Shown here in pieces: positions 1 to 64,000 of a stretch of DNA of 64,000 nt. The stretch is from Arthrobacter antibioticus. GTDB lineage: Bacteria > Actinomycetota > Actinomycetes > Actinomycetales > Micrococcaceae. Position numbers and translations under genes: made by a program. The stretch's first letter is position 1, and every line of letters begins with the position of its first letter. The stretch is taken from the NCBI RefSeq assembly GCF_030063205.1, contig NZ_JASISQ010000001.1, forward strand, positions 423,152 through 487,151, read 5' to 3'. The notes beneath the pieces are model-generated. The model was not told where the DNA came from, made no database searches, and saw only the letters and a program-made list of their open reading frames with translations.

Positions 1-1762
1 TGGGCAGCCCCATCCCACTGGGCTGGACAGGCGTGCGGCTCAGCAACGAGGAATCCCCCAAGATCACTCCACACGGGTGCATTGAAATATGCCTGGGCAG
101 CCTGTCCAGACGCTCGGTGAGGTCAACCAGTAGATCCAACTGGCCACCGCGTTCCCGGGCGCCGCCGGCTTGACTGAACTCTTCGCGCTCCTCCCCCTCA
201 GGGTCTCCACCTTCTTGGTTGTAGCGAGACTGCCGGACTTGATCCGCAAAATCTCGCAGTTCAGGCTTCTCCTCCAACGCTTCCCTGAAAGAACCCGCCG
301 AGAAACGCCACAATTGCTTGGCAATTTGATCAATTTCCCGTTTTTCTATCCCCAACGCCAGCCCCGCGTCCCTCACAGCACCGCGAGCACGATAACTATT
401 TTGCATACTCATCAAGGTGACTCGTTTGGCACCAAAACGAGAAAATATTCGCCTATACACGTTATGGCGTTGAGCACTTTCCACATCAAGATCAATGTCA
501 GGCAGCGTAGACCTGTCACTGGAAAGAAATCTTTCAAAAAGGAGGTCGTTGGCTATAGGGTCAACAGCGCTAACGCCCAAAACATAATTAACCAACGACG
601 ACGCCCCGGAACCTCTTGCTGCCCGGCGCACCCCCATTTCGCGAATCATTTCAGAGACTTCGGCCACAGTCAGAAAGTACGATTCGAAACCCAGCCCACC
701 AATAGTGGCCAGTTCCATCTCAAGCCGGTTGCGGACTTTGTGCAGCTTCTCACCACGGAGGTCCCCAAACCGTTGAACAAGCCCTGCTTCGCTGCGCTGG
801 CGTAGTTCGATGCCCGCCGGCTGGGACAGTCCCAAAACATCCAGTTCAGGGGTGGTTGGTTTTTTCCAGCCCAGATCGCTGGCCGGGTCCAGCCTGCACT
901 TGTCAGCCAACTGGGCTGTGTTGGCCCACAGCTGTTCCAGCTCGGCACTGCCGTAGCCGCTTTGGTACACAATTTCTTTAGCTACTGCGGCCATCTGGGC
1001 GGCGCTTTTAAGCCAGGCCTGACCCGTAGGTTGCAAATCGTGGAGACGCTCAAGAGGGGCAATGTTCCGCGCAGCATCCAGAACATCTGCTGTAGGCGCG
1101 TCCTCCTCACGGGTGTAGCGCGCCGCGTTGCTCAGAACGGCAGGAACACCGAATTCCTGCGCCAGCTTTAGCATCCGCACCGCGTGAGCTGTGCTCATGG
1201 GAGCGCCAGGGGTACTGAGATGGCTGAGGATCTCAACAACCATTGACCCTGCTGGCATGGCGTTGCGCCACGCCAAAAATTTTGTGCGCGGAAGTAAATA
1301 CTTGCGCCCGTTCAACGACCTGCCAACGGGTGAGTAGGGACCCAACAATACTGTCAACGCCGGCTTCTGAGTCTCCGGATCAAGCACACCGGCAGCCAGC
1401 TGCTCCAGCGTGATCCCCACCACCGGCTGGTTATGGGCGGCCGAGATCAGGCTGCACAGGGCGGCGTATCCTGCCCCCGGGGCCATACAAGCGTTTCCAT
1501 GGGCTAGGACAACCACCCTTCCCACTTTTTCAAGACCCTCCGAGCCTTCTTCCAAAACGGCAAGGTCCACACCAATGATTGGGTCTATTCCAGCGGCCAT
1601 GCACGCTTTAACATGTTTTACCGAGCCATAAAGACCGTCCCGGTCGGTGACAGCCAGCGCATCACCGTCCACTGCGGCCGTTTGGGCAAGATCGTCGGGC
1701 CAGGAAACCCCAAAGTGGGCACTGTAGGCGGAGTAGCTATGCAAATGGACAAAGTTACGCAC
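1..1762 (-). CDS. dnaE2: Error-prone DNA polymerase III alpha (DnaE2), N-terminal part, runs off the left edge
   Basis: DnaE2 is the second C-family polymerase used for translesion synthesis and SOS mutagenesis. About 587 N-terminal residues are present; the family is about 1,050-1,150 long, so the rest lies outside the window. I read the open frame from a GTG at 1762 and spot-checked it at about 1480 and at the edge without meeting a stop. The N-terminus carries PHP-domain sequence: NFVHLHSYSAYSAHFG, then ALAVTDRDGLYG, then a stretch ending IIGVDLAV. The final readable residues (GDSSLLSRTPVQPSGMGLP) remain in frame. The GTG overlaps the end of the DUF6504 gene by 8 nt, implying translational coupling. 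In many actinobacteria this pair follows imuA' and imuB, but neither is adjacent here. Family call firm; activity of the missing catalytic part cannot be judged. Confidence 0.93.
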   Translation of the reverse strand, partial: MRNFVHLHSYSAYSAHFGVSWPDDLAQTAAVDGDALAVTDRDGLYGSVKHVKACMAAGIDPIIGVDLAVLEEGSEGLEKVGRVVVLAHGNACMAPGAGYAALCSLISAAHNQPVVGITLEQLAAGVLDPETQKPALTVLLGPYSPVGRSLNGRKYLLPRTKFLAWRNAMPAGSMVVEILSHLSTPGAPMSTAHAVRMLKLAQEFGVPAVLSNAARYTREEDAPTADVLDAARNIAPLERLHDLQPTGQAWLKSAAQMAAVAKEIVYQSGYGSAELEQLWANTAQLADKCRLDPASDLGWKKPTTPELDVLGLSQPAGIELRQRSEAGLVQRFGDLRGEKLHKVRNRLEMELATIGGLGFESYFLTVAEVSEMIREMGVRRAARGSGASSLVNYVLGVSAVDPIANDLLFERFLSSDRSTLPDIDLDVESAQRHNVYRRIFSRFGAKRVTLMSMQNSYRARGAVRDAGLALGIEKREIDQIAKQLWRFSAGSFREALEEKPELRDFADQVRQSRYNQEGGDPEGEEREEFSQAGGARERGGQLDLLVDLTERLDRLPRHISMHPCGVILGDSSLLSRTPVQPSGMGLP

Positions 1763-2111
1763 CGCCCTGCTCCTCCATAAACAACTCATCCACAGCGTCA
1801 TATATCTTTATGACGCGCCACCGTTCACTAGGCCGGTAGCGCACCACATCAACGGTTAAACTTTCATGTGCAGCTTCTGCAGGACCTTGCCCTGCCTCTT
1901 CCCGATGGACCTGCAACCGCCACATTTGCCTGTCAACAACCCCTACTCCTTCCCCCGGACGCACGCGTTTCTCGCTCTCCCACCAGGATCGGCGCTCATA
2001 CCAGCACAGGGGATCAGCCGAAATGGCATAAAATTCCTCCCGCCACCACAACTGCAACGGCACACCATCAGATGAGGTCAGCACGGTGATAGCCTCACTA
2101 AAGATACCCAT
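1755..2111 (-). CDS. DUF6504-type protein, partner of DnaE2
   Basis: A 118-residue protein starting at ATG 2111. It contains WWREEFYAIS and SWWESEKRV, and a central arginine-rich stretch. Proteins of this type (DUF6504) usually sit between imuB and dnaE2 in actinobacterial mutasome operons; their biochemical role is not established. Here it directly precedes dnaE2 with an 8-nt overlap, which is the main reason for the call. It is the first gene of the minus-strand unit, so its upstream region (2112-2373) should hold the promoter. I did not see a convincing LexA box there. Confidence 0.7.
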   Translation of the reverse strand: MGIFSEAITVLTSSDGVPLQLWWREEFYAISADPLCWYERRSWWESEKRVRPGEGVGVVDRQMWRLQVHREEAGQGPAEAAHESLTVDVVRYRPSERWRVIKIYDAVDELFMEEQGGA

Positions 2112-2166
2112 GCGCGATCTCCGTCCTCACCCTAAACACACGACATGTCCTAGGTGCGTCAAACGT

Positions 2167-2186
2167 ATTAGTACATATATACTAAT
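2167..2186. promoter_or_regulatory. AT-rich palindrome, possible operator
   Basis: ATTAGTA and TACTAAT form a perfect 7-bp inverted repeat separated by CATATA. It lies 56 bp upstream of the DUF6504-dnaE2 start and 188 bp upstream of the divergent GNAT gene. The size and AT content fit an operator for a TetR/MarR/PadR-type dimer or an embedded -10 region; no regulator gene is adjacent. It is the only clear structure in the 262-bp divergent gap 2112-2373. Confidence 0.4.
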
Positions 2187-2373
2187 GGATTTAAGTGTAC
2201 GCTCATCTTCACGCGGAAAGTAACCGCCAATTGGGAAGTAACGCGAGGCGGGAATTCTTCCGCACAGAAAGCGTTAAGTAGATAGCTGACAACGCAACAG
2301 GCGTCTAGCATGGCCTTATGGCCATTGTCTTAGCCGGACTGCTGGCGCCACACCGATTTCAAAGGAGCGTTCC

Positions 2374-2880
2374 ATGACTGACATGGTCACCCTCATCGCT
2401 AAAACCAATCCGTTGGAACGCGACCTCAAAACAGCATCAAGAACTGTGCTGGAAACTGACATCCCCCGCCTCGGTGAACTTTATTTCACCGCTTATGACG
2501 CTGGACTGGCTGGCGAGTCTATCGAGGTTGCACTAGCCGATATCCAGGCCTCGATGGCAGGAAAATATGGCCGATTTCTCCCCGAAGCTTCCCACGTAGC
2601 GTTAGATGACCAGGGCAAAATTGTGGCCGCAGTATTGGTTGTGGAACGCGCTATTGGCGAAGACACTCCCGATGCGCCGTTCATCATCGAACTTATTACC
2701 GACCGAGGGCACCGCCGCCAAGGCCTCGCCGAAGACTTGGTCCTTGCCACTTTGGACACTCTTTTCAACGAGGGCCAAAGCGATGTGGCCTTGCGGGTTG
2801 AAGCCACCAACTCCGCCGCGTTGGCACTTTATCTATCCCTTGACTTCCATCGCTGGTCACCAGAAGAAACTGACGACTAA
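2374..2880 (+). CDS. GNAT-family N-acetyltransferase
   Basis: A 168-residue protein with an AAAGGAG ribosome binding site a few bases before ATG 2374. The acetyl-CoA loop signature is visible as RGHRRQGLAEDL (about residues 110-121), preceded by a beta strand FIIELIT and followed by ALRVEATNSAALALYLSLDF, the usual C-terminal half of a GNAT fold. The first 25 residues are not clearly part of the fold. The acceptor substrate cannot be deduced. It faces the convergent SRAP gene, and an array of 12-bp repeats lies between them. Confidence 0.85.
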   Translation: MTDMVTLIAKTNPLERDLKTASRTVLETDIPRLGELYFTAYDAGLAGESIEVALADIQASMAGKYGRFLPEASHVALDDQGKIVAAVLVVERAIGEDTPDAPFIIELITDRGHRRQGLAEDLVLATLDTLFNEGQSDVALRVEATNSAALALYLSLDFHRWSPEETDD

Positions 2881-2916
2881 GGCTTTCTCGCTTTTGCCCC
2901 TACCCCTAATGCCCTA

Positions 2917-2952
2917 GTCGCTGAGCTAATCACTGAGTTAGTCACTGAGCTA
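2917..2952. repeat. Three tandem 12-bp repeats at a convergent gene end
   Basis: GTCGCTGAGCTA, ATCACTGAGTTA and GTCACTGAGCTA follow each other without a gap. The third copy covers the stop codon of the SRAP gene (2942-2944). The unit contains TAG/TGA/TAA triplets on both strands. Similar short repeats sit at other gene ends in this window. Confidence 0.8.
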
Positions 2953-3667
2953 GCGGAACAATCAACTCGGGTGAGTTATTGCGCACATTTCCAACATCTG
3001 TGGAAACAGCGTAAAGCATCCAACCCTCAGCCAAAGCCCACGCTTCTCCAAGTGCCGTCTTGAGAAGCGGGGCAACTTCCTTGTTCTGCGGATCCAACCA
3101 ATCCGCTAACCCCTCCTGACTCAGCGGCACTGGCAGCCTGTCATGTAGCATGGCCAATTCACCTTCCGGCGGTGCTGCCATAGTTAAAATGGTGCAGGAC
3201 AGCAGCCACTGCTCCGGTGAGCCATTTTCCTTCAAGGGATCTTTCCACCACTCATAGAGCCCGGCAAAAGTGATCAGCGAACCATCCAAGGAATGCACAA
3301 AGTATGGCTGCTTGGTCTTGCCATCGGGTGATTTCTTCCACTCGTAATAGCCCTGTACAGGCACGCAGCAACGCTTCGACTTCATGGCGGCACGAAAAGT
3401 GGGCTTCTCAGCTGCGGTTTCACTACGTGCGTTGAAGGCACGCACACCCACCGCAGGGTCCTTCGCCCACCCAGGCACCAGTCCCCACGTAGCCATGTGA
3501 ATCTGGCGGTGCTTTACCCCGTCAATAAGCCTTTCAAGGACAATGGGTACATCGGCTGTGGGGGCAACGTTGTAAGAGGCACGCAGTTCTAGGGACGCAT
3601 CAGCCTCCGCCTCCAGTTCTGCAACCAAATCTCCAACAGCCCTGGCCATCACGTATCGTCCGCACAT
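2942..3667 (-). CDS. SRAP-domain protein (YedK/HMCES type), abasic-site DNA-protein crosslinker
   Basis: The start was set at the ATG at 3667 because SRAP proteins begin with MCGRY: Cys2 becomes N-terminal after Met removal and forms a thiazolidine crosslink with abasic sites in single-stranded DNA. The longer open frame would bury Cys2. The 241 residues contain WGLVPGWAKDP, the FNARSET element, RCCVPVQGYYEWKK and, near the end, MLHDRLPVPL with the family's conserved His. The role is shielding abasic sites at replication forks. It stands alone, divergent from the mycoredoxin gene with 97 bp between starts. Confidence 0.93.
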   Translation of the reverse strand: MCGRYVMARAVGDLVAELEAEADASLELRASYNVAPTADVPIVLERLIDGVKHRQIHMATWGLVPGWAKDPAVGVRAFNARSETAAEKPTFRAAMKSKRCCVPVQGYYEWKKSPDGKTKQPYFVHSLDGSLITFAGLYEWWKDPLKENGSPEQWLLSCTILTMAAPPEGELAMLHDRLPVPLSQEGLADWLDPQNKEVAPLLKTALGEAWALAEGWMLYAVSTDVGNVRNNSPELIVPLAQ

Positions 3668-3764
3668 GGTGTCCATCGTGGCACAAAATAAGGAATATGT
3701 ACCCGCACCGGTAGCGTTGAACAAAGTAGAAACATAAAAACTTATTCTGCAAGGAGCATTTGAC

Positions 3765-4022
3765 GTGGACTTTACCCCCGACGCCGGTACTATCACGATG
3801 TTTTCAACCACTTGGTGTGGCTATTGCAAGCGTCTAAAGAAACAACTGGACGCCTCCGGGATCGGCTATACGGAAATAAACATCGAAGATGTCCCCGGCA
3901 CTGCCGAACTTGTTGAGAGCCTGAACAATGGTAACCAAACGGTCCCCACTATTTTGTTCCCCGACGGCACAGCCGCAACGAATCCTTCCCTCAAGGACGT
4001 TAAGGAACGGCTCGGCGTTTAG
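3765..4022 (+). CDS. mrx1: Mycoredoxin (glutaredoxin-like, Mrx1)
   Basis: An 85-residue thioredoxin-fold protein with active site C18-G-Y-C21 and the cis-proline segment TVPTILF. Mycoredoxins reduce mixed disulfides between proteins and mycothiol, the actinobacterial replacement for glutathione. The start is GTG 3765 behind AAGGAG. It is followed by the mycothiol-linked dehydrogenase and an MBL hydrolase, which supports the assignment over a generic glutaredoxin. NrdH-type redoxins are similar in size, but the real NrdH in this window is encoded at 17203-17457. Confidence 0.88.
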   Translation: MDFTPDAGTITMFSTTWCGYCKRLKKQLDASGIGYTEINIEDVPGTAELVESLNNGNQTVPTILFPDGTAATNPSLKDVKERLGV

Positions 4023-4112
4023 GTAAAACCCGCCCCACCCCCTCAATCCGTGTAGCCTGTCAGGACCCCAATGGCCGTTCCCGACAGGAATACCGCTGCT
4101 AAGGAGCTTTTC

Positions 4113-5210
4113 ATGGTTAACAAGGTTCATAAAGTTAAGGGCGCCGTGGTGCTCAGTAAGAACGCCCCGGTCACATTGGAGACCATCTTGGTGCCGGACC
4201 CCGGCCCCGGTGAAGCTCTGGTTGACATCCTCACCAGTGGTGTCTGCCACACCGATTTGCATTATAAACAAGGCGGAATCAATGATGACTTCCCCTTCTT
4301 GCTAGGTCATGAGGCTACGGGTGTAGTCAACGCAGTAGGTGCGGGTGTCACAAATGTTGTGCCAGGTGACCGCGTCATTTTGAACTGGCGCGCTGTCTGC
4401 GGAACGTGTCGGGCCTGCGCCAAGGGCCAACCCCAGTATTGCTTTGACACGGAGAATGCCACCCAGAAAATGACGCTCGAGGACGGCACGGTCCTGACTC
4501 CGGCGTTGGGTATTGGTGCGTTCATTGAAAAGACGCTTGTGGCTGCCGGGCAGTGCACCAAAGTTGACCCCGAGGTTGACCCTGGTGCTGTAGGCCTTTT
4601 AGGCTGCGGAGTCATGGCAGGTATCGGTGCGGCCATCAACACCGGCGCCATTAAGCGTGGGGATTCTGTGGCCGTCATTGGTTGCGGCGGCGTCGGCTCC
4701 GCAGCCATCGCCGGGGCGGTCCTCGCCGGGGCAACAACTGTGATCGCTGTTGACAGGGATCCCAAGAAGCTCAAGGGTGCTTTGGCACTCGGCGCCACAC
4801 ACACTGTGGATTCCACAAAGCAGGACGCTGTCCTCGCCATCCAAAACCACACGGGCGGGTTCGGCGCAGATGTGGTGATTGACGCCGTCGGACGTCCCGA
4901 AACATACAAGCAGGCCTTCTATGCCCGCGATCTGGCCGGAACAGTGGTTTTGGTGGGAGTTCCAACGCCTGAGATGACATTGGAGCTGCCTCTGCTGGAC
5001 GTGTTTGGGCGCGGCGGCTCATTGAAGTCCTCGTGGTACGGAGATTGCCTGCCTTCGCGTGACTTCCCCATGCTCGTAGACCTGTACAAGCAGGGCAAGT
5101 TGGATCTGGACACCTTTGTGAGTGAGCGGATCACCATTAACGACATTGAAGCGGCCTTCACCAAGATGGGCGAAGGCTCCGTACTGCGCTCAGTGGTGGA
5201 AATGGCATGA
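4113..5210 (+). CDS. mscR: S-(hydroxymethyl)mycothiol / S-nitrosomycothiol dehydrogenase (MscR/AdhE2 family)
   Basis: A 365-residue zinc-dependent medium-chain dehydrogenase. ATG 4113 was chosen because AAGGAG precedes it; the frame opens 14 codons earlier without one. Catalytic zinc ligands include C45 in GVCHTDLH and GHE (65-67); the structural zinc site is the [16 protein letters not shown] segment; the NAD-binding glycine motif is GCGGVGSAA. This family oxidises S-hydroxymethylmycothiol (formaldehyde detoxification) and reduces S-nitrosomycothiol. It lies between mycoredoxin and an MBL hydrolase that overlaps its stop (ATGA), a common actinobacterial arrangement for mycothiol-dependent aldehyde/NO handling. 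Confidence 0.9.
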
Positions 5211-5827
5211 GCGCGCGCATTGAACGTTTAGTTACTTCCGGGACATTCTCGCTCGACGGCGGCACCTGGGATGTAGAGAACAACGTTTGGATCGTTGGTG
5301 ATGACACAGAGGTCTATGTCATTGACCCGGCCCATGATCCTGAGGCTATCGCGACGGCTGTTGGCACCAGGAAAGTCAAGGCTGTATTGCTCACGCACGG
5401 TCATGACGACCATATCCGCCACGCCCGCGATTTTGCGACGCTGGTGGGTGCGCCCGTGCTGATGAATCCGGAGGACCAGATGCTGTGGGAGAAGATCTAC
5501 CCGGGGACAACTCCGGATGCGCCCATCGCGGACGGTGACAGCTTTGAAGTAGCCGGCATACGGTTGCTTGCATTGCACACCCCCGGGCACTCCCCCGGGT
5601 CCACGTGCTTCCATGCACTAGGGCTGGGGACAGTCTTTTCCGGTGATACCTTATTCAATGGTGGTCCGGGAGCTACGGGACGTTCCTATAGCGACTTCCC
5701 CACGATCGTTACCTCTATCAAGAGTCGGTTGCTGGTGTTGCCGGGCGAAACAATAGTCAACACCGGCCACGGTGACTCAACAACTATTGCTGCGGAGACT
5801 CCAGGAATCCTGGCTGATCAGCAGTAA
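5207..5827 (+). CDS. MBL-fold metallo-hydrolase, mycothiol-linked partner of MscR
   Basis: 206 residues with the metal-binding motif THGHDDH (63-69), a downstream HTPGHSPGS and FSGDTLF, and a final TGHGDS: the full glyoxalase II-like ligand set. It overlaps mscR by ATGA, so the two are translationally coupled. By context the likely substrate is an acyl- or formyl-mycothiol thioester produced by MscR, analogous to glutathione thioester hydrolases. The substrate is inferred from the neighbour, not from sequence. Confidence 0.88.
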
Positions 5828-5845
5828 CAGCACCTGTGGTATCCG

Positions 5846-5911
5846 CCGTTGAGGTTGGAGATGATGACACCCCAGAGGACGATGGAGTGTCATCATCTCC
5901 AACCTCAACGG
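5846..5911. terminator. Perfect 25-bp inverted repeat between convergent genes
   Basis: Positions 5846-5870 and 5887-5911 are perfect reverse complements with a 16-nt loop. It sits 18 bp after the MBL gene stop and 25 bp before the end of the convergent lipoate ligase gene, so it can act as a bidirectional terminator. There is no T-run on the plus strand, and the arm length is unusually long for a simple terminator. Confidence 0.75.
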
Positions 5912-5935
5912 TCAATACAAGTACGCAGACTCCCG

Positions 5936-6649
5936 TTATGACTCGAACAGCTCTGTGTGCTTGGCATAAACCGCCAAAATAGCTGCTTCTACATCCTCCA
6001 CGCTCAATCCTGGGCGCAGATCTTCTACGGCACCCGCCGTGGCAGGGTCCCACTGCAGCTCAAGTGCCGCATAGCTGTCAACAAGGACCTTGCGGATTGG
6101 AGCTGAGTTTTCCACGACAATCACTGAACTAAACAGCCAGGCGCCCGCCACAACCCGTTGAGCCGTACCCACCAGCTTGACGTTGCTTGAGGCAGAGCGA
6201 CCAAAGACGCTGAATTCTCCCGGACAGTATTCCCCGGGGATCTCTCCCACGCCGGCATCCACCCCGAGGGAGCGCAGGGCTTGGGTAAAGAGGTCGCCGA
6301 AGAAACCAAAACGGCCCTTGGCGCCGGCTATGGAATCGTTCTCATGCTGGATGTGGTCAACAATCAACGTGCCCTGATGATAGGCGGCAGCCCGCCCGCC
6401 GGCACGGCGCACGGCCGGCATAAAACCGTTGTCCCTTGATGCTTGTTCCGCGGCGGAAAATCCTGCCAGCCTTGTGTCGCGCTGGCCAAAAGCTACTGTG
6501 GGTTCTGGCCGGTAGAAACGCAGCATATCCCCCTGCAGGCCCGTTTTCACTTGGCCCAGAAGGTCCAGAGCGTGGTGTAGATCAGCCTCAGCGCCAAGAT
6601 TTATGAGCTGCTTGCGGACCTCCAACCGCGGAGCAACAATCCGGTTCAC
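5936..6649 (-). CDS. Lipoate-protein ligase A family protein (BPL/LPL domain)
   Basis: 237 residues from GTG 6649, overlapping the thioesterase stop by GTGA. Motifs of the biotinyl/lipoyl transferase fold are present: RRAGGRAAAYHQGTLIVD near residue 80 and VKLVGTAQRV with the catalytic-type lysine in the second half. The family attaches lipoate or octanoate to acyl carrier domains such as dehydrogenase E2 subunits or GcvH. Whether this member is a ligase, an octanoyltransferase or a divergent paralog cannot be told. Coupling to an acyl-CoA thioesterase hints at acyl-group metabolism. Confidence 0.78.
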   Translation of the reverse strand: MNRIVAPRLEVRKQLINLGAEADLHHALDLLGQVKTGLQGDMLRFYRPEPTVAFGQRDTRLAGFSAAEQASRDNGFMPAVRRAGGRAAAYHQGTLIVDHIQHENDSIAGAKGRFGFFGDLFTQALRSLGVDAGVGEIPGEYCPGEFSVFGRSASSNVKLVGTAQRVVAGAWLFSSVIVVENSAPIRKVLVDSYAALELQWDPATAGAVEDLRPGLSVEDVEAAILAVYAKHTELFES

Positions 6650-7497
6650 TTGCTCAGTGGAATAGGACGAACTGTTAATATCTGTTCCGTTCGCCCAAAG
6701 GGGCCGTTCACATCGTTAAGTACCGAGGAGGTCAATCCGATCCCATCTGCGCCGAGACTGACATGGGTGTCCAGTCCCAGCCACTGCCCTACCGGTTCAC
6801 GGTAGATGTGGATGGAAAGGTCCACATTGGGGAACATATAGCCGCCCGGCTCCGGCGTCATGCGCGCGGAAACCCCATTGGCGCTATCGGCCAGCCCCAG
6901 CAGCCGCACCAACGCAGAAGAGTGCTCTCCGCCGTCGAGCATGGTAAACGGACTGTGTAACCAGGCCCGCCCCCGGCCCGGGGCATGTCCGGGGCAAGAA
7001 CGGCCCTCGAGAGTTTTGATGAAACCCCCTGGCCAGATAGTCATGCCGTCCCAGGGGATGGATCTCTCAAGGCTATCGAGGGGTTCATCCGCGTAGGCTT
7101 CAACAGCGGTTGTGTCATTTTTTTGCAGACGCCATGCCGTGACGCGCACTGCAACCCGACCCTCGGCAATCAGCTCCGCCTGGAGTAGCTCAATGGTCCG
7201 CCCAGGACGTAGGAGCATGGTTTCGATAGTGAATTCTCCGGCGGGAATCAAGCCCAAAATATCAAAGCTCAACCGGGCCAGACGCATGTCATCGCGTGGC
7301 CGGTATTGCTCCAAGGCGTGAACCATGATGCCCGTGACCGGGGCCATATGCTGTTCGTGCGAGTTCCAAGCACCCTGGGCATGCACGGTTGATTCGTAGC
7401 GGTTCTCACCGAGGTGGCGGTAGTAAGAATTACTGTCAACGGGGAATGTATGGGCGTCAGCGGTGTCAGCGGCTGCGCCCGTGGTGGTCTGCGACAT
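6646..7497 (-). CDS. Thioesterase family protein (acyl-CoA thioesterase, double hotdog)
   Basis: 283 residues starting at ATG 7497 (MSQTTTG); the longer frame upstream runs into the DedA gene and was rejected. The sequence resembles TesB-like double-hotdog proteins: PVTGIMVHALEQY, SFDILGLIP and RPGRTIELLQAELIAEGRVAVRVTA in the first half, and LDTHVSLGADGIGLTSSVLND near the end, which matches the second hotdog core. It probably hydrolyses acyl-CoA. It sits between dedA and the lipoate ligase-like gene in one minus-strand unit. Confidence 0.75.
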   Translation of the reverse strand: MSQTTTGAAADTADAHTFPVDSNSYYRHLGENRYESTVHAQGAWNSHEQHMAPVTGIMVHALEQYRPRDDMRLARLSFDILGLIPAGEFTIETMLLRPGRTIELLQAELIAEGRVAVRVTAWRLQKNDTTAVEAYADEPLDSLERSIPWDGMTIWPGGFIKTLEGRSCPGHAPGRGRAWLHSPFTMLDGGEHSSALVRLLGLADSANGVSARMTPEPGGYMFPNVDLSIHIYREPVGQWLGLDTHVSLGADGIGLTSSVLNDVNGPFGRTEQILTVRPIPLSK

Positions 7498-7541
7498 GGC
7501 TACGACTCTACCGGCAGCAGCGCCTGCCACAGCAATTTCTC

Positions 7542-8084
7542 TTAGGCCTGCAGAGTTGGACGCACGGCTGTCTCGGGAGTCATAACGGGGCAATCATCCA
7601 CGGCACTCTGGTCCAGTTTGCGGGTCCGGGAGACTCGCAACAAGTGGATAGCCAAACCTATAACGCCAACGCCGAGCACCAACGTAATCAAGGCCCACGG
7701 TGATCCCGCCGCAGCGGCAAGGGCTGCCTCGAACGCGGCCAAACCGATTGTTGCGTAGATGCAAGCCCACGCGATGGACCCTGCCACCGTGGCTGGAATA
7801 TAGCGGCGCAAAGGCATGCGGCCAAGGCCTGCAGCCATGTTGATAGCTGTTTGCACCCCGATGGTCAGGAAGCTCACGCTCACGGCCGGTGCTCCCCAGC
7901 GTGCAATGATTTTCTCGGCCCGCTGCACAGCTGCGGAGTCTAAATGTTTCGCCAGCGCGGTCTTTCGGCCGCCGGCAGCCAGACCGCGGCCGACCCAGTA
8001 AGTTGCGTTGGAGCGAAGCATGACTATAACGAACAGAATCAGGAAGGCCCAGACAAAAGGTAAGGAGAGGATGCTGTCCATCAT
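7542..8084 (-). CDS. DedA-family (VTT domain) membrane protein
   Basis: 180 residues, with an N-terminal membrane segment (SLPFVWAFLILFVIVML), a re-entrant-type segment including FLTIGVQTAINMAAGLGRMP, then IPATVAGSIAWACIYATIG and a final helix ITLVLGVGVIGLAIHLL. DedA proteins are scramblase/transporter-like proteins of the cytoplasmic membrane linked to undecaprenyl phosphate recycling and membrane homeostasis. It is the first gene of the minus-strand unit, 44 bp upstream of the thioesterase gene, and divergent from the acyl-CoA synthetase. Confidence 0.82.
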   Translation of the reverse strand: MMDSILSLPFVWAFLILFVIVMLRSNATYWVGRGLAAGGRKTALAKHLDSAAVQRAEKIIARWGAPAVSVSFLTIGVQTAINMAAGLGRMPLRRYIPATVAGSIAWACIYATIGLAAFEAALAAAAGSPWALITLVLGVGVIGLAIHLLRVSRTRKLDQSAVDDCPVMTPETAVRPTLQA

Positions 8085-8271
8085 GAGCGTGCGCTACCCC
8101 CTGGGTGCAGAACAGAATTTGGCCACACAACTGTGGCCTATTGGTCTTCTCTTATAGTAGCGAAGACTGGTGAGGTTGCCCTAATTATGTTCCGGTGACA
8201 ATGATCGCTTCCACCGGGACGACCAGGCGCAGGGCAGCTGGTTTTCAGGACACAAACAACCTGCTCACGTG

Positions 8272-8306
8272 AGTTAGTACACATTAACTGATTTGGGCGT
8301 TAGCAT
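8272..8306 (+). promoter_or_regulatory. Probable leaderless promoter with a small palindrome, upstream of acyl-CoA synthetase
   Basis: TAGCAT at 8301-8306 is a good -10 placed 6 nt before ATG 8313, which would give a leaderless or nearly leaderless transcript, common in actinobacteria. AGTTA and TAACT (8272-8276 and 8285-8289) form an imperfect operator-like palindrome over the expected -35 region, suitable for a fatty-acid-responsive repressor. Operator role is inference. Confidence 0.45.
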
Positions 8307-8312
8307 CGGAAG

Positions 8313-9941
8313 ATGACCACCGATGTTCAGGCTTCCTACACGTCCGGCACCTCCACAACTCCTCTTTTGGAGAGCACCATTGGTGCGAACTTCCAGCGCA
8401 CGGCCGCACGATTTCCTGCTCGGGAGGCCCTCATTGACAGGCCCTCGGGCCGGCGGTGGAGCTATGCCCAGCTAAATGACGACGTCGATGCTCTGGCCCG
8501 CGGGCTGCTCGCCGCCGGGATAGTCACCGGCGATCGCATAGGCATTTGGGCACCCAACGTGCCTGAATGGGTGATCCTGCAATTCGCCACCGCCAAGATC
8601 GGTGCCATCTTGGTCAACGTCAATCCGTCATACCGGGTCCATGAACTTAAGTACGCCATCTCACAATCCGGGATGTCGATGATCGTGGCGCTGCCTGACT
8701 TCAAAGGCTCAGACTACCGAGCCATGATCAATCAGATCCGTCCCGACTGCCCGGACCTCACGGCGGCAATCTACATCGGCACGCCTTCCTGGGACGAGCT
8801 CGTGGCTGGCGGGCAGTCAGTGCCAGCTGACGCCGTCGAGCGTGCCATGAACGCCCTGACTCCAGATGATCCCATCAATATCCAGTACACCTCAGGGACC
8901 ACCGGCTACCCCAAGGGCGCCACGTTGAGCCACCGCAACATCCTCAATAATGGCTACTTTGTGACGGAAACAATCGGCTTCACCGAGCATGACAAGCTCT
9001 GCGTTCCTGTGCCGTTCTATCACTGCTTCGGCATGGTCATGGGTAATCTGGGCGCGTCGACTCATGGGGCCGCCGTGGTCATTCCGGCGGCCGCGTTCGA
9101 TCCTGCCGCCACCTTGCGTGCCGTCCAGGAGGAACGCTGCACAGCCCTGTACGGGGTACCCACCATGTTCATCGCCGCACAAAATGTGCCGGACTTTGCC
9201 AGTTATGACTTGAGTAGTTTACGCACCGGCATCATGGCTGGTTCTCCGTGCCCCGTGGAAGTCATGAAGCGGTGCATGACCGAGATGCATATGGAAGGTG
9301 TTTCCATTGCGTACGGCATGACGGAAACCTCGCCGGTGTCGATGCAAACGTTAATGGACGACGACGTGGCCCACCGAACCGAGACAGTGGGACGGGTGCA
9401 ACCTCACCTTGAGGTCAAAATCGTGGATCCTTCCACCGGGGAGACTGTCCCCCGTGGAGAGTCAGGGGAGTTTTGTACCCGCGGCTACTCCGTCATGCTG
9501 GGCTATTGGAATGATTCTGAGAAGACTGCCGGGGCCATCGATCAGGAGCGCTGGATGCATACCGGCGACCTCGCCGTGATGAATAATGACGGTTACGTGA
9601 ACATTGTGGGCCGCATCAAGGACATGGTCATCCGGGGCGGTGAAAATCTCTATCCACGGGAGATTGAGGAGTTTTTGTACCATCATCCCGACATTGCCGA
9701 TGTCCAGGTGATTGGAGTGCCGGATGAGCGCTACGGCGAGGAGTTGTGCGCCTGGCTTCTGATGAAACCCGGTGCCATACCCTTGGATGCCGAGGCCATC
9801 GGCGTATATTGTGCCGGTCACCTCTCTCGCCACAAGGTCCCCCGCTATGTATTGGTGGTGGATGAATTCCCCATGACGGTCACGGGGAAGGTCCGCAAGA
9901 TGGACATGCGGCAGCGAACCATCGAGCTACTGGGACTGTAG
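8313..9941 (+). CDS. AMP-dependent fatty acyl-CoA synthetase
   Basis: A 542-residue adenylate-forming enzyme that activates a carboxylic acid as acyl-AMP and transfers it to CoA. The P-loop YTSGTTGYPKG is at residues 192-202, followed by YGMTETSP (A5), YWNDSEKTAGAID and MHTGDLA (A7), GRIKDMVIRGGENLYPREIEE (A8 region) and VTGKVRKMDMR with the C-terminal catalytic lysine. Length and order are complete. The chain length of the substrate is not certain; the sequence fits the medium/long-chain FadD-like class. It stands alone on the plus strand, divergent from dedA. Confidence 0.92.
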   Translation: MTTDVQASYTSGTSTTPLLESTIGANFQRTAARFPAREALIDRPSGRRWSYAQLNDDVDALARGLLAAGIVTGDRIGIWAPNVPEWVILQFATAKIGAILVNVNPSYRVHELKYAISQSGMSMIVALPDFKGSDYRAMINQIRPDCPDLTAAIYIGTPSWDELVAGGQSVPADAVERAMNALTPDDPINIQYTSGTTGYPKGATLSHRNILNNGYFVTETIGFTEHDKLCVPVPFYHCFGMVMGNLGASTHGAAVVIPAAAFDPAATLRAVQEERCTALYGVPTMFIAAQNVPDFASYDLSSLRTGIMAGSPCPVEVMKRCMTEMHMEGVSIAYGMTETSPVSMQTLMDDDVAHRTETVGRVQPHLEVKIVDPSTGETVPRGESGEFCTRGYSVMLGYWNDSEKTAGAIDQERWMHTGDLAVMNNDGYVNIVGRIKDMVIRGGENLYPREIEEFLYHHPDIADVQVIGVPDERYGEELCAWLLMKPGAIPLDAEAIGVYCAGHLSRHKVPRYVLVVDEFPMTVTGKVRKMDMRQRTIELLGL

Positions 9942-10033
9942 CCGTGACACTGGGATAGGCTCTGCTTTTGAGCTGTGAAAAGCTAGCGCACAAAAAGTCT
10001 TGTTCACCATTGAGATACTGGGGTTCTCCAACT

Positions 10034-10966
10034 ATGCGCACAGACACTAAACACGCAGGTAATAAGAGCAATAGCTACGTAGTTGCTTACCTTTTCATCG
10101 GCGTAGCGGCGGCCATCGCAGGATTCTTGCCATGGCTCGTTACGGGGATGCGTCTGTCGCTGCAGAACCTCTGGGCAACCAGTACCCCACCGGGTCAAAT
10201 GCCAATATCACTTCTCCCCTTTAGCCAGTACATGCTTACTCTTATTGCCGGGCTCATCATCACGGGATCGGCCATTGCTGGAGGAATTCTACGCCTGAGA
10301 CGTTCACGACTTCCCCGCTTTGGCGCCACGGCAGCGGTCATTGGACTCTTGGGTGTGCAGCTTGCCGCCACGCTCCAGGCCAGCCTGACGGTATCAGCCG
10401 GATTACTGGATAACCAGGCCGCTGAGCTTTACCTGTCTGCACTATTAGCGGGCACAATTGCCTCCATCATGGTTGGCGTCCTGGTCCTGTTCCTTATTTC
10501 GCGTGCCCCTGCCTCCGGTGCTGTGATCGGAGCAAGCTTCGCCGCCGTGGCCCTCGCACCATGGCTTAGAGCACTCCTCATACCGCTCAATGACGTGACA
10601 ACGTCACCGAACTCCTTCACGCTTGGTCTGATCCACTGGTTCCCGGCCGTTGTAGTGGGGCTGGCGATTGCCTGGTCGGTCTCCATGTCAACAGCTCGTT
10701 TGCTTGCTGCAGGATTCAGCCTCATCGTGCTGTGGTTTGGACCTGCCCTGTTCGCCGCTATCAGTATTGCCGCTGGCAGTCGTGTCCTTGCCTATCAGCC
10801 CGCTGAAATGGCGAAACTCGGTGCAAGCTCATTCCTGAACTTCATAGACTACCGTTCAGGCTCATTGGCCCCATTGGTTGTGGCCGCAGCAATAGCCACT
10901 GCCGGTTCTATTTGCCGCTCACTTTTCAAGAAGTTCAACCGCTCATCATCCGTCTCGCCTGCCTAG
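10034..10966 (+). CDS. Multi-pass membrane protein of unknown function
   Basis: 310 residues from ATG 10034 (MRTDTKHAG); the frame is open 22 codons further up, but no ribosome binding site supports an earlier start. I count about eight hydrophobic helices, the first around FIGVAAAIAGFLPWLV and the last around LVVAAAIATAGSICRSLF, with short polar loops and a basic tail KKFNRSSS. I recognise no family and no catalytic motif. It is the plus-strand gene immediately upstream of the candidate retron RNA, ending 155 bp before the a1 arm. That leaves open whether it is a neighbour or part of that system. Confidence 0.7.
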   Translation: MRTDTKHAGNKSNSYVVAYLFIGVAAAIAGFLPWLVTGMRLSLQNLWATSTPPGQMPISLLPFSQYMLTLIAGLIITGSAIAGGILRLRRSRLPRFGATAAVIGLLGVQLAATLQASLTVSAGLLDNQAAELYLSALLAGTIASIMVGVLVLFLISRAPASGAVIGASFAAVALAPWLRALLIPLNDVTTSPNSFTLGLIHWFPAVVVGLAIAWSVSMSTARLLAAGFSLIVLWFGPALFAAISIAAGSRVLAYQPAEMAKLGASSFLNFIDYRSGSLAPLVVAAAIATAGSICRSLFKKFNRSSSVSPA

Positions 10967-10985
10967 CCCGGGGCCTGCCTCGCCC

Positions 10986-11015
10986 GGGGTATCCGGGTAG
11001 CGGGGGTATCCGGGT
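10986..11015. repeat. Direct repeat of GGGGTATCCGGGT upstream of the retron RNA
   Basis: Two perfect 13-bp copies occupy 10986-10998 and 11003-11015 (17-bp period). The core GGGGTATCC is the reverse complement of GGATACCCC at 11175-11183, inside the candidate msr region. The repeats lie in the 155-bp gap where a retron promoter would be expected. Confidence 0.8.
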
Positions 11016-11121
11016 CCGCGCCGATCCCTACTGTGGAGCCGGCTGCTCTCGCCCCGGGGCGCCGAGACTGCCACCGCGACATCTCTGCACGTCGGCGCAC
11101 GCATCGGTTACCGTGGATTCA

Positions 11122-11284
11122 GGTGAAGGTCTCCCGACGAGGTGGAGAGGCACATGTTGGGCTCTCCTCTCCGGGGATACCCCGGGGCACGCAGTATTGC
11201 TCGAGCAAGCACCGCGAGTGGGTCTCTGCGCTTCGCGCAGCAGCCCACCCGCACCGACAGATGAGTCGTCTTGAGGCCTTCACC
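11122..11284 (+). ncRNA. Candidate retron msr-msd RNA
   Basis: An outer inverted repeat joins GGTGAAGGTCTCCCGACGA (11122-11140) to TCGTCTTGAGGCCTTCACC (11266-11284): 16 Watson-Crick pairs plus one G-T over 19 positions, with two central mismatches. This matches the a1/a2 stem of retrons. Inside are a 7-bp hairpin (11144-11150 with 11166-11172), GGGG-ATA-CCCC (11173-11183), the 12-bp palindrome TTGCTCGAGCAA (11197-11208) and a long terminal hairpin with 6+6 pairs around a 2x2 bulge (11218-11248, loop TTC). The last is the natural msd stem. Guanines 11141-11142 just after a1 are candidates for the branch nucleotide. The RT start codon follows 37 nt after a2. Structure was read by eye; ends are approximate. 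Confidence 0.68.
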
Positions 11285-11321
11285 GTCCTATTGCGGCACC
11301 ACGAAGGGATGGCATCGACCC

Positions 11322-12740
11322 ATGGTCCACAGCCAGGCCCACGGCACGGACTCGGAAACGGCCAGCCGAGACGTTCCAGGCGGCCATTTCCATCTCCGTG
11401 GCCATACCCCTCACCCGTCGTCGGCAACCGTAGCAGCGGCGCTGGCCCACGCATTCTTAGCCGCCCCGGCGTGGACCGCTGACGGGCTAATCGCTGCTGG
11501 TACGCAAGTTTTGGGTGTCCGACGGCGATGGCTGGGACCGCTGGTGAGTTCAGTCATCGGCGCTTATCACTACAAGCCTGCCGACGCTCCCCGCGAACTC
11601 GCAGCCTACATTGGCCAAAGTGATTCCTTCGCCGGAGCGGTCGCTAAGGCCCTCACCCAGCGAAAGCCTCTACGGATAGCGCGTTACGTACTCGCCGAGC
11701 CCGAGCAACGCCAAGGAACCCACCCCGTTCCAGCCATTGCCGGGCTTGCACAATTAGCTAGAGTTCTGGGACTGACGCTGGGTCAATTGGAGTGGTTTGC
11801 CGATACCGGCCACTGGAATCGGCTCGCTGGCAAGGGGCCTCTTCAGCATTACCGGTACAAATGGCTAGTGCGTCCGGGCAGAACGCCACGGTTGTTGGAA
11901 ATTCCAGGGCTGCGCCTGCGGGCAATCCAGCGCAAGGTTTTGCAGGAACTGCTGAGCCCTCTCCCCTTACACGACGGCGCTCACGGTTTTGTCCCCGGCC
12001 GCAGCGCGGTCAGCGGAGCCACCCAACATGTAGGCAGTGACACTGTCATTTCACTGGATCTAACGAGTTTCTTTGCCACAGTCACCGCTGGCAAAGTGTT
12101 CGGGATCCTGCGGCAGGCCGGCTATCCAGAAGCAGTGGCTCATACCCTAACTGGTCTAAGCACCCATGTAGTTCCACCATGGGTCATCACGTCAATGCCA
12201 GCCGGAGGAAGCTCCGCTGAACGATTTGCTTTAGCGCAGTCATTGCGGATTCCCCATCTGCCACAGGGCGCACCTGCGTCTCCCATGTTGGCCAACCTGG
12301 CACTACGACGACTGGATTCACGGCTCCAAGGTTGGGCTGAGAAGGCAGATACGCGTTATACGCGCTACGCCGATGACCTGAGTTTCAGCGGCGGTACTTC
12401 GTTGATTCAACGGGCAGACAGCTTCATTCGTGGCGTGAGCGTGATAGTTGCTGACGAGGGACACCTGCTCAATGAAAGAAAAACGCGGGTGCGCTCGGCC
12501 AGTACCCGTCAACAGGTCACGGGCATTGTGGTGAACCAGCGTACCAATATGCCCCGCCGCGACTTTGATGCCTTGAAAGCTACCCTGCACAATTGCGTGG
12601 TGCACGGCCCAGAAACTCAGAACCAGGCTGGGCACACGGATTTTCGTGCCCACTTGTTGGGCAGGATCACGTGGCTTGAGTTCCTCAACCCCACTCGCGC
12701 AATACGCTTGCGCCGGGACTTCGAGAAGATTCGCTGGTAG
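11322..12740 (+). CDS. Retron-type reverse transcriptase, Mx162-like group
   Basis: 472 residues from ATG 11322. An in-frame TTG at 11271 lies inside the a2 arm and was rejected; GAAGGG at 11303-11308 is the nearest binding site. RT motifs in order: AHGFVPGRSA, catalytic D246 in VISLDLTSFF, PQGAPASP (314-321), Y349-A-D-D352 with LSFSG, and VTGIVVN (from 399), the retron hallmark. About 150 residues precede the RT core, ending LGLTLGQLEWFAD; from memory this layout matches the myxobacterial Mx162 RT. No maturase, endonuclease or fused effector domain is visible. The enzyme should prime from the 2'-OH of its own RNA and make msDNA. Retrons of this type are usually antiphage systems, but the partner here is not evident. 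The gene ends 50 bp before a dispersed repeat. Confidence 0.93.
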   Translation: MVHSQAHGTDSETASRDVPGGHFHLRGHTPHPSSATVAAALAHAFLAAPAWTADGLIAAGTQVLGVRRRWLGPLVSSVIGAYHYKPADAPRELAAYIGQSDSFAGAVAKALTQRKPLRIARYVLAEPEQRQGTHPVPAIAGLAQLARVLGLTLGQLEWFADTGHWNRLAGKGPLQHYRYKWLVRPGRTPRLLEIPGLRLRAIQRKVLQELLSPLPLHDGAHGFVPGRSAVSGATQHVGSDTVISLDLTSFFATVTAGKVFGILRQAGYPEAVAHTLTGLSTHVVPPWVITSMPAGGSSAERFALAQSLRIPHLPQGAPASPMLANLALRRLDSRLQGWAEKADTRYTRYADDLSFSGGTSLIQRADSFIRGVSVIVADEGHLLNERKTRVRSASTRQQVTGIVVNQRTNMPRRDFDALKATLHNCVVHGPETQNQAGHTDFRAHLLGRITWLEFLNPTRAIRLRRDFEKIRW

Positions 12741-12785
12741 CAACCCCTATTTCGTGTTGTGCCTGCGACAGACATCGTCTGATTC

Positions 12786-12835
12786 AGTGAGCGAGCGTTA
12801 GCAAAAATACGACGTGAAGTGAGCGAGCGTCAGGG
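12786..12835. repeat. Dispersed 50-bp repeat (REP-like), copy A
   Basis: AGTGAGCGAGCGTTAG, an AT-rich spacer, ACGACGTGA, then AGTGAGCGAGCGTCAGGG. The same 50-bp layout with four differences recurs at 50612-50661. Each copy carries the 14-mer GTGAGCGAGCGTYAG twice. It lies between the retron RT and the convergent NUDIX gene. Confidence 0.85.
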
Positions 12836-12840
12836 GGTGG

Positions 12841-13374
12841 TTAGCGCGGGAGGCGTTCGCGCAGGACGGGCCAAGCTGCACTAAATCCTGGATGCAAGTT
12901 TAGGGAGTCGAGCGTTTCAGGTGCGAACCATTCCAACGCCATGCTTTCCGGATCACTGATGACAGCTTCAAAGGGCACCACTGCAGTAACAACCACCGTG
13001 GTGTAACTCCAATAGCCAACGTCATAGACGGAGGTGAACATCAGCTCAACGTTCTCCCGCGGAACAGCTGCTTCTTCCCACGCCTCACGCAGTGCTCCAT
13101 CCACTGCGGTTTCGCCTTGGTTGAGGGCGCCGCCGGGCAGACCCCATGTGCCGCCGTGGTGAGACCAGAGTGCCCGGTGCTGCAGCAAGACTCCACGGCC
13201 GGCGTCGAACACCAACAGGCCAGCAGAACCAAACTTTCCCCAAAAGCTGCCCTGCTCCCCTGTCACCCAGGCATCGCCGGGATCGCGGTCGTTGCCCAGG
13301 TGCCCCGGACGCACAACAGCCGCAGCATCCCGGGTGAAACGGGCTGCTGCGGCTGCGGGATCATGTGTAGACAA
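12841..13374 (-). CDS. NUDIX hydrolase
   Basis: 177 residues with a complete Nudix box, GALNQGETAVDGALREAWEE, near residues 82-101, within a MutT-like fold that starts about SAGLLVFDAG. It hydrolyses a nucleoside diphosphate linked to another moiety; the substrate is unknown. The start at TTG 13374 lies 3 nt after the nrdF stop, so it may be co-transcribed with the nrd genes. Sanitising damaged nucleotides would fit that context. A GTG about 20 codons in is an alternative start, since the first 30 residues are alanine-rich and poorly conserved in style. Confidence 0.85.
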   Translation of the reverse strand: MSTHDPAAAAARFTRDAAAVVRPGHLGNDRDPGDAWVTGEQGSFWGKFGSAGLLVFDAGRGVLLQHRALWSHHGGTWGLPGGALNQGETAVDGALREAWEEAAVPRENVELMFTSVYDVGYWSYTTVVVTAVVPFEAVISDPESMALEWFAPETLDSLNLHPGFSAAWPVLRERLPR

Positions 13375-13377
13375 GAG

Positions 13378-14400
<1,023 letters not shown>

Positions 14401-14420
14401 TCAATCTTAAGCCGAAGGCA

Positions 14421-14445
14421 CGACGGCGGGTCTCCCCCGCCGTCG
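14421..14445 (-). terminator. Hairpin between nrdE and nrdF
   Basis: CGACGGCGGG (14421-14430) and CCCGCCGTCG (14436-14445) form a perfect 10-bp stem with a 5-nt loop 21 nt after the nrdE stop. No T-run follows on the minus strand, so it may be a partial terminator or an mRNA-stability element that tunes nrdF relative to nrdE. Confidence 0.6.
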
Positions 14446-14465
14446 CGCTCTTCAGTTATGCGGTG

Positions 14466-16604
14466 TTAGAGTGCGCAGCTGACGCAACCCTCAACTTCCG
14501 TCCCTTCCAGCGCGAGCTGGCGGAGGCGGATGTAGTAGATGGTCTTAATGCCCTTGCGCCAGGCGTAAATCTGCGCCTTGTTGATATCACGCGTGGTGGC
14601 CGTGTCCTTGAAGAACAACGTCAGCGACAGACCCTGATCCACGTGCTGGGTGGCAGCGGCGTAGGTGTCGATGATCTTCTCAAACCCGATCTCGTACGCG
14701 TCCTTGTAGAACTCAACGTTGTTGTTGGTCAGGTAAGGGGCAGGGTAGTAGACGCGGCCCAGCTTGCCTTCCTTGCGAATCTCGATCATGGAGGCGATCG
14801 GGTGGATCGAGGACGTGGAGTTGTTGATGTAGCTGATGGAGCCCGTGGGCGGGACAGCCTGCAGGTTCTGGTTGTAGATACCGTGCTCCATAACCGAAGC
14901 CTTCAGCGCACGCCAGTCATCCTGGGTGGGGATGTGCATACCCTCAAACAGCTCGGCAACGCGGGCGGTCTGCGGCAGCCATTCCTGGTCCGTGTACTTG
15001 TCGAAGAATTCACCCGAGGCGTACTTGGAGTTCTCGAAGTTGATGAAGGTGGAATCGTTTTCAATCGCCAACAGGTTCGAGGCCCGGATGCAGTGGTACA
15101 CCACCGTGTAGAAGTAAATGTTGGTGAAGTCCAGGCCCTCTTCGGAACCGTAGTGGACCCGCTCACGGGCAAGGTAGCCGTGCAGGTTCATCTGGCCCAA
15201 ACCGATGGCGCGCGACTGGCGGTTGCCCTTGGCGATGGACGGGACGCTGGTGATGTTTGACATGTCAGAGACGGCTGTCAGCGTGCGAATGGCCGTCTCG
15301 ATGGTGCCGCCAAAGTCCGGTGAATCCATGGCCTTGGCAATGTTCAACGAGCCCAGGTTGCAGGAAATGTCTTTGCCGGTCTCAGCGTAGGAGAGGTCAT
15401 CGTTGTACGTGGTGGGAGCGGAAACCTGGAGGATCTCAGAGCACAAGTTGCTCATGATGATCTTGCCTTCAATGGGGTTTTCGCGGTTCACCGTGTCTTC
15501 AAACATGATGTACGGGTAGCCGGATTCAAACTGGATCTCGGCGAGCGTCTGGAAGAACTCGCGTGCCTTGATCTTGGTCTTCTTGATCCGTGCGTCGTCC
15601 ACCATTTCGTAGTACTTCTCGGTGACCGAGATATCAGAGAACGGAACGCCGTACACCTTTTCAACGTCGTACGGGGAGAACAGGTACATATCCTCGTCGC
15701 GCTTGGCCAAATCAAAGGTGATGTCCGGGACAACAACACCCAAGGAGAGGGTCTTAATGCGGACCTTCTCGTCGGCGTTCTCGCGCTTGGTGTCCAAGAA
15801 GCGGTTGATATCCGGGTGGTGGGCGTGCAGGTAAACGGCGCCTGCACCCTGGCGTGCACCGAGCTGGTTGGCGTAGGAGAAGCTGTCCTCGAGAAGCTTC
15901 ATCACCGGGATGACCCCGGAGGACTGGTTCTCGATCTGCTTGATGGGTGCGCCAACTTCGCGGATGTTAGTGAGGGCAAAAGCAACGCCGCCACCACGCT
16001 TGGACAGCTGCAACGCGGAGTTGATGGAGCGGCCAATGGACTCCATGTTATCTTCGATGCGCAACAGGAAGCAGGAGACGAGCTCGCCGCGCTGAGCCTT
16101 GCCGGCGTTCAAGAAGGTGGGGGTGGCCGGCTGGAAGCGGCCACCAATGATTTCATCGACGATGCTGTTGGCCAGTTCCTCATTGCCGCGGGCCAGGTGC
16201 AGGGCAACCATGCACACACGGTCTTCGTAGCGCTCCAGGAAGCGGTTGCCGTCAAAAGTTTTCAGCGTGTAGGACGTGTAGAACTTAAACGCGCCCAGAA
16301 AGGTCTCGAAGCGGAACTTCTTCTTGTAAGCGCGCTGGAAGAGCTCACGGGTGAAGTTCATTGAGTATTGGTCAAGCGTTTCGCGCTCATAGTACTGGTT
16401 TTTCACCAGGTATTCCAGCTTTTCTTCCAGGTCGTGGAAGAACACGGTGTTGTTATTCACATGCTGCAGGAAGTACTGCCGAGCAGCCGCTTTGTCAGCA
16501 TCGAACTGGATATCGCCGTCGGCGTTGTACAAGTTCAACATGGCGTTGAGCTCGTGGTAGCCAAGTCCTTCCCAAGCTGCCGGCATGTCCTTAGAGGACT
16601 TCAT
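14466..16604 (-). CDS. nrdE: Class Ib ribonucleotide reductase, alpha subunit
   Basis: 712 residues. ATG 16604 was chosen because it overlaps the nrdI stop as ATGA; an upstream TTG frame is less likely. The catalytic alpha subunit shows the N-terminal short NrdE-type region without the class Ia ATP cone, [16 protein letters not shown], the central NLCSEI with the active-site cysteine, [10 protein letters not shown], and [19 protein letters not shown]. The C-terminal CVSC pair (EGCVSCAL) is the redox-shuttle cysteine pair reduced by NrdH. It provides dNTPs for DNA synthesis. Confidence 0.97.
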
Positions 16605-17077
16605 TGTTGAGTCTTGTTCTGAGACAATCGTGTCCAAAATTCTTCCAATCCTTCGTGAACGCGGTCCACATCCTCAGATGTGCCCATGAGTTCAAAACGG
16701 TATAAATGCTGTACATTGCACTTCTCGGCGACTATGTCACCGGCGAGGCAATAGGTTTCGCCAAAATTTGTGTTCCCTGCGCCGATAACGCCACGGATTA
16801 GCTTTCGATTGTCCGCCACGTTAAGGAATTTGATGACCTGTTTTGGCACGGCTCCTCGCCGAGTTTCCCCACCATAGGTGGGCAAGATCAAAACGAAGGG
16901 TTCCTGCGCCAGAAGGGTTTCTTCAGAGGTATAAATCGGCAACCGCGCCGCTTCCAACCCCAATTTCATGACGAAACGGTGGGTGTTATCGGAAGCTGAC
17001 GAGAAATAAATCAATCGGCTGCTGGTGTATCGAGAAGTTATCGCTGTTACTGCGGGTTCTGCTGCAACGGCTGACAT
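16601..17077 (-). CDS. nrdI: NrdI flavodoxin-like activator of NrdF
   Basis: 158 residues from ATG 17077 (MSAVAAEP), with GGAAAG upstream; the frame is open 14 codons further but without support. It shows [15 protein letters not shown] (flavin phosphate loop region), [11 protein letters not shown] and [18 protein letters not shown]. NrdI with FMN supplies the oxidant that assembles the Mn(III)2-tyrosyl cofactor in NrdF. Its stop overlaps the nrdE start. Confidence 0.95.
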
Positions 17078-17109
17078 GGCTTTCGCTTTCCAACTACTTA
17101 CTTGCGGTT

Positions 17110-17196
17110 GTGGGGCCAACCGCTTGTTGGATTAGCCCCACTTGTGTGCGCTATGCGCACGTAAAATTATGGTGAGCTTGCAGGCTACAGCCTGCA
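17110..17196 (-). other. Three successive hairpins between nrdH and nrdI
   Basis: GTGGGGC/GCCCCAC (17110-17116 and 17135-17141), GTGCGC-TAT-GCGCAC (17146-17160) and TGCAGGCT-AC-AGCCTGCA (17179-17196) stand one after another in the 125-bp intercistronic space. Such stacks often act as processing or stability elements that raise the first gene's mRNA over the rest. No T-run marks a classical terminator. Confidence 0.65.
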
Positions 17197-17202
17197 TACT
17201 CA

Positions 17203-17457
17203 CTACGCGACGTTGAAGGCAGCGCCATCGACGGCTGCAGCCAATTCGGCAATCTTATCCGGGCGGAATCCTGACCAGTGATCGGCGTCCGTGATAACAA
17301 CAGGTGCCTGCTGGTAGCCCAGGCTGAGCACATGCTCAAGAGCGGCGGGATCAGTTGAGATATCCACGCTCTGATATGTGATGCCTTTTTTATCCAACGC
17401 ACGGTACGTTGCGTTGCACTGGACACATGCAGGTTTGGTGTAAACCGTGACGGTCAT
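17203..17457 (-). CDS. nrdH: NrdH-redoxin
   Basis: An 84-residue glutaredoxin-sized thiol donor with active site C-V-Q-C (residues 11-14), the QAPVVIT cis-proline strand and the WSGFRPDKI tail, which are typical of NrdH. It is reduced by thioredoxin reductase and reduces NrdE. ATG 17457 follows an AAAGGGG site. It is the promoter-proximal gene of nrdHIEF, with NrdR-like boxes about 150-200 bp upstream. Confidence 0.96.
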   Translation of the reverse strand: MTVTVYTKPACVQCNATYRALDKKGITYQSVDISTDPAALEHVLSLGYQQAPVVITDADHWSGFRPDKIAELAAAVDGAAFNVA

Positions 17458-17602
17458 GATGGAGATCCCCTTTGTATATAACTGCCTGTGGCTGCCAAGA
17501 ACGGCTAACTCGCTGCCTGTGGGACCAACGGTTCGCGTCAGGGTCTCGCCAGCTGTTCGAGCTGTTCCAGCGGCTCCTTTGGAACCACTTGAATTCTGTA
17601 AT

Positions 17603-17656
17603 AGATACTACATGTAGTGCAGCCACCCAAGGTTGACCCCTACATGATGTATTACA
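17603..17656 (-). promoter_or_regulatory. Probable pair of NrdR boxes upstream of nrdHIEF
   Basis: ACTACATGTAGT (17607-17618) is a perfect palindrome that resembles the NrdR box core. A second, looser copy, CCTACATGATGTATT, is centred at 17646, about 33 bp away, i.e. about three helical turns, the usual spacing of paired NrdR boxes. NrdR represses ribonucleotide reductase genes when bound to (d)ATP. The nrdR gene itself is not in this window. Confidence 0.65.
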
Positions 17657-17883
17657 AGTATGTCATTTTATGCACCGTTCGTCCACAGGCCAATCCATTT
17701 AAAAGCGCGAGAAATCAAGGCGGATTCTTAGCTGTCCACAGGGTGTGCAGTACTTAGCCACAAAAAATAGTGCGGCGTGTCGACGGTGCCCGGCGTGTCG
17801 GTGCTGGGCGGGGGCCGCAGATAGCACTCACCGGCAATCTATGCTTGCTAAGAAGTTCAGTCCCCGTTGGAGAAGAGAGTCTT

Positions 17884-18816
17884 GTGATCAATCCTGTGCA
17901 TTTGCGGACCCTGTTGGAAGTTGTTCGCCGTGGGTCCTTTGCCGCCGCGGCCACACAATTGGGGTACACGGCGTCGGCCGTTTCACAGCAGATGTCAACA
18001 CTTGAGCGTGACAGCGGCGTGAAGTTGTTCCACCGCTCGGCCCGCAGCGTCCTGCCCACCGACGCCGCCCTTGTCATGTCCCGCCATGCTGCCAAAGTTC
18101 TTACAGACATTGATGCGCTGCTTGCGGCGAGCGCCAGAACGGAAGAGGGGACCAGCCAGGAACTCCGGCTTGGTATCTTCCCATCTCTGGCAACTCATGT
18201 ACTGCCACGGCTATTGCGAAGCCCTGACTGGCCCGGTCTTGGCATTAACTTGCACGTTTCTGTGGGTGAACCGCAGCAGACCATTGGGGGCTTGCGAACC
18301 GGTGGCGAATTAGATGTTGCGCTGGTTTACCAGGTAGGACAGTCCGGGTTGGCGTGGCCGCACACCATCAATCGGCAGTGGATTGGGGACGATAAGTTCA
18401 GGGTGGTCTTGCCCAAGTCCTGGGGTATCCGTTCAGGTTCGGTGGTTGAGGCGACCCACCTCTCCGATATGCCGTGGATCATGCACCACCCCGGGACAAG
18501 CGATGCCACCGTGATTGAGCGGCTCTTTGCCAGTTGCAACCTACACCCCCGGGTGGTCTCCTACAGTGATGACTTCAACGCCAGTCTGCAGATGGCCAGC
18601 GTGGGCCTGGGTGCCGCCCTGGTTCCAGAACTGGCCCTTGCGGGCAGGCCAGATAACGTGGTGGTTTTGGACGTTCCTGAGATTCGGCTGGCCAGGAACA
18701 TCTTTGCCCTGCTCATCAATGACAACCGCACGGCACGTGTGGAGGTATTCGTTGACAAGTTGGCCCACATCCTCCAGGAACTGACAGGCACCAGCACGGT
18801 GGACCTGACCCCCTGA
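17884..18816 (+). CDS. LysR-family transcriptional regulator
   Basis: 310 residues from GTG 17884 (VINPVHLRTLLEVV), behind GGAGAAGAG; earlier codons in frame were discarded. The N-terminal winged helix-turn-helix is clear: GSFAAAATQLGYTASAVSQQMSTLERD. The C-terminal two-lobe effector-binding domain begins near LRLGIFPSLATHVLP. The inducer is unknown. The convergent aldehyde dehydrogenase is a possible but unproven target; LysR regulators more often control a divergent gene, and here the divergent neighbour is nrdHIEF. Confidence 0.92.
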   Translation: MINPVHLRTLLEVVRRGSFAAAATQLGYTASAVSQQMSTLERDSGVKLFHRSARSVLPTDAALVMSRHAAKVLTDIDALLAASARTEEGTSQELRLGIFPSLATHVLPRLLRSPDWPGLGINLHVSVGEPQQTIGGLRTGGELDVALVYQVGQSGLAWPHTINRQWIGDDKFRVVLPKSWGIRSGSVVEATHLSDMPWIMHHPGTSDATVIERLFASCNLHPRVVSYSDDFNASLQMASVGLGAALVPELALAGRPDNVVVLDVPEIRLARNIFALLINDNRTARVEVFVDKLAHILQELTGTSTVDLTP

Positions 18817-18869
18817 CACTTAGGCTCTTTAGGCACTTAGGCTCTTTAGGCACTTAGGCACTCAGGCTC
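18817..18869. repeat. 17-bp tandem repeats between convergent genes
   Basis: CACTTAGGCTCTTTAGG occurs twice perfectly (18817-18833 and 18834-18850) and a third time degenerated, then CTCTTAG leads into the ALDH stop codon. The array starts right at the LysR stop and ends right at the ALDH stop, and it carries TAG/TAA triplets in several frames. Confidence 0.88.
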
Positions 18870-20282
18870 TTAGTCCTTGGCGAACTTCCGGGCCGGTGCG
18901 ATGAGGCGTTTGATGAGTTGCTTCTTCAGTGACGTAAACGGCGGGTAGATCAGCGAGAGCGTGTCCGGTGAGAGCGACTTGCGGAGCACGGCCTTGCGGT
19001 GTGAGAACGTTTCGATGGAATGCTGCCCATGGTAGCTGCCCATGCCGCTCTCCCCTACTCCGCCAAACGGCAGCCCTGGAACCAGCAGGTGTGCCGCTGG
19101 TACACCAAAGCTCAGCGCGCCCGACGACGTCTGCTCAAGGAAGTCCTGGCGCACACCTTCATCTTCGCTAAAGACATACAGGGCCAGTGGCTTGTGACGG
19201 CAGTTGATGAAGTCGATTGCTTGCGCAGCGGAGCCAATAGTGATCAGGGGCAACACTGGACCAAAGATCTCCTCCTCCATCAACTTCGCTTCAGCGTCCA
19301 CGTGGATCACAGTGGGTTCAATGTAGCGGGTGGCGGCATCCATGCCTCCCCCGCTGACAAGGGCGGACCCGGCGTCGTCATGGAGGTCATGAGCGAGAAG
19401 TCCAGCTAAACGGGTATAAGCACTGTCGTTGATAATCCGGCCATAGGCCAAACTGTGGGAAGGCTCGACACCGTAAAGGTCATTGATGGCTTCGGGCAGT
19501 TCCTTGGCAAGTTTGGCCAGGGCGGTGTCAGTGCCCAAGACGTAGTCAGGGGCCACACAGGTTTGGCCGGCATTCATGAACTTGCCCCAGGCAATCCTGC
19601 GCGCCGCCGCCACCATGTCAACGCTCTCATCTATGTAAACAGGAGACTTCCCGCCCAGTTCTAGCGTCACAGGGGTCAGGTGCTTGGCGGCTGCGGCCAT
19701 AACTATTCTGCCCACGCGCCCGTTCCCGGTGTAGAAGATATGATCAAAGCGCTGCTCCAGCAACTCAGTAGTTTCCGGCACTCCACCTTCAATAAGGCTC
19801 ACAGCACCGCCAAGGTACTCCGGCACCCATCGGGCAAGGACTGCCGAGCAGGCCGGTGCCATCTCACTTGGTTTGCCAACCACCGTGTTCCCTGCTGCCA
19901 ACGCACCTATCATCGGAGCTAAAAGCAACTGAATGGGGTAGTTCCACGGGGCAATCACAAGCACCACGCCCAGGGGATCAAGCACGGTTGAGGCATGGGC
20001 CGGTTGCAGCGCCAACGGCACGGCAGCCTTGCGTGGCTTTAACCACTCGGGCAGGTGCTTGATGGTGTGGGCGATCTCAGCAGTAAGGAAACCCAGTTCA
20101 GTCAGCCACGCCTCCGCCGGGTGTTTACCCAGATCGGCTGCCAGGGCTGCACTGAAGTCATCTTGATGATCCAGCAGCATCTGGTTCATGGCTTTGAGTT
20201 CTCGCAGCCTCCACGCAAGGGGCTTAGTTCTTCCACTGGTGAAAACTTCTCTTGCCGCAGCCACGGTTTCTTGTACGCTCAT
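18870..20282 (-). CDS. Aldehyde dehydrogenase, class 3 / fatty aldehyde type
   Basis: 470 residues, the length of class 3 ALDHs. It contains VIAPWNYPIQLLLAPMIGALAAGNTVVGKPSE (cofactor region, about 108-140), FYTGNGRVGRIV, the catalytic glutamate motif TLELGGKSP and the nucleophilic cysteine in NAGQTCVAPDYVL. The C-terminus carries an arginine/lysine-rich helix (SLKKQLIKRLIAPARKF), reminiscent of membrane-associating tails of fatty aldehyde dehydrogenases. It oxidises aldehydes to acids with NAD(P)+. Monocistronic, convergent with LysR. Confidence 0.92.
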   Translation of the reverse strand: MSVQETVAAAREVFTSGRTKPLAWRLRELKAMNQMLLDHQDDFSAALAADLGKHPAEAWLTELGFLTAEIAHTIKHLPEWLKPRKAAVPLALQPAHASTVLDPLGVVLVIAPWNYPIQLLLAPMIGALAAGNTVVGKPSEMAPACSAVLARWVPEYLGGAVSLIEGGVPETTELLEQRFDHIFYTGNGRVGRIVMAAAAKHLTPVTLELGGKSPVYIDESVDMVAAARRIAWGKFMNAGQTCVAPDYVLGTDTALAKLAKELPEAINDLYGVEPSHSLAYGRIINDSAYTRLAGLLAHDLHDDAGSALVSGGGMDAATRYIEPTVIHVDAEAKLMEEEIFGPVLPLITIGSAAQAIDFINCRHKPLALYVFSEDEGVRQDFLEQTSSGALSFGVPAAHLLVPGLPFGGVGESGMGSYHGQHSIETFSHRKAVLRKSLSPDTLSLIYPPFTSLKKQLIKRLIAPARKFAKD

Positions 20283-20330
20283 GCCCCTAATCTACCCGCG
20301 CCGTCCAAACAGCAGTAACGCGTGGTGCAG

Positions 20331-20376
20331 CCAAGCCGTCAGTAAGTTGTTGGAGAACAGCTCACTGACGGCTTGG
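20331..20376 (-). terminator. Terminator of metF-metE
   Basis: CCAAGCCGTCAGT (20331-20343) and ACTGACGGCTTGG (20364-20376) are perfect 13-bp arms with a 20-nt loop, 28 bp beyond the metE stop on the minus strand. Confidence 0.75.
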
Positions 20377-20404
20377 GCACAGTTTTGCACTGATGGGGCG
20401 GGAA

Positions 20405-22720
20405 CTAGACCAGCTGCGCGCGGACTTCCTTGGTGGCGGCCACCAGGTTGCGCAGTGACTCTTCGGTCTCTGCGTAGCCGCGGGTCTTTAGTCCGCAGTC
20501 CGGGTTGACCCAGAGCTGGCGGGCAGGGACGTGCTTGACTGCTGTGTCCAACAGTTCACGGACTTCATTTAGTCCGGGGACGCGGGGGCTGTGGATGTCG
20601 TAGACGCCCGGGCCCACGCCACGGCCGAAGCCGTGGTTTTCCAGGTCGTTGACAACCTCCATGCGGGAACGTGCAGCCTCGATGGAGGTTACATCAGCAT
20701 CCAGACCATCAATGGCGTCAATAATGACACCAAACTCGGAATAGCAAAGGTGGGTGTGAATCTGTGTGCCGTCGCTGGCGCCTGCGGTGGAGAGACGGAA
20801 GGAGTTCACTGACCAGTCAAGGTAAGCACCCTGGTCTGCCCGGCGCAGAGGAAGCAGTTCGCGAAGTGCCGGTTCATCCACCTGAATCACTTTGATGCCG
20901 GCGGCTTCCAGGTCAGCGATTTCATCGCGTAGGGCCAGTCCTACTTGGTTGGCTGTGTCACCCAGAGGCTGGTCGTCACGGACGAAGGACCAGGCAAGGA
21001 TCGTGACGGGGCCTGTGAGCATGCCCTTCATGGGTTTGGCCGTCAGCGACTGTGCGTATTCTGCCCACTGGACTGTGATTGCCTTCTCGCGGGTGACATC
21101 ACCCCAAAGGATTGAGGGGCGGGTGCAACGGCTGCCGTACGACTGAACCCAGCCGTGAACAGTGACGTCGAAGCCTTCCAGGTTCTCAGCAAAGTACTGG
21201 ACCATGTCGTTGCGTTCGGGCTCGCCATGAACCAGCACGTCAAAGTCGAGTTCTTCCTGGAGGTCAACCACACGCTTGATTTCCTCTCTCATCAACCGCG
21301 CGTATTCTTCGCCGGTGATAGCACCCCTGTTGGCGCGGGCACGGGCTGAGCGGATCTCCCCTGTCTGGGGGAACGAGCCAATGGTGGTGGTTGGTAGTGC
21401 CGGCAAGTCCAGTGACTTTTCTTGGGCAGCAACACGAACCGAGTATTCTGAACGGCTAAAATCTGCTGGGGTCAGGGCGGCCACGCGTGCACGCACTTCG
21501 GGGCGCCTGACGCCCTTGGCGCCAGCGCGGGAGGCGATGCTGGCTGTGGCTTCAGCTACGGCGGCAGCGGACGACGCCGGGTCCACCAGGTGCGCTGCCA
21601 GCGTCACCACTTCGGTGACCTTCTGGTCTGCGAATGCCAGCCAGCTGCGTAGCTGCGTTGAAAGCTGGGTTTCTTCGGTGACGTCATGAGGAACGTGCTG
21701 GGTGGAGGTGGAGGTGGACACCGTCACTGTGAGGCCGGCGCTGGCCAAGGCCTCCAAACGGTTGATCGATTCGGCGAGGTCGTTGCGCCAAATATTATGG
21801 CCGTCAACCACGCCGGCAACCACTATTTTGCCAGCAAGCAGGGCCAGCTTGTCAGCGCAAGGTACTGCTCCCTTGAACACGTCAATGTGCAGTGCCTGGA
21901 TCTTCGTCGCGGCCAGGGTTGGGAGCAGTTCTGTGAGCGCTCCAAAAGGAGTGGAGACAAGGATCGCCGGGCGCTCTGGGGCATCGCCAAGAACGTCATA
22001 CGCCCGGGCGACTGCTGCCTGGATTTCGGCCAGCGGAACATCCTGATCACTGACAAGGGCTGGCTCATCCAACTGCACCCAGCTGGCACCGGCAGCACCA
22101 AGACGGGTGAGCAGTTGCGCGTACACCTCAAGGACATCTTCAAGGCGTGAAAGCGGGTTGAAACCGGCCGGGGCATCCTCGGATGCCTTGCTCAGCAGCA
22201 GGAAGGTGACAGGACCTACCAAGTAGGGACGTGTTTCGAAACCGTTAGCTAGGGCAAACTCGAACTGTTCAACAATGCGGTTGGACGTCACCGAGAAGTT
22301 GGTTTCCGGACCAACTTCCGGCACCAGGTAGTGGTAGTTGGTGTCAAAGAATTTAGTCATTTCCAGCGGCTGAATCTCCACTGTGCCCCGGGCAAGAGTG
22401 AAGTAGGCGTTGAGATCCAGCTGGCCGTTTTCATTGCGCAACTCACCAAAGCGCGCAGGGACAGCACCTATATGAGTGGCTGCATCGAGCACCTGATCGT
22501 AGAAGGAGAAGGTGCCAGGGATCGCGGCAGGTTCAGTCAAGCCCAGTTCAGAGAGACGGCGGGCGGTGCCTAGGGCAATGTCTTGACCGGCGGTTTCCAG
22601 TGCACTCTGATCAATCTTTCCTGCCCAGAATGCTTCAACGGCCTTCTTTAATTCGCGACGGCGGCCAATCCGGGGGTAGCCCAGCAAAGAGGCTGAGGGG
22701 AAAACAAGGGCAGTGGACAT
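20405..22720 (-). CDS. metE: Cobalamin-independent methionine synthase
   Basis: 771 residues, full length. The enzyme transfers a methyl group from 5-methyltetrahydropteroyl-triglutamate to homocysteine. Two homologous barrels are visible: N-terminal GYPRIGRRRELKKAVEAFW, and C-terminal TTTIGSFPQTGEIR starting about residue 450. The zinc/homocysteine site is seen as HTHLCYSEF and NPDCGLKTRG. The start ATG 22720 follows AAGGATCC. It lies 66 bp downstream of metF, so the methyl donor and the acceptor enzyme are made together. Confidence 0.97.
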   Translation of the reverse strand: MSTALVFPSASLLGYPRIGRRRELKKAVEAFWAGKIDQSALETAGQDIALGTARRLSELGLTEPAAIPGTFSFYDQVLDAATHIGAVPARFGELRNENGQLDLNAYFTLARGTVEIQPLEMTKFFDTNYHYLVPEVGPETNFSVTSNRIVEQFEFALANGFETRPYLVGPVTFLLLSKASEDAPAGFNPLSRLEDVLEVYAQLLTRLGAAGASWVQLDEPALVSDQDVPLAEIQAAVARAYDVLGDAPERPAILVSTPFGALTELLPTLAATKIQALHIDVFKGAVPCADKLALLAGKIVVAGVVDGHNIWRNDLAESINRLEALASAGLTVTVSTSTSTQHVPHDVTEETQLSTQLRSWLAFADQKVTEVVTLAAHLVDPASSAAAVAEATASIASRAGAKGVRRPEVRARVAALTPADFSRSEYSVRVAAQEKSLDLPALPTTTIGSFPQTGEIRSARARANRGAITGEEYARLMREEIKRVVDLQEELDFDVLVHGEPERNDMVQYFAENLEGFDVTVHGWVQSYGSRCTRPSILWGDVTREKAITVQWAEYAQSLTAKPMKGMLTGPVTILAWSFVRDDQPLGDTANQVGLALRDEIADLEAAGIKVIQVDEPALRELLPLRRADQGAYLDWSVNSFRLSTAGASDGTQIHTHLCYSEFGVIIDAIDGLDADVTSIEAARSRMEVVNDLENHGFGRGVGPGVYDIHSPRVPGLNEVRELLDTAVKHVPARQLWVNPDCGLKTRGYAETEESLRNLVAATKEVRAQLV

Positions 22721-22786
22721 AGTGGGATCCTTAATAATATTTTAGGCGAAAAATGTGAAGAATATGCGGAGCTGGGACCGCCTGGG

Positions 22787-23764
22787 CTAGGCCGTAACCA
22801 ACCGTGCAGCGCTGGGGGCTGGATTCCGGGGTGCCATGCGCGGCCGCCCCGGACGCAGGAGCTGAAGCTTGTCAAGGACTTCGAGAGCGGCGGCATGCTC
22901 GTTGAAGGTGTAGAGGTGGATGCCGGGGGCTCCGGCATCCAGTGCCGCACGGGCTAGATCTACTGTTGCGGATACGCCAATTCGCCTACATTCAACAGCG
23001 CTGTCGGCACGTCCCAGCGAATCAAGCAGCGAGGTTGAAGGAGCAACACCTGTCAGATCACCCAAGCGCTGCACGCGGCGCAGACTTGTGAACGGCATGA
23101 CCCCGGGAATGATGGGGATACTCACCCCTGCCCGCCGTGCACGCCTGAGCAGGTCCTTGTACTGATTTGCGTGGAAGAACACTTGGGTGATGGCAAAGTC
23201 CGCCCCCGAGCGCTGTTTGGCCAGCAGGACTTCCACATCATGTTCAACCGAGGGTGACTCCGGGTGCTGCGACGGGTATGCCGCCACACCAATGGCAACC
23301 TTGCCGGCGCAGAGCAGCGCCGAACGGCCCTGCTCCACGCGGCGGATCAATTCGATCAAGTCTTGGGCATAGCTAAGTGATCCCGCCCGTGTCGCTGATG
23401 GTAATTCCTTGGGTAGATCCCCACGCAGGGCCAGGATGCCACGGACACCGTGGTCAAGGAGTTCGGAGATAATACTGGCAAGCTCATCGGCAGTGTTGCC
23501 AACACACGTCAGGTGGGCCAGCGGCAACAACGATGTTTCATGCAAGAGCCGGTTCAGCAGCTCAACCGCAGTGCTCCGGTTACTCCCGTTGGCTCCGTAG
23601 GTGACTGAAACATAGTCAGGGTTGGTGGTCTCCAGCTCCCTAATGGTGTCCCACAGCGTCACTTCGGCAACATCATTTTTGGGTGGAAAAAGTTCGTAAG
23701 ACAGGGCTATCGGCGCACTTTGAGTCCATGGCGCCGACACCCGAATAAGGCTCGGAGGAGACAT
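22787..23764 (-). CDS. metF: 5,10-methylenetetrahydrofolate reductase
   Basis: 325 residues. ATG 23764 (MSPPSLIR) was chosen because AAGGA precedes it; the frame opens 53 codons earlier at TTG with an unusual cysteine-containing extension. The FAD-dependent barrel shows YELFPPKN near the start (catalytic glutamate region), YVSVTYGANGSNR, HLTCVGNT, ALRGDLPKE, IGVAAYPSQHPES and FAITQVFF. It makes 5-methyl-THF for MetE, encoded immediately downstream. Confidence 0.95.
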   Translation of the reverse strand: MSPPSLIRVSAPWTQSAPIALSYELFPPKNDVAEVTLWDTIRELETTNPDYVSVTYGANGSNRSTAVELLNRLLHETSLLPLAHLTCVGNTADELASIISELLDHGVRGILALRGDLPKELPSATRAGSLSYAQDLIELIRRVEQGRSALLCAGKVAIGVAAYPSQHPESPSVEHDVEVLLAKQRSGADFAITQVFFHANQYKDLLRRARRAGVSIPIIPGVMPFTSLRRVQRLGDLTGVAPSTSLLDSLGRADSAVECRRIGVSATVDLARAALDAGAPGIHLYTFNEHAAALEVLDKLQLLRPGRPRMAPRNPAPSAARLVTA

Positions 23765-24165
23765 TTGCTTGGTCCTTGAGGGTGGGTCGGTGATCTCTAC
23801 CCATAGCGAGAACACGTCTGTTCCGTACAGGTAAAGACAAGCCGATCTTTGATTCGTGAGGGGGCGTTCACAACTCAGCACACTGCCTAGAAAACAGTCA
23901 TGAGGAGCTGGATCCGCCAGCAAATGTCAGGCCCACATGGGGGCACCCACACCTTCGATTCAACAGAAGGTCGCTGACACACGTTGAGGAACTAACGTAC
24001 GACCAAGCTTAGTCACGACTTTCTTGCGATAACAAGTCATCATCGAATTACGTCTTCAGTTTACGGAATATGTCATGCATTACGTTCGGCTATGAGCACA
24101 GTTTGCGCCCTTTGACCGAACTATCTGCACCCGAGGCGTCTGGAAGCTCACACAAAATGAGCCGA
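23765..24165. other. 401-bp gap between metF and the TPR gene
   Basis: Both neighbours are on the minus strand. I looked for SAM-I, SAM-II, SAM-IV and cobalamin riboswitch signatures on the minus strand and saw none. A small hairpin GCTGG-CGGAT-CCAGC (minus strand, near 23910-23925) and ACTG/CAGT stems around 23881-23900 are the only structures. The metF promoter is presumably here. The in-frame 53-codon extension of metF also falls in this gap. Confidence 0.5.
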
Positions 24166-24906
24166 TTACCACGGTTTGGCGTACTGCTCAGGCTCCGGGT
24201 CGTTGTAGTCCTCGGTCAACTTCTGAGACTTGCTGCGTTGCTTTTGCGCTTTCTTTCCAGTCTCAGCAAGTTCCTCTTGTTTACTGTCCGAGGGAGGTTT
24301 TGAGGCATCCTCTTCCGTGCCGGAATCAGACGGGCCCGAGCCATCACCGTCGTCCTTGCTGGCTGAGAGCTTCTGGGCCAGGCGCTCTTGGGCATCCTTG
24401 AGCGCTGCTGACTCGCCGTCCTTATTATTTTTGCTATTGGGTGCGAAGCAGTCCCGCGGGGATTGGGCCACTACTTCACTGCCCTGAGCGTAAAATTCCT
24501 TGGCCGAGGGCGTATTGCCGCCTTTTTTTTGCTCATCACCGAGCTTTTCCAGACTCAGCACCAGGTTCACGCGTACCTTGCAGGACTCGGCAGCGGGGAC
24601 AAGCTCCAGGGCACGGAGAAACTGTTTCCGGGCCTGTTCGAAATCCCCGTGCAAGACAAAGCCGTCACCAAGTGCGAAGTGGGCCTTGTACCGTTCAACA
24701 ACATTTGCACTCCCCATGAGTGCACCAGCCTGCGTAGTCCCACCGGCATTTCCATTGGCGTAGGCGGTAGCCGCCAGTCCAGCGGAAACGGGCAGGCTGA
24801 GCAGCTTCACGGCGAGCAGCATCGCCAATAGCAGCAGGGGTGCCGACCCCCACAGCAGGCGCCGTCGCCGCCGCCTTAAGCTCTGCCGGATATTGTGATG
24901 GCTCAT
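24166..24906 (-). CDS. TPR-like exported/membrane protein of the MoxR-vWA locus
   Basis: 246 residues with an arginine-rich start (RRRRRRLL), one membrane segment (about 18-45), a TPR-like pair (YKAHFALGDGFVLHGDFEQARKQFLRALEL about 73-102, continuing VRVNLVLSLEKLGDEQ) and a low-complexity Asp/Ser/Lys tail. It is the last gene of a moxR-DUF58-vWA-vWA series and overlaps the preceding stop by ATGA. Position and fold correspond to BatC/BatE-like TPR proteins. Function unknown. Confidence 0.75.
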   Translation of the reverse strand: MSHHNIRQSLRRRRRRLLWGSAPLLLLAMLLAVKLLSLPVSAGLAATAYANGNAGGTTQAGALMGSANVVERYKAHFALGDGFVLHGDFEQARKQFLRALELVPAAESCKVRVNLVLSLEKLGDEQKKGGNTPSAKEFYAQGSEVVAQSPRDCFAPNSKNNKDGESAALKDAQERLAQKLSASKDDGDGSGPSDSGTEEDASKPPSDSKQEELAETGKKAQKQRSKSQKLTEDYNDPEPEQYAKPW

Positions 24907-25901
24907 GGTGCACCTTTTTCAGGACGCGGCAACTGGCGCCATGCGCGAGTGAGCGCAGCCAACTCCCACAGCACCACGGCAAAGGCCGCCAAAGCAAATA
25001 TCCAATACACTTCCCACCGTCCAGCGCCCTCCCGGTCAGCGTGTGCTGGTGCTTTTGAGGCGGCGTGCGGTGCTGACTTGATCAGAGCGCCGCTGATGGA
25101 GCCCGGACCCGTCCTGTGGATATAGGGGACATTGAGCTGGGAGGCTATCTTGTTTAACGATTTTTCATCGATCCTTGACAGGGCAGGGGCATAGTCGGCA
25201 CTCTTATCCAGAATGTAGGGCCCGGGTTTGTCAGTGCCAAAAGAGTAATCACGCATCTTCGCCCCGGCAGTGCTTCCGTACCCGAGCACGGCACCCCCAT
25301 CGATGAGGGCCGTCGCTTCAGTGAACGGTTCTGGGGCGGTGGCTGCTGTTTGTTCACCATCGCCGAGGTAGTAGACAAGCCGCGGCCTTTCAGGGTGGCT
25401 CGCTTCCGCAGAGGTAAGTCGCTGCGCCAGCACCTCATCGGCAACGCTGATACTGCTACCGTGCGAAGCGAAAGCGGAGCGCGGTGCCATGACCTGTGTG
25501 AGTGTTCGCAATGCCGTTGCATCAGTTGTCAGTGGCAGCGCAACTTTAGCTTCGCTGTCAAAGGTGATCAATGAGAACCGCGCACCGCTCAGTTCATCGG
25601 CCAACGCCATGATGTCCGTCTTCATTCCCGTAAGTCGTGGGGAGCTGGAATTGTAGTCCTCGGCGGAGGAGCTAGGAGTCATATCCACAACAAAAAATAC
25701 GTTCAGCTCGGTGTTGGCCACGGGTGCAGTAGCACCCGTGAGACCTGGACGCATGCCGGCCAGAATCAGCAATACCACCAGTGCGGCGTACCGCCAACTG
25801 GCGGAGCTGCGATTGCGCCAAACTAGCAACACAGCTGCCGCTAGAAGGAGTACGCTCAGCGGCCAGAACAGCCACGGTGTCAGGATAGGCGTCATGGTCA
25901 T
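24903..25901 (-). CDS. vWA-domain membrane protein (BatB-like)
   Basis: 332 residues if translation begins at ATG 25901, which overlaps the upstream stop as ATGA; an ATG at 25916 is also possible. Two N-terminal membrane segments (PWLFWPLSVLLLAAAVLLVW and YAALVVLLILAGM), a von Willebrand A domain and a C-terminal membrane helix (VYWIFALAAFAVVLWELAAL). The MIDAS motif is degenerate: FVVDMTPSSSAED gives D-x-T-x-S instead of D-x-S-x-S. It belongs with the second vWA protein and MoxR, a chaperone-like system of unknown client. Confidence 0.82.
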   Translation of the reverse strand: MTMTPILTPWLFWPLSVLLLAAAVLLVWRNRSSASWRYAALVVLLILAGMRPGLTGATAPVANTELNVFFVVDMTPSSSAEDYNSSSPRLTGMKTDIMALADELSGARFSLITFDSEAKVALPLTTDATALRTLTQVMAPRSAFASHGSSISVADEVLAQRLTSAEASHPERPRLVYYLGDGEQTAATAPEPFTEATALIDGGAVLGYGSTAGAKMRDYSFGTDKPGPYILDKSADYAPALSRIDEKSLNKIASQLNVPYIHRTGPGSISGALIKSAPHAASKAPAHADREGAGRWEVYWIFALAAFAVVLWELAALTRAWRQLPRPEKGAP

Positions 25902-26881
25902 CGGCGCAGCCGCCATGTCGCAGCACCCAAAAGTAGCAGCGACACCAGTGCTGCACCCAGCGGGCCGCCCGGCTGGTCAAGGACAGTGATTTGCGGTGCC
26001 CCCTGCAACTTTGAGCTCTCGGTGGCTTGTACCTGGTTCACAATGGACTCAACTGCCGCGTCTGACTCCAGCGCATGGTAACTGCCGCCTGTGCCGCTGC
26101 TCGTCTTCTTGAGGCCGTCAGCGGCCTGACCAAACGCCGTTTTTGAACCAAAGTCGTTGGGATTCAGAGAGTACACCCGGATACCCGTATTTTTTGCCAG
26201 CAAAGCTGCTTCTGAGAGTGCAAAAATGGGTTTGCCCGCCAGCATGTTGTCAGTGGCAAAAATAATTGATCGTGATCGTTGAGGATCAGCCGTGGCGGGG
26301 AAACCATTGACGCAGGACGCTAAACCATCGCCAATCAAGGACGATCCGGGCGCTTCATAGGTGCCCGCGAAATATTCAAAAGTTGAGGTGTCCATGCCCA
26401 AGGCCTTTTGCGCCACAGTGAGCTCACCGGTGACAAACTCATAGTCATCTGTCAAAGGGAACACCATGACTGCGCTGGAATCAAAGATGGTCAAGCCAAT
26501 GCGTTCGCCCCTGAAGTTGCCAACAAGTTTTGAAAAAACACTCACAATCGCTTCATCGGTGCCAAGCATGGAACCGGATACGTCAAGGCACAGCATGATG
26601 TCCCTGTTCACGTGTTCGGGATTGAAGGTTTCTTCTTTGATGGGACGTGCGGCAGCCACGGCTAGCGAGAGGCCAAGAACAGCCAGCGCGGCCAGCGCCA
26701 CAAGCAACCATTTCCTGCGCTGCGCCACGGCTCTCTTGTATGCGGGCAGTGCGGTGAGCCTGTCCACGTGGGCCACTGGCGTGCGCGGCACGGTGGAGTC
26801 GCCTCGGCGCCAGAAAATCACTGCCACGGCGACAATCATGGCCAGGGCCAGGGGCAGCAGCCACCAATATTTCAGTGCCAC
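25898..26881 (-). CDS. vWA-domain membrane protein (BatA-like)
   Basis: 327 residues from GTG 26881, overlapping the preceding gene. Membrane helices lie at the N-terminus (WWLLPLALAMIVAVAVIFW and LVALAALAVLGLSLAVAAA) and C-terminus (LGAALVSLLLLGAATW). The vWA domain has an intact MIDAS, DVSGSM, at about residues 99-104, plus the TFEYFAGTYEAPGSSLIGDGLASC stretch with the second metal-coordinating threonine region. It likely binds partners in a metal-dependent way on the outer membrane-proximal side. Confidence 0.88.
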   Translation of the reverse strand: MALKYWWLLPLALAMIVAVAVIFWRRGDSTVPRTPVAHVDRLTALPAYKRAVAQRRKWLLVALAALAVLGLSLAVAAARPIKEETFNPEHVNRDIMLCLDVSGSMLGTDEAIVSVFSKLVGNFRGERIGLTIFDSSAVMVFPLTDDYEFVTGELTVAQKALGMDTSTFEYFAGTYEAPGSSLIGDGLASCVNGFPATADPQRSRSIIFATDNMLAGKPIFALSEAALLAKNTGIRVYSLNPNDFGSKTAFGQAADGLKKTSSGTGGSYHALESDAAVESIVNQVQATESSKLQGAPQITVLDQPGGPLGAALVSLLLLGAATWRLRR

Positions 26882-27342
26882 GATGCCACCACGTTCCGCG
26901 CTGTACCGGTTGCCTCGGTGACCGTAAGCCCCCCACCGTGAGCCGTGAACTCGCCGGGATAAAACAGTTCAACCGCGTCAGCAGCCACAGCAAGCTGCGC
27001 TCCTCTTAGTTGCGTCAGAGTCATGCGCTGGGCTGGCAACCCCGTCACTTCATGAACAAAGCCTCGCACTGCCAGGCTCAGCTCAAGGTGAGCGGCACGC
27101 TGGTCTATGGTGCCGACGTCGTACTTGTTCTCAACGTCCGTGATTAGCTGCAAGTACTTGTTCCGCACAGACCCGGGATAGCGGGGTGGCACAAAGTCAG
27201 GCACGCCGGTGGTGGCCCGCTCACTGGTGGAAACCCATACCCACACGATCCAGCCAAGACACATCAGCACCAGGGCAGCACCCGTCAGCGGCCACCAGAT
27301 TGAGTATCCAACGGGGGCAAAGAAAACACCGTCAGCGGCCAC
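26872..27342 (-). CDS. Single-pass membrane protein of the MoxR locus (DUF4381-like)
   Basis: 156 residues if it starts at GTG 27342, which has GGAGAGG upstream and overlaps the DUF58 stop by 11 nt; the longer frame into DUF58 was rejected. One membrane segment (WWPLTGAALVLMCLGWIVWVWV) is followed by a soluble domain with RNKYLQLITDVENKYDVGTI and LSLAVRGFVHEVTGLPAQRMTL. Position between DUF58 and the first vWA gene matches the small membrane subunit seen in many moxR-bat loci. The family name is inferred from position and shape. Confidence 0.7.
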   Translation of the reverse strand: MAADGVFFAPVGYSIWWPLTGAALVLMCLGWIVWVWVSTSERATTGVPDFVPPRYPGSVRNKYLQLITDVENKYDVGTIDQRAAHLELSLAVRGFVHEVTGLPAQRMTLTQLRGAQLAVAADAVELFYPGEFTAHGGGLTVTEATGTARNVVASWH

Positions 27343-28213
27343 GCCGGTGCCTCTCCAAGAGGGTAAACACCTTCGCCACAACTTCGGTGGTGGCAGCGAC
27401 GCTGGAGATGGCAATACCGCAGGAACCAAGCAGCGTCTCCAGCTCCTGGGCGCGAAGGGCCACGGCCTTGAAATAGCTGCGTGCAAGATCAGGGTCCTTC
27501 GCCAACAGCATCAGAACGGTGTCCATGCCTGCAACATCAACGCCTACCCCAGAGACAGCCTCGGGGCCGGCCAAAGTAGCATCCTGAATCTGCAGCCATA
27601 GGATTTCATGTTGGGCACAGAGCCTGCGCAGCACCTTGGCAAGGCGCGGCTCTGCAGTGAGCTCATCGGCCACAACCACCAGCAGCATGCGTTGTTTATA
27701 GTGCGCGGCCACATATTCCAGCCGGGAGCACAATTGGCTTGGCCCGCGAGTCAGGCAGGCACCGTCCATGCCCTTCAGAAGTTGCTCCAGGTGCGCCTCC
27801 GTACCCTTGGCCGGCAGCGCAATAGAATTTTCTCCGTCACCGTGAACAAGCGCCACTGAATCACCGTGGCGGATGGCAAGCAAGCCGATGACACCCATCG
27901 CCATCACGGCGATATCCTTCTTCAACTCGCCACCGCGCGCCTGGGCAGCCATATTCCGGCCACTGTCACTGACAAAAAGTAGCTGCTGACTACGCGTGGC
28001 TATGTAGCGTTTGATCAGCGGCGAACCCGTCCGGGCTGTGGCTTTCCAATCAATGTCACGAATCTCATCCCCCGGGACATAGCCGCGCAGGTCTTCAAAG
28101 TCCTGGCTGCGCCCATGAAATATTGCTCCATATTCACCCTCCAGCATGCCCCGGGCCTTGCGGTGAGCCACAATGAACATCTTCGATTTCACCGCCGTCA
28201 GTAAGCTAGCCAC
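27332..28213 (-). CDS. DUF58-domain protein
   Basis: 293 residues from GTG 28213, 6 nt after the moxR stop. It has the diagnostic DUF58 segment GRSQDFEDLRGYVPGDEIRDIDWKATART at about 33-61, then a degenerate vWA-like half (LLFVSDSGRNMAAQ). DUF58 proteins accompany MoxR ATPases in nearly all genomes. Their role is unproven but is thought to be in assembling or maturing other proteins. Confidence 0.92.
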   Translation of the reverse strand: MASLLTAVKSKMFIVAHRKARGMLEGEYGAIFHGRSQDFEDLRGYVPGDEIRDIDWKATARTGSPLIKRYIATRSQQLLFVSDSGRNMAAQARGGELKKDIAVMAMGVIGLLAIRHGDSVALVHGDGENSIALPAKGTEAHLEQLLKGMDGACLTRGPSQLCSRLEYVAAHYKQRMLLVVVADELTAEPRLAKVLRRLCAQHEILWLQIQDATLAGPEAVSGVGVDVAGMDTVLMLLAKDPDLARSYFKAVALRAQELETLLGSCGIAISSVAATTEVVAKVFTLLERHRRGR

Positions 28214-28219
28214 CGCTGC

Positions 28220-29227
28220 CTAGGGTGTCTGCACTGAATCGACAATGGCGGAAATGATCGTTTCCACTCGTACATTTTGTGCCACGGCCTCAAATCCTAG
28301 GATGAGCCTGTGCCGCAAAACCCGCTCTGCCAAGGCCTTCACATCTTCCGGGATCACATGGTCACGGCCGTGAAGCAGGGCAAGTGCGCGCGCGGCCGAA
28401 GTGAAGGCAATGCTGCCGCGGGGGCTGGCACCAAATTCGATCAGCCCGGCCAGGGCAGGATCAATGTAGTCCCGCGCATGCCGGGTGACGTACACAAGAC
28501 CCACAATATAATTCACCAAGGATGGATCGAGGTAAACCTTTTTAGCAGTTTCCTGCAGTGCCACCACCTGCTCAAGGGTTGCCACCGGGGAAGGCGTGGC
28601 TCCCGCAAGGAACACTCCGGCGTCTATGCGCCTGATGATCTCCGCTTCCTCCGCGGGGCTTGGGTAGTCCAGGACGTCCTTGAGCATGAAACGGTCCATC
28701 TGCGCTTCGGGAAGCTGGTACGTGCCTTCCTGCTCAATCGGGTTCTGGGTGGCCATGACCATAAAGGGCGAAGGCAATGGATAAACCTGCCCACCAATAG
28801 TTGTCTGGCGTTCCGCCATGGCCTCAAGCATGGCCGACTGAGTCTTGGCACTTGAGCGGTTGATCTCATCAAGGAGCACAATGTTAGCGTGCACAGGTCC
28901 AAGCGCAGTCACAAAACTGCCATGGGCGGCGTCGTAGATCTGAGTGCCAACTATGTCACTGGGCAAAAGATCCGGGGTGCATTGGATCCGGTGAAAGAGA
29001 GCACTGATTGAATTGGCCAAGGTTTGCGCCGCAGTGGTCTTCGCCAGACCCGGCACCGACTCCAACAACACGTGGCCCCCTGTCATCAAGGAGATCAGCA
29101 ACGTTTCGCGCAAAAGTGCCTGGCCAACCACCTTTTTTTCGAAACTCTGCGAGATGCTGTGCACCACCTGCTGTGCGTGGGCCAACTCCGCAGGGTCGAT
29201 GTGGGGATTGGCACTGGTGGAGAGCAA
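28220..29227 (-). CDS. MoxR-family AAA+ ATPase
   Basis: 335 residues from TTG 29227 with GAAAGG 9 nt upstream. A variant Walker A (ESVPGLAKTT), Walker B (IVLLDEINRSS), sensor ATQNPIEQEGTYQLPEAQMDRF and the C-terminal lid (SPRGSIAFTSAARALAL) are all present. MoxR ATPases act as chaperones for metal insertion or complex assembly together with vWA proteins. This is the first gene of the five-gene locus ending at 24166. Confidence 0.93.
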   Translation of the reverse strand: MLSTSANPHIDPAELAHAQQVVHSISQSFEKKVVGQALLRETLLISLMTGGHVLLESVPGLAKTTAAQTLANSISALFHRIQCTPDLLPSDIVGTQIYDAAHGSFVTALGPVHANIVLLDEINRSSAKTQSAMLEAMAERQTTIGGQVYPLPSPFMVMATQNPIEQEGTYQLPEAQMDRFMLKDVLDYPSPAEEAEIIRRIDAGVFLAGATPSPVATLEQVVALQETAKKVYLDPSLVNYIVGLVYVTRHARDYIDPALAGLIEFGASPRGSIAFTSAARALALLHGRDHVIPEDVKALAERVLRHRLILGFEAVAQNVRVETIISAIVDSVQTP

Positions 29228-29377
29228 GATCTAAGCCTTTCGTTGGGACTGTCTTTGTTGGCGCTCTAAGGAATGTACCCCAATGATCAGCACATCGGAT
29301 CTTGCGCGCTCCGGCAATGGGGAGAACTTCCCATGAACACCTATCGGCCGGGACGGGCTGGGTCTAAAGTATGAAAC

Positions 29378-29575
29378 ATGAGTGAATTGCCAGTTGCCTA
29401 TGCAGAATATCTCAAGGGTCGCAGCAGCGACTTTATTGCAACTGTGCTTCCCGTGCTATTGCAATCAGTGGCAGAGAAGACCCATGGGGTCCATGTTGTC
29501 CTTAATTCTCATGTGATCCAGGCCCAGACGGATCCCGAGATTCCGTTTGGGGAGATTTTCGAGAGTGTTGACTAG
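29378..29575 (+). CDS. Small conserved-looking protein, 65 residues
   Basis: Starts ATG 29378 in GAAACATGAGTG and has no clear ribosome binding site; TAAAGT 9-14 nt upstream could be the -10 of a leaderless transcript. The protein has a balanced composition, with LKGRSSDFIATVLPVLLQSV (amphipathic helix), HGVHVVLNSHVIQAQ and an acidic end PFGEIFESVD. I recognise no family. It is isolated between divergent moxR and convergent ROK, and its stop codon opens a small tandem repeat. It could still be chance. Confidence 0.5.
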   Translation: MSELPVAYAEYLKGRSSDFIATVLPVLLQSVAEKTHGVHVVLNSHVIQAQTDPEIPFGEIFESVD

Positions 29576-29590
29576 GGCTTCTTAGGGCTT
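29571..29590. repeat. 10-bp tandem repeat bridging two convergent stop codons
   Basis: ACTAGGGCTT and CTTAGGGCTT are adjacent. The first holds the TAG stop of the 65-residue gene; the second holds the stop of the convergent ROK gene (29582-29584). Confidence 0.7.
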
Positions 29591-30862
29591 GGAATCCAGC
29601 AGTAGCTGAGTGGCGCTGGGGCTAAAAGCTTTTTCCATGAACAAGCAGGCCGCGCCGAAGGCTTCCGCACCTGAGTTGACTATTGTTCCCACCACTTCTA
29701 CGCAATGGACACAACTTGTGGCGCTCAGTTCAGCCAGCAACTCCGGCATCTGGGCCAGGTAGCTGCTCGCCAATGCGGGCCAGAATGGTCCGCCAAACAC
29801 AACCCGTTCCACATCAAGGAGGTTGGTCAGTACCGAGACGGCTCCTGCTAGTCTGCGTGCGGATTGGGCCATCAACTCAACTGCTGCGGGGTTACCGTTT
29901 TCGGCGGAGTAGGCAAGCGCCATTAGGTCTTCAAGAAGGGTTGCCGGCGCCAAGGGGTTCTGTGCCGGTAACACTCCTGCCTTCCGGGCCAGGGCCACCA
30001 GGGTTTCGGGCATGCAGGTGACCTTAACACAGCCTTTGCGTCCACAGTCGCAGTCGGGACCGGACGGATCGGCAATGATGTGTCCGATCTCCCCCACGTT
30101 CCCCGATGAGCCGCGAACAACCTCATCGTTCAGGACCAGCCCGGCACCGATTCCAGTACCCACGTAAACGTAGATGAAATCCTTTGCACTGCTGGCAGAT
30201 CCGGCCCATAGTTCCGCAACGGCCGCAGCCGTAACATCCTTTTCCACCACAACCGCCAGCCCCGTGGCCTGATGGAGGATCTCACGTAGAGGTACCCGTG
30301 TCCAGCCTGTCATGTGGGGTGGGTCAACCACTGTTCCGCTGGCCGCATCAACGGGGCCAGGAGTGGCCACGCCAAGACCTGCGATCCGTTGTTCATCGAT
30401 ACCGGAATCCTTAATGATCCGGGTGACCCTGGCCCCCATGCCAGCCACTACCTCTGCGGGATCATTGGTCAAATCGGTGGGTTCATCCGCTGAGAAAAGC
30501 ACAGTGCCTACGGCGTCAAGAAGCGCATAGCTTGTTTGTGCCGGGTCAATATGGATGCCAATGGCGTACATGCCGCGAGGGTTCAACCGCAAGATCGTTC
30601 GTGGTTTCCCCGGGCCGGAGGTCTCTTTGCCTGCTTCCATGATGAGCTCGGAGTTAAGCAGCCGACGGCAGATGTTGGAGACTGTTTGCGCCGCTAAACC
30701 TGTTGAGGCAGCCAGTTCCACCCGGCTCAGGCCTTCCTCGGACCTGCGGATGGAGTCCAAAATGACGGCTTGGTTAAAATCCCCCATCCTGGGAAGATTT
30801 GTACCGCGACGGCGGTGCGGCAAACCAATCTCGGGAACACCCAAAGTAAGACTCCTTGACAT
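29582..30862 (-). CDS. ROK-family transcriptional regulator / sugar-kinase-like repressor
   Basis: 426 residues from ATG 30862. An N-terminal winged HTH (FNQAVILDSIRRSEEGLSRVELAASTGLAAQTVSNI) precedes the ROK fold: ATP-site remnant, GVATPGPVDAASG, VEKDVTAAAVAELW, YVYVGTGIGAGLV and the zinc motif CDCGRKGCVKVTCMPE. NagC/Mlc/XylR-type regulators sense sugars or sugar phosphates. The target genes are not evident; no sugar operon is adjacent. Confidence 0.9.
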   Translation of the reverse strand: MSRSLTLGVPEIGLPHRRRGTNLPRMGDFNQAVILDSIRRSEEGLSRVELAASTGLAAQTVSNICRRLLNSELIMEAGKETSGPGKPRTILRLNPRGMYAIGIHIDPAQTSYALLDAVGTVLFSADEPTDLTNDPAEVVAGMGARVTRIIKDSGIDEQRIAGLGVATPGPVDAASGTVVDPPHMTGWTRVPLREILHQATGLAVVVEKDVTAAAVAELWAGSASSAKDFIYVYVGTGIGAGLVLNDEVVRGSSGNVGEIGHIIADPSGPDCDCGRKGCVKVTCMPETLVALARKAGVLPAQNPLAPATLLEDLMALAYSAENGNPAAVELMAQSARRLAGAVSVLTNLLDVERVVFGGPFWPALASSYLAQMPELLAELSATSCVHCVEVVGTIVNSGAEAFGAACLFMEKAFSPSATQLLLDSKP

Positions 30863-30967
30863 TCTATTGACCGTTGTTGAAGCTGACTCCCCCAGTCTTC
30901 AGTTGTCAGGTTACCCCCGCCTTGGACTCATGCGCGGATACGCCACGGATGCCGGCCCAGTGCGTGC

Positions 30968-32119
30968 CTATGCCTTGACTGAAACTGTGACCGTGAACTT
31001 GTGGTTGCGCCCTTCTTCCCGGGTGGGACCCACTGTTTTGCTGAGAACCTGTTTGTACTCCAAATGACGGTTGTAAACACACCACAGCTCTCCGCCGGGG
31101 GCCAAGACCCTGGCGGCGGCAGCAAAGAGTTTCAGGGCGATTCCGGCATGGACGGTGGCGCCAACATGAAAGGGAGGATTAAGCACAATCAGCTCCGCTG
31201 ACGCCGTGGCGAAGCTTTCTAATGCGTCGTCGCGGATCACATCTATCTGATCCGCCACCTCGTTGGCCAATGCTGTCGCAGCTGTGGATGCCACTGCGGC
31301 CCAGGATTGGTCGGTGGCAACTACACGTAGGTGTGGTCTTTTCAGGGCTAGGGATGCGGCGATGGTTCCGTTGCCTGAGCCCAAATCAATGGCGGTGGTT
31401 GCTTCCGTGCTCATCTTCGGGATGAAGTCCAGGAGGAAACGGGTACCAGCATCAACTTTTGTACCCCCAAAGGTGGCCCCATGTGCGCAAAGCCATAGGT
31501 TGAGGTCCAGGTGATGCTCTTTGCGCGGGAAGTTCGACCCCGGGACCTCGGCAAGTGGGCCGCTAACTTTCAGCGGTCGGGACTTATGCCAGGCTCGGCC
31601 CGGCACAACCTGCGAAAACTGTGTCCCAAGAACGGAGTTCATGGCCAGTGTCATGTGCTTAATGCGACCGCCAGCAAAGATCTGCACGCTCGCCGCTGCG
31701 TGGGCCCTGATCAACTCGGCGACTTCAACAACTTCTTCCAGGCTGCGTGGGAGCTGCCATAGAACCACTTCAGCTCCGGAAAAGAGGCTGGCATCTAGCG
31801 GCATTGAGTCGTAGACATCCGCTAATCCGGCTCGTGCGGCATTCGCGTTGAGAGCGTATTGGCCCGAGAGGGAGTCCTGGTGCACTCGGACACCTGTGAG
31901 GTTGTGCAGGCTGGCGGCACCGAGTGTCAGGGCACCGTACCTGTCTCCTACAATACTGACTTTTCCAGGGCCCATCCGGGCCAATCCAGTGGCGCTTTCC
32001 CGCAGGATCAACTCATCGCTGGCATCGAATGCAAAGAGGTTCTCAGCTTCAACGTCAGGAAACCTTCGCAACTGAGAAAAATCAAATTCTATGCCTTCAA
32101 AAATGCTGTATTCCTCCAC
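30968..32119 (-). CDS. RlmG/RsmC-like rRNA guanine-N2 methyltransferase
   Basis: 383 residues from GTG 32119. The layout is a degenerate N-terminal methyltransferase domain (about 1-190) plus a C-terminal catalytic domain: AIDLGSGNGTIAASLALKRP binds S-adenosylmethionine and LIVLNPPFHVG is the catalytic NPPF motif of N2-guanine and N6-adenine methyltransferases. This two-domain architecture is that of RlmG (23S G1835) and RsmC (16S G1207). Which position is modified cannot be told. Divergent from glpF. Confidence 0.86.
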   Translation of the reverse strand: MEEYSIFEGIEFDFSQLRRFPDVEAENLFAFDASDELILRESATGLARMGPGKVSIVGDRYGALTLGAASLHNLTGVRVHQDSLSGQYALNANAARAGLADVYDSMPLDASLFSGAEVVLWQLPRSLEEVVEVAELIRAHAAASVQIFAGGRIKHMTLAMNSVLGTQFSQVVPGRAWHKSRPLKVSGPLAEVPGSNFPRKEHHLDLNLWLCAHGATFGGTKVDAGTRFLLDFIPKMSTEATTAIDLGSGNGTIAASLALKRPHLRVVATDQSWAAVASTAATALANEVADQIDVIRDDALESFATASAELIVLNPPFHVGATVHAGIALKLFAAAARVLAPGGELWCVYNRHLEYKQVLSKTVGPTREEGRNHKFTVTVSVKA

Positions 32120-32262
32120 CGTTCCACTCTACAGGGAGGAAATAACCTACCAGAAATACAGCCACTGGCAGAGGTGCTGCAGATCACATGCGTCGTATAA
32201 TAGGGGCAGTCACCTCAGTCAAAGATACGTCGCCGTCGTCGACGACTCGAAGGATGATCATC

Positions 32263-33234
32263 ATGAGTGAAATTACTCCGCTGCGCAGAAGAGTACGTGA
32301 AGGCAGCGGACTGAAAAACGTTGGTGGGGTGTGGGGGGAGTTTCTGGCTGAGTTTCTCGGCACTTTTGTCCTGATTTGTTTTGGCGACGGTGTGGTTGCC
32401 ATGGCAGTCGCGGCGCTGCCCGGTAGCGGCCGCGCCGCCACCGACACCACCATCTTCATGGCCTCTGGGGACTGGTTACTGATCACGTGGGGCTGGGCGT
32501 TAGCGGTTGCCTTGGGTGTGTATGTTGCCGGGGGCGTCAGCGGGGCACACCTCAACCCTGCGGTGACATTGGCGTTTGCGGTACGCCGAAAATTCCCTTG
32601 GAATAAGGTCATCCCCTACGTTGTGGCCCAGGTTGTGGGAGCATTCGCTGCAGCCGCCCTTCTTTATGTTCTTTATTTCAACGCCATCGATGCTTTTAAT
32701 GCGGCTTCCAAAACCCAGCGCGATGAAGCTGGCGGACTGGCAACATTTTCGATCTTTGCCACGTTCCCCGCTCCGTATTTCAAAGGAAACCTGACAGTAC
32801 CGCTGATTGATCAGATTGTTGGCACAGCGTTTCTGGTGATGTTGATAGTAGCGATCATCGACATGCGCAACATGGCTGTCAAAGCCAATCTGGGTCCGCT
32901 GCTGATCGGCTTCGCGGTAGCAGCCATCGGCATGTCCTTTGGGGCGAACGCAGGCTATGCCATCAATCCCGCCCGTGACTTCGGCCCCCGCGTTCTGGCC
33001 TGGCTGGCTGGTTGGGGCGATGTGGCCATGCCAGGAACTATCACAGGAGTCCCCGGAGCTTTCAGCTGGTATTTTTGGGTGCCAATTGTTGGTCCGCTCG
33101 TTGGTGGCGTCATAGGTGTTTTGCTCTATGACTGGTTCATTGGCGACATCTTGCATGCGCGCCGGATTCTAGCGGAGCAAGAGCCCCCTGAACCGCAGAC
33201 GGAACCCGGACCAGCGGAGGAAGAAGACTACTAA
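32263..33234 (+). CDS. MIP-family channel (glycerol facilitator-like)
   Basis: 323 residues. ATG 32263 was chosen because AAGGA lies 8 nt upstream; another ATG is 9 nt earlier. Both half-pore motifs are intact: SGAHLNPAVTLAF and NAGYAINPARDFGPR, where the Asp after NPAR is typical of aquaglyceroporins. Six membrane helices are visible, and the tail is acidic (EPPEPQTEPGPAEEED). It likely conducts glycerol or small polyols. No glycerol kinase is adjacent. It ends with a 4-nt overlap with the convergent ychJ stop. Confidence 0.92.
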   Translation: MSEITPLRRRVREGSGLKNVGGVWGEFLAEFLGTFVLICFGDGVVAMAVAALPGSGRAATDTTIFMASGDWLLITWGWALAVALGVYVAGGVSGAHLNPAVTLAFAVRRKFPWNKVIPYVVAQVVGAFAAAALLYVLYFNAIDAFNAASKTQRDEAGGLATFSIFATFPAPYFKGNLTVPLIDQIVGTAFLVMLIVAIIDMRNMAVKANLGPLLIGFAVAAIGMSFGANAGYAINPARDFGPRVLAWLAGWGDVAMPGTITGVPGAFSWYFWVPIVGPLVGGVIGVLLYDWFIGDILHARRILAEQEPPEPQTEPGPAEEEDY

Positions 33235-33629
33235 CACTCCAACGCTTTCACATAGAGCCACTGCTTACCCACTCGAGAAAAGGCACTGGTTTCCGTCAGG
33301 GAGTCCTTGAGTTTTCGGTTTGCCGCAGAGCGGTAGTGTGCCCGGAAACTCACAACACCTTCTTGATCAAAGTACCCCCCTTTGCTGGTGCTAAGGATTT
33401 CCAGCAAGTACCACTGCTGGTCGGGATCAAGGTCAAGTGTCCCTGGTGCGGTGTCCGGGTGCCAGGTGTGGCGAAGGTAGCTGGCGTCACCTATAGCGAA
33501 GGCCGTGAAACGAGAGCGCATGAGCGCCTCAGCGGTGGGCGGGTAGATGGGAAACGCTAACACCGCCGTCACAATGAATTTGGCACAGCAGTTCTCATAC
33601 GACTCGCCACTTCTGCATGGACAACTCAT
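33231..33629 (-). CDS. YchJ-family protein (UPF0225, SEC-C-like zinc motif)
   Basis: 132 residues from ATG 33629, which overlaps the upstream regulator's stop as ATGA. The N-terminal metal-binding motif is CPCRSGESYENCCAKF; the rest is a NTF2-like fold with PPTAEALMRSRFTAFAIGDASYL and VSFRAHYR. Function is unknown in this widely conserved family. The longer frame to 33767 was rejected because it would bury the cysteine motif. Confidence 0.9.
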   Translation of the reverse strand: MSCPCRSGESYENCCAKFIVTAVLAFPIYPPTAEALMRSRFTAFAIGDASYLRHTWHPDTAPGTLDLDPDQQWYLLEILSTSKGGYFDQEGVVSFRAHYRSAANRKLKDSLTETSAFSRVGKQWLYVKALEC

Positions 33630-34354
33630 TGCATCGGATGAGTTTGGGCGTGGAAGAATTCGATGTGATCCTTGATCGCTTGGGCTGCCTGAGCGCCGTC
33701 GTTCGCCAATACAGCAGCCATGATTCCGTGGTGCTGTTCGCGCAAGGAGGGAACTATCCGGGCCCACATGGCATCGCTGTCAATGGAGCCGCTGACGTAA
33801 GATTGCACCGCCGAGCGTAGTGATTCCATCATGGCCGTGATGACAGTGTTTCCGGCCAAGGAACTCAGAAGTACGTGGAAGGCCGCATCGAGAATATGAA
33901 ATTCTTCCCGACCCAGCTCCGGCTCATTCATGGCTGTGAGCAGTTCGGCCAATCTTTTTTCCTGTTCCTCATTGCGGTCCCGCCCTGCTGCTTCAAGGGC
34001 GGCCCAACTTTCCATCATAATGCGGGTCTGGACTATGTCAGCGACCGGGAAATGGTTAGTCGCCATATGCAGGCGCAAGGCGGCCCCGAGACCGGCACTC
34101 GGATTGGCTATCACCACCGCCCCTGAGTTAGGCCCGGAACCCACCCCGGTGCGCACCAAACCCATGGCGTCAAGAACCCGGATGGCGTCCCGTACGGAGG
34201 CCCGGGAAATGCCATGGGCCAACGCCAGCGCGCGCTCACCGGGCAGTTGGTCGCCCACCTTGATCCTCCCATCCCTCAGATCGGCCTCAATACTGTTCAG
34301 AACGGCGTCGTAACTGCGGGGGGCGGGAGTGGGTGCGGGATTTAGCGTGGACAC
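33626..34354 (-). CDS. GntR-family regulator, FadR subclass
   Basis: 242 residues from GTG 34354; the open frame continues into a tRNA gene, so earlier starts were rejected. The winged HTH reads GDQLPGERALALAHGISRASVRDAIRVLDAMGLV (about 34-67), then a helical FCD effector domain with metal-type histidines (FHILDAAFHVLL and QHHGIM). FadR-subclass members respond to small carboxylates. Target genes are unknown; ychJ follows as a coupled gene. Confidence 0.88.
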   Translation of the reverse strand: MSTLNPAPTPAPRSYDAVLNSIEADLRDGRIKVGDQLPGERALALAHGISRASVRDAIRVLDAMGLVRTGVGSGPNSGAVVIANPSAGLGAALRLHMATNHFPVADIVQTRIMMESWAALEAAGRDRNEEQEKRLAELLTAMNEPELGREEFHILDAAFHVLLSSLAGNTVITAMMESLRSAVQSYVSGSIDSDAMWARIVPSLREQHHGIMAAVLANDGAQAAQAIKDHIEFFHAQTHPMQ

Positions 34355-34492
34355 GCCATCATTGTCCCATTCTTTGCGTGTGCTTTTCTCCTGCAGTACC
34401 AGAAGTGCCAGAAGCGGTAATGGTGTGGCGCTGTTGCTGGCGGAGGGCAAAAAATCCGGCCACCCACAAGGGATGACCGGACCGTATTTTTG

Positions 34493-34565
34493 TGGAGCTG
34501 AGGGGACTCGAACCCCTGACCCCCTGCATGCCATGCAGGTGCGCTACCAGCTGCGCCACAGCCCC
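34493..34565 (-). tRNA. tRNA-Ala (anticodon GGC), copy 1
   Basis: 73 nt. On the minus strand the acceptor GGGGCTG pairs with CAGCTCC; the D-arm GCGC-AGCTGGTA-GCGC, the anticodon stem CCTGC/GCAGG with loop ATGGCAT (GGC), and the T-arm AGGGG-TTCGAGT-CCCCT are complete. CCA is not encoded. An identical second copy lies 64 bp to the right. Confidence 0.97.
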
Positions 34566-34629
34566 AAAACAATAAAAACTATTTAGTTATAAACCACTGC
34601 ACAGGAACTATCTCCAACAGTGTGTTTGG

Positions 34630-34702
34630 TGGAGCTGAGGGGACTCGAACCCCTGACCCCCTGCATGCCATGCAGGTGCGCTACCAGCTGCGCCACAGCC
34701 CC
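34630..34702 (-). tRNA. tRNA-Ala (anticodon GGC), copy 2
   Basis: Identical to copy 1 over 73 nt, including the GGC anticodon loop ATGGCAT. It is upstream of copy 1 on the minus strand, so the pair is probably transcribed as a dimeric precursor. CCA is not encoded. Confidence 0.97.
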
Positions 34703-34814
34703 AAACACTTTACAATCTTGCCCTAAAAGCTTTGACTCATCGGTCTAGGCTGAAGCAACTTATCTATCTTAGAACACCTGCTGGCCTGCTGCCAAATCGG
34801 CGCTCAACACCAGA

Positions 34815-35564
34815 TTAGTCCTCAATGGGCTCGGCTAAATCTTCGGGTCTTTCATACGGTTCCGGGAGCGTACCAACATTATGTTCAAGCAAGCGCCACT
34901 GTGCTTCATTCGATCCTGAGTCCGCCAATGCTGACGCTTCAACAACCGACCAGTGGCAGTTCGAGAGTCCGGAGAGTGTCCGCCAAAGGTGTTCAGGCAA
35001 GCCCAGCAGTTTAGCCAGCGCAACTCGGGTAGCACCACCGTGGGTTGTGACAACGAGGGTGCCGCCATCGGCCAGTAGTTGAACCTCTTCCAAGATGGCA
35101 TCGACCATTCGTTGAGCTACTTCGACCCGGGTTTCCCCACCCCCGGCGCGTATACCGGGTTCGTCCTGCTGCCATCGGTGGATCTGGTCAGGGAAATCCG
35201 TGGTGATCTCATCAAAGGTTTTCCCTTCCCACTCTCCACCGAAGGTTTCGCGTAGACGGGGGTCTACACCCACCTCGTTTCCTGTGAGTGCCGCCAGCGC
35301 TTGTGCTGTGGAGAACGCGCGCGCCAGATCCGAGGAAACTATCCTTACAGGCAGTGCCATCTCGCCTGGGGAGCCAAGCTTCCCAGCCAACAATGCGGCG
35401 GCACGGTTGGCTTGGGAAGTTCCCACCTCATCAAGAGGGATGTCGCTTTGACCTTGAAAACGGCGTGCAGCATTCCAAGAGGTGCGTCCATGGCGCCAAA
35501 AAATGACCCGCCGGCGTGGACCGACGGGCTGCAAAACAGAGCCTTCGGGTGAAGTAAAAGCCAT
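34815..35564 (-). CDS. Histidine phosphatase family protein (phosphoglycerate mutase-like)
   Basis: 249 residues. The catalytic RHG is in VIFWRHGRTSWN (about 20-31), followed by SSDLARAFSTAQAL, the acid residue region RETFGGEWEGKTFDEI, and the second His in VVTTHGGATRVAL. It removes phosphate from an unknown metabolite. It lies 37 bp after rsfS; this rsfS-phosphatase pairing is common in actinobacteria. In mycobacteria the homologous neighbour is often annotated as a glucosyl-3-phosphoglycerate phosphatase, which I cannot confirm here. Confidence 0.87.
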   Translation of the reverse strand: MAFTSPEGSVLQPVGPRRRVIFWRHGRTSWNAARRFQGQSDIPLDEVGTSQANRAAALLAGKLGSPGEMALPVRIVSSDLARAFSTAQALAALTGNEVGVDPRLRETFGGEWEGKTFDEITTDFPDQIHRWQQDEPGIRAGGGETRVEVAQRMVDAILEEVQLLADGGTLVVTTHGGATRVALAKLLGLPEHLWRTLSGLSNCHWSVVEASALADSGSNEAQWRLLEHNVGTLPEPYERPEDLAEPIED

Positions 35565-35601
35565 CAAATGACAATATCCATTCCTGAGCCCTTGGCAGGG
35601 G

Positions 35602-36021
35602 TTAGTTTTCGATTACCGGTTCTTCAGCGTCTGCCTGAGCGTGCTTGGCGGATGGATCCGACTCAGCAAGCTGTAAGTCAATGACGGGGCAGTCCCCGTA
35701 AAGACGTTCCAGAGCGTAGAAAACACGATCTTCTTCATGCTGGACATGCACCACGATGTCCGCATAGTCAAGCAGCACCCACCGGCCACCTGAACGGCCT
35801 TCACGGCGCACAGGGCGCAAGTTAAACTTGTGCAGTTCATCTTCAATGCCATCAACAATGGCATTGACTTGGCGTTCGGTAGCCGCCGAGGCAATGAAGA
35901 AAATATCCGTGATTGCCAAGCGCTCACTGACGTCGATGGCTGTCACATTGAGGGCCAATTTATCCGAAGCCGCACGCGCCGCTGCGCGTACTAGTTCGAT
36001 TGACTGTTCTGTTGCGGTCAC
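35602..36021 (-). CDS. rsfS: Ribosome silencing factor RsfS (Iojap family)
   Basis: 139 residues from GTG 36021, with AAAGGAAAC upstream; earlier codons are not supported. The DUF143 core is plain: DIFFIASAATERQVNAIVDGIEDEL and GRSGGRWVLLDYADIVVHVQHEEDRVFYALERLYGD. RsfS binds ribosomal protein L14 and blocks joining of subunits when nutrients are low. It sits in the nadD series, its classic location. Confidence 0.96.
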   Translation of the reverse strand: MTATEQSIELVRAAARAASDKLALNVTAIDVSERLAITDIFFIASAATERQVNAIVDGIEDELHKFNLRPVRREGRSGGRWVLLDYADIVVHVQHEEDRVFYALERLYGDCPVIDLQLAESDPSAKHAQADAEEPVIEN

Positions 36022-36047
36022 TACTGTTTCCTTTGATTGGTGAAAAT

Positions 36048-37736
36048 TTAGCGTACTAGTGCTGTGATAAACATGACGGCGCCGGCAACAAGTGCCGCGC
36101 CTCCAACGATAATGCTGCCCCACTGGATCAGCAGATTGCGTTTAGTCCTGCCCAATCCCGCCGTAATAGCATCCAGCGGCTCAAGACCATGGGCATAATC
36201 TGCTGGCATGGGCGGCATTTGCGACCGCATGATCTGCGCCTGTCCGGCGTCGGGGCGCACGGTTGCTTGCCCACCTGTCGCCATCTCTTGTGCCCGCTTA
36301 AGTGTATTGCTGTGACCACCTGTCAGCGAACGGTTGTCCGGTTGTGAGTGATCCGCCGGGCGCGCAGCCAGTGCGGCATCGAAACGCTCAGCACTGAGGT
36401 GGGTAGCCTCTGACTGGACTTCTTCGGAGCGGGCATGGGCACCTGACTGACCGCTCTGTGCTTCCGCACGCAGTACAGGCGCTTTTTTCGAAGGTGTTTT
36501 AGCAACATTTTGATGCGGCGTTGACCGGGTGACGATCGGGACATGGGTGGTGGTTGGGGGCCGTAGGACGGGACGGTCGGTACCGGCCACTTCGATGAAC
36601 TCCAGGGGGGTAACCATGGCCAGGTTATCGGTTGCCGTTGGATCAGCAGCCAATTTGCGGTTTTTAGCGCTCTCTTGGGCTAATCGCTCGCGTGCGGATG
36701 CGCGCTGGCTAAGGATCGCGGAGCGTTCCGCTTCTGCGCGTTCAGCAGCCATGATCCGCAGTTCTTCTGTGCTTGGCGCAACCACAGCAGGACCATCCTC
36801 GGGCGGACCCGCTGAGACAGGATAATAGTTCCCGCCAGGCACCAGCCCGGGCAACGGCGGGTACTTCCAGGACTGCGCATCGGCAGCGGTATCTGGCTCA
36901 CCGGCCGCTGGCAGCTCGGTTCCTGCAGGATTACCTTCACGCTGCTGTACATCCGGCTGTTCAACCGCGGGAGTACTCGCGGAGTTTGCCCGGGTTCTGG
37001 GCCAATCCCCCGGCACGGGAGATTCCGGCACGGGAGATTCTGGCGCACCTGTTGGAGTTTTAGTTTTGGCCGCGGGTAGTTGATCTAGTGACGATGGGTG
37101 GCGGTTGCGCTGCTGATTCGACGCCGTGGACACTGCAGCGCGTCGGCCGGCTTGGGGTCGGCCAGCAGTTGGCGATACCGTTTTTGGCGCTTTAACAGGC
37201 GGTGCCGGGGCAACAACCTCGGGCTCAGCGGCAGTCTCCTGAGCTACGGCTTCTGGCTCCGATTCTAGCGCTGTTTCTGGCGCTGTCTCTGGCGCTGTTT
37301 CCGATTCCGGCTCCGGCTGCGTAAACGGTTCAACTTGTGGTGACTGCTTCGTCACAGGGGAGCCAGCATCGGCGCTGGGGGCTGCAGTTGCGGACACAAC
37401 CGGGTTGATTGCTGTGATGGGTGCCCGTTCGGCGTCGAGCTGGGCTTGGCGCAGTGCCCGCCTGGAAGGTAGCGGATTCAGACCGGGCGGATCAACGAGT
37501 TCCTTGTAGGCACGCAGCGCAGCCCTGTCACGGGCCCTGGTCTGGGATTGCCGCTCACCGCGGGGAGGCGCCGATTCGCCGCTGGAGGCACTCGCCGGAT
37601 CGCTCGGACTGGCACTAGCACTTTTTTTGGGCGCAGGGCGGGGCGGCACCGCGGGGATGCCAACGGTGTTCGCTGCTTGTGCCGATTCTTCCCGCAATTG
37701 TCTGCGGCTGCGAATCGGCTCCTTTTCCTTACTCAT
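36048..37736 (-). CDS. Large low-complexity protein with C-terminal membrane anchor, function unknown
   Basis: 562 residues, rich in Ala, Pro, Glu and Arg. An N-terminal basic segment (SRRQLREESAQ; again RRALRQAQLDAE near 93) and a Glu/Pro block with repeated ETAPETA are followed by charged helical stretches (TEELRIMAAERAEAERSAIL). A single C-terminal hydrophobic helix (about 538-560, IIVGGAALVAGAVMFITALV) suggests a tail-anchored cytoplasmic protein. Two paired segments, ESPVPESPVP, are internal repeats. It lies between nadD and rsfS in a tightly packed series. No known domain is visible. Confidence 0.8.
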   Translation of the reverse strand: MSKEKEPIRSRRQLREESAQAANTVGIPAVPPRPAPKKSASASPSDPASASSGESAPPRGERQSQTRARDRAALRAYKELVDPPGLNPLPSRRALRQAQLDAERAPITAINPVVSATAAPSADAGSPVTKQSPQVEPFTQPEPESETAPETAPETALESEPEAVAQETAAEPEVVAPAPPVKAPKTVSPTAGRPQAGRRAAVSTASNQQRNRHPSSLDQLPAAKTKTPTGAPESPVPESPVPGDWPRTRANSASTPAVEQPDVQQREGNPAGTELPAAGEPDTAADAQSWKYPPLPGLVPGGNYYPVSAGPPEDGPAVVAPSTEELRIMAAERAEAERSAILSQRASARERLAQESAKNRKLAADPTATDNLAMVTPLEFIEVAGTDRPVLRPPTTTHVPIVTRSTPHQNVAKTPSKKAPVLRAEAQSGQSGAHARSEEVQSEATHLSAERFDAALAARPADHSQPDNRSLTGGHSNTLKRAQEMATGGQATVRPDAGQAQIMRSQMPPMPADYAHGLEPLDAITAGLGRTKRNLLIQWGSIIVGGAALVAGAVMFITALVR

Positions 37737-37743
37737 TGAATAC

Positions 37744-38397
37744 TCATTCGGTTCTCGAGGCTACCGGCACTAGACCTGCGCTGGCAGACGCGCCGGGTTG
37801 TACGTATAGGCCGTACTTGGCAATGTATTGCACCACGCCGTCCGGCACCAGGTACCAGACAGGGTTCTGCTCTGCCACACGCTTGCGACAATCAGTGGAG
37901 GAAATCGCCATGGCGGGGACCTCCAACAAACTTACATTCTTCCTGCCCCTGCTATCGAGCACATGCCCGGGCCGGGTGACTCCCACAAAATGGGCCAGAT
38001 CCCACAGTTCGTCGCTGTCTTTCCACGACATGATCTTAGCCATCGCATCGGCTCCTGTGATGAAGAACAGATCCGCATCCGGGCGCAGCCTGCGCAAATC
38101 CCGCAAAGTATCAATGGTAAACGTGGGCCCTGGCCTGTCAATATCAACCCGGCTGACAGTGAACTGTGGGTTCGCCGCAGTAGCAATAACAGTCATCAAA
38201 TAGCGATGTTCAGCCGCACTGACTTCACTCTTGACTTTCTGCCATGGCTGGCCGGTGGGCACAAAAATGACTTCATCAAGTTTAAAAACGCTCGCAACCT
38301 CGCTGGCTGCGACAAGGTGACCATGGTGGATCGGATCAAAAGTGCCGCCCATGACTCCGATTCGGAGACGGTTCCGGGTGCCTTCATGCAAAGGCAC
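37744..38397 (-). CDS. nadD: Nicotinate-nucleotide adenylyltransferase
   Basis: 217 residues. GTG 38397 was selected because GAGGAAAC precedes it and it avoids overlap with the upstream gene. The nucleotidyltransferase signature [12 protein letters not shown] is near the N-terminus, and the second conserved element [10 protein letters not shown] near the C-terminus corresponds to ISST.IR. It makes deamido-NAD from nicotinate mononucleotide and ATP. A typical neighbour of rsfS. Confidence 0.95.
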
Positions 38398-38410
38398 CCG
38401 AAGTGTTTCC

Positions 38411-38656
38411 TCAGTGATTGGATGACGCCGAATCGTCGTCGTGCATGTGCTTATTGGTGTGCTGACGGTGCGGGTCCTCAGATGCCTGGACAGCTTCATG
38501 GCGGTTGCCCAGGTTCATGAAAGAGACGGTGACAAGCATCAGTGTCAACAACACCGCAAGCATGACACCACCAATCACAAGCGGCGGTGCAATCAACGGT
38601 GCAAGCTCATGTTCTTCTGCGGCAGCTAGTACGACGCCGGCAAGCTGGGTCAGCAT
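38411..38656 (-). CDS. Small membrane protein upstream of nadD
   Basis: 81 residues from ATG 38656, behind AGGGGAGAA. One long hydrophobic helix ([26 protein letters not shown]) with an acidic N-terminus and a His/Asp-rich tail ([17 protein letters not shown]). It lies 13 nt before nadD, so it is in the same transcript. I recall small proteins of this kind at this position in related genera; the function is unknown. Confidence 0.78.
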
Positions 38657-38803
38657 TATTTCTCCCCTTGGGTGCGTGGCCAGCGCGGCAGTGTTGCCTG
38701 CGCCAGACAAGTTGTTCCTTGAATTCCCTCTAATAGTACGTGGTATCTGCGTACACCGGCACATCGACCCGCAGTTAAGCTGCCACCCGGGACGGTACGG
38801 GTA

Positions 38804-40084
38804 TTAGCTACGTACTTGGCCTTCACCTTGGACAATCCACTTTGTTGTTGTCAGCTCGGTGAGCCCCATGGGACCACGTGCATGTAGCTTTTGCGTTGAG
38901 ATGCCCACTTCGGCACCCAGCCCCAGCTCGCCTCCGTCGGTAAAACGCGTGCTTGCATTGACAATTACTGCTGCAGAATCGATTTCAGCAATAAATTTCT
39001 CTGCGTTGGCTAGGTCGTTGGTCACAATCGCTTCGGTGTGACCCGTTGTCCACGTACGGATATGTTTGATGGCTTCGGGCAAGGAATCAACCATCTTCAC
39101 GGCAAGATCCAGGTCCATGTACTCGGTAGCCCAATCTTCATCGGTAGCCAAGGTCGCCGTGACTCCTGCAGGAAGCATTGCCTGGATACGCTCGTCTACA
39201 TGTAGGCGCACCCCCGCCTTGCTCAGTGCGCTCAGCACTGCGGGGATCACAGTAGCTTCCCTGTGCACAATCAGCGTCTCAACCGTGTTGCATACGCTGG
39301 GGCGATGAGTCTTGGAGTTCAATACGATCTCCACGCTCATCTCTTCTTTGGCGCTACTGTCAATGAAGATGTGAACATTTCCTTCACCCGTTTCAATAAC
39401 GGGAACGGAGGAGTTCGCAACAACAGTCTGGATGAGTTCGCGGCCACCACGAGGGATGAGCACATCAACGGCACCGCGTGCCTTCATGATGAGATTGGCG
39501 CCTTCGCGTCCAAACTGGTCAACCGACTGCACTGCGTCGGCAGGTAGGCCAACGCCATCGAGTGCTTCACGCAAAATTGCCAACAGTGCCTTGTTGGTGT
39601 TGGCAGCTGCCGTGCCACCGCGCAAGATGACGGCGTTGCCGCTCTTCAGCGCCAATCCAGCGATGTCAACCGTGACGTTGGGCCTGGCTTCGTAGATAGC
39701 TGCCACAACCCCCATGGGAACGTTGATCTGGCGCATCCGCAGACCGTTGGGCAGTGTTTGTCCGCGTACAACGTTCCCGACGGGATCGGGCAGGGTGGCT
39801 AAGTTCTCAAGAGCATCAGCCAATCCCTGAACTCGCGCTTTTGTCAGTGTCAACCTGTCAAGCATGGGCACTGAGGTGCCGTTTTCTTTCCCGTTCGCCA
39901 CGTCCTTGGCGTTAGCGCTGAGGATGGTTTCCTGGTTTTCCAACAGCGCCTTGGCAATGGCCCGCAGACCCTTGTCTTTCCAGGCCCTGTTGACTCCGGC
40001 CATACGACGGGCAGCCCTGCGGGCACGGTCGGTGATGGCCTGGACTTCAGCGGAAATGTTTTCTTTAACAATCGGTTCAGTCAT
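38804..40084 (-). CDS. proA: Gamma-glutamyl phosphate reductase
   Basis: 426 residues. The enzyme reduces glutamyl-5-phosphate to glutamate semialdehyde with NADPH. Hallmarks: ANVTVDIAGLALKSGNAVILRGG (it reads ARPNVTVDIAGLA), the catalytic cysteine in RPSVCNTVETLIVH, STRFTDGGELGLGAEVGISTQKLHARGPMGL near the C-terminus. It lies 61 bp after proB, so the two proline-pathway enzymes are encoded together. Confidence 0.97.
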   Translation of the reverse strand: MTEPIVKENISAEVQAITDRARRAARRMAGVNRAWKDKGLRAIAKALLENQETILSANAKDVANGKENGTSVPMLDRLTLTKARVQGLADALENLATLPDPVGNVVRGQTLPNGLRMRQINVPMGVVAAIYEARPNVTVDIAGLALKSGNAVILRGGTAAANTNKALLAILREALDGVGLPADAVQSVDQFGREGANLIMKARGAVDVLIPRGGRELIQTVVANSSVPVIETGEGNVHIFIDSSAKEEMSVEIVLNSKTHRPSVCNTVETLIVHREATVIPAVLSALSKAGVRLHVDERIQAMLPAGVTATLATDEDWATEYMDLDLAVKMVDSLPEAIKHIRTWTTGHTEAIVTNDLANAEKFIAEIDSAAVIVNASTRFTDGGELGLGAEVGISTQKLHARGPMGLTELTTTKWIVQGEGQVRS

Positions 40085-40145
40085 CCATCAAGCCTACGGC
40101 ACTCGGGTCGGTGCTGCTGTGGCACAGCTCTCCCTGCGCTAGAAG

Positions 40146-41312
40146 CTAAATGCTCAGGACCACCAGATCGTCCACATGAACCACTTCACGTTCAAACTGT
40201 TGGCCCAATTCTTTTGCCAGCGCTTTGGTGGAGTAGCCAAGCATCTGAGGTAGGTCCGAATTGCGGAAGTTAACCAGGCCGTGGGCAAAAACCTTACCGC
40301 TGGAATCACAGATCTCAACGGCGTCACCGGCCTCAAACATGCCAGAGACTGCGGTGATTCCGGCGGGGAGCACCGATTTATGACGTTCACTGACAGCGCG
40401 CACGGCACCATCATCCAGGACCAGGCGCCCTCGAATGTCAGCTAAGTGGGCAAGCCAAAGCATACGCACTGAGCGTCGGTTGCCGTGGTCCCCAAACCAT
40501 GTCCCCACGTCTTCACCGGCAAGGGCGGCACCAGCCTGCGCTGTGGACGTCACCAAGGCGGGGATACCGGTTTCTGCTGCAATCATGGCGGCCTGGACCT
40601 TAGTGGCCATTCCTCCGGTCCCCACGCCCGCTTCGCCGGCACTGCCAATAACAATCCCGTCAAGGTCATCGGGTGAGTCAATTTGGCTGATACGCGTTGC
40701 GCCCTTCGACGGTGGACCGTCATACAGGGAATCCACATCCGAAAGTAGCAGCAGCGCGTCTGCCTTGATCAGGTGCGCCACCAGGGCAGCGAGCCTGTCG
40801 TTGTCGCCGAAGCGAATCTCACGTGTAGCCACTGTGTCATTTTCGTTCACAATGGGGATGACGCCTAGGTTCAATAGGCGTTCAAGGGCGCGGTGGGCGT
40901 TAACGTGTTGGCGCCGTTTGGCCAAATCCTCGGCCGTCAGGAGCACCTGAGAGGCAGTCACTCCATGCGAGGTGAAGGCCTCACTGTAGCGCGCCATCAA
41001 CAATCCTTGACCAACGCTGGCAGCAGCCTGCTGGGTAGCTAGATCTTTGGGCCGCCGTGACAGGCCCAAAGGCAACAGTCCGGCGGAGATAGCGCCGGAG
41101 GAAACCAAGATGATCTCTGTTCCCGCCAAATGCCGCTGCGAAAGAACGTCAACAAGCCCTTTGAGGGCTTCTTCCGAAATGCCGCCAGCGACTGAGGTCA
41201 AGGAGGATGATCCGACCTTCACCACGATTCGCGATGCGGTCGCCATGCTCTGTCGTTCCGGCAGTGAGAGTGCCTGATCATATTCCATAGTTGTTGTAGC
41301 TTCCGGGCTCAT
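40146..41312 (-). CDS. proB: Glutamate 5-kinase
   Basis: 388 residues. It phosphorylates glutamate to start proline synthesis. The amino-acid kinase domain shows [30 protein letters not shown] and [12 protein letters not shown]; a C-terminal PUA domain begins about residue 290 ([13 protein letters not shown]...). The start ATG 41312 overlaps the obg stop as ATGA. The leader [13 protein letters not shown] may be longer than in relatives; an internal ATG at residue 23 is possible. Feedback inhibition by proline is usual for the family. Confidence 0.96.
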
Positions 41313-42922
41313 AGATCCTTAGGGGTAGTGTTTTCTCCGGTTTCGTCAGCAGCCATGTCTGCCTTGATCTCGTGGCTTTTGGCTGTGTGACGGTCGGTTG
41401 ATTCGGTCCAGATGCCAGCTTTACGCTCGGATTCCAGTTCCGCTCGTGCCGCAGCCTTGGCGTCTCGACGATCCTGCTGCTCTTGGCGCTTCTGTTGACG
41501 TGTTGGGCGGTCGCCCAAGTCCAACAGGCGTAGATCGGTGCCGCGAGGTGCCGCCAAATGCTCGGCACCGCCCATCATGGTTGGCTCCCAATCAAAGACA
41601 ATGCCGTCTTCGCCGCCAATGACAACCGTGTCTCCCGGTGTGGCACCAGCTTTAAACAAGCTTGTCTCCACGCCGATCTTAGCCAACCTGTCTGCCAAGT
41701 AGCCAATGGCCTCTTCGTTTTGGAAGTCACATTGCTGCACCCAACGTTCAGGTTTGTCCCCGCGAACACGGAACAACGGCTCCAAATTCTTTTCTTCACG
41801 ATGTATTGTAAACGAGGCTTCATTCACTGCTCGCGGGCGCAGAATGACCGGCGCAACCTTTGCAGGCTGGTCGATTACGCTCTGGCGGGCGGCACTGACG
41901 ATCTCAGCCATAGCAAAGCCCAATTGTCGTAAGCCTTCGTGGCTGGTCGCTGAAACTTCAAAGACTCTGTAGCCACGCGATTCCAAATCACCGCGGACAA
42001 ATCCTGCCATGTCCCGTCCATCGGGGGAATCTACCTTGTTCAAGGCAATGAGACGCGGGCGTGCATTCAAGGGGACAACGTCTCCGTCGGCGCCGGCGAA
42101 GCTCATATCCACTGAGTAGTTATCCAGCTCGCGCTCAATTATAGCCAAGTCACTGATGGGATCCCTATCAACTTCCAGTGCGGCGCAGTCCAAAACGTGC
42201 ACAATGGCCGCACACCGCTCAACGTGGCGCAGGAAGTTATGACCCAAGCCTTTGCCTTCACTGGCTCCTTCAATCAAGCCGGGCACATCAGCCATGGTGA
42301 ACCGGACGTCCCCTGCCTGCACAACACCCAAATTGGGGATCAAGGTGGTGAACGGGTAGTCGGCAATCTTTGGCCGCGCCGCGGACATGGCGGCGATCAA
42401 ACTGGATTTCCCGGCTGAGGGGAACCCTACTAAGGCAATATCTGCAATCGATTTCAATTCAAGGACAACATCGCGCTCGTCGCCTTCGATTCCCATCAGC
42501 GCAAAGCCGGGAGCTTTGCGCTTCTGCGAGGAAAGGGCCGCGTTGCCCAGGCCACCTTGGCCACCCTGGGCAGCAATGTATTCGGTGCCAATCCCGACAA
42601 GGTCGGCAAGCACGTTGCCTTCCTTATCTTTAACGACTGTGCCGTCGGGTACATCAAGGACCAGCGACTCGCCAATTTTTCCATCGCGCCAGTCCCCCAT
42701 ACCGGGCTGTCCGTTACCAGCGTGGCGGTGCGGGGCGTGGTGGAAATCCAACAGGGTGGTGGTTTGATCGCTCACACGGATGGTGACAGAACCGCCGTCG
42801 CCTCCTTTACCGCCGTCGGGCCCGCCCAAAGGCTTAAACTTTTCCCGGTGAACCGACACGCAGCCATGGCCGCCAGTCCCGCCGGATACATGCAGAACAA
42901 CCCGGTCAACAAAGCTGGCCAC
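41309..42922 (-). CDS. obg: Obg/CgtA GTPase
   Basis: 537 residues: a glycine-rich Obg fold (about 1-158; [25 protein letters not shown]), a G domain with G1 [10 protein letters not shown]3 DVPGLIEG and G4 ALNKVD, and the OCT domain at the C-terminus (about 360-430), followed by a charged tail of about 100 residues rich in Arg/Lys/Glu. Obg acts in 50S subunit assembly and stress response. It follows rplU-rpmA across a terminator and precedes proB. Confidence 0.97.
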
Positions 42923-43020
42923 TAAAATCTCCTTGAATAGATCTTGCTATTGCGCACTCATTCTAGTCCTGTAATGGGCTAGGGCCTGATGCCGGCCGGT
43001 GGGTATTACTGTGTTAAAAG

Positions 43021-43054
43021 CCAGTGGAGCGAGCCATGCGGCCCGCTCCACTGG
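43021..43054 (-). terminator. Rho-independent terminator after rpmA
   Basis: CCAGTGGAGCG (43021-43031) and CGCTCCACTGG (43044-43054) form a perfect 11-bp stem. On the minus strand it is followed by GCTTTTAACA, giving a short U-tract. It lies just past the rpmA stop and separates the ribosomal protein pair from obg. Confidence 0.85.
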
Positions 43055-43067
43055 AAAAGCTTTGGTA

Positions 43068-43325
43068 TTAGAGTGCAGCAGCGACGATGTTTACGACGCG
43101 GCGTCCGCGACGCTGACCGAACTCGACTGCGCCTGCATCCAATGCAAACAATGTGTCATCCTTGCCACGACCAACACCCTCACCGGGGTGGAAGTGTGTG
43201 CCGCGCTGGCGAACAATAATTTCGCCTGCCTTGACAACTTGACCGCCGAAGCGCTTTACGCCGAGGTACTGGGCGTTTGAATCACGACCGTTGCGAGTGG
43301 AACTCGCACCCTTTTTATGTGCCAT
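43068..43325 (-). CDS. rpmA: 50S ribosomal protein L27
   Basis: 85 residues beginning [17 protein letters not shown], the universal L27 start, with [23 protein letters not shown] further on. L27's N-terminal tail reaches into the peptidyl transferase centre. There is no cleavable N-terminal extension of the Firmicutes type. It is second in the rplU-rpmA pair. Confidence 0.98.
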
Positions 43326-43384
43326 TTGAAAATGCCTGCCTTTTGACTAAAAGATTCTAAGTGGATCGAACTTCAAAACGCTTA

Positions 43385-43690
43385 TTAAGCGATTGAGGTG
43401 ATCTTGACCTTGGACAGTTCCTGACGGTGGCCCTGACGCTTCTTGTAACCGGTCTTGTTTTTGAACTTCTGAATGACGATCTTCGGCCCGCGAAGATCCT
43501 CCAACTTCTCAGCCGTAACCTTTACACTAGCCAGGTCCTTCGCGGCTGTGGTGATTTTCTCACCATCAACCAAGAGCAAAGCGGGCAGCTCAAGTGTGCT
43601 GCCAACTCCACCGGGGACGCGGTTCATGGTCACGTGGTCTCCAACGGAAACCTTTTCTTGACGGCCGCCTGCGCGGACAATCGCGTACAC
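43385..43690 (-). CDS. rplU: 50S ribosomal protein L21
   Basis: 101 residues if it starts at GTG 43690 ([18 protein letters not shown]), the normal L21 N-terminus; a GTG five codons earlier is too close to the binding site GAGAAG. The conserved C-terminus [16 protein letters not shown] is complete. It binds 23S rRNA. rpmA follows 59 bp later. Confidence 0.97.
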
Positions 43691-44113
43691 CACTGGGGAA
43701 CTCACTTCTCTCGACGTTTATTACAAATTTTTATGCCGGCAGGGATCGTATTTGATCGCTGCCAACCGCATGCGCCGCAGTTCTAGAAAAGAACAAACGC
43801 GGGGTGCATACTATGTGCCTCAACGCCGTGGACCTCAATGGAGTTCTGCCATGGAGTGGTTGCCCTAGGTGTTGGCGTAAGCACCGAAGATCAAGAATAC
43901 GCTAATTCTGGCTCCGGGAGCAAATGAGACTGGTTTCGAGCTTCCGAAGCGCGTCTGCCAAAACATTGTTTTGACTGACAATTTCCGGGGTTCCTGAAAC
44001 CGTACTCACCAACTTTAGCGTGGTTGCCACCGTTTTTCTTCATTTAGGACCGTGACGCGCCGTTTTCTTAGGCAATCACCAGTGGCGTTGATCACCTTTG
44101 CAGACAAGTGTGC
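43691..44113. other. 423-bp gap upstream of rplU
   Basis: Lies between rplU and thiD-tenA, both minus strand. A possible rplU -10, TAGTAT on the minus strand (near 43809-43814), is preceded by TTGAGG 19 bp upstream. I see no convincing leader structure or small gene. The right part (43900-44113) should be the 3' region of thiD-tenA and shows no clear terminator. Confidence 0.4.
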
Positions 44114-45652
44114 CTAGATCTCGCTTGGAACGTGTTGATGCGGTGCCGCAAAAAAATCCACCTCGTACTGTACAGAATGCGCAAAGGCGGCCCGCATACG
44201 TTCTCTTTCCAGGGCCGATCCCCTGCGCGCGGCCGTATCCATGATGCTCACGGCTGTGGCCGCTGCCTGAGCAAAGTCGTCGTCGGCGTATGTCGCCAGC
44301 CACGTGCCATAGGGATGTTCGCCCGAAAAGGATAGGTAATCGGCATGCAGCACACGCCCCACTTCTGCGTACAGCCAGTAACACGGAAGAACTGCGGCAA
44401 CCACTTCCGCATAGCTGCCGGAGAATCCAACACCTTGCAAATGGTCCACGTAGTGCTTTGTCACCGGGCCCTGTTGCGGATTTGCGGGCTGCCCATTGAG
44501 CCAGTTGCGGTGCAGCTGCAATTCAACTTCAAGACAATTCTGTGCCCCTTCCGCCCAGAACTTCTGCTCCATTTCGGTTGGGGCCAAGGAACTGGCACGG
44601 GCAAGGACACGCGAGTATGCGCTCAGGTACAGCGCATCCTGAACCAGGTAATAGGCAAAGTGGTTGCGTTGTAACGTACCGGCGGCTAATTCCTTAATGA
44701 ACTCAAGAGCGAAAATTGCTTGTCGTTGGGGTTCGATGTGCGCCCACAATGCTGCACTGAATTGCCCGACTCCAGGCGCTGCGTTCTCCCACAGTGCGTG
44801 CAGGTGGTTGACGGGGCCTGCACCGGAGCCAACCTCTAGCACCTCGGATGTCTCAAGGGCCCTACCCAGCCACTCCTTGGCTTGCTGGACGCTGGCAATC
44901 CAATCACCAGTTTGAGCCTGCAAAGTAGCCACTGCCGCCGACAATGAGCACCCGGTTCCGTGAGTATTCACGGTATCTATCCGAGCGCCAATGAACTCAT
45001 TGACCACACCGTCAGGGTGAACCAGTGCGTCGGGGCACAGCTCCCCCGCCAAGTGCCCGCCCTTCACGAGCACCAACACCTCATGAGTCGCGGCCAGCTC
45101 CTTACCCTGCTGAACGGCGGCCTGCCAGCTTGCAGCTTCCGGTTGGTCAAGGAGAACCCCTAGCTCTGGGAGATTCGGAGTCACTAGGTGCGAACTTTTG
45201 ATGAGTTCCAGTAAAGCTTCACGGGCGGCCGGGGCCACAAGCATGTCACCGCTGGTAGCCACCATGACCGGGTCCAGTACAACCACGGCGGGCCGGGTCC
45301 GCGCCAGCCACTCTCTCACCGCGTTGATGACTTCTTCAGTGCCAAGCATGCCGATCTTCACGGCATCTATGGTGACGTCGGAAGCTACAGCGTCCAGTTG
45401 GGCTGTGAGGAAAGTTGCCGGTGGAGTATGGATGTCTTGTACTCCCCGCGTATTCTGCGCAGTTAATGCCGTAATGGCAGTCATTGCATATCCACCGTGG
45501 GCTGAAATAGATTTAATGTCAGCCTGGATACCGGCACCGCCCGATGAATCAGAACCTGCAATACTCAGGATCCGGGGGTGCTTCACAGCTGCGGGCACGG
45601 TGGTGCGTTGCCCAGTTTCAGAGGTGGAAGAAACTGTTGCGTAGGTACTCAA
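44114..45652 (-). CDS. ThiD-TenA fusion: HMP(-P) kinase plus thiaminase II
   Basis: 512 residues. The N-terminal ribokinase-fold ThiD domain (about 26-285) shows [36 protein letters not shown] and [12 protein letters not shown], and phosphorylates hydroxymethylpyrimidine for thiamine synthesis. The C-terminal TenA domain (about 300-512) contains [12 protein letters not shown] and [11 protein letters not shown] with the catalytic cysteine, and YADDDFAQ; TenA salvages aminopyrimidine from degraded thiamine. Start is TTG 45652; the AAGGGA binding site is the end of a TPP riboswitch, so translation is probably thiamine-controlled. Fusion of salvage and phosphorylation in one chain makes a salvage channel plausible. 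Confidence 0.95.
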
Positions 45653-45657
45653 TGGGA

Positions 45658-45738
45658 CATCCCTTCGCCGGTTCTAACCGGGCAGGTTCAACGGGTATTC
45701 TCTCAGCCAGCCCTGATGGCATGGCACCCCGTGTCGAT
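45658..45738 (-). promoter_or_regulatory. TPP riboswitch (THI element)
   Basis: On the minus strand: ACACGGGGTGCC, then GGCTGAGAGAATACCCG with the conserved CTGAGA, then TTGAACCTGCCCGG and TTAGAACCGGCGAAGGGA. All conserved boxes are in order. Its 3' end is the ribosome binding site of thiD-tenA (AAGGGA, 9 nt before the TTG start), so the mechanism is most likely translational. Thiamine pyrophosphate binding should lower expression. Confidence 0.95.
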
Positions 45739-45850
45739 CTCCACCCTAGCCCCAGCCGTGACGCTTAAAGAAAACCGGCCCAGAGCCAATGTCAAAAACT
45801 GCGTTCTGCACGCACATTTTAACGCAGGTTCCGGGCCGGCAGTGTCAGCA

Positions 45851-48800
45851 TCAGAGCTCTGAAGCGGGCACTCCCACACCGAGAATGATCGGTTCGCTAC
45901 TTTTGGTTACAGTCGTTGCAGGTGCCGGAATAGCTGCCGCGGTACTCAGATGCGGAGCGGAACCCTGACCTGCAGGAGCATAATGAGAAGTTTCAACCAC
46001 CATGTCGGCACCACCTTGAGCGCTACGTGCACTGCGGTTGCGGCGTCCCCGACGTGCACGCGAACGGTTACCACCGTTGGAGTCCCCCACCGTCTCATGA
46101 TGCTGGTCCTGGCCGGGAGCCACCAGCTGGTCTAGAGCTTGTGCCAGATCCGCCAGCGCCGCCGCATGGTCAGCATTGCCTGCCTGTACGTTTGCGCTGC
46201 TTTCACTACGATGCCCACGAGGGAGTTCAATGGCTTCCCCACCCAACGTGAGGGTTGCGCCGTCGGAGGTTCCTGAACCTTCTGCTTTTTCGTCGCCTTT
46301 GACACCTACGTTGCCGCCAGAGCTTGTGGCGCTCTGCGCAATTGCTGTTGCTACGGCCGCAGCGCCACGGTGTGACTCGTCCCCGTCGTGCTCATGATGT
46401 GAAGCAGCCGCAGCTGCCGCAATGTTCGCCAATGCAGTACGGGCAGCGTGGGCTTTCTGGATTTTCTCTGCTTCGTTAACCTCATCGGTTGACTGCACAG
46501 GAGCGCTTTCCGGGTGCTGCGCCTCAGCCTGTTGCCCGCGGTTGCGGTTGCGTTTACGTTCGCTGCGGGTAGACCTATTGGCCGTGCGCTCGTTCTCGCG
46601 ATGCTCCGGTTTGCTGGCATGGGTCTGCGCAACCTCCACGGCAGGACTATGCGTACGGCGATGCTCCACTGGAATCTCGTGCGTGACCATGCCGCGACCC
46701 ACGCAGGTTGGGCACTGCTCGCCAAAGACCTCAAGGAGGCCTGTACCCATACGCTTGCGGGTCATCTGAACCAATCCAAGTGAGGTCACCTCGGCAACCT
46801 GATGCTTGGTGCGGTCGCGTCCCAGGCATTCAACCAGACGGCGCAGCACGAGATCCCGGTTGGATTCAAGCACCATATCGATGAAGTCAATGACAATGAT
46901 CCCGCCAATGTCACGCAGGCGCAGCTGACGAACTACTTCCTCGGCAGCCTCCAAGTTGTTCTTGGTCACTGTTTCTTCCAAGTTTCCGCCGGAGCCGGTG
47001 AACTTACCGGTGTTGACATCGACCACTGTCATAGCTTCGGTGCGGTCGATCACCAACGAACCTCCCGAGGGCAGGAAGACCTTGCGTTCCAGCGCCTTGT
47101 TGATCTGCTCATCGATGCGGTGCGCGGCAAAGATATCTTCGGGCTTGTTCCACTTCTCCAAACGGTCAAGCAGATCCGGGGCAACATAGGTCACATATGC
47201 CTCGATGGTGTCCCAGGCGTCCTCGCCCGAGACAATTAGTTTGGTGAAGTCTTCATTAAAGACGTCACGGACAACCTTGATCGTCAGGTCAGGTTCGCCG
47301 TACAGCATCTCCGGGGCGAGCGTCTTATGCGAAGACGCCCGCTCATTGATGCCCGCCCACTGAGCGCGCAAACGGTTGATGTCATTCGTTAGCTCTTCTT
47401 CACTGGCACCCTCGGCCGCGGTGCGGACAATCACACCAGCATTTTCGGGCAGGTGATCCTTGAGCACGCGCTTGAGGCGATTACGTTCCACGTCGGGTAA
47501 CTTGCGGGAGATCCCAGTCATGGACCCCCCCGGCACAAACACCAGGTAACGGCCAGGCAAAGAAATCTGGCTGGTCAGACGTGCACCCTTATGGCCCACC
47601 GGATCCTTGGAAACCTGCACCAGGACGGGGTCACCGGACTTCAACGCGTTCTCAATCCGGCGCGGTTGTCCGTTCAGATTTGCGGAATCCCAATCAACTT
47701 CACCTGCGTAGAGAACAGCGTTGCGCCCTCGACCAATGTCCACGAAAGCCGCTTCCATGCTGGGCAGCACGTTCTGGACCTTGCCCAGGTAGACATTGCC
47801 GATCAGTGAATCCTGCTGGGTCTTGGAAACAAAGTGCTCAGCCAGGATGCCGTCTTCAAGGACGCCAATCTGAATCCTGTCTTCGCCCTGGCGCACAACC
47901 ATGACACGGTCAACTGATTCGCGGCGGGCAAGGAACTCAGCTTCTGTGATGACAGTGCGGCGGCGACCCGAGTCGCGGGAATCACGGCGACGCTGCTTCT
48001 TAGCTTCCAAACGAGTGGAGCCACGCAGGCTTGTGACCCGGTTTGAGTCCACGGATGTGGACTCCGACGGCGTGCGAGGCGCCCGCACCCGCGTCACAGT
48101 GTTGGGCGGATCTTCTTCGCTGCCACCTGTCAGTTCCAAATCTGCTTCACCACGGCGGCGGCGGCGCCGACGGCGCGACGTTACGCCGTCGTCCATTTGA
48201 TCCGTGTTGGTGGAGTCACTGGAGTGATCAGTGTCAGCCGCGTTGGTGCCCTCTGATATTTCTACAGTTTCAGTTGCCTCAGAGCTGGAGCCTCGTGTAC
48301 GGCGGTTGCGAGAGCGTGAACGGCCGCTTCGTTCACTTTCCTGTGAGTCGCGTGTGCCGTTGGCCTCGTTATCATTGCGGGTCTCCTGAGTGGCAGCCGG
48401 GACGGCCATGCTCAAATCTGCAGCCATGAACAATGCTGAGATCCCTGCTGCAGGGGAAATGAACAATGCTCCTGGGGCTTCAGGCTCGGAGCCGTCATGG
48501 GCTCCACTGTGGGCCGGAGCTGCTGCTCCAAACTCATTCTGGACGGGAGTGTGCTGCGTTGGGGCGGCGGTTCCCGCCGAAGAGTCAGTGGCTGTTGCCT
48601 GTTCTTCAGTCTCAGTGCTCACGGTTTCAGTGCTAACAGCCTGAACAGCGGCAGGCCCAGCAGCGGCAGTCTTCGCTGCGGGCCTGCGGCGACTGCGGGT
48701 TGTTTTGGTGGCAGCGGGTGCGGGCGGAGTCTGAACAGTTTGCGCTTCCGATGCTGGCGTTGAACTACTGGGCGTGTCCAAAGTAATCGCACTCTGAACT

Positions 48801-49528
48801 GGAGCAGGACCAGCCGGTGCTGCGGCTTTCCGGCTTGTACGCCGGGCCGGGGCCTTTGCTGCTGACTTCGTTGCATCTGGCTCCGGGGTATCAATCTGCG
48901 CAGCGGCGGTGCTGGTGACTGGAGTCTTGGCTGCACGGCTGCGCCTAGCCGGGGCCTTTGTTGCAGGTGTTTGAACGTCTGCTCCGGCCAAGCTCAGCTC
49001 ACCTTGGACACCGGTAGATTCATCCCGCACTGGCGCGGGCGCGGTCACGGGCGCTGTAGCCCGGCGTCGGGGTGCCCGCTTGGCCGGAGCTGAGCTAGTT
49101 TCCGCCGCTACCTCTGCCGCTTTGGTGCCTTGGTTGGCGGTTGGCGCAGTCTTGGCGGGCTCAGTTATCTCATCCAACAGCGAAGGTTCAGCTGCTTTGA
49201 CTGATGATTCATTTGATGTTTCCAAGCCAGCCGTTGGCGCAACCTTTTTGGCTCGGCTGCGACGTGCAGGAGTCTTCTTTGCCGGGCTTTGTTCTTTTTC
49301 GCCAGAACTTTCAAGCACAGCAGTGCTCTCAAGCGCAGAGGTGTCAGCGGCTGGGACATCTTTACTAACTGTTGGGGCCGCCACATTGCTTGCCGGGCTG
49401 GTGACGCTTGCCGGGCTGGTGACGGCGGCGGTTGCCCGACGCGATCGTGTGGTCTTTACTTTGGCGGGAGCTGCCTGCGTTGGCTCTGTGTGCTCCGGTG
49501 AGGTTTGTTCATTATCCATTGTGGGCAT
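45851..49528 (-). CDS. rne: Ribonuclease E/G family endoribonuclease
   Basis: About 1,225 residues from ATG 49528; an ATG 3 codons later is equally possible. Layout: an unusually long disordered N-terminus (about 1-520) with repeated KAPARRSRAAK-like boxes and acidic Ser/Thr stretches, an Arg block SRRRRRRRRG near 450, the S1-like and catalytic region (about 526-940: IGNVYLGKVQNVLPSMEAAFVD, VDVNTGKFTGSG with the Mg-binding Asp, IDFIDM), the zinc-link EQCPTCVGRG near 940, and a basic/disordered C-tail (RSTRSERKRNRNRGQQ). It starts mRNA decay and rRNA processing. The long N-terminal extension is an actinobacterial trait. Confidence 0.95.
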   Translation of the reverse strand: MPTMDNEQTSPEHTEPTQAAPAKVKTTRSRRATAAVTSPASVTSPASNVAAPTVSKDVPAADTSALESTAVLESSGEKEQSPAKKTPARRSRAKKVAPTAGLETSNESSVKAAEPSLLDEITEPAKTAPTANQGTKAAEVAAETSSAPAKRAPRRRATAPVTAPAPVRDESTGVQGELSLAGADVQTPATKAPARRSRAAKTPVTSTAAAQIDTPEPDATKSAAKAPARRTSRKAAAPAGPAPVQSAITLDTPSSSTPASEAQTVQTPPAPAATKTTRSRRRPAAKTAAAGPAAVQAVSTETVSTETEEQATATDSSAGTAAPTQHTPVQNEFGAAAPAHSGAHDGSEPEAPGALFISPAAGISALFMAADLSMAVPAATQETRNDNEANGTRDSQESERSGRSRSRNRRTRGSSSEATETVEISEGTNAADTDHSSDSTNTDQMDDGVTSRRRRRRRRGEADLELTGGSEEDPPNTVTRVRAPRTPSESTSVDSNRVTSLRGSTRLEAKKQRRRDSRDSGRRRTVITEAEFLARRESVDRVMVVRQGEDRIQIGVLEDGILAEHFVSKTQQDSLIGNVYLGKVQNVLPSMEAAFVDIGRGRNAVLYAGEVDWDSANLNGQPRRIENALKSGDPVLVQVSKDPVGHKGARLTSQISLPGRYLVFVPGGSMTGISRKLPDVERNRLKRVLKDHLPENAGVIVRTAAEGASEEELTNDINRLRAQWAGINERASSHKTLAPEMLYGEPDLTIKVVRDVFNEDFTKLIVSGEDAWDTIEAYVTYVAPDLLDRLEKWNKPEDIFAAHRIDEQINKALERKVFLPSGGSLVIDRTEAMTVVDVNTGKFTGSGGNLEETVTKNNLEAAEEVVRQLRLRDIGGIIVIDFIDMVLESNRDLVLRRLVECLGRDRTKHQVAEVTSLGLVQMTRKRMGTGLLEVFGEQCPTCVGRGMVTHEIPVEHRRTHSPAVEVAQTHASKPEHRENERTANRSTRSERKRNRNRGQQAEAQHPESAPVQSTDEVNEAEKIQKAHAARTALANIAAAAAASHHEHDGDESHRGAAAVATAIAQSATSSGGNVGVKGDEKAEGSGTSDGATLTLGGEAIELPRGHRSESSANVQAGNADHAAALADLAQALDQLVAPGQDQHHETVGDSNGGNRSRARRGRRNRSARSAQGGADMVVETSHYAPAGQGSAPHLSTAAAIPAPATTVTKSSEPIILGVGVPASEL

Positions 49529-49886
49529 TACTTTCGCGCCGAATCGGCACCCCCACATCGGGCGCCGACAGCGGCAGATGTGTCAGCCCCCGCAGGCGCT
49601 GACGGAAGTCGTCTAAATACCTCCCAGGCGGCACCAACTTCTGGGTGCGCAAGCTCTGAAAAGCCAATGGTTTGCGGGATCCGTCCGGTGGATAGCTGCA
49701 CGGATAGGCAGTGTCGTCACCGGCAGCCGGAGGCTTGCCATTGGACTGAGGGGCGCATGTGGATCGCCAACCAGCCGCTTTCATTGTCTCACATGCGCCA
49801 AGCCACGGAGCCGTTTCACGGAGGGCGCGCCAAGAAACTCACGCTACAATCAGGACACAATCACTGATTTCAATGGATAGGACACC
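49529..49886. other. 358-bp divergent gap between rne and the VKOR gene
   Basis: The rne leader is long; RNase E of other bacteria autoregulates through its 5' UTR, so a structured leader would be natural. Inside is a 90-codon minus-strand frame (49512-49784) that overlaps the rne start by 17 nt; it has no recognisable family. GCGCTGACGG and CCGACAGCGG segments give weak hairpins only. Confidence 0.4.
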
Positions 49887-50522
49887 ATGCCAAGCACCAA
49901 AGTTTCCACCAGCAACCAGACGGAGGTGGATCTGCCCGCCATGGTGCGTGCTAAACCGTTTGGTTGGTTCTTGGTCATTACTGGCGCCATCTCATGGATT
50001 GCATCTTTCGTTTTGGTGTTGGATCGTCTGCAGCTGTACACAAACCCGGACTCGAATCTCAGCTGCGATTTTAACTCCTGGATCTCCTGCGGTGATGTTA
50101 TGAAAACACCTCAGGCGGCTATTCTCGGTTTCCCCAATCCATTTATTGGTGTGGTCGCCTTTGCGGTCCTCATGACTACAGGTGTGGTTTTACTGGCCGG
50201 GGCACACATGAACCGTTGGTTCTGGATATGCATGCAAGTGGGCATAACCGCGGGCATGGGCCTGATTGGCTGGTTCTGGTTTCAGGCCGTCTACGTACTC
50301 GCCGTCCTGTGCCCCTACTGCATGATTGTGTGGGCAATGATGATTCCGCTGTTTGTCTTTATCACTGTGCGTAACCTCAACCACGGAGTCATCAGCGCTC
50401 CCCCTGCCCTGACCAAGTTCCTCAACGAGTGGGCTTGGATTATTGTGGGGCTGATCTACGTGGCGACCGTTGCCTCGATCTTCTTCAAGTTCATGCACCT
50501 GATCATCCCGTCGAACGCATAA
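49887..50522 (+). CDS. Vitamin K epoxide reductase (VKOR) family protein
   Basis: 211 residues with five membrane helices. Key cysteines: the pair in LSCDFNSWISCGDV (loop, about 59 and 67) and the CPYC active site (about 140-143) in VLAVLCPYCMIVW, plus the conserved Ser/Asn region. It reoxidises a DsbA-like thiol oxidase using menaquinone, driving disulfide formation outside the membrane. The DsbA partner is not adjacent. Start ATG 49887. Confidence 0.93.
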   Translation: MPSTKVSTSNQTEVDLPAMVRAKPFGWFLVITGAISWIASFVLVLDRLQLYTNPDSNLSCDFNSWISCGDVMKTPQAAILGFPNPFIGVVAFAVLMTTGVVLLAGAHMNRWFWICMQVGITAGMGLIGWFWFQAVYVLAVLCPYCMIVWAMMIPLFVFITVRNLNHGVISAPPALTKFLNEWAWIIVGLIYVATVASIFFKFMHLIIPSNA

Positions 50523-50531
50523 CCCCCACCC

Positions 50532-50661
50532 CCGACGCTCGCTCACTTAACGTCGAGTTTCATCAAACGCTCCTTCAGGTATGAAGGAGCGTTTGATTCT
50601 TAAGCCCCAGGAGTGAGCGAGCGTCAGCGAAAACACGACGTTAAGTGAGCGAGCGTCAGGG
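50532..50661. repeat. REPIN-like inverted pair of the dispersed repeat (copies B and C)
   Basis: Copy C, CCGACGCTCGCTCACTTAACGTCG-type sequence at 50532-50555, is inverted relative to copy B at 50612-50661; only the right half of the 50-bp unit is present in C. Copy B differs from copy A (12786-12835) at four positions. Two inverted REP-like sequences flanking a hairpin resemble a REPIN, and sequence conservation over 38 kb shows the element is mobile or homogenised. It occupies the space between VKOR and ndk. Confidence 0.8.
50562..50597 (+). terminator. Terminator of the VKOR gene
   Basis: Positions 50562-50577 and 50582-50597 are perfect 16-bp complementary arms with a 4-nt loop GGTA, 40 bp after the VKOR stop. 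It sits inside the inverted repeat pair. Confidence 0.85.
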
Positions 50662-50667
50662 TGGGCA

Positions 50668-50709
50668 ACGACGAGGGGCGCCCTCCTAGTGGAAGGCGCC
50701 CCTCGTCGT
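50668..50709 (-). terminator. Terminator of ndk
   Basis: ACGACGAGGGGCGCC (50668-50682) and GGCGCCCCTCGTCGT (50695-50709) are perfect 15-bp arms with a 12-nt loop, 22 bp past the ndk stop on the minus strand. Confidence 0.85.
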
Positions 50710-50731
50710 CGTTCGCTAACTGCTTCTGGGA

Positions 50732-51148
50732 TTATGCAAACCAGATGGCGATCTCGCGCTCAGCGGATTCTGCAGAGTCGGAGCCGTGAACCAAGTTCTG
50801 CTGAACCTTCAAGCCCCAGTCGCGGCCAAGATCGCCGCGGATGGTGCCGGGTGCGGCCGTGGTGGGGTCCGTGGCGCCAGCCAGGGACCGGAAACCGGCA
50901 ATGACGGCGTTACCTTCGAAGATTGCCGCGACAACCGGGCCCGAGAGCATAAATTCAACAAGCGGCTCATAAAATGGCTTGCCCACGTGCTCTTCGTAGT
51001 GCGCTTCCAGCTGCTCACGGGTGGCGGGAACCTTCTTCAGCTCGGCCAGGGTGTATCCCTTGGCCTCGATGCGGGCCAGGATCGCCCCTGAAAGGTTGCG
51101 GGCAACACCGTCGGGCTTGACCAGGACAAGGGTGCGCTCAATGCTCAC
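50732..51148 (-). CDS. ndk: Nucleoside diphosphate kinase
   Basis: 138 residues, canonical length. It has [28 protein letters not shown] at the N-terminus and the catalytic histidine in [16 protein letters not shown] near residue 117. It equilibrates nucleoside triphosphates through a phospho-His intermediate. It follows DUF4233, folC and ileS in the same orientation. Confidence 0.98.
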
Positions 51149-51190
51149 AGTAACTCCAATAACTAGATAAAAAGGACATTCGGATTTAGT

Positions 51191-51655
51191 TTACTTGGCG
51201 TCGGCATCTGGGGTTGGGACTTCGGGAGTCGAAACCTGCGGATGAGCTGCGTCCCACACGGTTTGGGCCTTAGCCCGCACAGCATTCTCCCGATCGATTT
51301 TTGCTCCTGCGTAGAGGGCGTACCACCAGGCAACCGCAAAAAGGACACCCACAACGAACATGGACGGTTCCCAAAAACCACCGGCGATCAAAGCCAACTG
51401 CAGGGCCCAGCCGAACGCTGGACCCCACGATTTACGGACCACTCCGCAGGCCACGATCAGCAGCAGCGCCAGCACGGCAGCAACAATAAGGTAGAGAGGA
51501 TCTTTGCCCTTGAGGCCAAATAATGCCAATCCTAGAAAGAGTGCCACAAATGCTTCGAGCAACAATACGACAGAGGCAAACATCAGTTTGGTGGAACGCG
51601 CCTTTTTTGGCGTGTTGGGCTTCCATTCACGCTGCGCTTTCGTCAGCTTAGCCAT
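51191..51655 (-). CDS. DUF4233 membrane protein
   Basis: 154 residues from ATG 51655, one base after the folC stop. Four hydrophobic segments (LMFASVVLLLEAFVALFLGLALFGL, LYLIVAAVLALLLIVACGVV, FGWALQLALIAGGFW, MFVVGVLFAVAWWYALYAG) and a charged tail. Small proteins of this family occur directly after folC in many actinobacteria; function unknown. Translational coupling to folC is likely. Confidence 0.88.
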   Translation of the reverse strand: MAKLTKAQREWKPNTPKKARSTKLMFASVVLLLEAFVALFLGLALFGLKGKDPLYLIVAAVLALLLIVACGVVRKSWGPAFGWALQLALIAGGFWEPSMFVVGVLFAVAWWYALYAGAKIDRENAVRAKAQTVWDAAHPQVSTPEVPTPDADAK

Positions 51656-51656
51656 C

Positions 51657-53039
51657 TCAGGCACCTTGCTTTTCGCCGGGACGGCCCAACAAAATCCGTG
51701 CTTCTCCAACAAGTGTGATGGAACCTGTGATGAGGATGCCACCGGCCAGATCATTGTTGGACTCCGCACGTTCAACAGCCCATTCAATGGCGTCATCAAG
51801 CTTCTCGGCGATGTGAACGTCTTCTTCAGCCCAACCAAGATCCACCGCCATTTCAGCGAGCTCGGCCGCCGGGATGGCACGGGGAGAATTTGATTGGGTC
51901 AAGCAGATCTCCGCTGCCTCATCACCATAAGATTCCTTGAGAGTATTGAGAATCTCTTCGGCATCCTTCTCCGCCAGGATACCCAGCACCACCACAAGTT
52001 TGCTAAATGCAAACGACTCCTGCAATGCAGCCGCCGTGACGGCTATCCCTGCCGGGTTGTGCGCTGCATCGACAACAATGGTCGGTGATGTGCGCATGAC
52101 TTCCAGGCGGCCAGGTGACGTGACGGCGGCGAAGCCTTCTTGTATCAGCTCGTGATTGAGTTCCGTTTCGCCCCCGCCAAGAAATGCTTCCAAGGCTGCC
52201 AGTGCCACGGCGGCATTCTGAGCTTGGTGTTCCCCATGCAACGGAAGCAAAATTCCAGGGTAGCGTCCGGCGAGTCCCTGCAGGTCAAGCATCTGTCCAC
52301 CAACAGCCACAGTGCGTGCCTCAACACCAAATTCCACGCCCTCAAAACGGAACTCGGCATGCTTTTCTCGCGACGCATCCAAAATGACCTGCGCGGCATC
52401 AGTGGGCTGGGCTGCGCTGATCACGAATGCATCTTCTTTGATGATCCCGGCCTTCTCCTGCGCTATAAGACCCGTGGTATCACCAAGAAGTTCAGTGTGA
52501 TCAAGGGAGATGGGAGTGATGACTGCTACTTGGCCATCTCCCACGTTGGTGGCATCTGTGATGCCACCCAAACCGACTTCCATAACAGCTACGTCCACTG
52601 GTTCATCGGCAAAGATGGCAAACGCCAAGATTGTCAATGCCTCAAAGTATGTGAGACGGACGTCGCCGCCTGCCATGAGTTCGGCATCAACAATCTCCAG
52701 GTAGGGCCGGATCTCATCCCAGATCCGCACAAACGTCTCATCGCTGACGGGAGCCCCGTTAATGCTGATGCGCTCAGTAACCCGGGTCAGGTGCGGGCTG
52801 GTGTAACGGCCAGTGCGTAGATCGTGAGCCAGCAGGCCAGCCTCAATCATCCGGGCAGTGGTAGTTTTTCCGTTAGTGCCTGTGATGTGGATGATCGGAA
52901 AAGCCTTGTTGGGCTCCCCCAGGATGTCCATGGCCCTAAACAACGGAGCCAGTCTGGGTTCCATCTTGTTTTCGGGGGCACGGCCCAAAAGATCGGCATA
53001 GACACTCTCAACCGAGAATTCGTCATGGTCAGCAGGCAT
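51657..53039 (-). CDS. folC: Folylpolyglutamate synthase / dihydrofolate synthase
   Basis: 460 residues. The Mur-ligase-type ATP site is IIHITGTNGKTTTARMI (about 48-64); SPHLTRVTERI and DAVMEVGLGGITDATN follow, and the C-terminal domain has DAAHNPAGI. It adds glutamates to folates. Its start is adjacent to the ileS stop (no gap), so it is the second gene of the ileS-folC unit. Confidence 0.96.
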   Translation of the reverse strand: MPADHDEFSVESVYADLLGRAPENKMEPRLAPLFRAMDILGEPNKAFPIIHITGTNGKTTTARMIEAGLLAHDLRTGRYTSPHLTRVTERISINGAPVSDETFVRIWDEIRPYLEIVDAELMAGGDVRLTYFEALTILAFAIFADEPVDVAVMEVGLGGITDATNVGDGQVAVITPISLDHTELLGDTTGLIAQEKAGIIKEDAFVISAAQPTDAAQVILDASREKHAEFRFEGVEFGVEARTVAVGGQMLDLQGLAGRYPGILLPLHGEHQAQNAAVALAALEAFLGGGETELNHELIQEGFAAVTSPGRLEVMRTSPTIVVDAAHNPAGIAVTAAALQESFAFSKLVVVLGILAEKDAEEILNTLKESYGDEAAEICLTQSNSPRAIPAAELAEMAVDLGWAEEDVHIAEKLDDAIEWAVERAESNNDLAGGILITGSITLVGEARILLGRPGEKQGA

Positions 53040-56000
53040 TTATGAAATGCTCCGTTCAACAGTGATGGTGGTTTCAACGTCACCTGGGATGAGTTCAAGT
53101 TTCAGTGTCAGAGTCTCAGTCTTCACCAAATCTGCGTTGGCGTGTAGGGCATCGACAATCTCCTGCGGCGCACTGATAATGGTGCGGATCCTGTCACTGA
53201 CCTGAAGACCTGCGTCCTTGCGGGCCTGTTGGACGGCGCGCACCATATCGCGTGCGGTTCCTTCGGCAACAAGCTCCGGTGTCAGCTCGGTGTTCAGCAC
53301 CACGAAGCCGTCGTGCGGCAGCATCGCAACGGCAGTTTTGCCGCCGTCGTGCGTATCAGCAACAACAGTTTCCAGGCTGTACTCGGAAGGCTCAAGTTCC
53401 AAGCCGCCAGCGGTGACAACGCCGTCGGTGACGGACCAATCCCCGGACTTGGCACCCTTGATGGCCAGCTGAACGTCTTTGCCCAGACGCGGCCCTGCTG
53501 CCCGAGCGTTGACAACCAGTTTCTGGGAGATGCCGAACTCCTCAGGGGAGGCGAGAGCAGCATCAACGAAGCGCACAGTGCGGATATTGAGTTCGTCCTT
53601 GACGATGTCAGCAGCAACACTCAGATCAAAGTTTGACGTGACAACAGTCAATTCCGCCAAGGGCTGACGCACCCGCAGGTTAGCGGCCTTGCGCAGGCTT
53701 GAACCTGTGGAGCAGATCTGGCGTACTCGGTCCATACCTTCCACCAAGTCTGCATTGGCAGGGAAGAGCTCGTGGTTGGGCCAGTCGGTGAGGTGAACTG
53801 AGCGCCCACCTGTGAGACCGCGCCAGATTTCTTCGGTGACCAGCGGCAGCAGGGGTGCCGCCACCCGGCACACCGTCTCCAGCGCCGTATATAGCGCATC
53901 AAAGGCGTCCGTGCTCTCGTCAAAGAAGCGGTTGCGGCTACGCCGGACATACCAGTTAGTGAGCATGTCCAGGTAGCTGCGCAGTGAATCGCAGGCACCT
54001 GAGACGTCATAGCCATCGAGTTTGGCAGTCATTTCACGCACCAAGTCACCGGTATTCGCCAGCAGGTACTGATCCATGGGATCCGCATAACCGTCAAAGC
54101 GCAGCACAGCGTCGTAGCCTGTGCCGCCCTTGGCCGTGTTCGCGTACAGGGTGAAGAAGCTGTACACGTTCCACAGCGGCAAGATGACTTGGCGGACCCC
54201 GTCCCGGATGCCCTGTTCGGTGACCACCAGGTTGCCTCCGCGCAGGATGGGGCTGGACATCAGGAACCAACGCATGGCGTCGGAACCGTCACGGTCAAGA
54301 ACCTCTGAGACGTCCGGGTAATTACGCAACGACTTAGACATTTTGGCACCGTCTGAGCCCAGCACAATGCCGTGGCTGATGACGTTCCTAAACGCCGGGC
54401 GGTCAAAGAGTGCCGTGGAGAGAATGTGCAGCATGTAGAACCAGCCGCGGGTCTGGCCAATGTACTCCACGATGAAGTCGGCTGGGTTGTGGGTGTTGAA
54501 CCAGTCCTCATTCTCGAACGGGTAGTGAGCTTGGGCGTACGGCATGGACCCGGAATCAAACCAAACATCCAGCACATCCTCCACCCGGCGCATGGTGGAC
54601 TGTCCCTGCTCAGGGGTGCGGGGATCATCCGGGTTGGGACGGGTGAGCTCGTCGATGAAGGGGCGGTGCAGGTCAACTTCGCCAGCCTTGTTCAGCGGCA
54701 GGCGGCCAAAGTCGCCCTGGATCTGCGCCAGCGAGCCGTAAACGTCGGTGCGGGGGTAATTTTCGTCGTCGGACTGCCAGACGGGAATGGGGCTGCCCCA
54801 GTAGCGGTTGCGGCTGATGGACCAGTCGCGGGCGTTGGCAAGCCACTTGCCGAATTGCCCGTCCTTGACGTTGCCCGGGATCCAGTTGATGTCCTGGTTC
54901 AGCTCCACCATGCGGTCCTTGAACGCTGTCACTTCCACATACCAGGACGACACTGCCCGGTAGATCAGCGGTGTGCGGCAGCGCCAGCAATGCGGGTAGC
55001 TGTGCACGTAACTGGCCTGGCGGATCAGCCGGCCGGCCTCCTTGACCACCCGGGTGATGGTCTTGTTGGCGTCGAAGACCTGCACGCCGGCAATATCGCT
55101 GAGCGGGCCACCTGCAAAGAGCGGCAGGAAGTTCGCACCCTCATCCACGGAGAGGACCACCGGGATGCCGTACTGCTCACAGACCTTTTGATCCTCTTCA
55201 CCGTAGGCGGGTGCCTGGTGGACAATGCCCGTACCGTCGGTGGTGGTGACGTAGTCAGCCAGCAGGAACTGCCACGATTTTGCGGTGCCGAACTTTTCAT
55301 CGTCGGCGAAGTAGTCCCACAAGGGCTGGTATTTCAGACCTTCAAGCTCGGCGCCCAGGTACGTGGCAGAAACGGCGGCAGTTGCGCCAGCACCGTCGTC
55401 GTACCCCAAATCCTTGGCGTAGGCACCCACCAGATCCAACGCGATCAGGAACTTCTCCCCCGTTGCCCTGGTTCCGTTAGGCCCAACAGGCACGACGGCG
55501 TAGCTCACGGCAGGTCCCACGGCCAGTCCCTGGTTGGTGGGCAGGGTCCAGGGCGTGGTGGTCCAGGCGATGGCCTCAACGCCGGCCAGTTCCCGGGACA
55601 GCGCAGATTCGCCGGCCACGATGGGGAAGGTGACGGTGACGGTTTGGTCCTGGCGGTCCTTGTAGACGTCGTCATCCATGCGCAGCTCGTGGTTGGAAAG
55701 CGGCGTCTCATCCTTCCAGCAGTACGGCAACACACGGTAGCCGTTGTAGGTCAAACCCTTTGAGTGCAGCTGTTTGAACGCCCACAGCACGGACTCCATG
55801 TACTGCACGTTGAGTGTCTTATAGTCATTTTCAAAGTCCACCCAGCGCGCCTGGCGGGTGACATATTCCTGCCATTCCCCGGCGTACTTCATAACGGAGG
55901 AGCGGCAGGCGTCGTTGAATTTGTCGATGCCCATGGCCTCGATCTGCGCCTTGTCCGTCATGCCCAGCTGCTTCATGGCTTCCAGCTCCGCAGGCAAACC

Positions 56001-56321
56001 GTGTGTGTCCCACCCGAAGCGGCGCTCTACTCGGCGCCCGCGCTGGGTCTGGTAGCGGGCAACTAGGTCTTTGGCGTAGCCGGTGAGCAGGTGCCCGTAG
56101 TGCGGCAAACCGTTGGCGAAGGGCGGACCGTCGTAGAAGACGAATTCATTTGAGCCATCTTCACCGGCGTCGCGGGCGTCAATGCTGGCTTGGAAGGTGC
56201 CGTCTTCATCCCAGTACTTCAGGACAAGTTCTTCAACCTTCGGAAAATTCACGGAGGAGGGAACGTGCTTGGATTCGGCATGGAGGCCGGCGGCGGCAGA
56301 GGCCTTCGGGAAGTGGGTCAT
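53040..56321 (-). CDS. ileS: Isoleucyl-tRNA synthetase
   Basis: About 1,093 residues, the long eukaryote-like type found in actinobacteria. ATG 56321 was chosen (GGA 7 nt upstream; GTG 56324 is alternative). The HIGH motif appears as HYGH (74-77) in [11 protein letters not shown]; the editing domain contains the [11 protein letters not shown] region; KMSKS is intact ([11 protein letters not shown] near 659). It charges tRNA-Ile. It lies under a T-box that hides the ribosome binding site. folC follows. Confidence 0.97.
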
Positions 56322-56326
56322 CACAT

Positions 56327-56526
56327 CATCCTGGTTGTGGGCGTTCAGGTTCAGGATGCAAGGACGGCTTGCGCCGCGGTACCACCTCGCTTACCACCCC
56401 CCGGCTTTTGTTTCCAGGGTGTGGCCGCTCATTAGCTGCTGTGACGGGCTTACCCGTCCGGTTCTACTGGCGCCTTTTGAGGGGCACTTTCTTCCGGAAG
56501 CTCACCGGTGATGGCCGGGTCAACGC
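56327..56526 (-). promoter_or_regulatory. T-box riboswitch (translational type) for ileS
   Basis: On the minus strand: a short Stem I CCGG-CCATCA-CCGG that exposes ATC, an Ile codon, as specifier; the T-box sequence GGTGGTACCGCGG at 56374-56386; and, just before the ileS start, CATCCTG and CAGGATG (56327-56333 and 56352-56358), which pair perfectly and would bury the Shine-Dalgarno region. This is the layout of actinobacterial translational T-boxes: uncharged tRNA-Ile should favour the antisequestrator and open ileS translation. No T-run terminator is present. Confidence 0.92.
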
Positions 56527-56542
56527 ATTATCTATTCATTAT

Positions 56543-56575
56543 ACGGGATGCGCGGGACTTCTGCGCGCATCCCGT
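56543..56575 (-). terminator. Terminator of the SDR gene
   Basis: ACGGGATGCGCG (56543-56554) and CGCGCATCCCGT (56564-56575) are perfect 12-bp arms, loop 9 nt, 38 bp after the SDR stop and just before the ileS T-box on the minus strand. Confidence 0.85.
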
Positions 56576-56585
56576 TCTGCCTGTC

Positions 56586-56615
56586 GGGCTCAGTCTGTTA
56601 GGGCTCAGTCTGTTA
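56586..56615. repeat. 15-bp tandem duplication over the SDR stop codon
   Basis: GGGCTCAGTCTGTTA occurs at 56586-56600 and again at 56601-56615. The second copy ends in TTA, the SDR stop codon on the minus strand. Confidence 0.9.
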
Positions 56616-57380
56616 GCGGCGGATCAACTTGTGTGCGGCTGCTTGCGCCACAGGGCGCAGAACAATCTGGTCCAGGTTGATGTGGTGGGCAAGCCCGACG
56701 GCGTAACCCACTACCGAGGCCACATCATCTGCCGTGAGTGGCTGGGCCACGCCACGGTAGACCTTAGCGGCTGCCTCCCGGTCACCGCCTAGTCGATTCA
56801 CCGCAAATTCTTCGGTCTGCACCATGCCGGGCGCCACCTCAATGACGCGGATGTTGTGCACGGCTTCTTCCAGACGCAACACACCGGTCAGGGCATGCTG
56901 GCCAAACTTGGCTGCGTTGTAGCCGGCCCCACCCTCATACGCTTCCACTCCTGCGGTGGAAGTGAGGTTACAAATAGTGCCGTGGCCGTGTCCCCGCAGA
57001 GCAGGTAGGAAAGCTTTAATGACTTTGAGCGTACCCAGGACGTTGACTTGGTACATCCAATCCCAATCTGCCACCTCCGCATTGGCCACACTGTCCGCAC
57101 CGCGGGCACCGCCGGCAACGTTGATGAGGGTATCTAGCCCACCGGTCTGGGCGAAGGTGTCGGCGGTGAAATTGCGTAAACGTGAGACCTCGTCGTCGTT
57201 GGTAATGTCAGTGGCGAACGCCAAGGCTCCGGTCTCCGCAGCCAACTGTTCGAGCCTGTCCTCGCGCCGAGCCACGGCAATCACGTTCCAACCGTCCCGT
57301 CGCAGCTGGCGGACGGTGGCCGCGCCAATCCCTGAACTGGCACCCGTGACAATTGCATTTTTAGAAGTGTTTTCAGCCAT
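56613..57380 (-). CDS. Short-chain dehydrogenase/reductase
   Basis: 255 residues. The NAD(P)-binding TGASSGIGAATV (12-23), NVAGG, the active-site Ser (NLTSTAGVEAYEG) and Y-x-x-x-K (YNAAKFG) are all in place, with a typical C-terminal variable region. ARRE after the first beta strand suggests NADP(H) preference. The substrate is unknown; it looks like the NADP-dependent serine/3-hydroxy acid dehydrogenase-like subset. Confidence 0.92.
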   Translation of the reverse strand: MAENTSKNAIVTGASSGIGAATVRQLRRDGWNVIAVARREDRLEQLAAETGALAFATDITNDDEVSRLRNFTADTFAQTGGLDTLINVAGGARGADSVANAEVADWDWMYQVNVLGTLKVIKAFLPALRGHGHGTICNLTSTAGVEAYEGGAGYNAAKFGQHALTGVLRLEEAVHNIRVIEVAPGMVQTEEFAVNRLGGDREAAAKVYRGVAQPLTADDVASVVGYAVGLAHHINLDQIVLRPVAQAAAHKLIRR

Positions 57381-57450
57381 GTCACCAATCTAGCGCCGTT
57401 GCAGCCCCGGGTTGAACACCTGTCGCTTTTTTGCGGTCCGCTAATTATTC

Positions 57451-57798
57451 CTAGTCAGCCGTTTTTTGCAGGAAGTCCAGCAGGACTGCTGCCTGGTTTT
57501 CATGATGGTCCTTGGCGCCATAGAGCAGCACCACTTTCTTGTGCTCGGCCATGACCTCCCGCAGCTGCGCTACGGCGCAGTTCTTGACCAGCTCGGCCGT
57601 GTACTGGTGCACAAAGGCGTCAAAGCGCTCCGGCACGTGATCAAAAGCTTGACGAACTTCCTTGCTGGGGCCCACGTCTTTGAGACAGAGGTCAATGGTG
57701 CCCTTCTTGATCCCCCGCGGCCATAGCCTGTCCACCAGCACGCGGTACTCCCCCGCTTCCGGCTCCTCATATACCCGCAGTATTCGTACAGTGCCCAT
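57451..57798 (-). CDS. DUF488 family protein
   Basis: 115 residues from ATG 57798 (MGTVRILRVYEEP). The family core RVLVDRLWPRGIKKGTIDLCLKDVGPSKEVRQAF, plus VVLLYGAKDHHENQA, is complete. Such proteins are small, uncharacterised and often linked to stress operons. The longer frame upstream is not supported. Confidence 0.88.
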   Translation of the reverse strand: MGTVRILRVYEEPEAGEYRVLVDRLWPRGIKKGTIDLCLKDVGPSKEVRQAFDHVPERFDAFVHQYTAELVKNCAVAQLREVMAEHKKVVLLYGAKDHHENQAAVLLDFLQKTAD

Positions 57799-57908
57799 GT
57801 CAGCAGCATAGTCCCGAGACCTCCTTCTGCGCAGCGTTTGGAGGCTATGATGCGCCACAAGCATTGCTGCGCACTATTGGCGCAAAACGGCACGCAGAAG
57901 GAGAGGAA

Positions 57909-58397
57909 TCAGGCAGAGTACAGCTCTTTGATCAGTGCAACGTCGGAGTCCAGGGGTAGAAAATACTCGCATTGCCACTTTTGTGTCCGCCGGGCCGTAG
58001 TGCTGAGGCCCTGCACATCCGGAGGGTATACACGCATGGCCCGTTTGCCACCCTTGCCACTCACTGACACCACATCGTGGCGAGTTAGAACTTCAAGGGG
58101 GAACACGAACTGACCCAGCCCGGTGCCAAGGCCGGCGTGAATCACGAAGGAGGCAACGCCGTCGGACGTGTCAAAGGGCCGGATGGGCCCTTGCGCTGAA
58201 CGCTTCCACAGCGTTACGAACTGACCCAGCTTTGTGGGCGTTCTCTTGGCCGTACGGAAGAGCATGAGCCGGCCATCTATGTTTAGTGTGTGGGCGCAAT
58301 ACTGCATACTTTCGGGCTCAGGCTCGATCGAAGAGCACACAAGCCCGGCAGGCTCCCAGACGTTTTGGTGCATCATCAACAAGGTTTCATGGGTCAT
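57909..58397 (-). CDS. MepB family protein
   Basis: 162 residues from ATG 58397, behind GGAGAAAG. The family motifs are visible: ESMQYCAHTLNIDG, FRTAKRTPTKLGQFVTLWKR, PFDTSD, GQFVFPLEVL, GGKRAMRVYPPD and TQKWQCEYFL. MepB occurs beside the MepR-MepA multidrug efflux pair in Staphylococcus but has no assigned activity. Here it stands divergent from valS. The frame extends to an ATG whose first base is the start of valS; that start was rejected. Confidence 0.88.
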   Translation of the reverse strand: MTHETLLMMHQNVWEPAGLVCSSIEPEPESMQYCAHTLNIDGRLMLFRTAKRTPTKLGQFVTLWKRSAQGPIRPFDTSDGVASFVIHAGLGTGLGQFVFPLEVLTRHDVVSVSGKGGKRAMRVYPPDVQGLSTTARRTQKWQCEYFLPLDSDVALIKELYSA

Positions 58398-58500
58398 CAG
58401 TGCCACTTTCTCCACACGGCTTTTGGCCCAAATGGTATCAAGTGCCCACCTGGAATGCTTGAACCACCCGTTCCTGCCCAACTCGTGGAAGAATTGGGCC

Positions 58501-61140
58501 ATGGCTGAAAACATTCCGGGCACAGACACGCCCGCACCCACCCCAAGCAACGTTCCCGACAAACCCGTTTTGGAGGGCCTTGAAGAGTCCCTGACCAAGC
58601 GCTGGCTTGCTGAAGGAACCTACAAATTTGATCGTGAGACCACGCGGGAGCAGGTGTATTCCATTGACACTCCCCCGCCCACGGCTTCTGGATCGTTGCA
58701 TGTGGGGCACATGTTCTCCTACACCCAAACCGATGTGCTGGCACGCTTCCAGCGCATGAACGGCAAGAACGTCTTCTACCCCATGGGTTGGGATGACAAC
58801 GGTCTGCCCACCGAACGCCGCGTGCAGAACTTTTACGGTGTGCGTTGTGATCCAAAGATTTCCTACGAGCCCGGATACCAACCTCCGGCGACTCCCGCCA
58901 AGAACCAGCGTGATTTCGATGTCATCTCACGCAAGAATTTCATTGAGCTGTGCGAGGTGCTTGCCGTTGAAGACGAGAAAGTTTTTGAGCACCTCTTCCA
59001 GACCCTGGGCCTCTCTGTTGACTGGGCACTGACCTACCGCACCATTGATGATCACTCACGAGCAGTCTCGCAGCGCGGCTTCTTGGAAAACCTGAGTGCC
59101 GGGGATGCGTACATGGCTGAGGCCCCCACACTGTGGGATGTCACCTTCCGGACCGCCGTTGCCCAGGCAGAACTGGAAGACCGTGAAATGCCCGGCGCAT
59201 ATCACCGGTTCCCCTTCTTCGCCGAAGATGGTTCAAAGATTTACATTGAAACGACCCGTCCCGAATTGCTGGCGGCCTGCTCCGCCTTGGTGGCCAACCC
59301 TGACGACGAACGCTACAAGGCGTTGTTTGGAAAAAAGGTTACCTCCCCGTTGTTCGGAGTAGAGGTTGAGGTCCTTCCGCACGCTCTGGCCAAGGCCGAT
59401 AAGGGCTCCGGAATCGCCATGGTGTGTACCTTTGGTGACCTGACAGACGTCATTTGGTGGCGTGAACTCCAGCTGCCCACCCGCGCCATTGTTGGCCGTG
59501 ACGGGCGCATCCTCTCGGAGACCCCCGAGTGGATCACCACCGAGGAGGGCCGCGAGAACTACGCCACCATCGCCGGCAAGACTGTCTTTGGTGCTAAAGA
59601 AGGTCTCATAACCCTGCTGACCGACGCTGAGCTTCTTGACGGTGAAGCCAAGAAGATCATGCACCCGGTGAACTTCTTTGAAAAGGGCGACAAGCCCTTG
59701 GAAATCGTCAGTTCACGCCAGTGGTACATTCGCAATGGCGGCCGTGACGCGGATCGCCGCGAACACCTGATCAGCCGCGGTAAAGAAATCGAATTCCACC
59801 CGGCTTTCATGCGCTCACGCTACGACAACTGGATCTCCGGGTTGAACGGCGACTGGCTGGTTTCGCGTCAGCGCTTCTTCGGCGTCCCGGTTCCCGTCTG
59901 GTACCCCCTCGACGCCGACGCCAACCCAGACTACGAAAACCCCATCCTGCCCACCACCGAAATGCTTCCAGTTGATCCTGCAGCGGACGCCGCTCCTGGC
60001 TACACCGAAGAGCAGCGAAATCTCCCTGGCGGCTTCGTCGGTGACGCCGATGTGTTGGATACGTGGGCCACCTCATCCCTGACTCCGCAAATTGTTGGTG
60101 GTTGGGGCGTAGATGAAGAACTATTCAACAACGTCTACCCGTTCGACCTGCGTCCCCAAGGCCACGACATCATCCGTACTTGGCTGTTCTCCTCAGCCGT
60201 GCGCGCAGACGCTCTCCAAGGAAGCGCACCCTGGAAGCATGCAGCCATCTCGGGCTGGATCCTTGACCCCGACCGGAAGAAGATGTCCAAGTCCAAGGGC
60301 AACGTGGTGGTCCCCACTGATGTGCTGAACGACTTCGGGGCCGACGCCGTTCGCTACTGGGCGGCCTCAGCCAAGCTCGGCGCTGATACGGCTTATGAGA
60401 TTGCGCAGATGAAGATTGGCCGCCGCTTGGCAATCAAGTTGCTCAACGTTTCCAAGTTTGTGCTCAATCTCGGCGCCACCGAAGCCAATGTCCTCACCGC
60501 CGATTCCGATGAGCTACAAAATGCGTTGGACCGCGGACTGCTGGCTCAGCTCTCTGAGGTTGTTTGGATTGCCACCTCAGCGTTTGAGAAGTACGACTAC
60601 GCCCGTGCACTCCAGCTTACTGAGAGCTTCTTCTGGCACTTCACCGATGACTATGTAGAGCTGATCAAGGACCGTGCGTACGGAGCCAGTGGCGAAGAGG
60701 GTCAGGCCTCCGTGCTGGCAGCTTTGGCGACAACGTTGGATTCTCTGCTGCGCCTCTTTGCTCCCTTCCTGCCCTTTGCAACAGAAGAGGTGTGGAGCTG
60801 GTGGCGCAAGGGTTCGATTCACCGCGAATTATGGCCGGCGCTGGTCGCCGTGGACGACGGCGACACCAGCTTACTGGCGACAGTGGGCGATGCTTTGAGT
60901 GGTATCCGCAAGGCCAAGTCAGAAGCGAAGGTCAAGCAACGTACCCAGGTACTCTCAGCAACAGTGACGGCCGGAGCCGTGGAGGCTTCTCAGCTTGCTG
61001 CCGGTCTGGGCGACCTTAAGGCTGCCGCCAATGCCCTGGAGATCACGGTTGCCGTGGGCGAAGGCGAACTGCGTGTTTCCGATGTGGTGTTGGCACCGGC
61101 AGAAGAACCCGCTGCAGCAGTATCCGCAGCACAGGCCTGA
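58501..61140 (+). CDS. valS: Valyl-tRNA synthetase
   Basis: 879 residues from ATG 58501. HIGH motif as HVGH (67-70) in GSLHVGHMF; KMSKS intact (KKMSKSKGN near 593). MGWDDNGLPTERRVQNFYGV and the overall pattern resemble the archaeal-like ValS type that occurs in some actinobacteria rather than the typical bacterial one. The C-terminal region ends with an alanine-rich tail. The frame continues upstream of 58501 but belongs to the mepB antisense. Confidence 0.96.
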   Translation: MAENIPGTDTPAPTPSNVPDKPVLEGLEESLTKRWLAEGTYKFDRETTREQVYSIDTPPPTASGSLHVGHMFSYTQTDVLARFQRMNGKNVFYPMGWDDNGLPTERRVQNFYGVRCDPKISYEPGYQPPATPAKNQRDFDVISRKNFIELCEVLAVEDEKVFEHLFQTLGLSVDWALTYRTIDDHSRAVSQRGFLENLSAGDAYMAEAPTLWDVTFRTAVAQAELEDREMPGAYHRFPFFAEDGSKIYIETTRPELLAACSALVANPDDERYKALFGKKVTSPLFGVEVEVLPHALAKADKGSGIAMVCTFGDLTDVIWWRELQLPTRAIVGRDGRILSETPEWITTEEGRENYATIAGKTVFGAKEGLITLLTDAELLDGEAKKIMHPVNFFEKGDKPLEIVSSRQWYIRNGGRDADRREHLISRGKEIEFHPAFMRSRYDNWISGLNGDWLVSRQRFFGVPVPVWYPLDADANPDYENPILPTTEMLPVDPAADAAPGYTEEQRNLPGGFVGDADVLDTWATSSLTPQIVGGWGVDEELFNNVYPFDLRPQGHDIIRTWLFSSAVRADALQGSAPWKHAAISGWILDPDRKKMSKSKGNVVVPTDVLNDFGADAVRYWAASAKLGADTAYEIAQMKIGRRLAIKLLNVSKFVLNLGATEANVLTADSDELQNALDRGLLAQLSEVVWIATSAFEKYDYARALQLTESFFWHFTDDYVELIKDRAYGASGEEGQASVLAALATTLDSLLRLFAPFLPFATEEVWSWWRKGSIHRELWPALVAVDDGDTSLLATVGDALSGIRKAKSEAKVKQRTQVLSATVTAGAVEASQLAAGLGDLKAAANALEITVAVGEGELRVSDVVLAPAEEPAAAVSAAQA

Positions 61141-61159
61141 TACGCCGCACAACTGTGTG

Positions 61160-61199
61160 GTTGAGGACACCCCCGGAGGAACGAAGGGGTGTCCTCAAC
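61160..61199 (+). terminator. Terminator of valS
   Basis: GTTGAGGACACCCC (61160-61173) and GGGGTGTCCTCAAC (61186-61199) are perfect 14-bp arms with a 12-nt loop, 20 bp past the valS stop. It also faces the convergent SGNH gene (stop 61208). Confidence 0.88.
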
Positions 61200-61207
61200 T
61201 CCGCTTC

Positions 61208-62029
61208 TCAACCAGGCGGATTCGTTAACTCCCGGGCACGTTTCTTCAGTCCTTTTTTGGGCGGTACCCGGACGGGCTCCGGCCAACGCGGTGTCAGTGA
61301 ATCACCCAAGGTGGTGCCACGCACTTTGCGCACAGCCAACGGAAGCACCCAGTCTCTAACCCAGAGATATTGTTCTCGCGTCCAGTGCACCAGACCGGGC
61401 ATGGGAGTAATTTCCTTGTGTTTATGAGTAATCCCGTGCTGGACATCCAGCAAATCTAAGAGCGCGGCAGCTAAATACTTATGCCCTGCCTTTGACATAT
61501 GCAGCCGGTCCGGCCCCCACATGCGCGGACTTGCGTACGCTGCAAAGCCGGCGTAATCGACTAAAATGGCATCGTATTTTTTCGCCAGATTCCGCACACC
61601 GTCATTGTAGGCATGGTTCTTGCGCCGCAGAGGAGATAGCAGCGGGGAAACCTCCACGTCGTAACCGGTGAAGAGCAGCAAGGTGGCGCCGGTCTGAGAA
61701 AGCCGGGAAACCATGAATTCATAGTGCGCCAGGATTTCCGGGAGTTTTGTTCCGAAGTCCATAACATCATTCCCGCCGGCATACAGCGTAATCAGCGTTG
61801 GCTCCATGGCTAGGGCGGGCTCAAGTTGTTCTGCAACAATGTCCCGTAGGCGCTTGCTGCGCACCGCCAGATTAGCGTACTCCCATCCGGGTGCTTCCTT
61901 GGCCAGCCCTTCCGCAACTCTGTCCGCCCAGCCGCGGACTCCATTGGGCAGGTGCTTGTTGACGTCGCCAACGCCCTCAGTAAAGGAATCGCCCAGTGCC
62001 ACATAGCGCCCAGGTTCACCAGCGAACAC
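61208..62029 (-). CDS. SGNH/GDSL hydrolase
   Basis: 273 residues from GTG 62029. Block I has the nucleophile in YVALGDSFTEGVGD (about 9-22), block III the GGND (YAGGNDVMDFG) and block V DRLHMSKAGH with the catalytic Asp and His. No signal peptide is visible, so it is probably cytoplasmic. It removes an acyl or sugar ester; the substrate is unknown. The C-terminal third (PLAVRKVRGTTLGDSLTPRWPEPV) is an Arg/Lys/Pro extension. It sits 6 nt after ugd and may share its transcript. Confidence 0.9.
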   Translation of the reverse strand: MFAGEPGRYVALGDSFTEGVGDVNKHLPNGVRGWADRVAEGLAKEAPGWEYANLAVRSKRLRDIVAEQLEPALAMEPTLITLYAGGNDVMDFGTKLPEILAHYEFMVSRLSQTGATLLLFTGYDVEVSPLLSPLRRKNHAYNDGVRNLAKKYDAILVDYAGFAAYASPRMWGPDRLHMSKAGHKYLAAALLDLLDVQHGITHKHKEITPMPGLVHWTREQYLWVRDWVLPLAVRKVRGTTLGDSLTPRWPEPVRVPPKKGLKKRARELTNPPG

Positions 62030-62035
62030 GGGGCG

Positions 62036-63424
62036 TTAGAGAGCAAACTGGTTGGAGGCAATGTTCGCCCCGCTAGCTGGTGCCCACTTTTCTACTGCCG
62101 GGCCAACCACCTGGTCACTGCCGCGGCCAACTCCATGATAATCCCACCCAGCCTCCTGCCATGACCGCGCATCAAGAGCATTTCGGCCATCCACGATCAC
62201 CGGCCGTTGCACCGCAGCGGCTGCCTTGCGCGGATCCAAAGAAACGAATTCCGGCCACTGGGTCAGCAAAAGCACTAGCTCGGCTCCACGCAGGGCGGCA
62301 AATACATCGCTTTCAAAGCTAAGCTGCGGGTACTGCAACCAGGCGCTGTCCACGGCTTGCGGATCAGTGACGCTCACCCGTGCCCCTTGTGCAGCAAGCT
62401 GAACTGCCACATCCAATGCGGGAGAATCGCGAATGTCATCAGTGTTGGGTTTAAACGATGCCCCTAAAATGGTGATCCGAAGTCCGCGGACTGAACCGCC
62501 GCACAGCCCCACCGCTGTCTCAGCCACCCTGAATCTGGCATCGGCATTGATGCCGTCAACCAGAGAGAGCATCTCATCCAGCGACTCAATTCCGTGCCGC
62601 TGCGCCTGAACTCGAAACGAGCGCAGATCTTTGGGCAGGCATCCGCCACCAAAGCCCACCCCCGCATGGAAATATTTTCCACCAATCCGTTCATCGTGCC
62701 CCAGCGCCTGTTGCAATGCGACGACGTCGGCACCCACCTGCTCGCAAAACTCACCAACAGCGTTGATGTAAGAGAGTTTCAATGCCAAAAATGCGTTCGC
62801 TGATACTTTGATCAGTTCCGCTGTAGCAAAGTTGGTGAGCACCTGCGGTGTGCCACGTGCCAACAGGGGTGCGTAGACGGCGTCGAGCATGGCGCGCGCG
62901 CTGCTTTGTAATGTGCCGTCCAGCAGACCGTAGACCAACCGATCCGGGACCAAGGAATCCTGTACGGCAGTGCCTTGACGAAGGAACTCCGGGTTCCAGA
63001 TCAGAGCGGCCCCCGTCCCTGCAATCATTTCCTGGACTTGAGCGGCCGTCCCAACTGGAACGGTCGATTTGCCCACCACGACGGCATCTGCTCGTACAAA
63101 AGGCACGAGGGTCTCAATGGCGCTGAACAGAAACGATAGGTCAGAATCGTTACCAGTCTTGGACTGAGGGGTGCCGACACAGAGGAAATGGACCTGTGCC
63201 TGCGCCAGCTCGCCAGGATCGGTGGTGAAACGAAGGCGCCCATTGTGGCGGCCTTGCTCCAGTAACTCGGCCAGTCCCGGCTCATAGAAAGGGGCGTTGC
63301 CACTTTCAAGGTGTGCAATTCTTAGAGCATCTGTATCTAGTCCCACCACGTCATGCCCCAAGTGGGCCAACGTCGCCGCATGAACTGTTCCTAGATACCC
63401 GGCACCAATCACTGAAATTTTCAT
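62036..63424 (-). CDS. ugd: UDP-glucose/GDP-mannose dehydrogenase family protein (UDP-glucose 6-dehydrogenase)
   Basis: 462 residues. The NAD site GAGYLGTVHAATLAHLGHDVVGLD is at the N-terminus; the catalytic cysteine lies in FGGGCLPKDL; KLSYINAVGEF and FKPNTDDIRDSPALDV complete the family pattern. It oxidises a nucleotide sugar, most likely UDP-glucose to UDP-glucuronate. It overlaps the preceding mannosyltransferase-like gene by ATGA, so envelope polysaccharide or glycolipid synthesis is a reasonable context. Confidence 0.93.
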   Translation of the reverse strand: MKISVIGAGYLGTVHAATLAHLGHDVVGLDTDALRIAHLESGNAPFYEPGLAELLEQGRHNGRLRFTTDPGELAQAQVHFLCVGTPQSKTGNDSDLSFLFSAIETLVPFVRADAVVVGKSTVPVGTAAQVQEMIAGTGAALIWNPEFLRQGTAVQDSLVPDRLVYGLLDGTLQSSARAMLDAVYAPLLARGTPQVLTNFATAELIKVSANAFLALKLSYINAVGEFCEQVGADVVALQQALGHDERIGGKYFHAGVGFGGGCLPKDLRSFRVQAQRHGIESLDEMLSLVDGINADARFRVAETAVGLCGGSVRGLRITILGASFKPNTDDIRDSPALDVAVQLAAQGARVSVTDPQAVDSAWLQYPQLSFESDVFAALRGAELVLLLTQWPEFVSLDPRKAAAAVQRPVIVDGRNALDARSWQEAGWDYHGVGRGSDQVVGPAVEKWAPASGANIASNQFAL

Positions 63425-64000
63425 CTGATTCCTTTCAAGACTGCACTTAGCTGCGGGTACTCTGCAATGGCTTGCTCGTAGAGGTCCATCAGCTCCTCAC
63501 ACAGGACACCCCAGGAGCGGCCCTGTACTTGTTGCAAAGCTGCCTGGCCAAAAGCACTGCGTTTAGCATCGTCACCGATCAAATCTGCTGCATAGGCGCG
63601 TAACTGGCTGAGTTCACCCGGCTCATAGAGCCAGCCAGTGCGGGAGGAATCCACCAAGTCCAAGGGCCCGCCCCGGCCGGTAGCAATAACCGGGACTGCC
63701 GATGCCATGGCTTCTTGAATCGTTTGGCAAAAGGTTTCCAACTCCCCCGGGTGCACGAATAAGTCCAGGGACGCCATGGCAGTTGCCAAGTCTTCACCGT
63801 CAAGGAAGCCGGTGAAGTATGCATCGGGAAGGGCCGCTTGGAGAGTTTCGCGTTGTGGTCCCTCGCCCACAATGACAATTTTGGTGTTGTTTAAGCCAGC
63901 GAGAACGGATAGGTCTGCTACTTGTTTTTCCAGGGCAAGGCGACCAACGTAGCCAATGATTTTTTGTCCCTGCGGCGCCACAGTGGCGCGGAACTCATCA
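63421..64000 (-). CDS. Glycosyltransferase, MgtA/GT4-like, C-terminal part, runs off the right edge
   Basis: The last 193 residues are present; the frame stays open to 64000 (reading DEFRATVAPQGQKIIGYVGRL). It is the C-terminal nucleotide-sugar-binding half of a GT-B enzyme: GYVGRLALEKQVADL, IVIVGEGPQRETLQ, FTGFLDGEDLATAM, and ETFCQTIQEAMASAVPVIATGRGG with the donor-binding Glu. The sequence matches actinobacterial GDP-mannose-dependent alpha-mannosyltransferases of the MgtA type. The true start lies outside the window. Confidence 0.85.
   Translation of the reverse strand, partial: DEFRATVAPQGQKIIGYVGRLALEKQVADLSVLAGLNNTKIVIVGEGPQRETLQAALPDAYFTGFLDGEDLATAMASLDLFVHPGELETFCQTIQEAMASAVPVIATGRGGPLDLVDSSRTGWLYEPGELSQLRAYAADLIGDDAKRSAFGQAALQQVQGRSWGVLCEELMDLYEQAIAEYPQLSAVLKGIR

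Follow-up and report, generated by a model that had tools for sequence, protein, structure and literature searches.

Retron-Eco1 (Ec86) is, by both sequence and fold, the best relative among solved structures of the reverse transcriptase (RT) described here. In Ec86, the RNA lies before the RT, its a1 and a2 arms pair into a stem, and a G directly follows a1; the same arrangement is seen at our locus, which occupies positions 11122-12740 of a 64,000-nt stretch of DNA from Arthrobacter antibioticus (the window). To our knowledge, typed defence retrons have a partner gene or a fused effector domain. The myxobacterial retrons Mx162, Sa163, Mx65 and Ne144 have an N-terminally extended RT, as is found in the window (PMC6868368). 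Since putative retrons in Actinobacteria are mentioned in the same source (PMC6868368), the kind of element is already known. The literature that we searched, which leaves the main retron surveys outside its coverage, contained no paper on the present RNA/RT family, and priority may lie elsewhere.

We conclude that 11122-12740 is very probably a genuine retron, made of an RT gene and an upstream msr-msd-type RNA, these two being its only visible parts. In sequence and anatomy the locus answers to a retron, with a branched msDNA as the predicted product. Comparison with other genomes identifies the element as a member of a widespread family in actinobacteria and Burkholderia rather than a one-off. 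A first-pass annotation of this DNA had proposed a retron with an msr-msd-type RNA directly upstream of the RT, and the proposal is supported by a covarying a1/a2 stem and by the RNA at 43 of 44 RT loci. For the RNA, it is the comparison with relatives, and not the inverted repeat of the window by itself, that decides the matter.

The reverse transcriptase and its N-terminal region

The retron RT, of 472 aa, is encoded on the forward strand at 11322..12740, from a putative ATG start, and is recognised by Pfam (RVT_1), PADLOC (RT_other) and AlphaFold/Foldseek. The open frame runs from 11271 to 12740 (489-aa ORF). The ATG at 11322 is the likely start, because relatives from the genome collection (n=3) align only from residue 44-47 and because it is the sole in-frame start codon between 11274 and 11420. 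The motifs YADD, PQGAPASP and VTG reported by the first-pass annotation are all there, the frame holding RYADDL, LPQGAPASP and, in region Y, QQVTG. VTG varies in some relatives, in which it reads VTN, VTS or LGG. In region X, where retrons have NAXXH, the window RT has GATQH against NATPH in Ec86, the first residue being different.

Profile and structure searches agree on the nature of the protein. RVT_1 is the sole Pfam domain over the cut-off (3.9e-15), and the PADLOC scores of the window RT are 582 bits for RT_other (3.5e-175), 545 for RT_outgroup and 281 for RT_XIII. Eight RTs of the family (from the window, two same-family genomes, Tsukamurella, Dietzia and three Burkholderia) have RT_other or RT_outgroup as their best PADLOC profile, with most of the protein covered and with scores far higher than for any typed retron profile. 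An AlphaFold model of the product of 11400-12737 (446 residues, pLDDT 91.6) has, in Foldseek, retron RTs as all of its first 18 matches, Ec86 being first (E 5.1e-19), ahead of group II intron RTs. PADLOC, NCBIfam (with matches below its cut-offs) and Foldseek thus all rank retrons first.

The RTs of the family are under purifying selection: dN/dS for eight pairs lies between 0.08 and 0.22 by NG86, and between 0.08 and 0.26 by YN00 in six of them. A 51-row tree separates the 47 rows of the family, with 100/99 support, from four other RTs, although these four sit on long branches. The RT tree follows host taxonomy in part. Other families group, while the genus of the window falls into two groups, with rows from two Microbacteriaceae and from another genus interspersed. 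This mixed host placement makes some transfer likely.

The N-terminal region (11400..11747, forward strand) precedes the RT core and is helical in the predicted model, whose 116 residues include five helices, all between residues 8 and 87. Its pLDDT is 87, falling to about 55 in the last ~20 residues. A comparison with solved structures (PDB) gave no match below E 3.2. Among 147 related genomes, the region occurs once in each of 22; 20 of these occurrences are at already-known RTs, and the remaining two (G789 and G824) are in frames of 546 and 519 aa.

The upstream RNA

The RNA is preceded by a promoter -10-like hexamer, TACCGT (11109..11114, forward strand), seven bases 5' of a1, whose position is conserved across loci. 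A TANNNT hexamer ends 0-12 nt before the start of the RNA model in 36 of 47 loci, compared with 1.7% of random positions of the same loci; it overlaps the model start by one base in 5 loci and is missing in 6. The 47 are the window, 41 of the other 42 RNA-bearing context loci and L183-L187, the same-species copy (L071) being omitted. Since the hexamer stands at a fixed place before it, the RNA is probably the first part of the transcript.

The a1 arm (11122..11140) and the a2 arm (11266..11284), both on the forward strand like the rest of the RNA, pair over 19 positions, of which 16 are Watson-Crick, one is G-T and two are mismatched, so that the 163-nt block bracketed by an inverted repeat is as first described. 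Compensatory changes occur in 14 of 18 modelled pairs. The first base after a1, G11141, is the candidate branch guanosine, its position matching that of the branch G of known retrons. It belongs to a GAGG motif that is invariant in 26 of 26 aligned sequences (alignment A1); several more distant members have GAGA or GAGC after a1, and in the Burkholderia RNAs (n=3) the a1 arm is followed by AA and then GCAC, which gives AAGC, nearer the classic branch motif.

Two msr hairpins follow. Hairpin 1 (11144..11167) has compensatory changes in 7 of 9 modelled pairs, with 86.9% of cells paired. Hairpin 2, CUCCGGGG-AUA-CCCCGGGG (11169..11187), is nearly invariant, with 100% of cells paired in 26 sequences; 6 of its 8 pairs are constant and the other two show no change of both partners together, so its pairing is judged from form, and its CGGGGCUACCCCG is present in Burkholderia too. 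In the linker (11188..11213), which would hold the 3' end of the DNA, the consensus pairs only the final three bases, with 11141-11143. This short helix (11141-11143 with 11211-11213) is weakly supported, two of its pairs being invariant and the third broken in 6 of 26 sequences; the predicted pair G11141-C11213 never varies in the 26.

Beyond the linker lies the msd stem (11214..11252), with the tip CTGCGC-TTC-GCGCAG. All pairs of the outer stem (7/7) show compensatory changes, and the four tip pairs, with zero variation in 26 sequences, are again read from form. Of the four hairpins originally counted, three are conserved, namely hairpin 1, hairpin 2 and the msd stem with its tip. The fourth, within 11188-11210, is seen in the single-sequence fold and is absent from the consensus fold, in which this stretch is unpaired. 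The 5' end of the DNA is predicted opposite 11265, because this is the base 5' of a2. The largest RT-DNA consistent with this anatomy would be 77 nt (11189..11265, reverse strand), and the shortest plausible one 53 nt (11213-11265).

Upstream of the promoter, CCCGGGGTATCC (10983-10994) is the reverse complement of part of hairpin 2 (11175-11186 region) and is the second-best repeat of the upstream inverted-repeat scan.

Taken by itself, the repeat of the window is weak evidence, since its inverted-repeat score is reached by 8 of 200 dinucleotide-shuffled versions of 11000-11399. When the same test was applied to 44 upstream stretches (20 shuffles each), no shuffle was as good in 29, and at least one was in 15. 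The fold of 11100-11300, a check suggested by the first-pass annotation, came out better than its shuffles (z -3.46, 0/200). RT relatives were drawn from the genome collection (3 loci), 395 same-family genomes and 394 genomes of the class. From the 44 upstream stretches scanned for the inverted repeat, 36 were extracted and 26 aligned in A1. Left out at extraction were the duplicates L006 and L020, together with L003, L023-L025, L037 and L045, in which the scan had missed or misplaced the repeat; these six were later found RNA-positive by the model (as L003, L068, L069, L025, L082 and L090). Left out of A1 from the 36 were the near-duplicate L008 and the nine distant L036, L038-L044 and L046.

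Of the 49 pairs in the consensus fold of the 26 aligned blocks, 29 show compensatory changes. Both partners are changed in 173 cells against a shuffle mean of 51.8, and none of 500 shuffles is as high. The covarying parts are the a1/a2 helix, hairpin 1 and the outer msd stem. Because compensatory changes in relatives exceed all 500 shuffles, we take the RNA structure to be real. Sliding the pairing partners by 1-3 columns lowers paired cells from 95% to 40-49%, a control that is flattered, the structure having been derived from the same 26 sequences. Rfam has no family at threshold in the RNA region, with two chance-level matches (E 1.9 and 2.3), and over five relatives it gave one unrelated match (E 0.55).

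Distribution of the element and history of its site

A covariance model (R1) built from the 26 aligned sequences finds the RNA at 43 of 44 RT context loci, including the window and the same-species copy, and including 11 from six other families (L081-L091) that lay outside the model's input. The first-pass annotation had pointed to relatives that lack the a1/a2 pairing as evidence to look for against a retron; the RNA at 43 of 44 loci and the change on both sides in 14 of 18 a1/a2 pairs are what we found instead. In all 42 loci measured (the window's own excepted), the RNA is on the strand of the RT and ends 15-343 nt before the RT match. At the lone RNA-negative context locus, L092 (G028), the RT match begins at residue 130. 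Four loci with distant RTs (L048-L051) have no match to the RNA model.

The association holds across whole genomes. Of 395 same-family genomes, 48 match the RT at E 1e-20 or better. The RNA occurs in 37, each of which has an RT match as well, partial in G292. Among those with an RT match below E 1e-120, 36 of 37 have the RNA. Two RT matches in the family are short: G292 (residues 337-446) has the RNA, and G096 is without it. In nine same-family genomes with distant RTs (26-34% identity), the RNA was not found. The class sample has 18 of 394 genomes with an RT match, 14 close and four distant. There, a genome-wide scan with a strict filter finds the RNA in 10 of the 394, all ten with a close RT; the other four close-RT genomes yielded it by locus search (L088-L091, E 7e-9 to 2.4e-6), and the four genomes having only a distant RT gave no RNA. 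Among plasmid relatives, the best 5 of 177 matching records all carry the RNA (E 6.6e-12 to 2.6e-5); they are three Burkholderia (39-43% RT identity), one Tsukamurella and one Dietzia. A mobile or phage origin was considered and set aside, since the collections examined showed no close relative: the best 80 of 170 viral-contig relatives are 24-35% identical, and 12 phage records 24-29%.

In the window, the RT sits between a CoA-ligase-like gene and a Nudix gene, and G239 has it in this position too. In G270, only ~90 nt separate what can be aligned of the flanking CoA-ligase-like and Nudix genes, and neither the RT nor the RNA has a match in that gap. G277, the nearest relative without an RT match, has ~1.5 kb of unmatched DNA at the site. 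In G096, 234 bp of the RT 3' end are left at the same site (L212 7257-7490, 68% identity); the RNA was not found in this genome (best 12.5 bits, E 0.56), and the remnant suggests to us that retrons have been lost within the genus. Of 23 genomes of this genus, 5 lack the RT or retain only a remnant of it. From these empty, remnant and occupied sites, the element looks old at this place and repeatedly lost.

Among ORFs of at least 80 aa at the 44 loci, the RT has no recurrent neighbour family other than what looks like local synteny. Two candidate partners were rejected. The first, a 332-aa ORF beside the retron on its upstream side (9968-10966), has no Pfam match, and among the 44 contexts its family recurs in the same-species genome alone. 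The other is the commonest family after the RT itself (found somewhere in 13/44 contexts), ABC-transporter-like by eye, which is convergent and directly downstream of the RT in six loci of one genus and was read as synteny. The printed neighbours of four loci are housekeeping-like by eye. Typed defence retrons (I-XIII) are marked by a conserved partner gene, of which the 44 loci gave no sign, or by a fused effector domain, and the window RT has no such Pfam domain over the cut-off.

Just 3' of the RT lies a pair (12787-12801 and 12819-12833) of a dispersed repeat, GTGAGCGAGCGTNAG, which is also found in the window at 50532-50546 (reverse strand, one mismatch), 50613-50627 and 50645-50659. The genome has 18 exact copies, and 14 of these form pairs with a spacing of 32, 64 or 128 bp; the pattern read backwards has 0 copies, and shuffles of the window have 0.02 on average. 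The window also contains a TPP riboswitch (45643-45741, reverse strand, 61.3 bits).

Proposed function and comparison with known retrons

The anatomy of the locus, together with established retron biochemistry, suggests how the element might work. Transcription would start just 5' of a1, at the putative promoter, and the a1/a2 stem and hairpins 1 and 2 would be bound by the RT. The RT would prime on the 2'-OH of G11141, begin copying at 11265, proceed leftwards across the msd stem and come to a stop within the linker. The product would be a branched RNA-DNA with ~53-77 nt of DNA, bearing a GC-rich hairpin and presumably staying bound to the RT. For the function we favour a defence-like RNA-DNA-protein complex and propose, at somewhat less than even confidence, that in it the N-terminal helical domain of the RT takes the place of a separate effector. 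This functional part of our explanation is weak, because no partner gene was found, whereas a typed defence retron has one or carries its effector as a fused domain. With no visible partner, the N-terminal domain would do the effector's work, or the partner would be elsewhere, or the role would not be defence.

A partner elsewhere would mean that the retron works with an unlinked effector and only looks partnerless. We think this unlikely: the 44 loci show no recurrent neighbour and yet the RTs are under purifying selection, as such an arrangement would have it, while the neighbourhood differs between lineages, which makes a fixed unlinked partner less expected. A domesticated retron with a role outside defence, its RT-DNA hairpin binding or titrating a DNA-binding protein, is conceivable and in our view rather doubtful. 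It would suit the invariance of the four msd tip pairs, the sharing of TGCGC-N3-GCGCA with the three Burkholderia RNAs and the partly vertical inheritance in the RT tree. However, this tip is found in just 33 of 47 RNAs and is missing in most of the distant actinobacterial ones, and CTGCGC-N3-GCGCAG has one site in the genome beyond the retron, so that no target set is visible; the absence of the element, or its presence as a remnant only, in 5 of the 23 genomes of the genus also counts against such a role.

Two further readings would deny the locus its activity or its identity. That the retron has decayed and is inactive in this strain is very improbable: the genus does contain the truncated RT of G096, but the RT frame of the window is open over its full length with YADD, the RNA scores 152 bits, and G128, of the same species, has a near-identical RT and RNA. 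Even harder to credit is a DRT- or group-II-like RT beside an unrelated cis-regulatory RNA. The profile matches to Drt2 and to group II maturases that would favour it are weak and all below the cut-off, whereas retron profiles and structures score far better (the NCBIfam retron matches being also below their cut-offs), and the RNA has the a1/a2 stem, the conserved G and the msd anatomy; all 42 loci measured have it on the RT's strand and 5' of the RT. The reading that we prefer remains a retron of two visible parts, in which the N-terminal region could be an effector of unknown kind.

What the analysis adds is a concrete element in place of an RT group that was catalogued merely as 'other' or 'outgroup': its RNA is defined, its copying start is predicted, and a covariance model recovers it in several families and in a second phylum. 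The function of a retron is hardest to guess when no partner gene is visible. In addition, actinobacterial genome editing could make use of such a compact RT and RNA, which come from a high-GC Gram-positive host.

Set against described retrons, the element is recognisable and distinct. The RT of Ec86 is shorter (~320 aa) and ~24% identical to that of the window in the structural alignment, and its structure was solved with a partner effector, according to the structure title. The DNA of Mx65 is ~65 nt. Its branch motif, GAGC, is near the GAGG of the window (PMC6868368). In the list of branch motifs that this source gives for characterised retrons, TAGC, CAGA, CAGC, GAGC and ACGC appear and GAGG does not (PMC6868368). 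Mx162, to which the first-pass annotation had likened the locus, has a 241-nt transcript, a 162-nt msd and CAGC (PMC6868368), against a 163-nt span, a predicted DNA of at most 77 nt and GAGG in the window. The label 'Mx162-like' is therefore weak, the comparison being with the published description of Mx162: the extended N-terminus of the RT is common in kind, and the priming motif and DNA size differ.

In PADLOC-DB, RT_other (PDLC02949) and RT_outgroup (PDLC03740), the profiles on which each of the eight RTs scores best, bear names that specify neither a retron type nor a partner gene. The next-best profile for the window RT, which is also the best typed one, RT_XIII, reaches 281 against 582 bits and aligns only from residue 144. 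PADLOC is described as also including msr-msd covariance models (PMC9252829). The family might form a separate partnerless retron type of Actinomycetota and Burkholderia, in which a single protein would do all the work, its N-terminal five-helix domain being an effector held in check by the small RT-DNA, an idea that we regard as speculative and on balance unlikely. The 'single gene' retron types of PADLOC are likewise single proteins, with fused TIR, protease or Toprim effectors; if the idea is true, an N-terminally placed effector of no known fold would be new for single-protein retrons.
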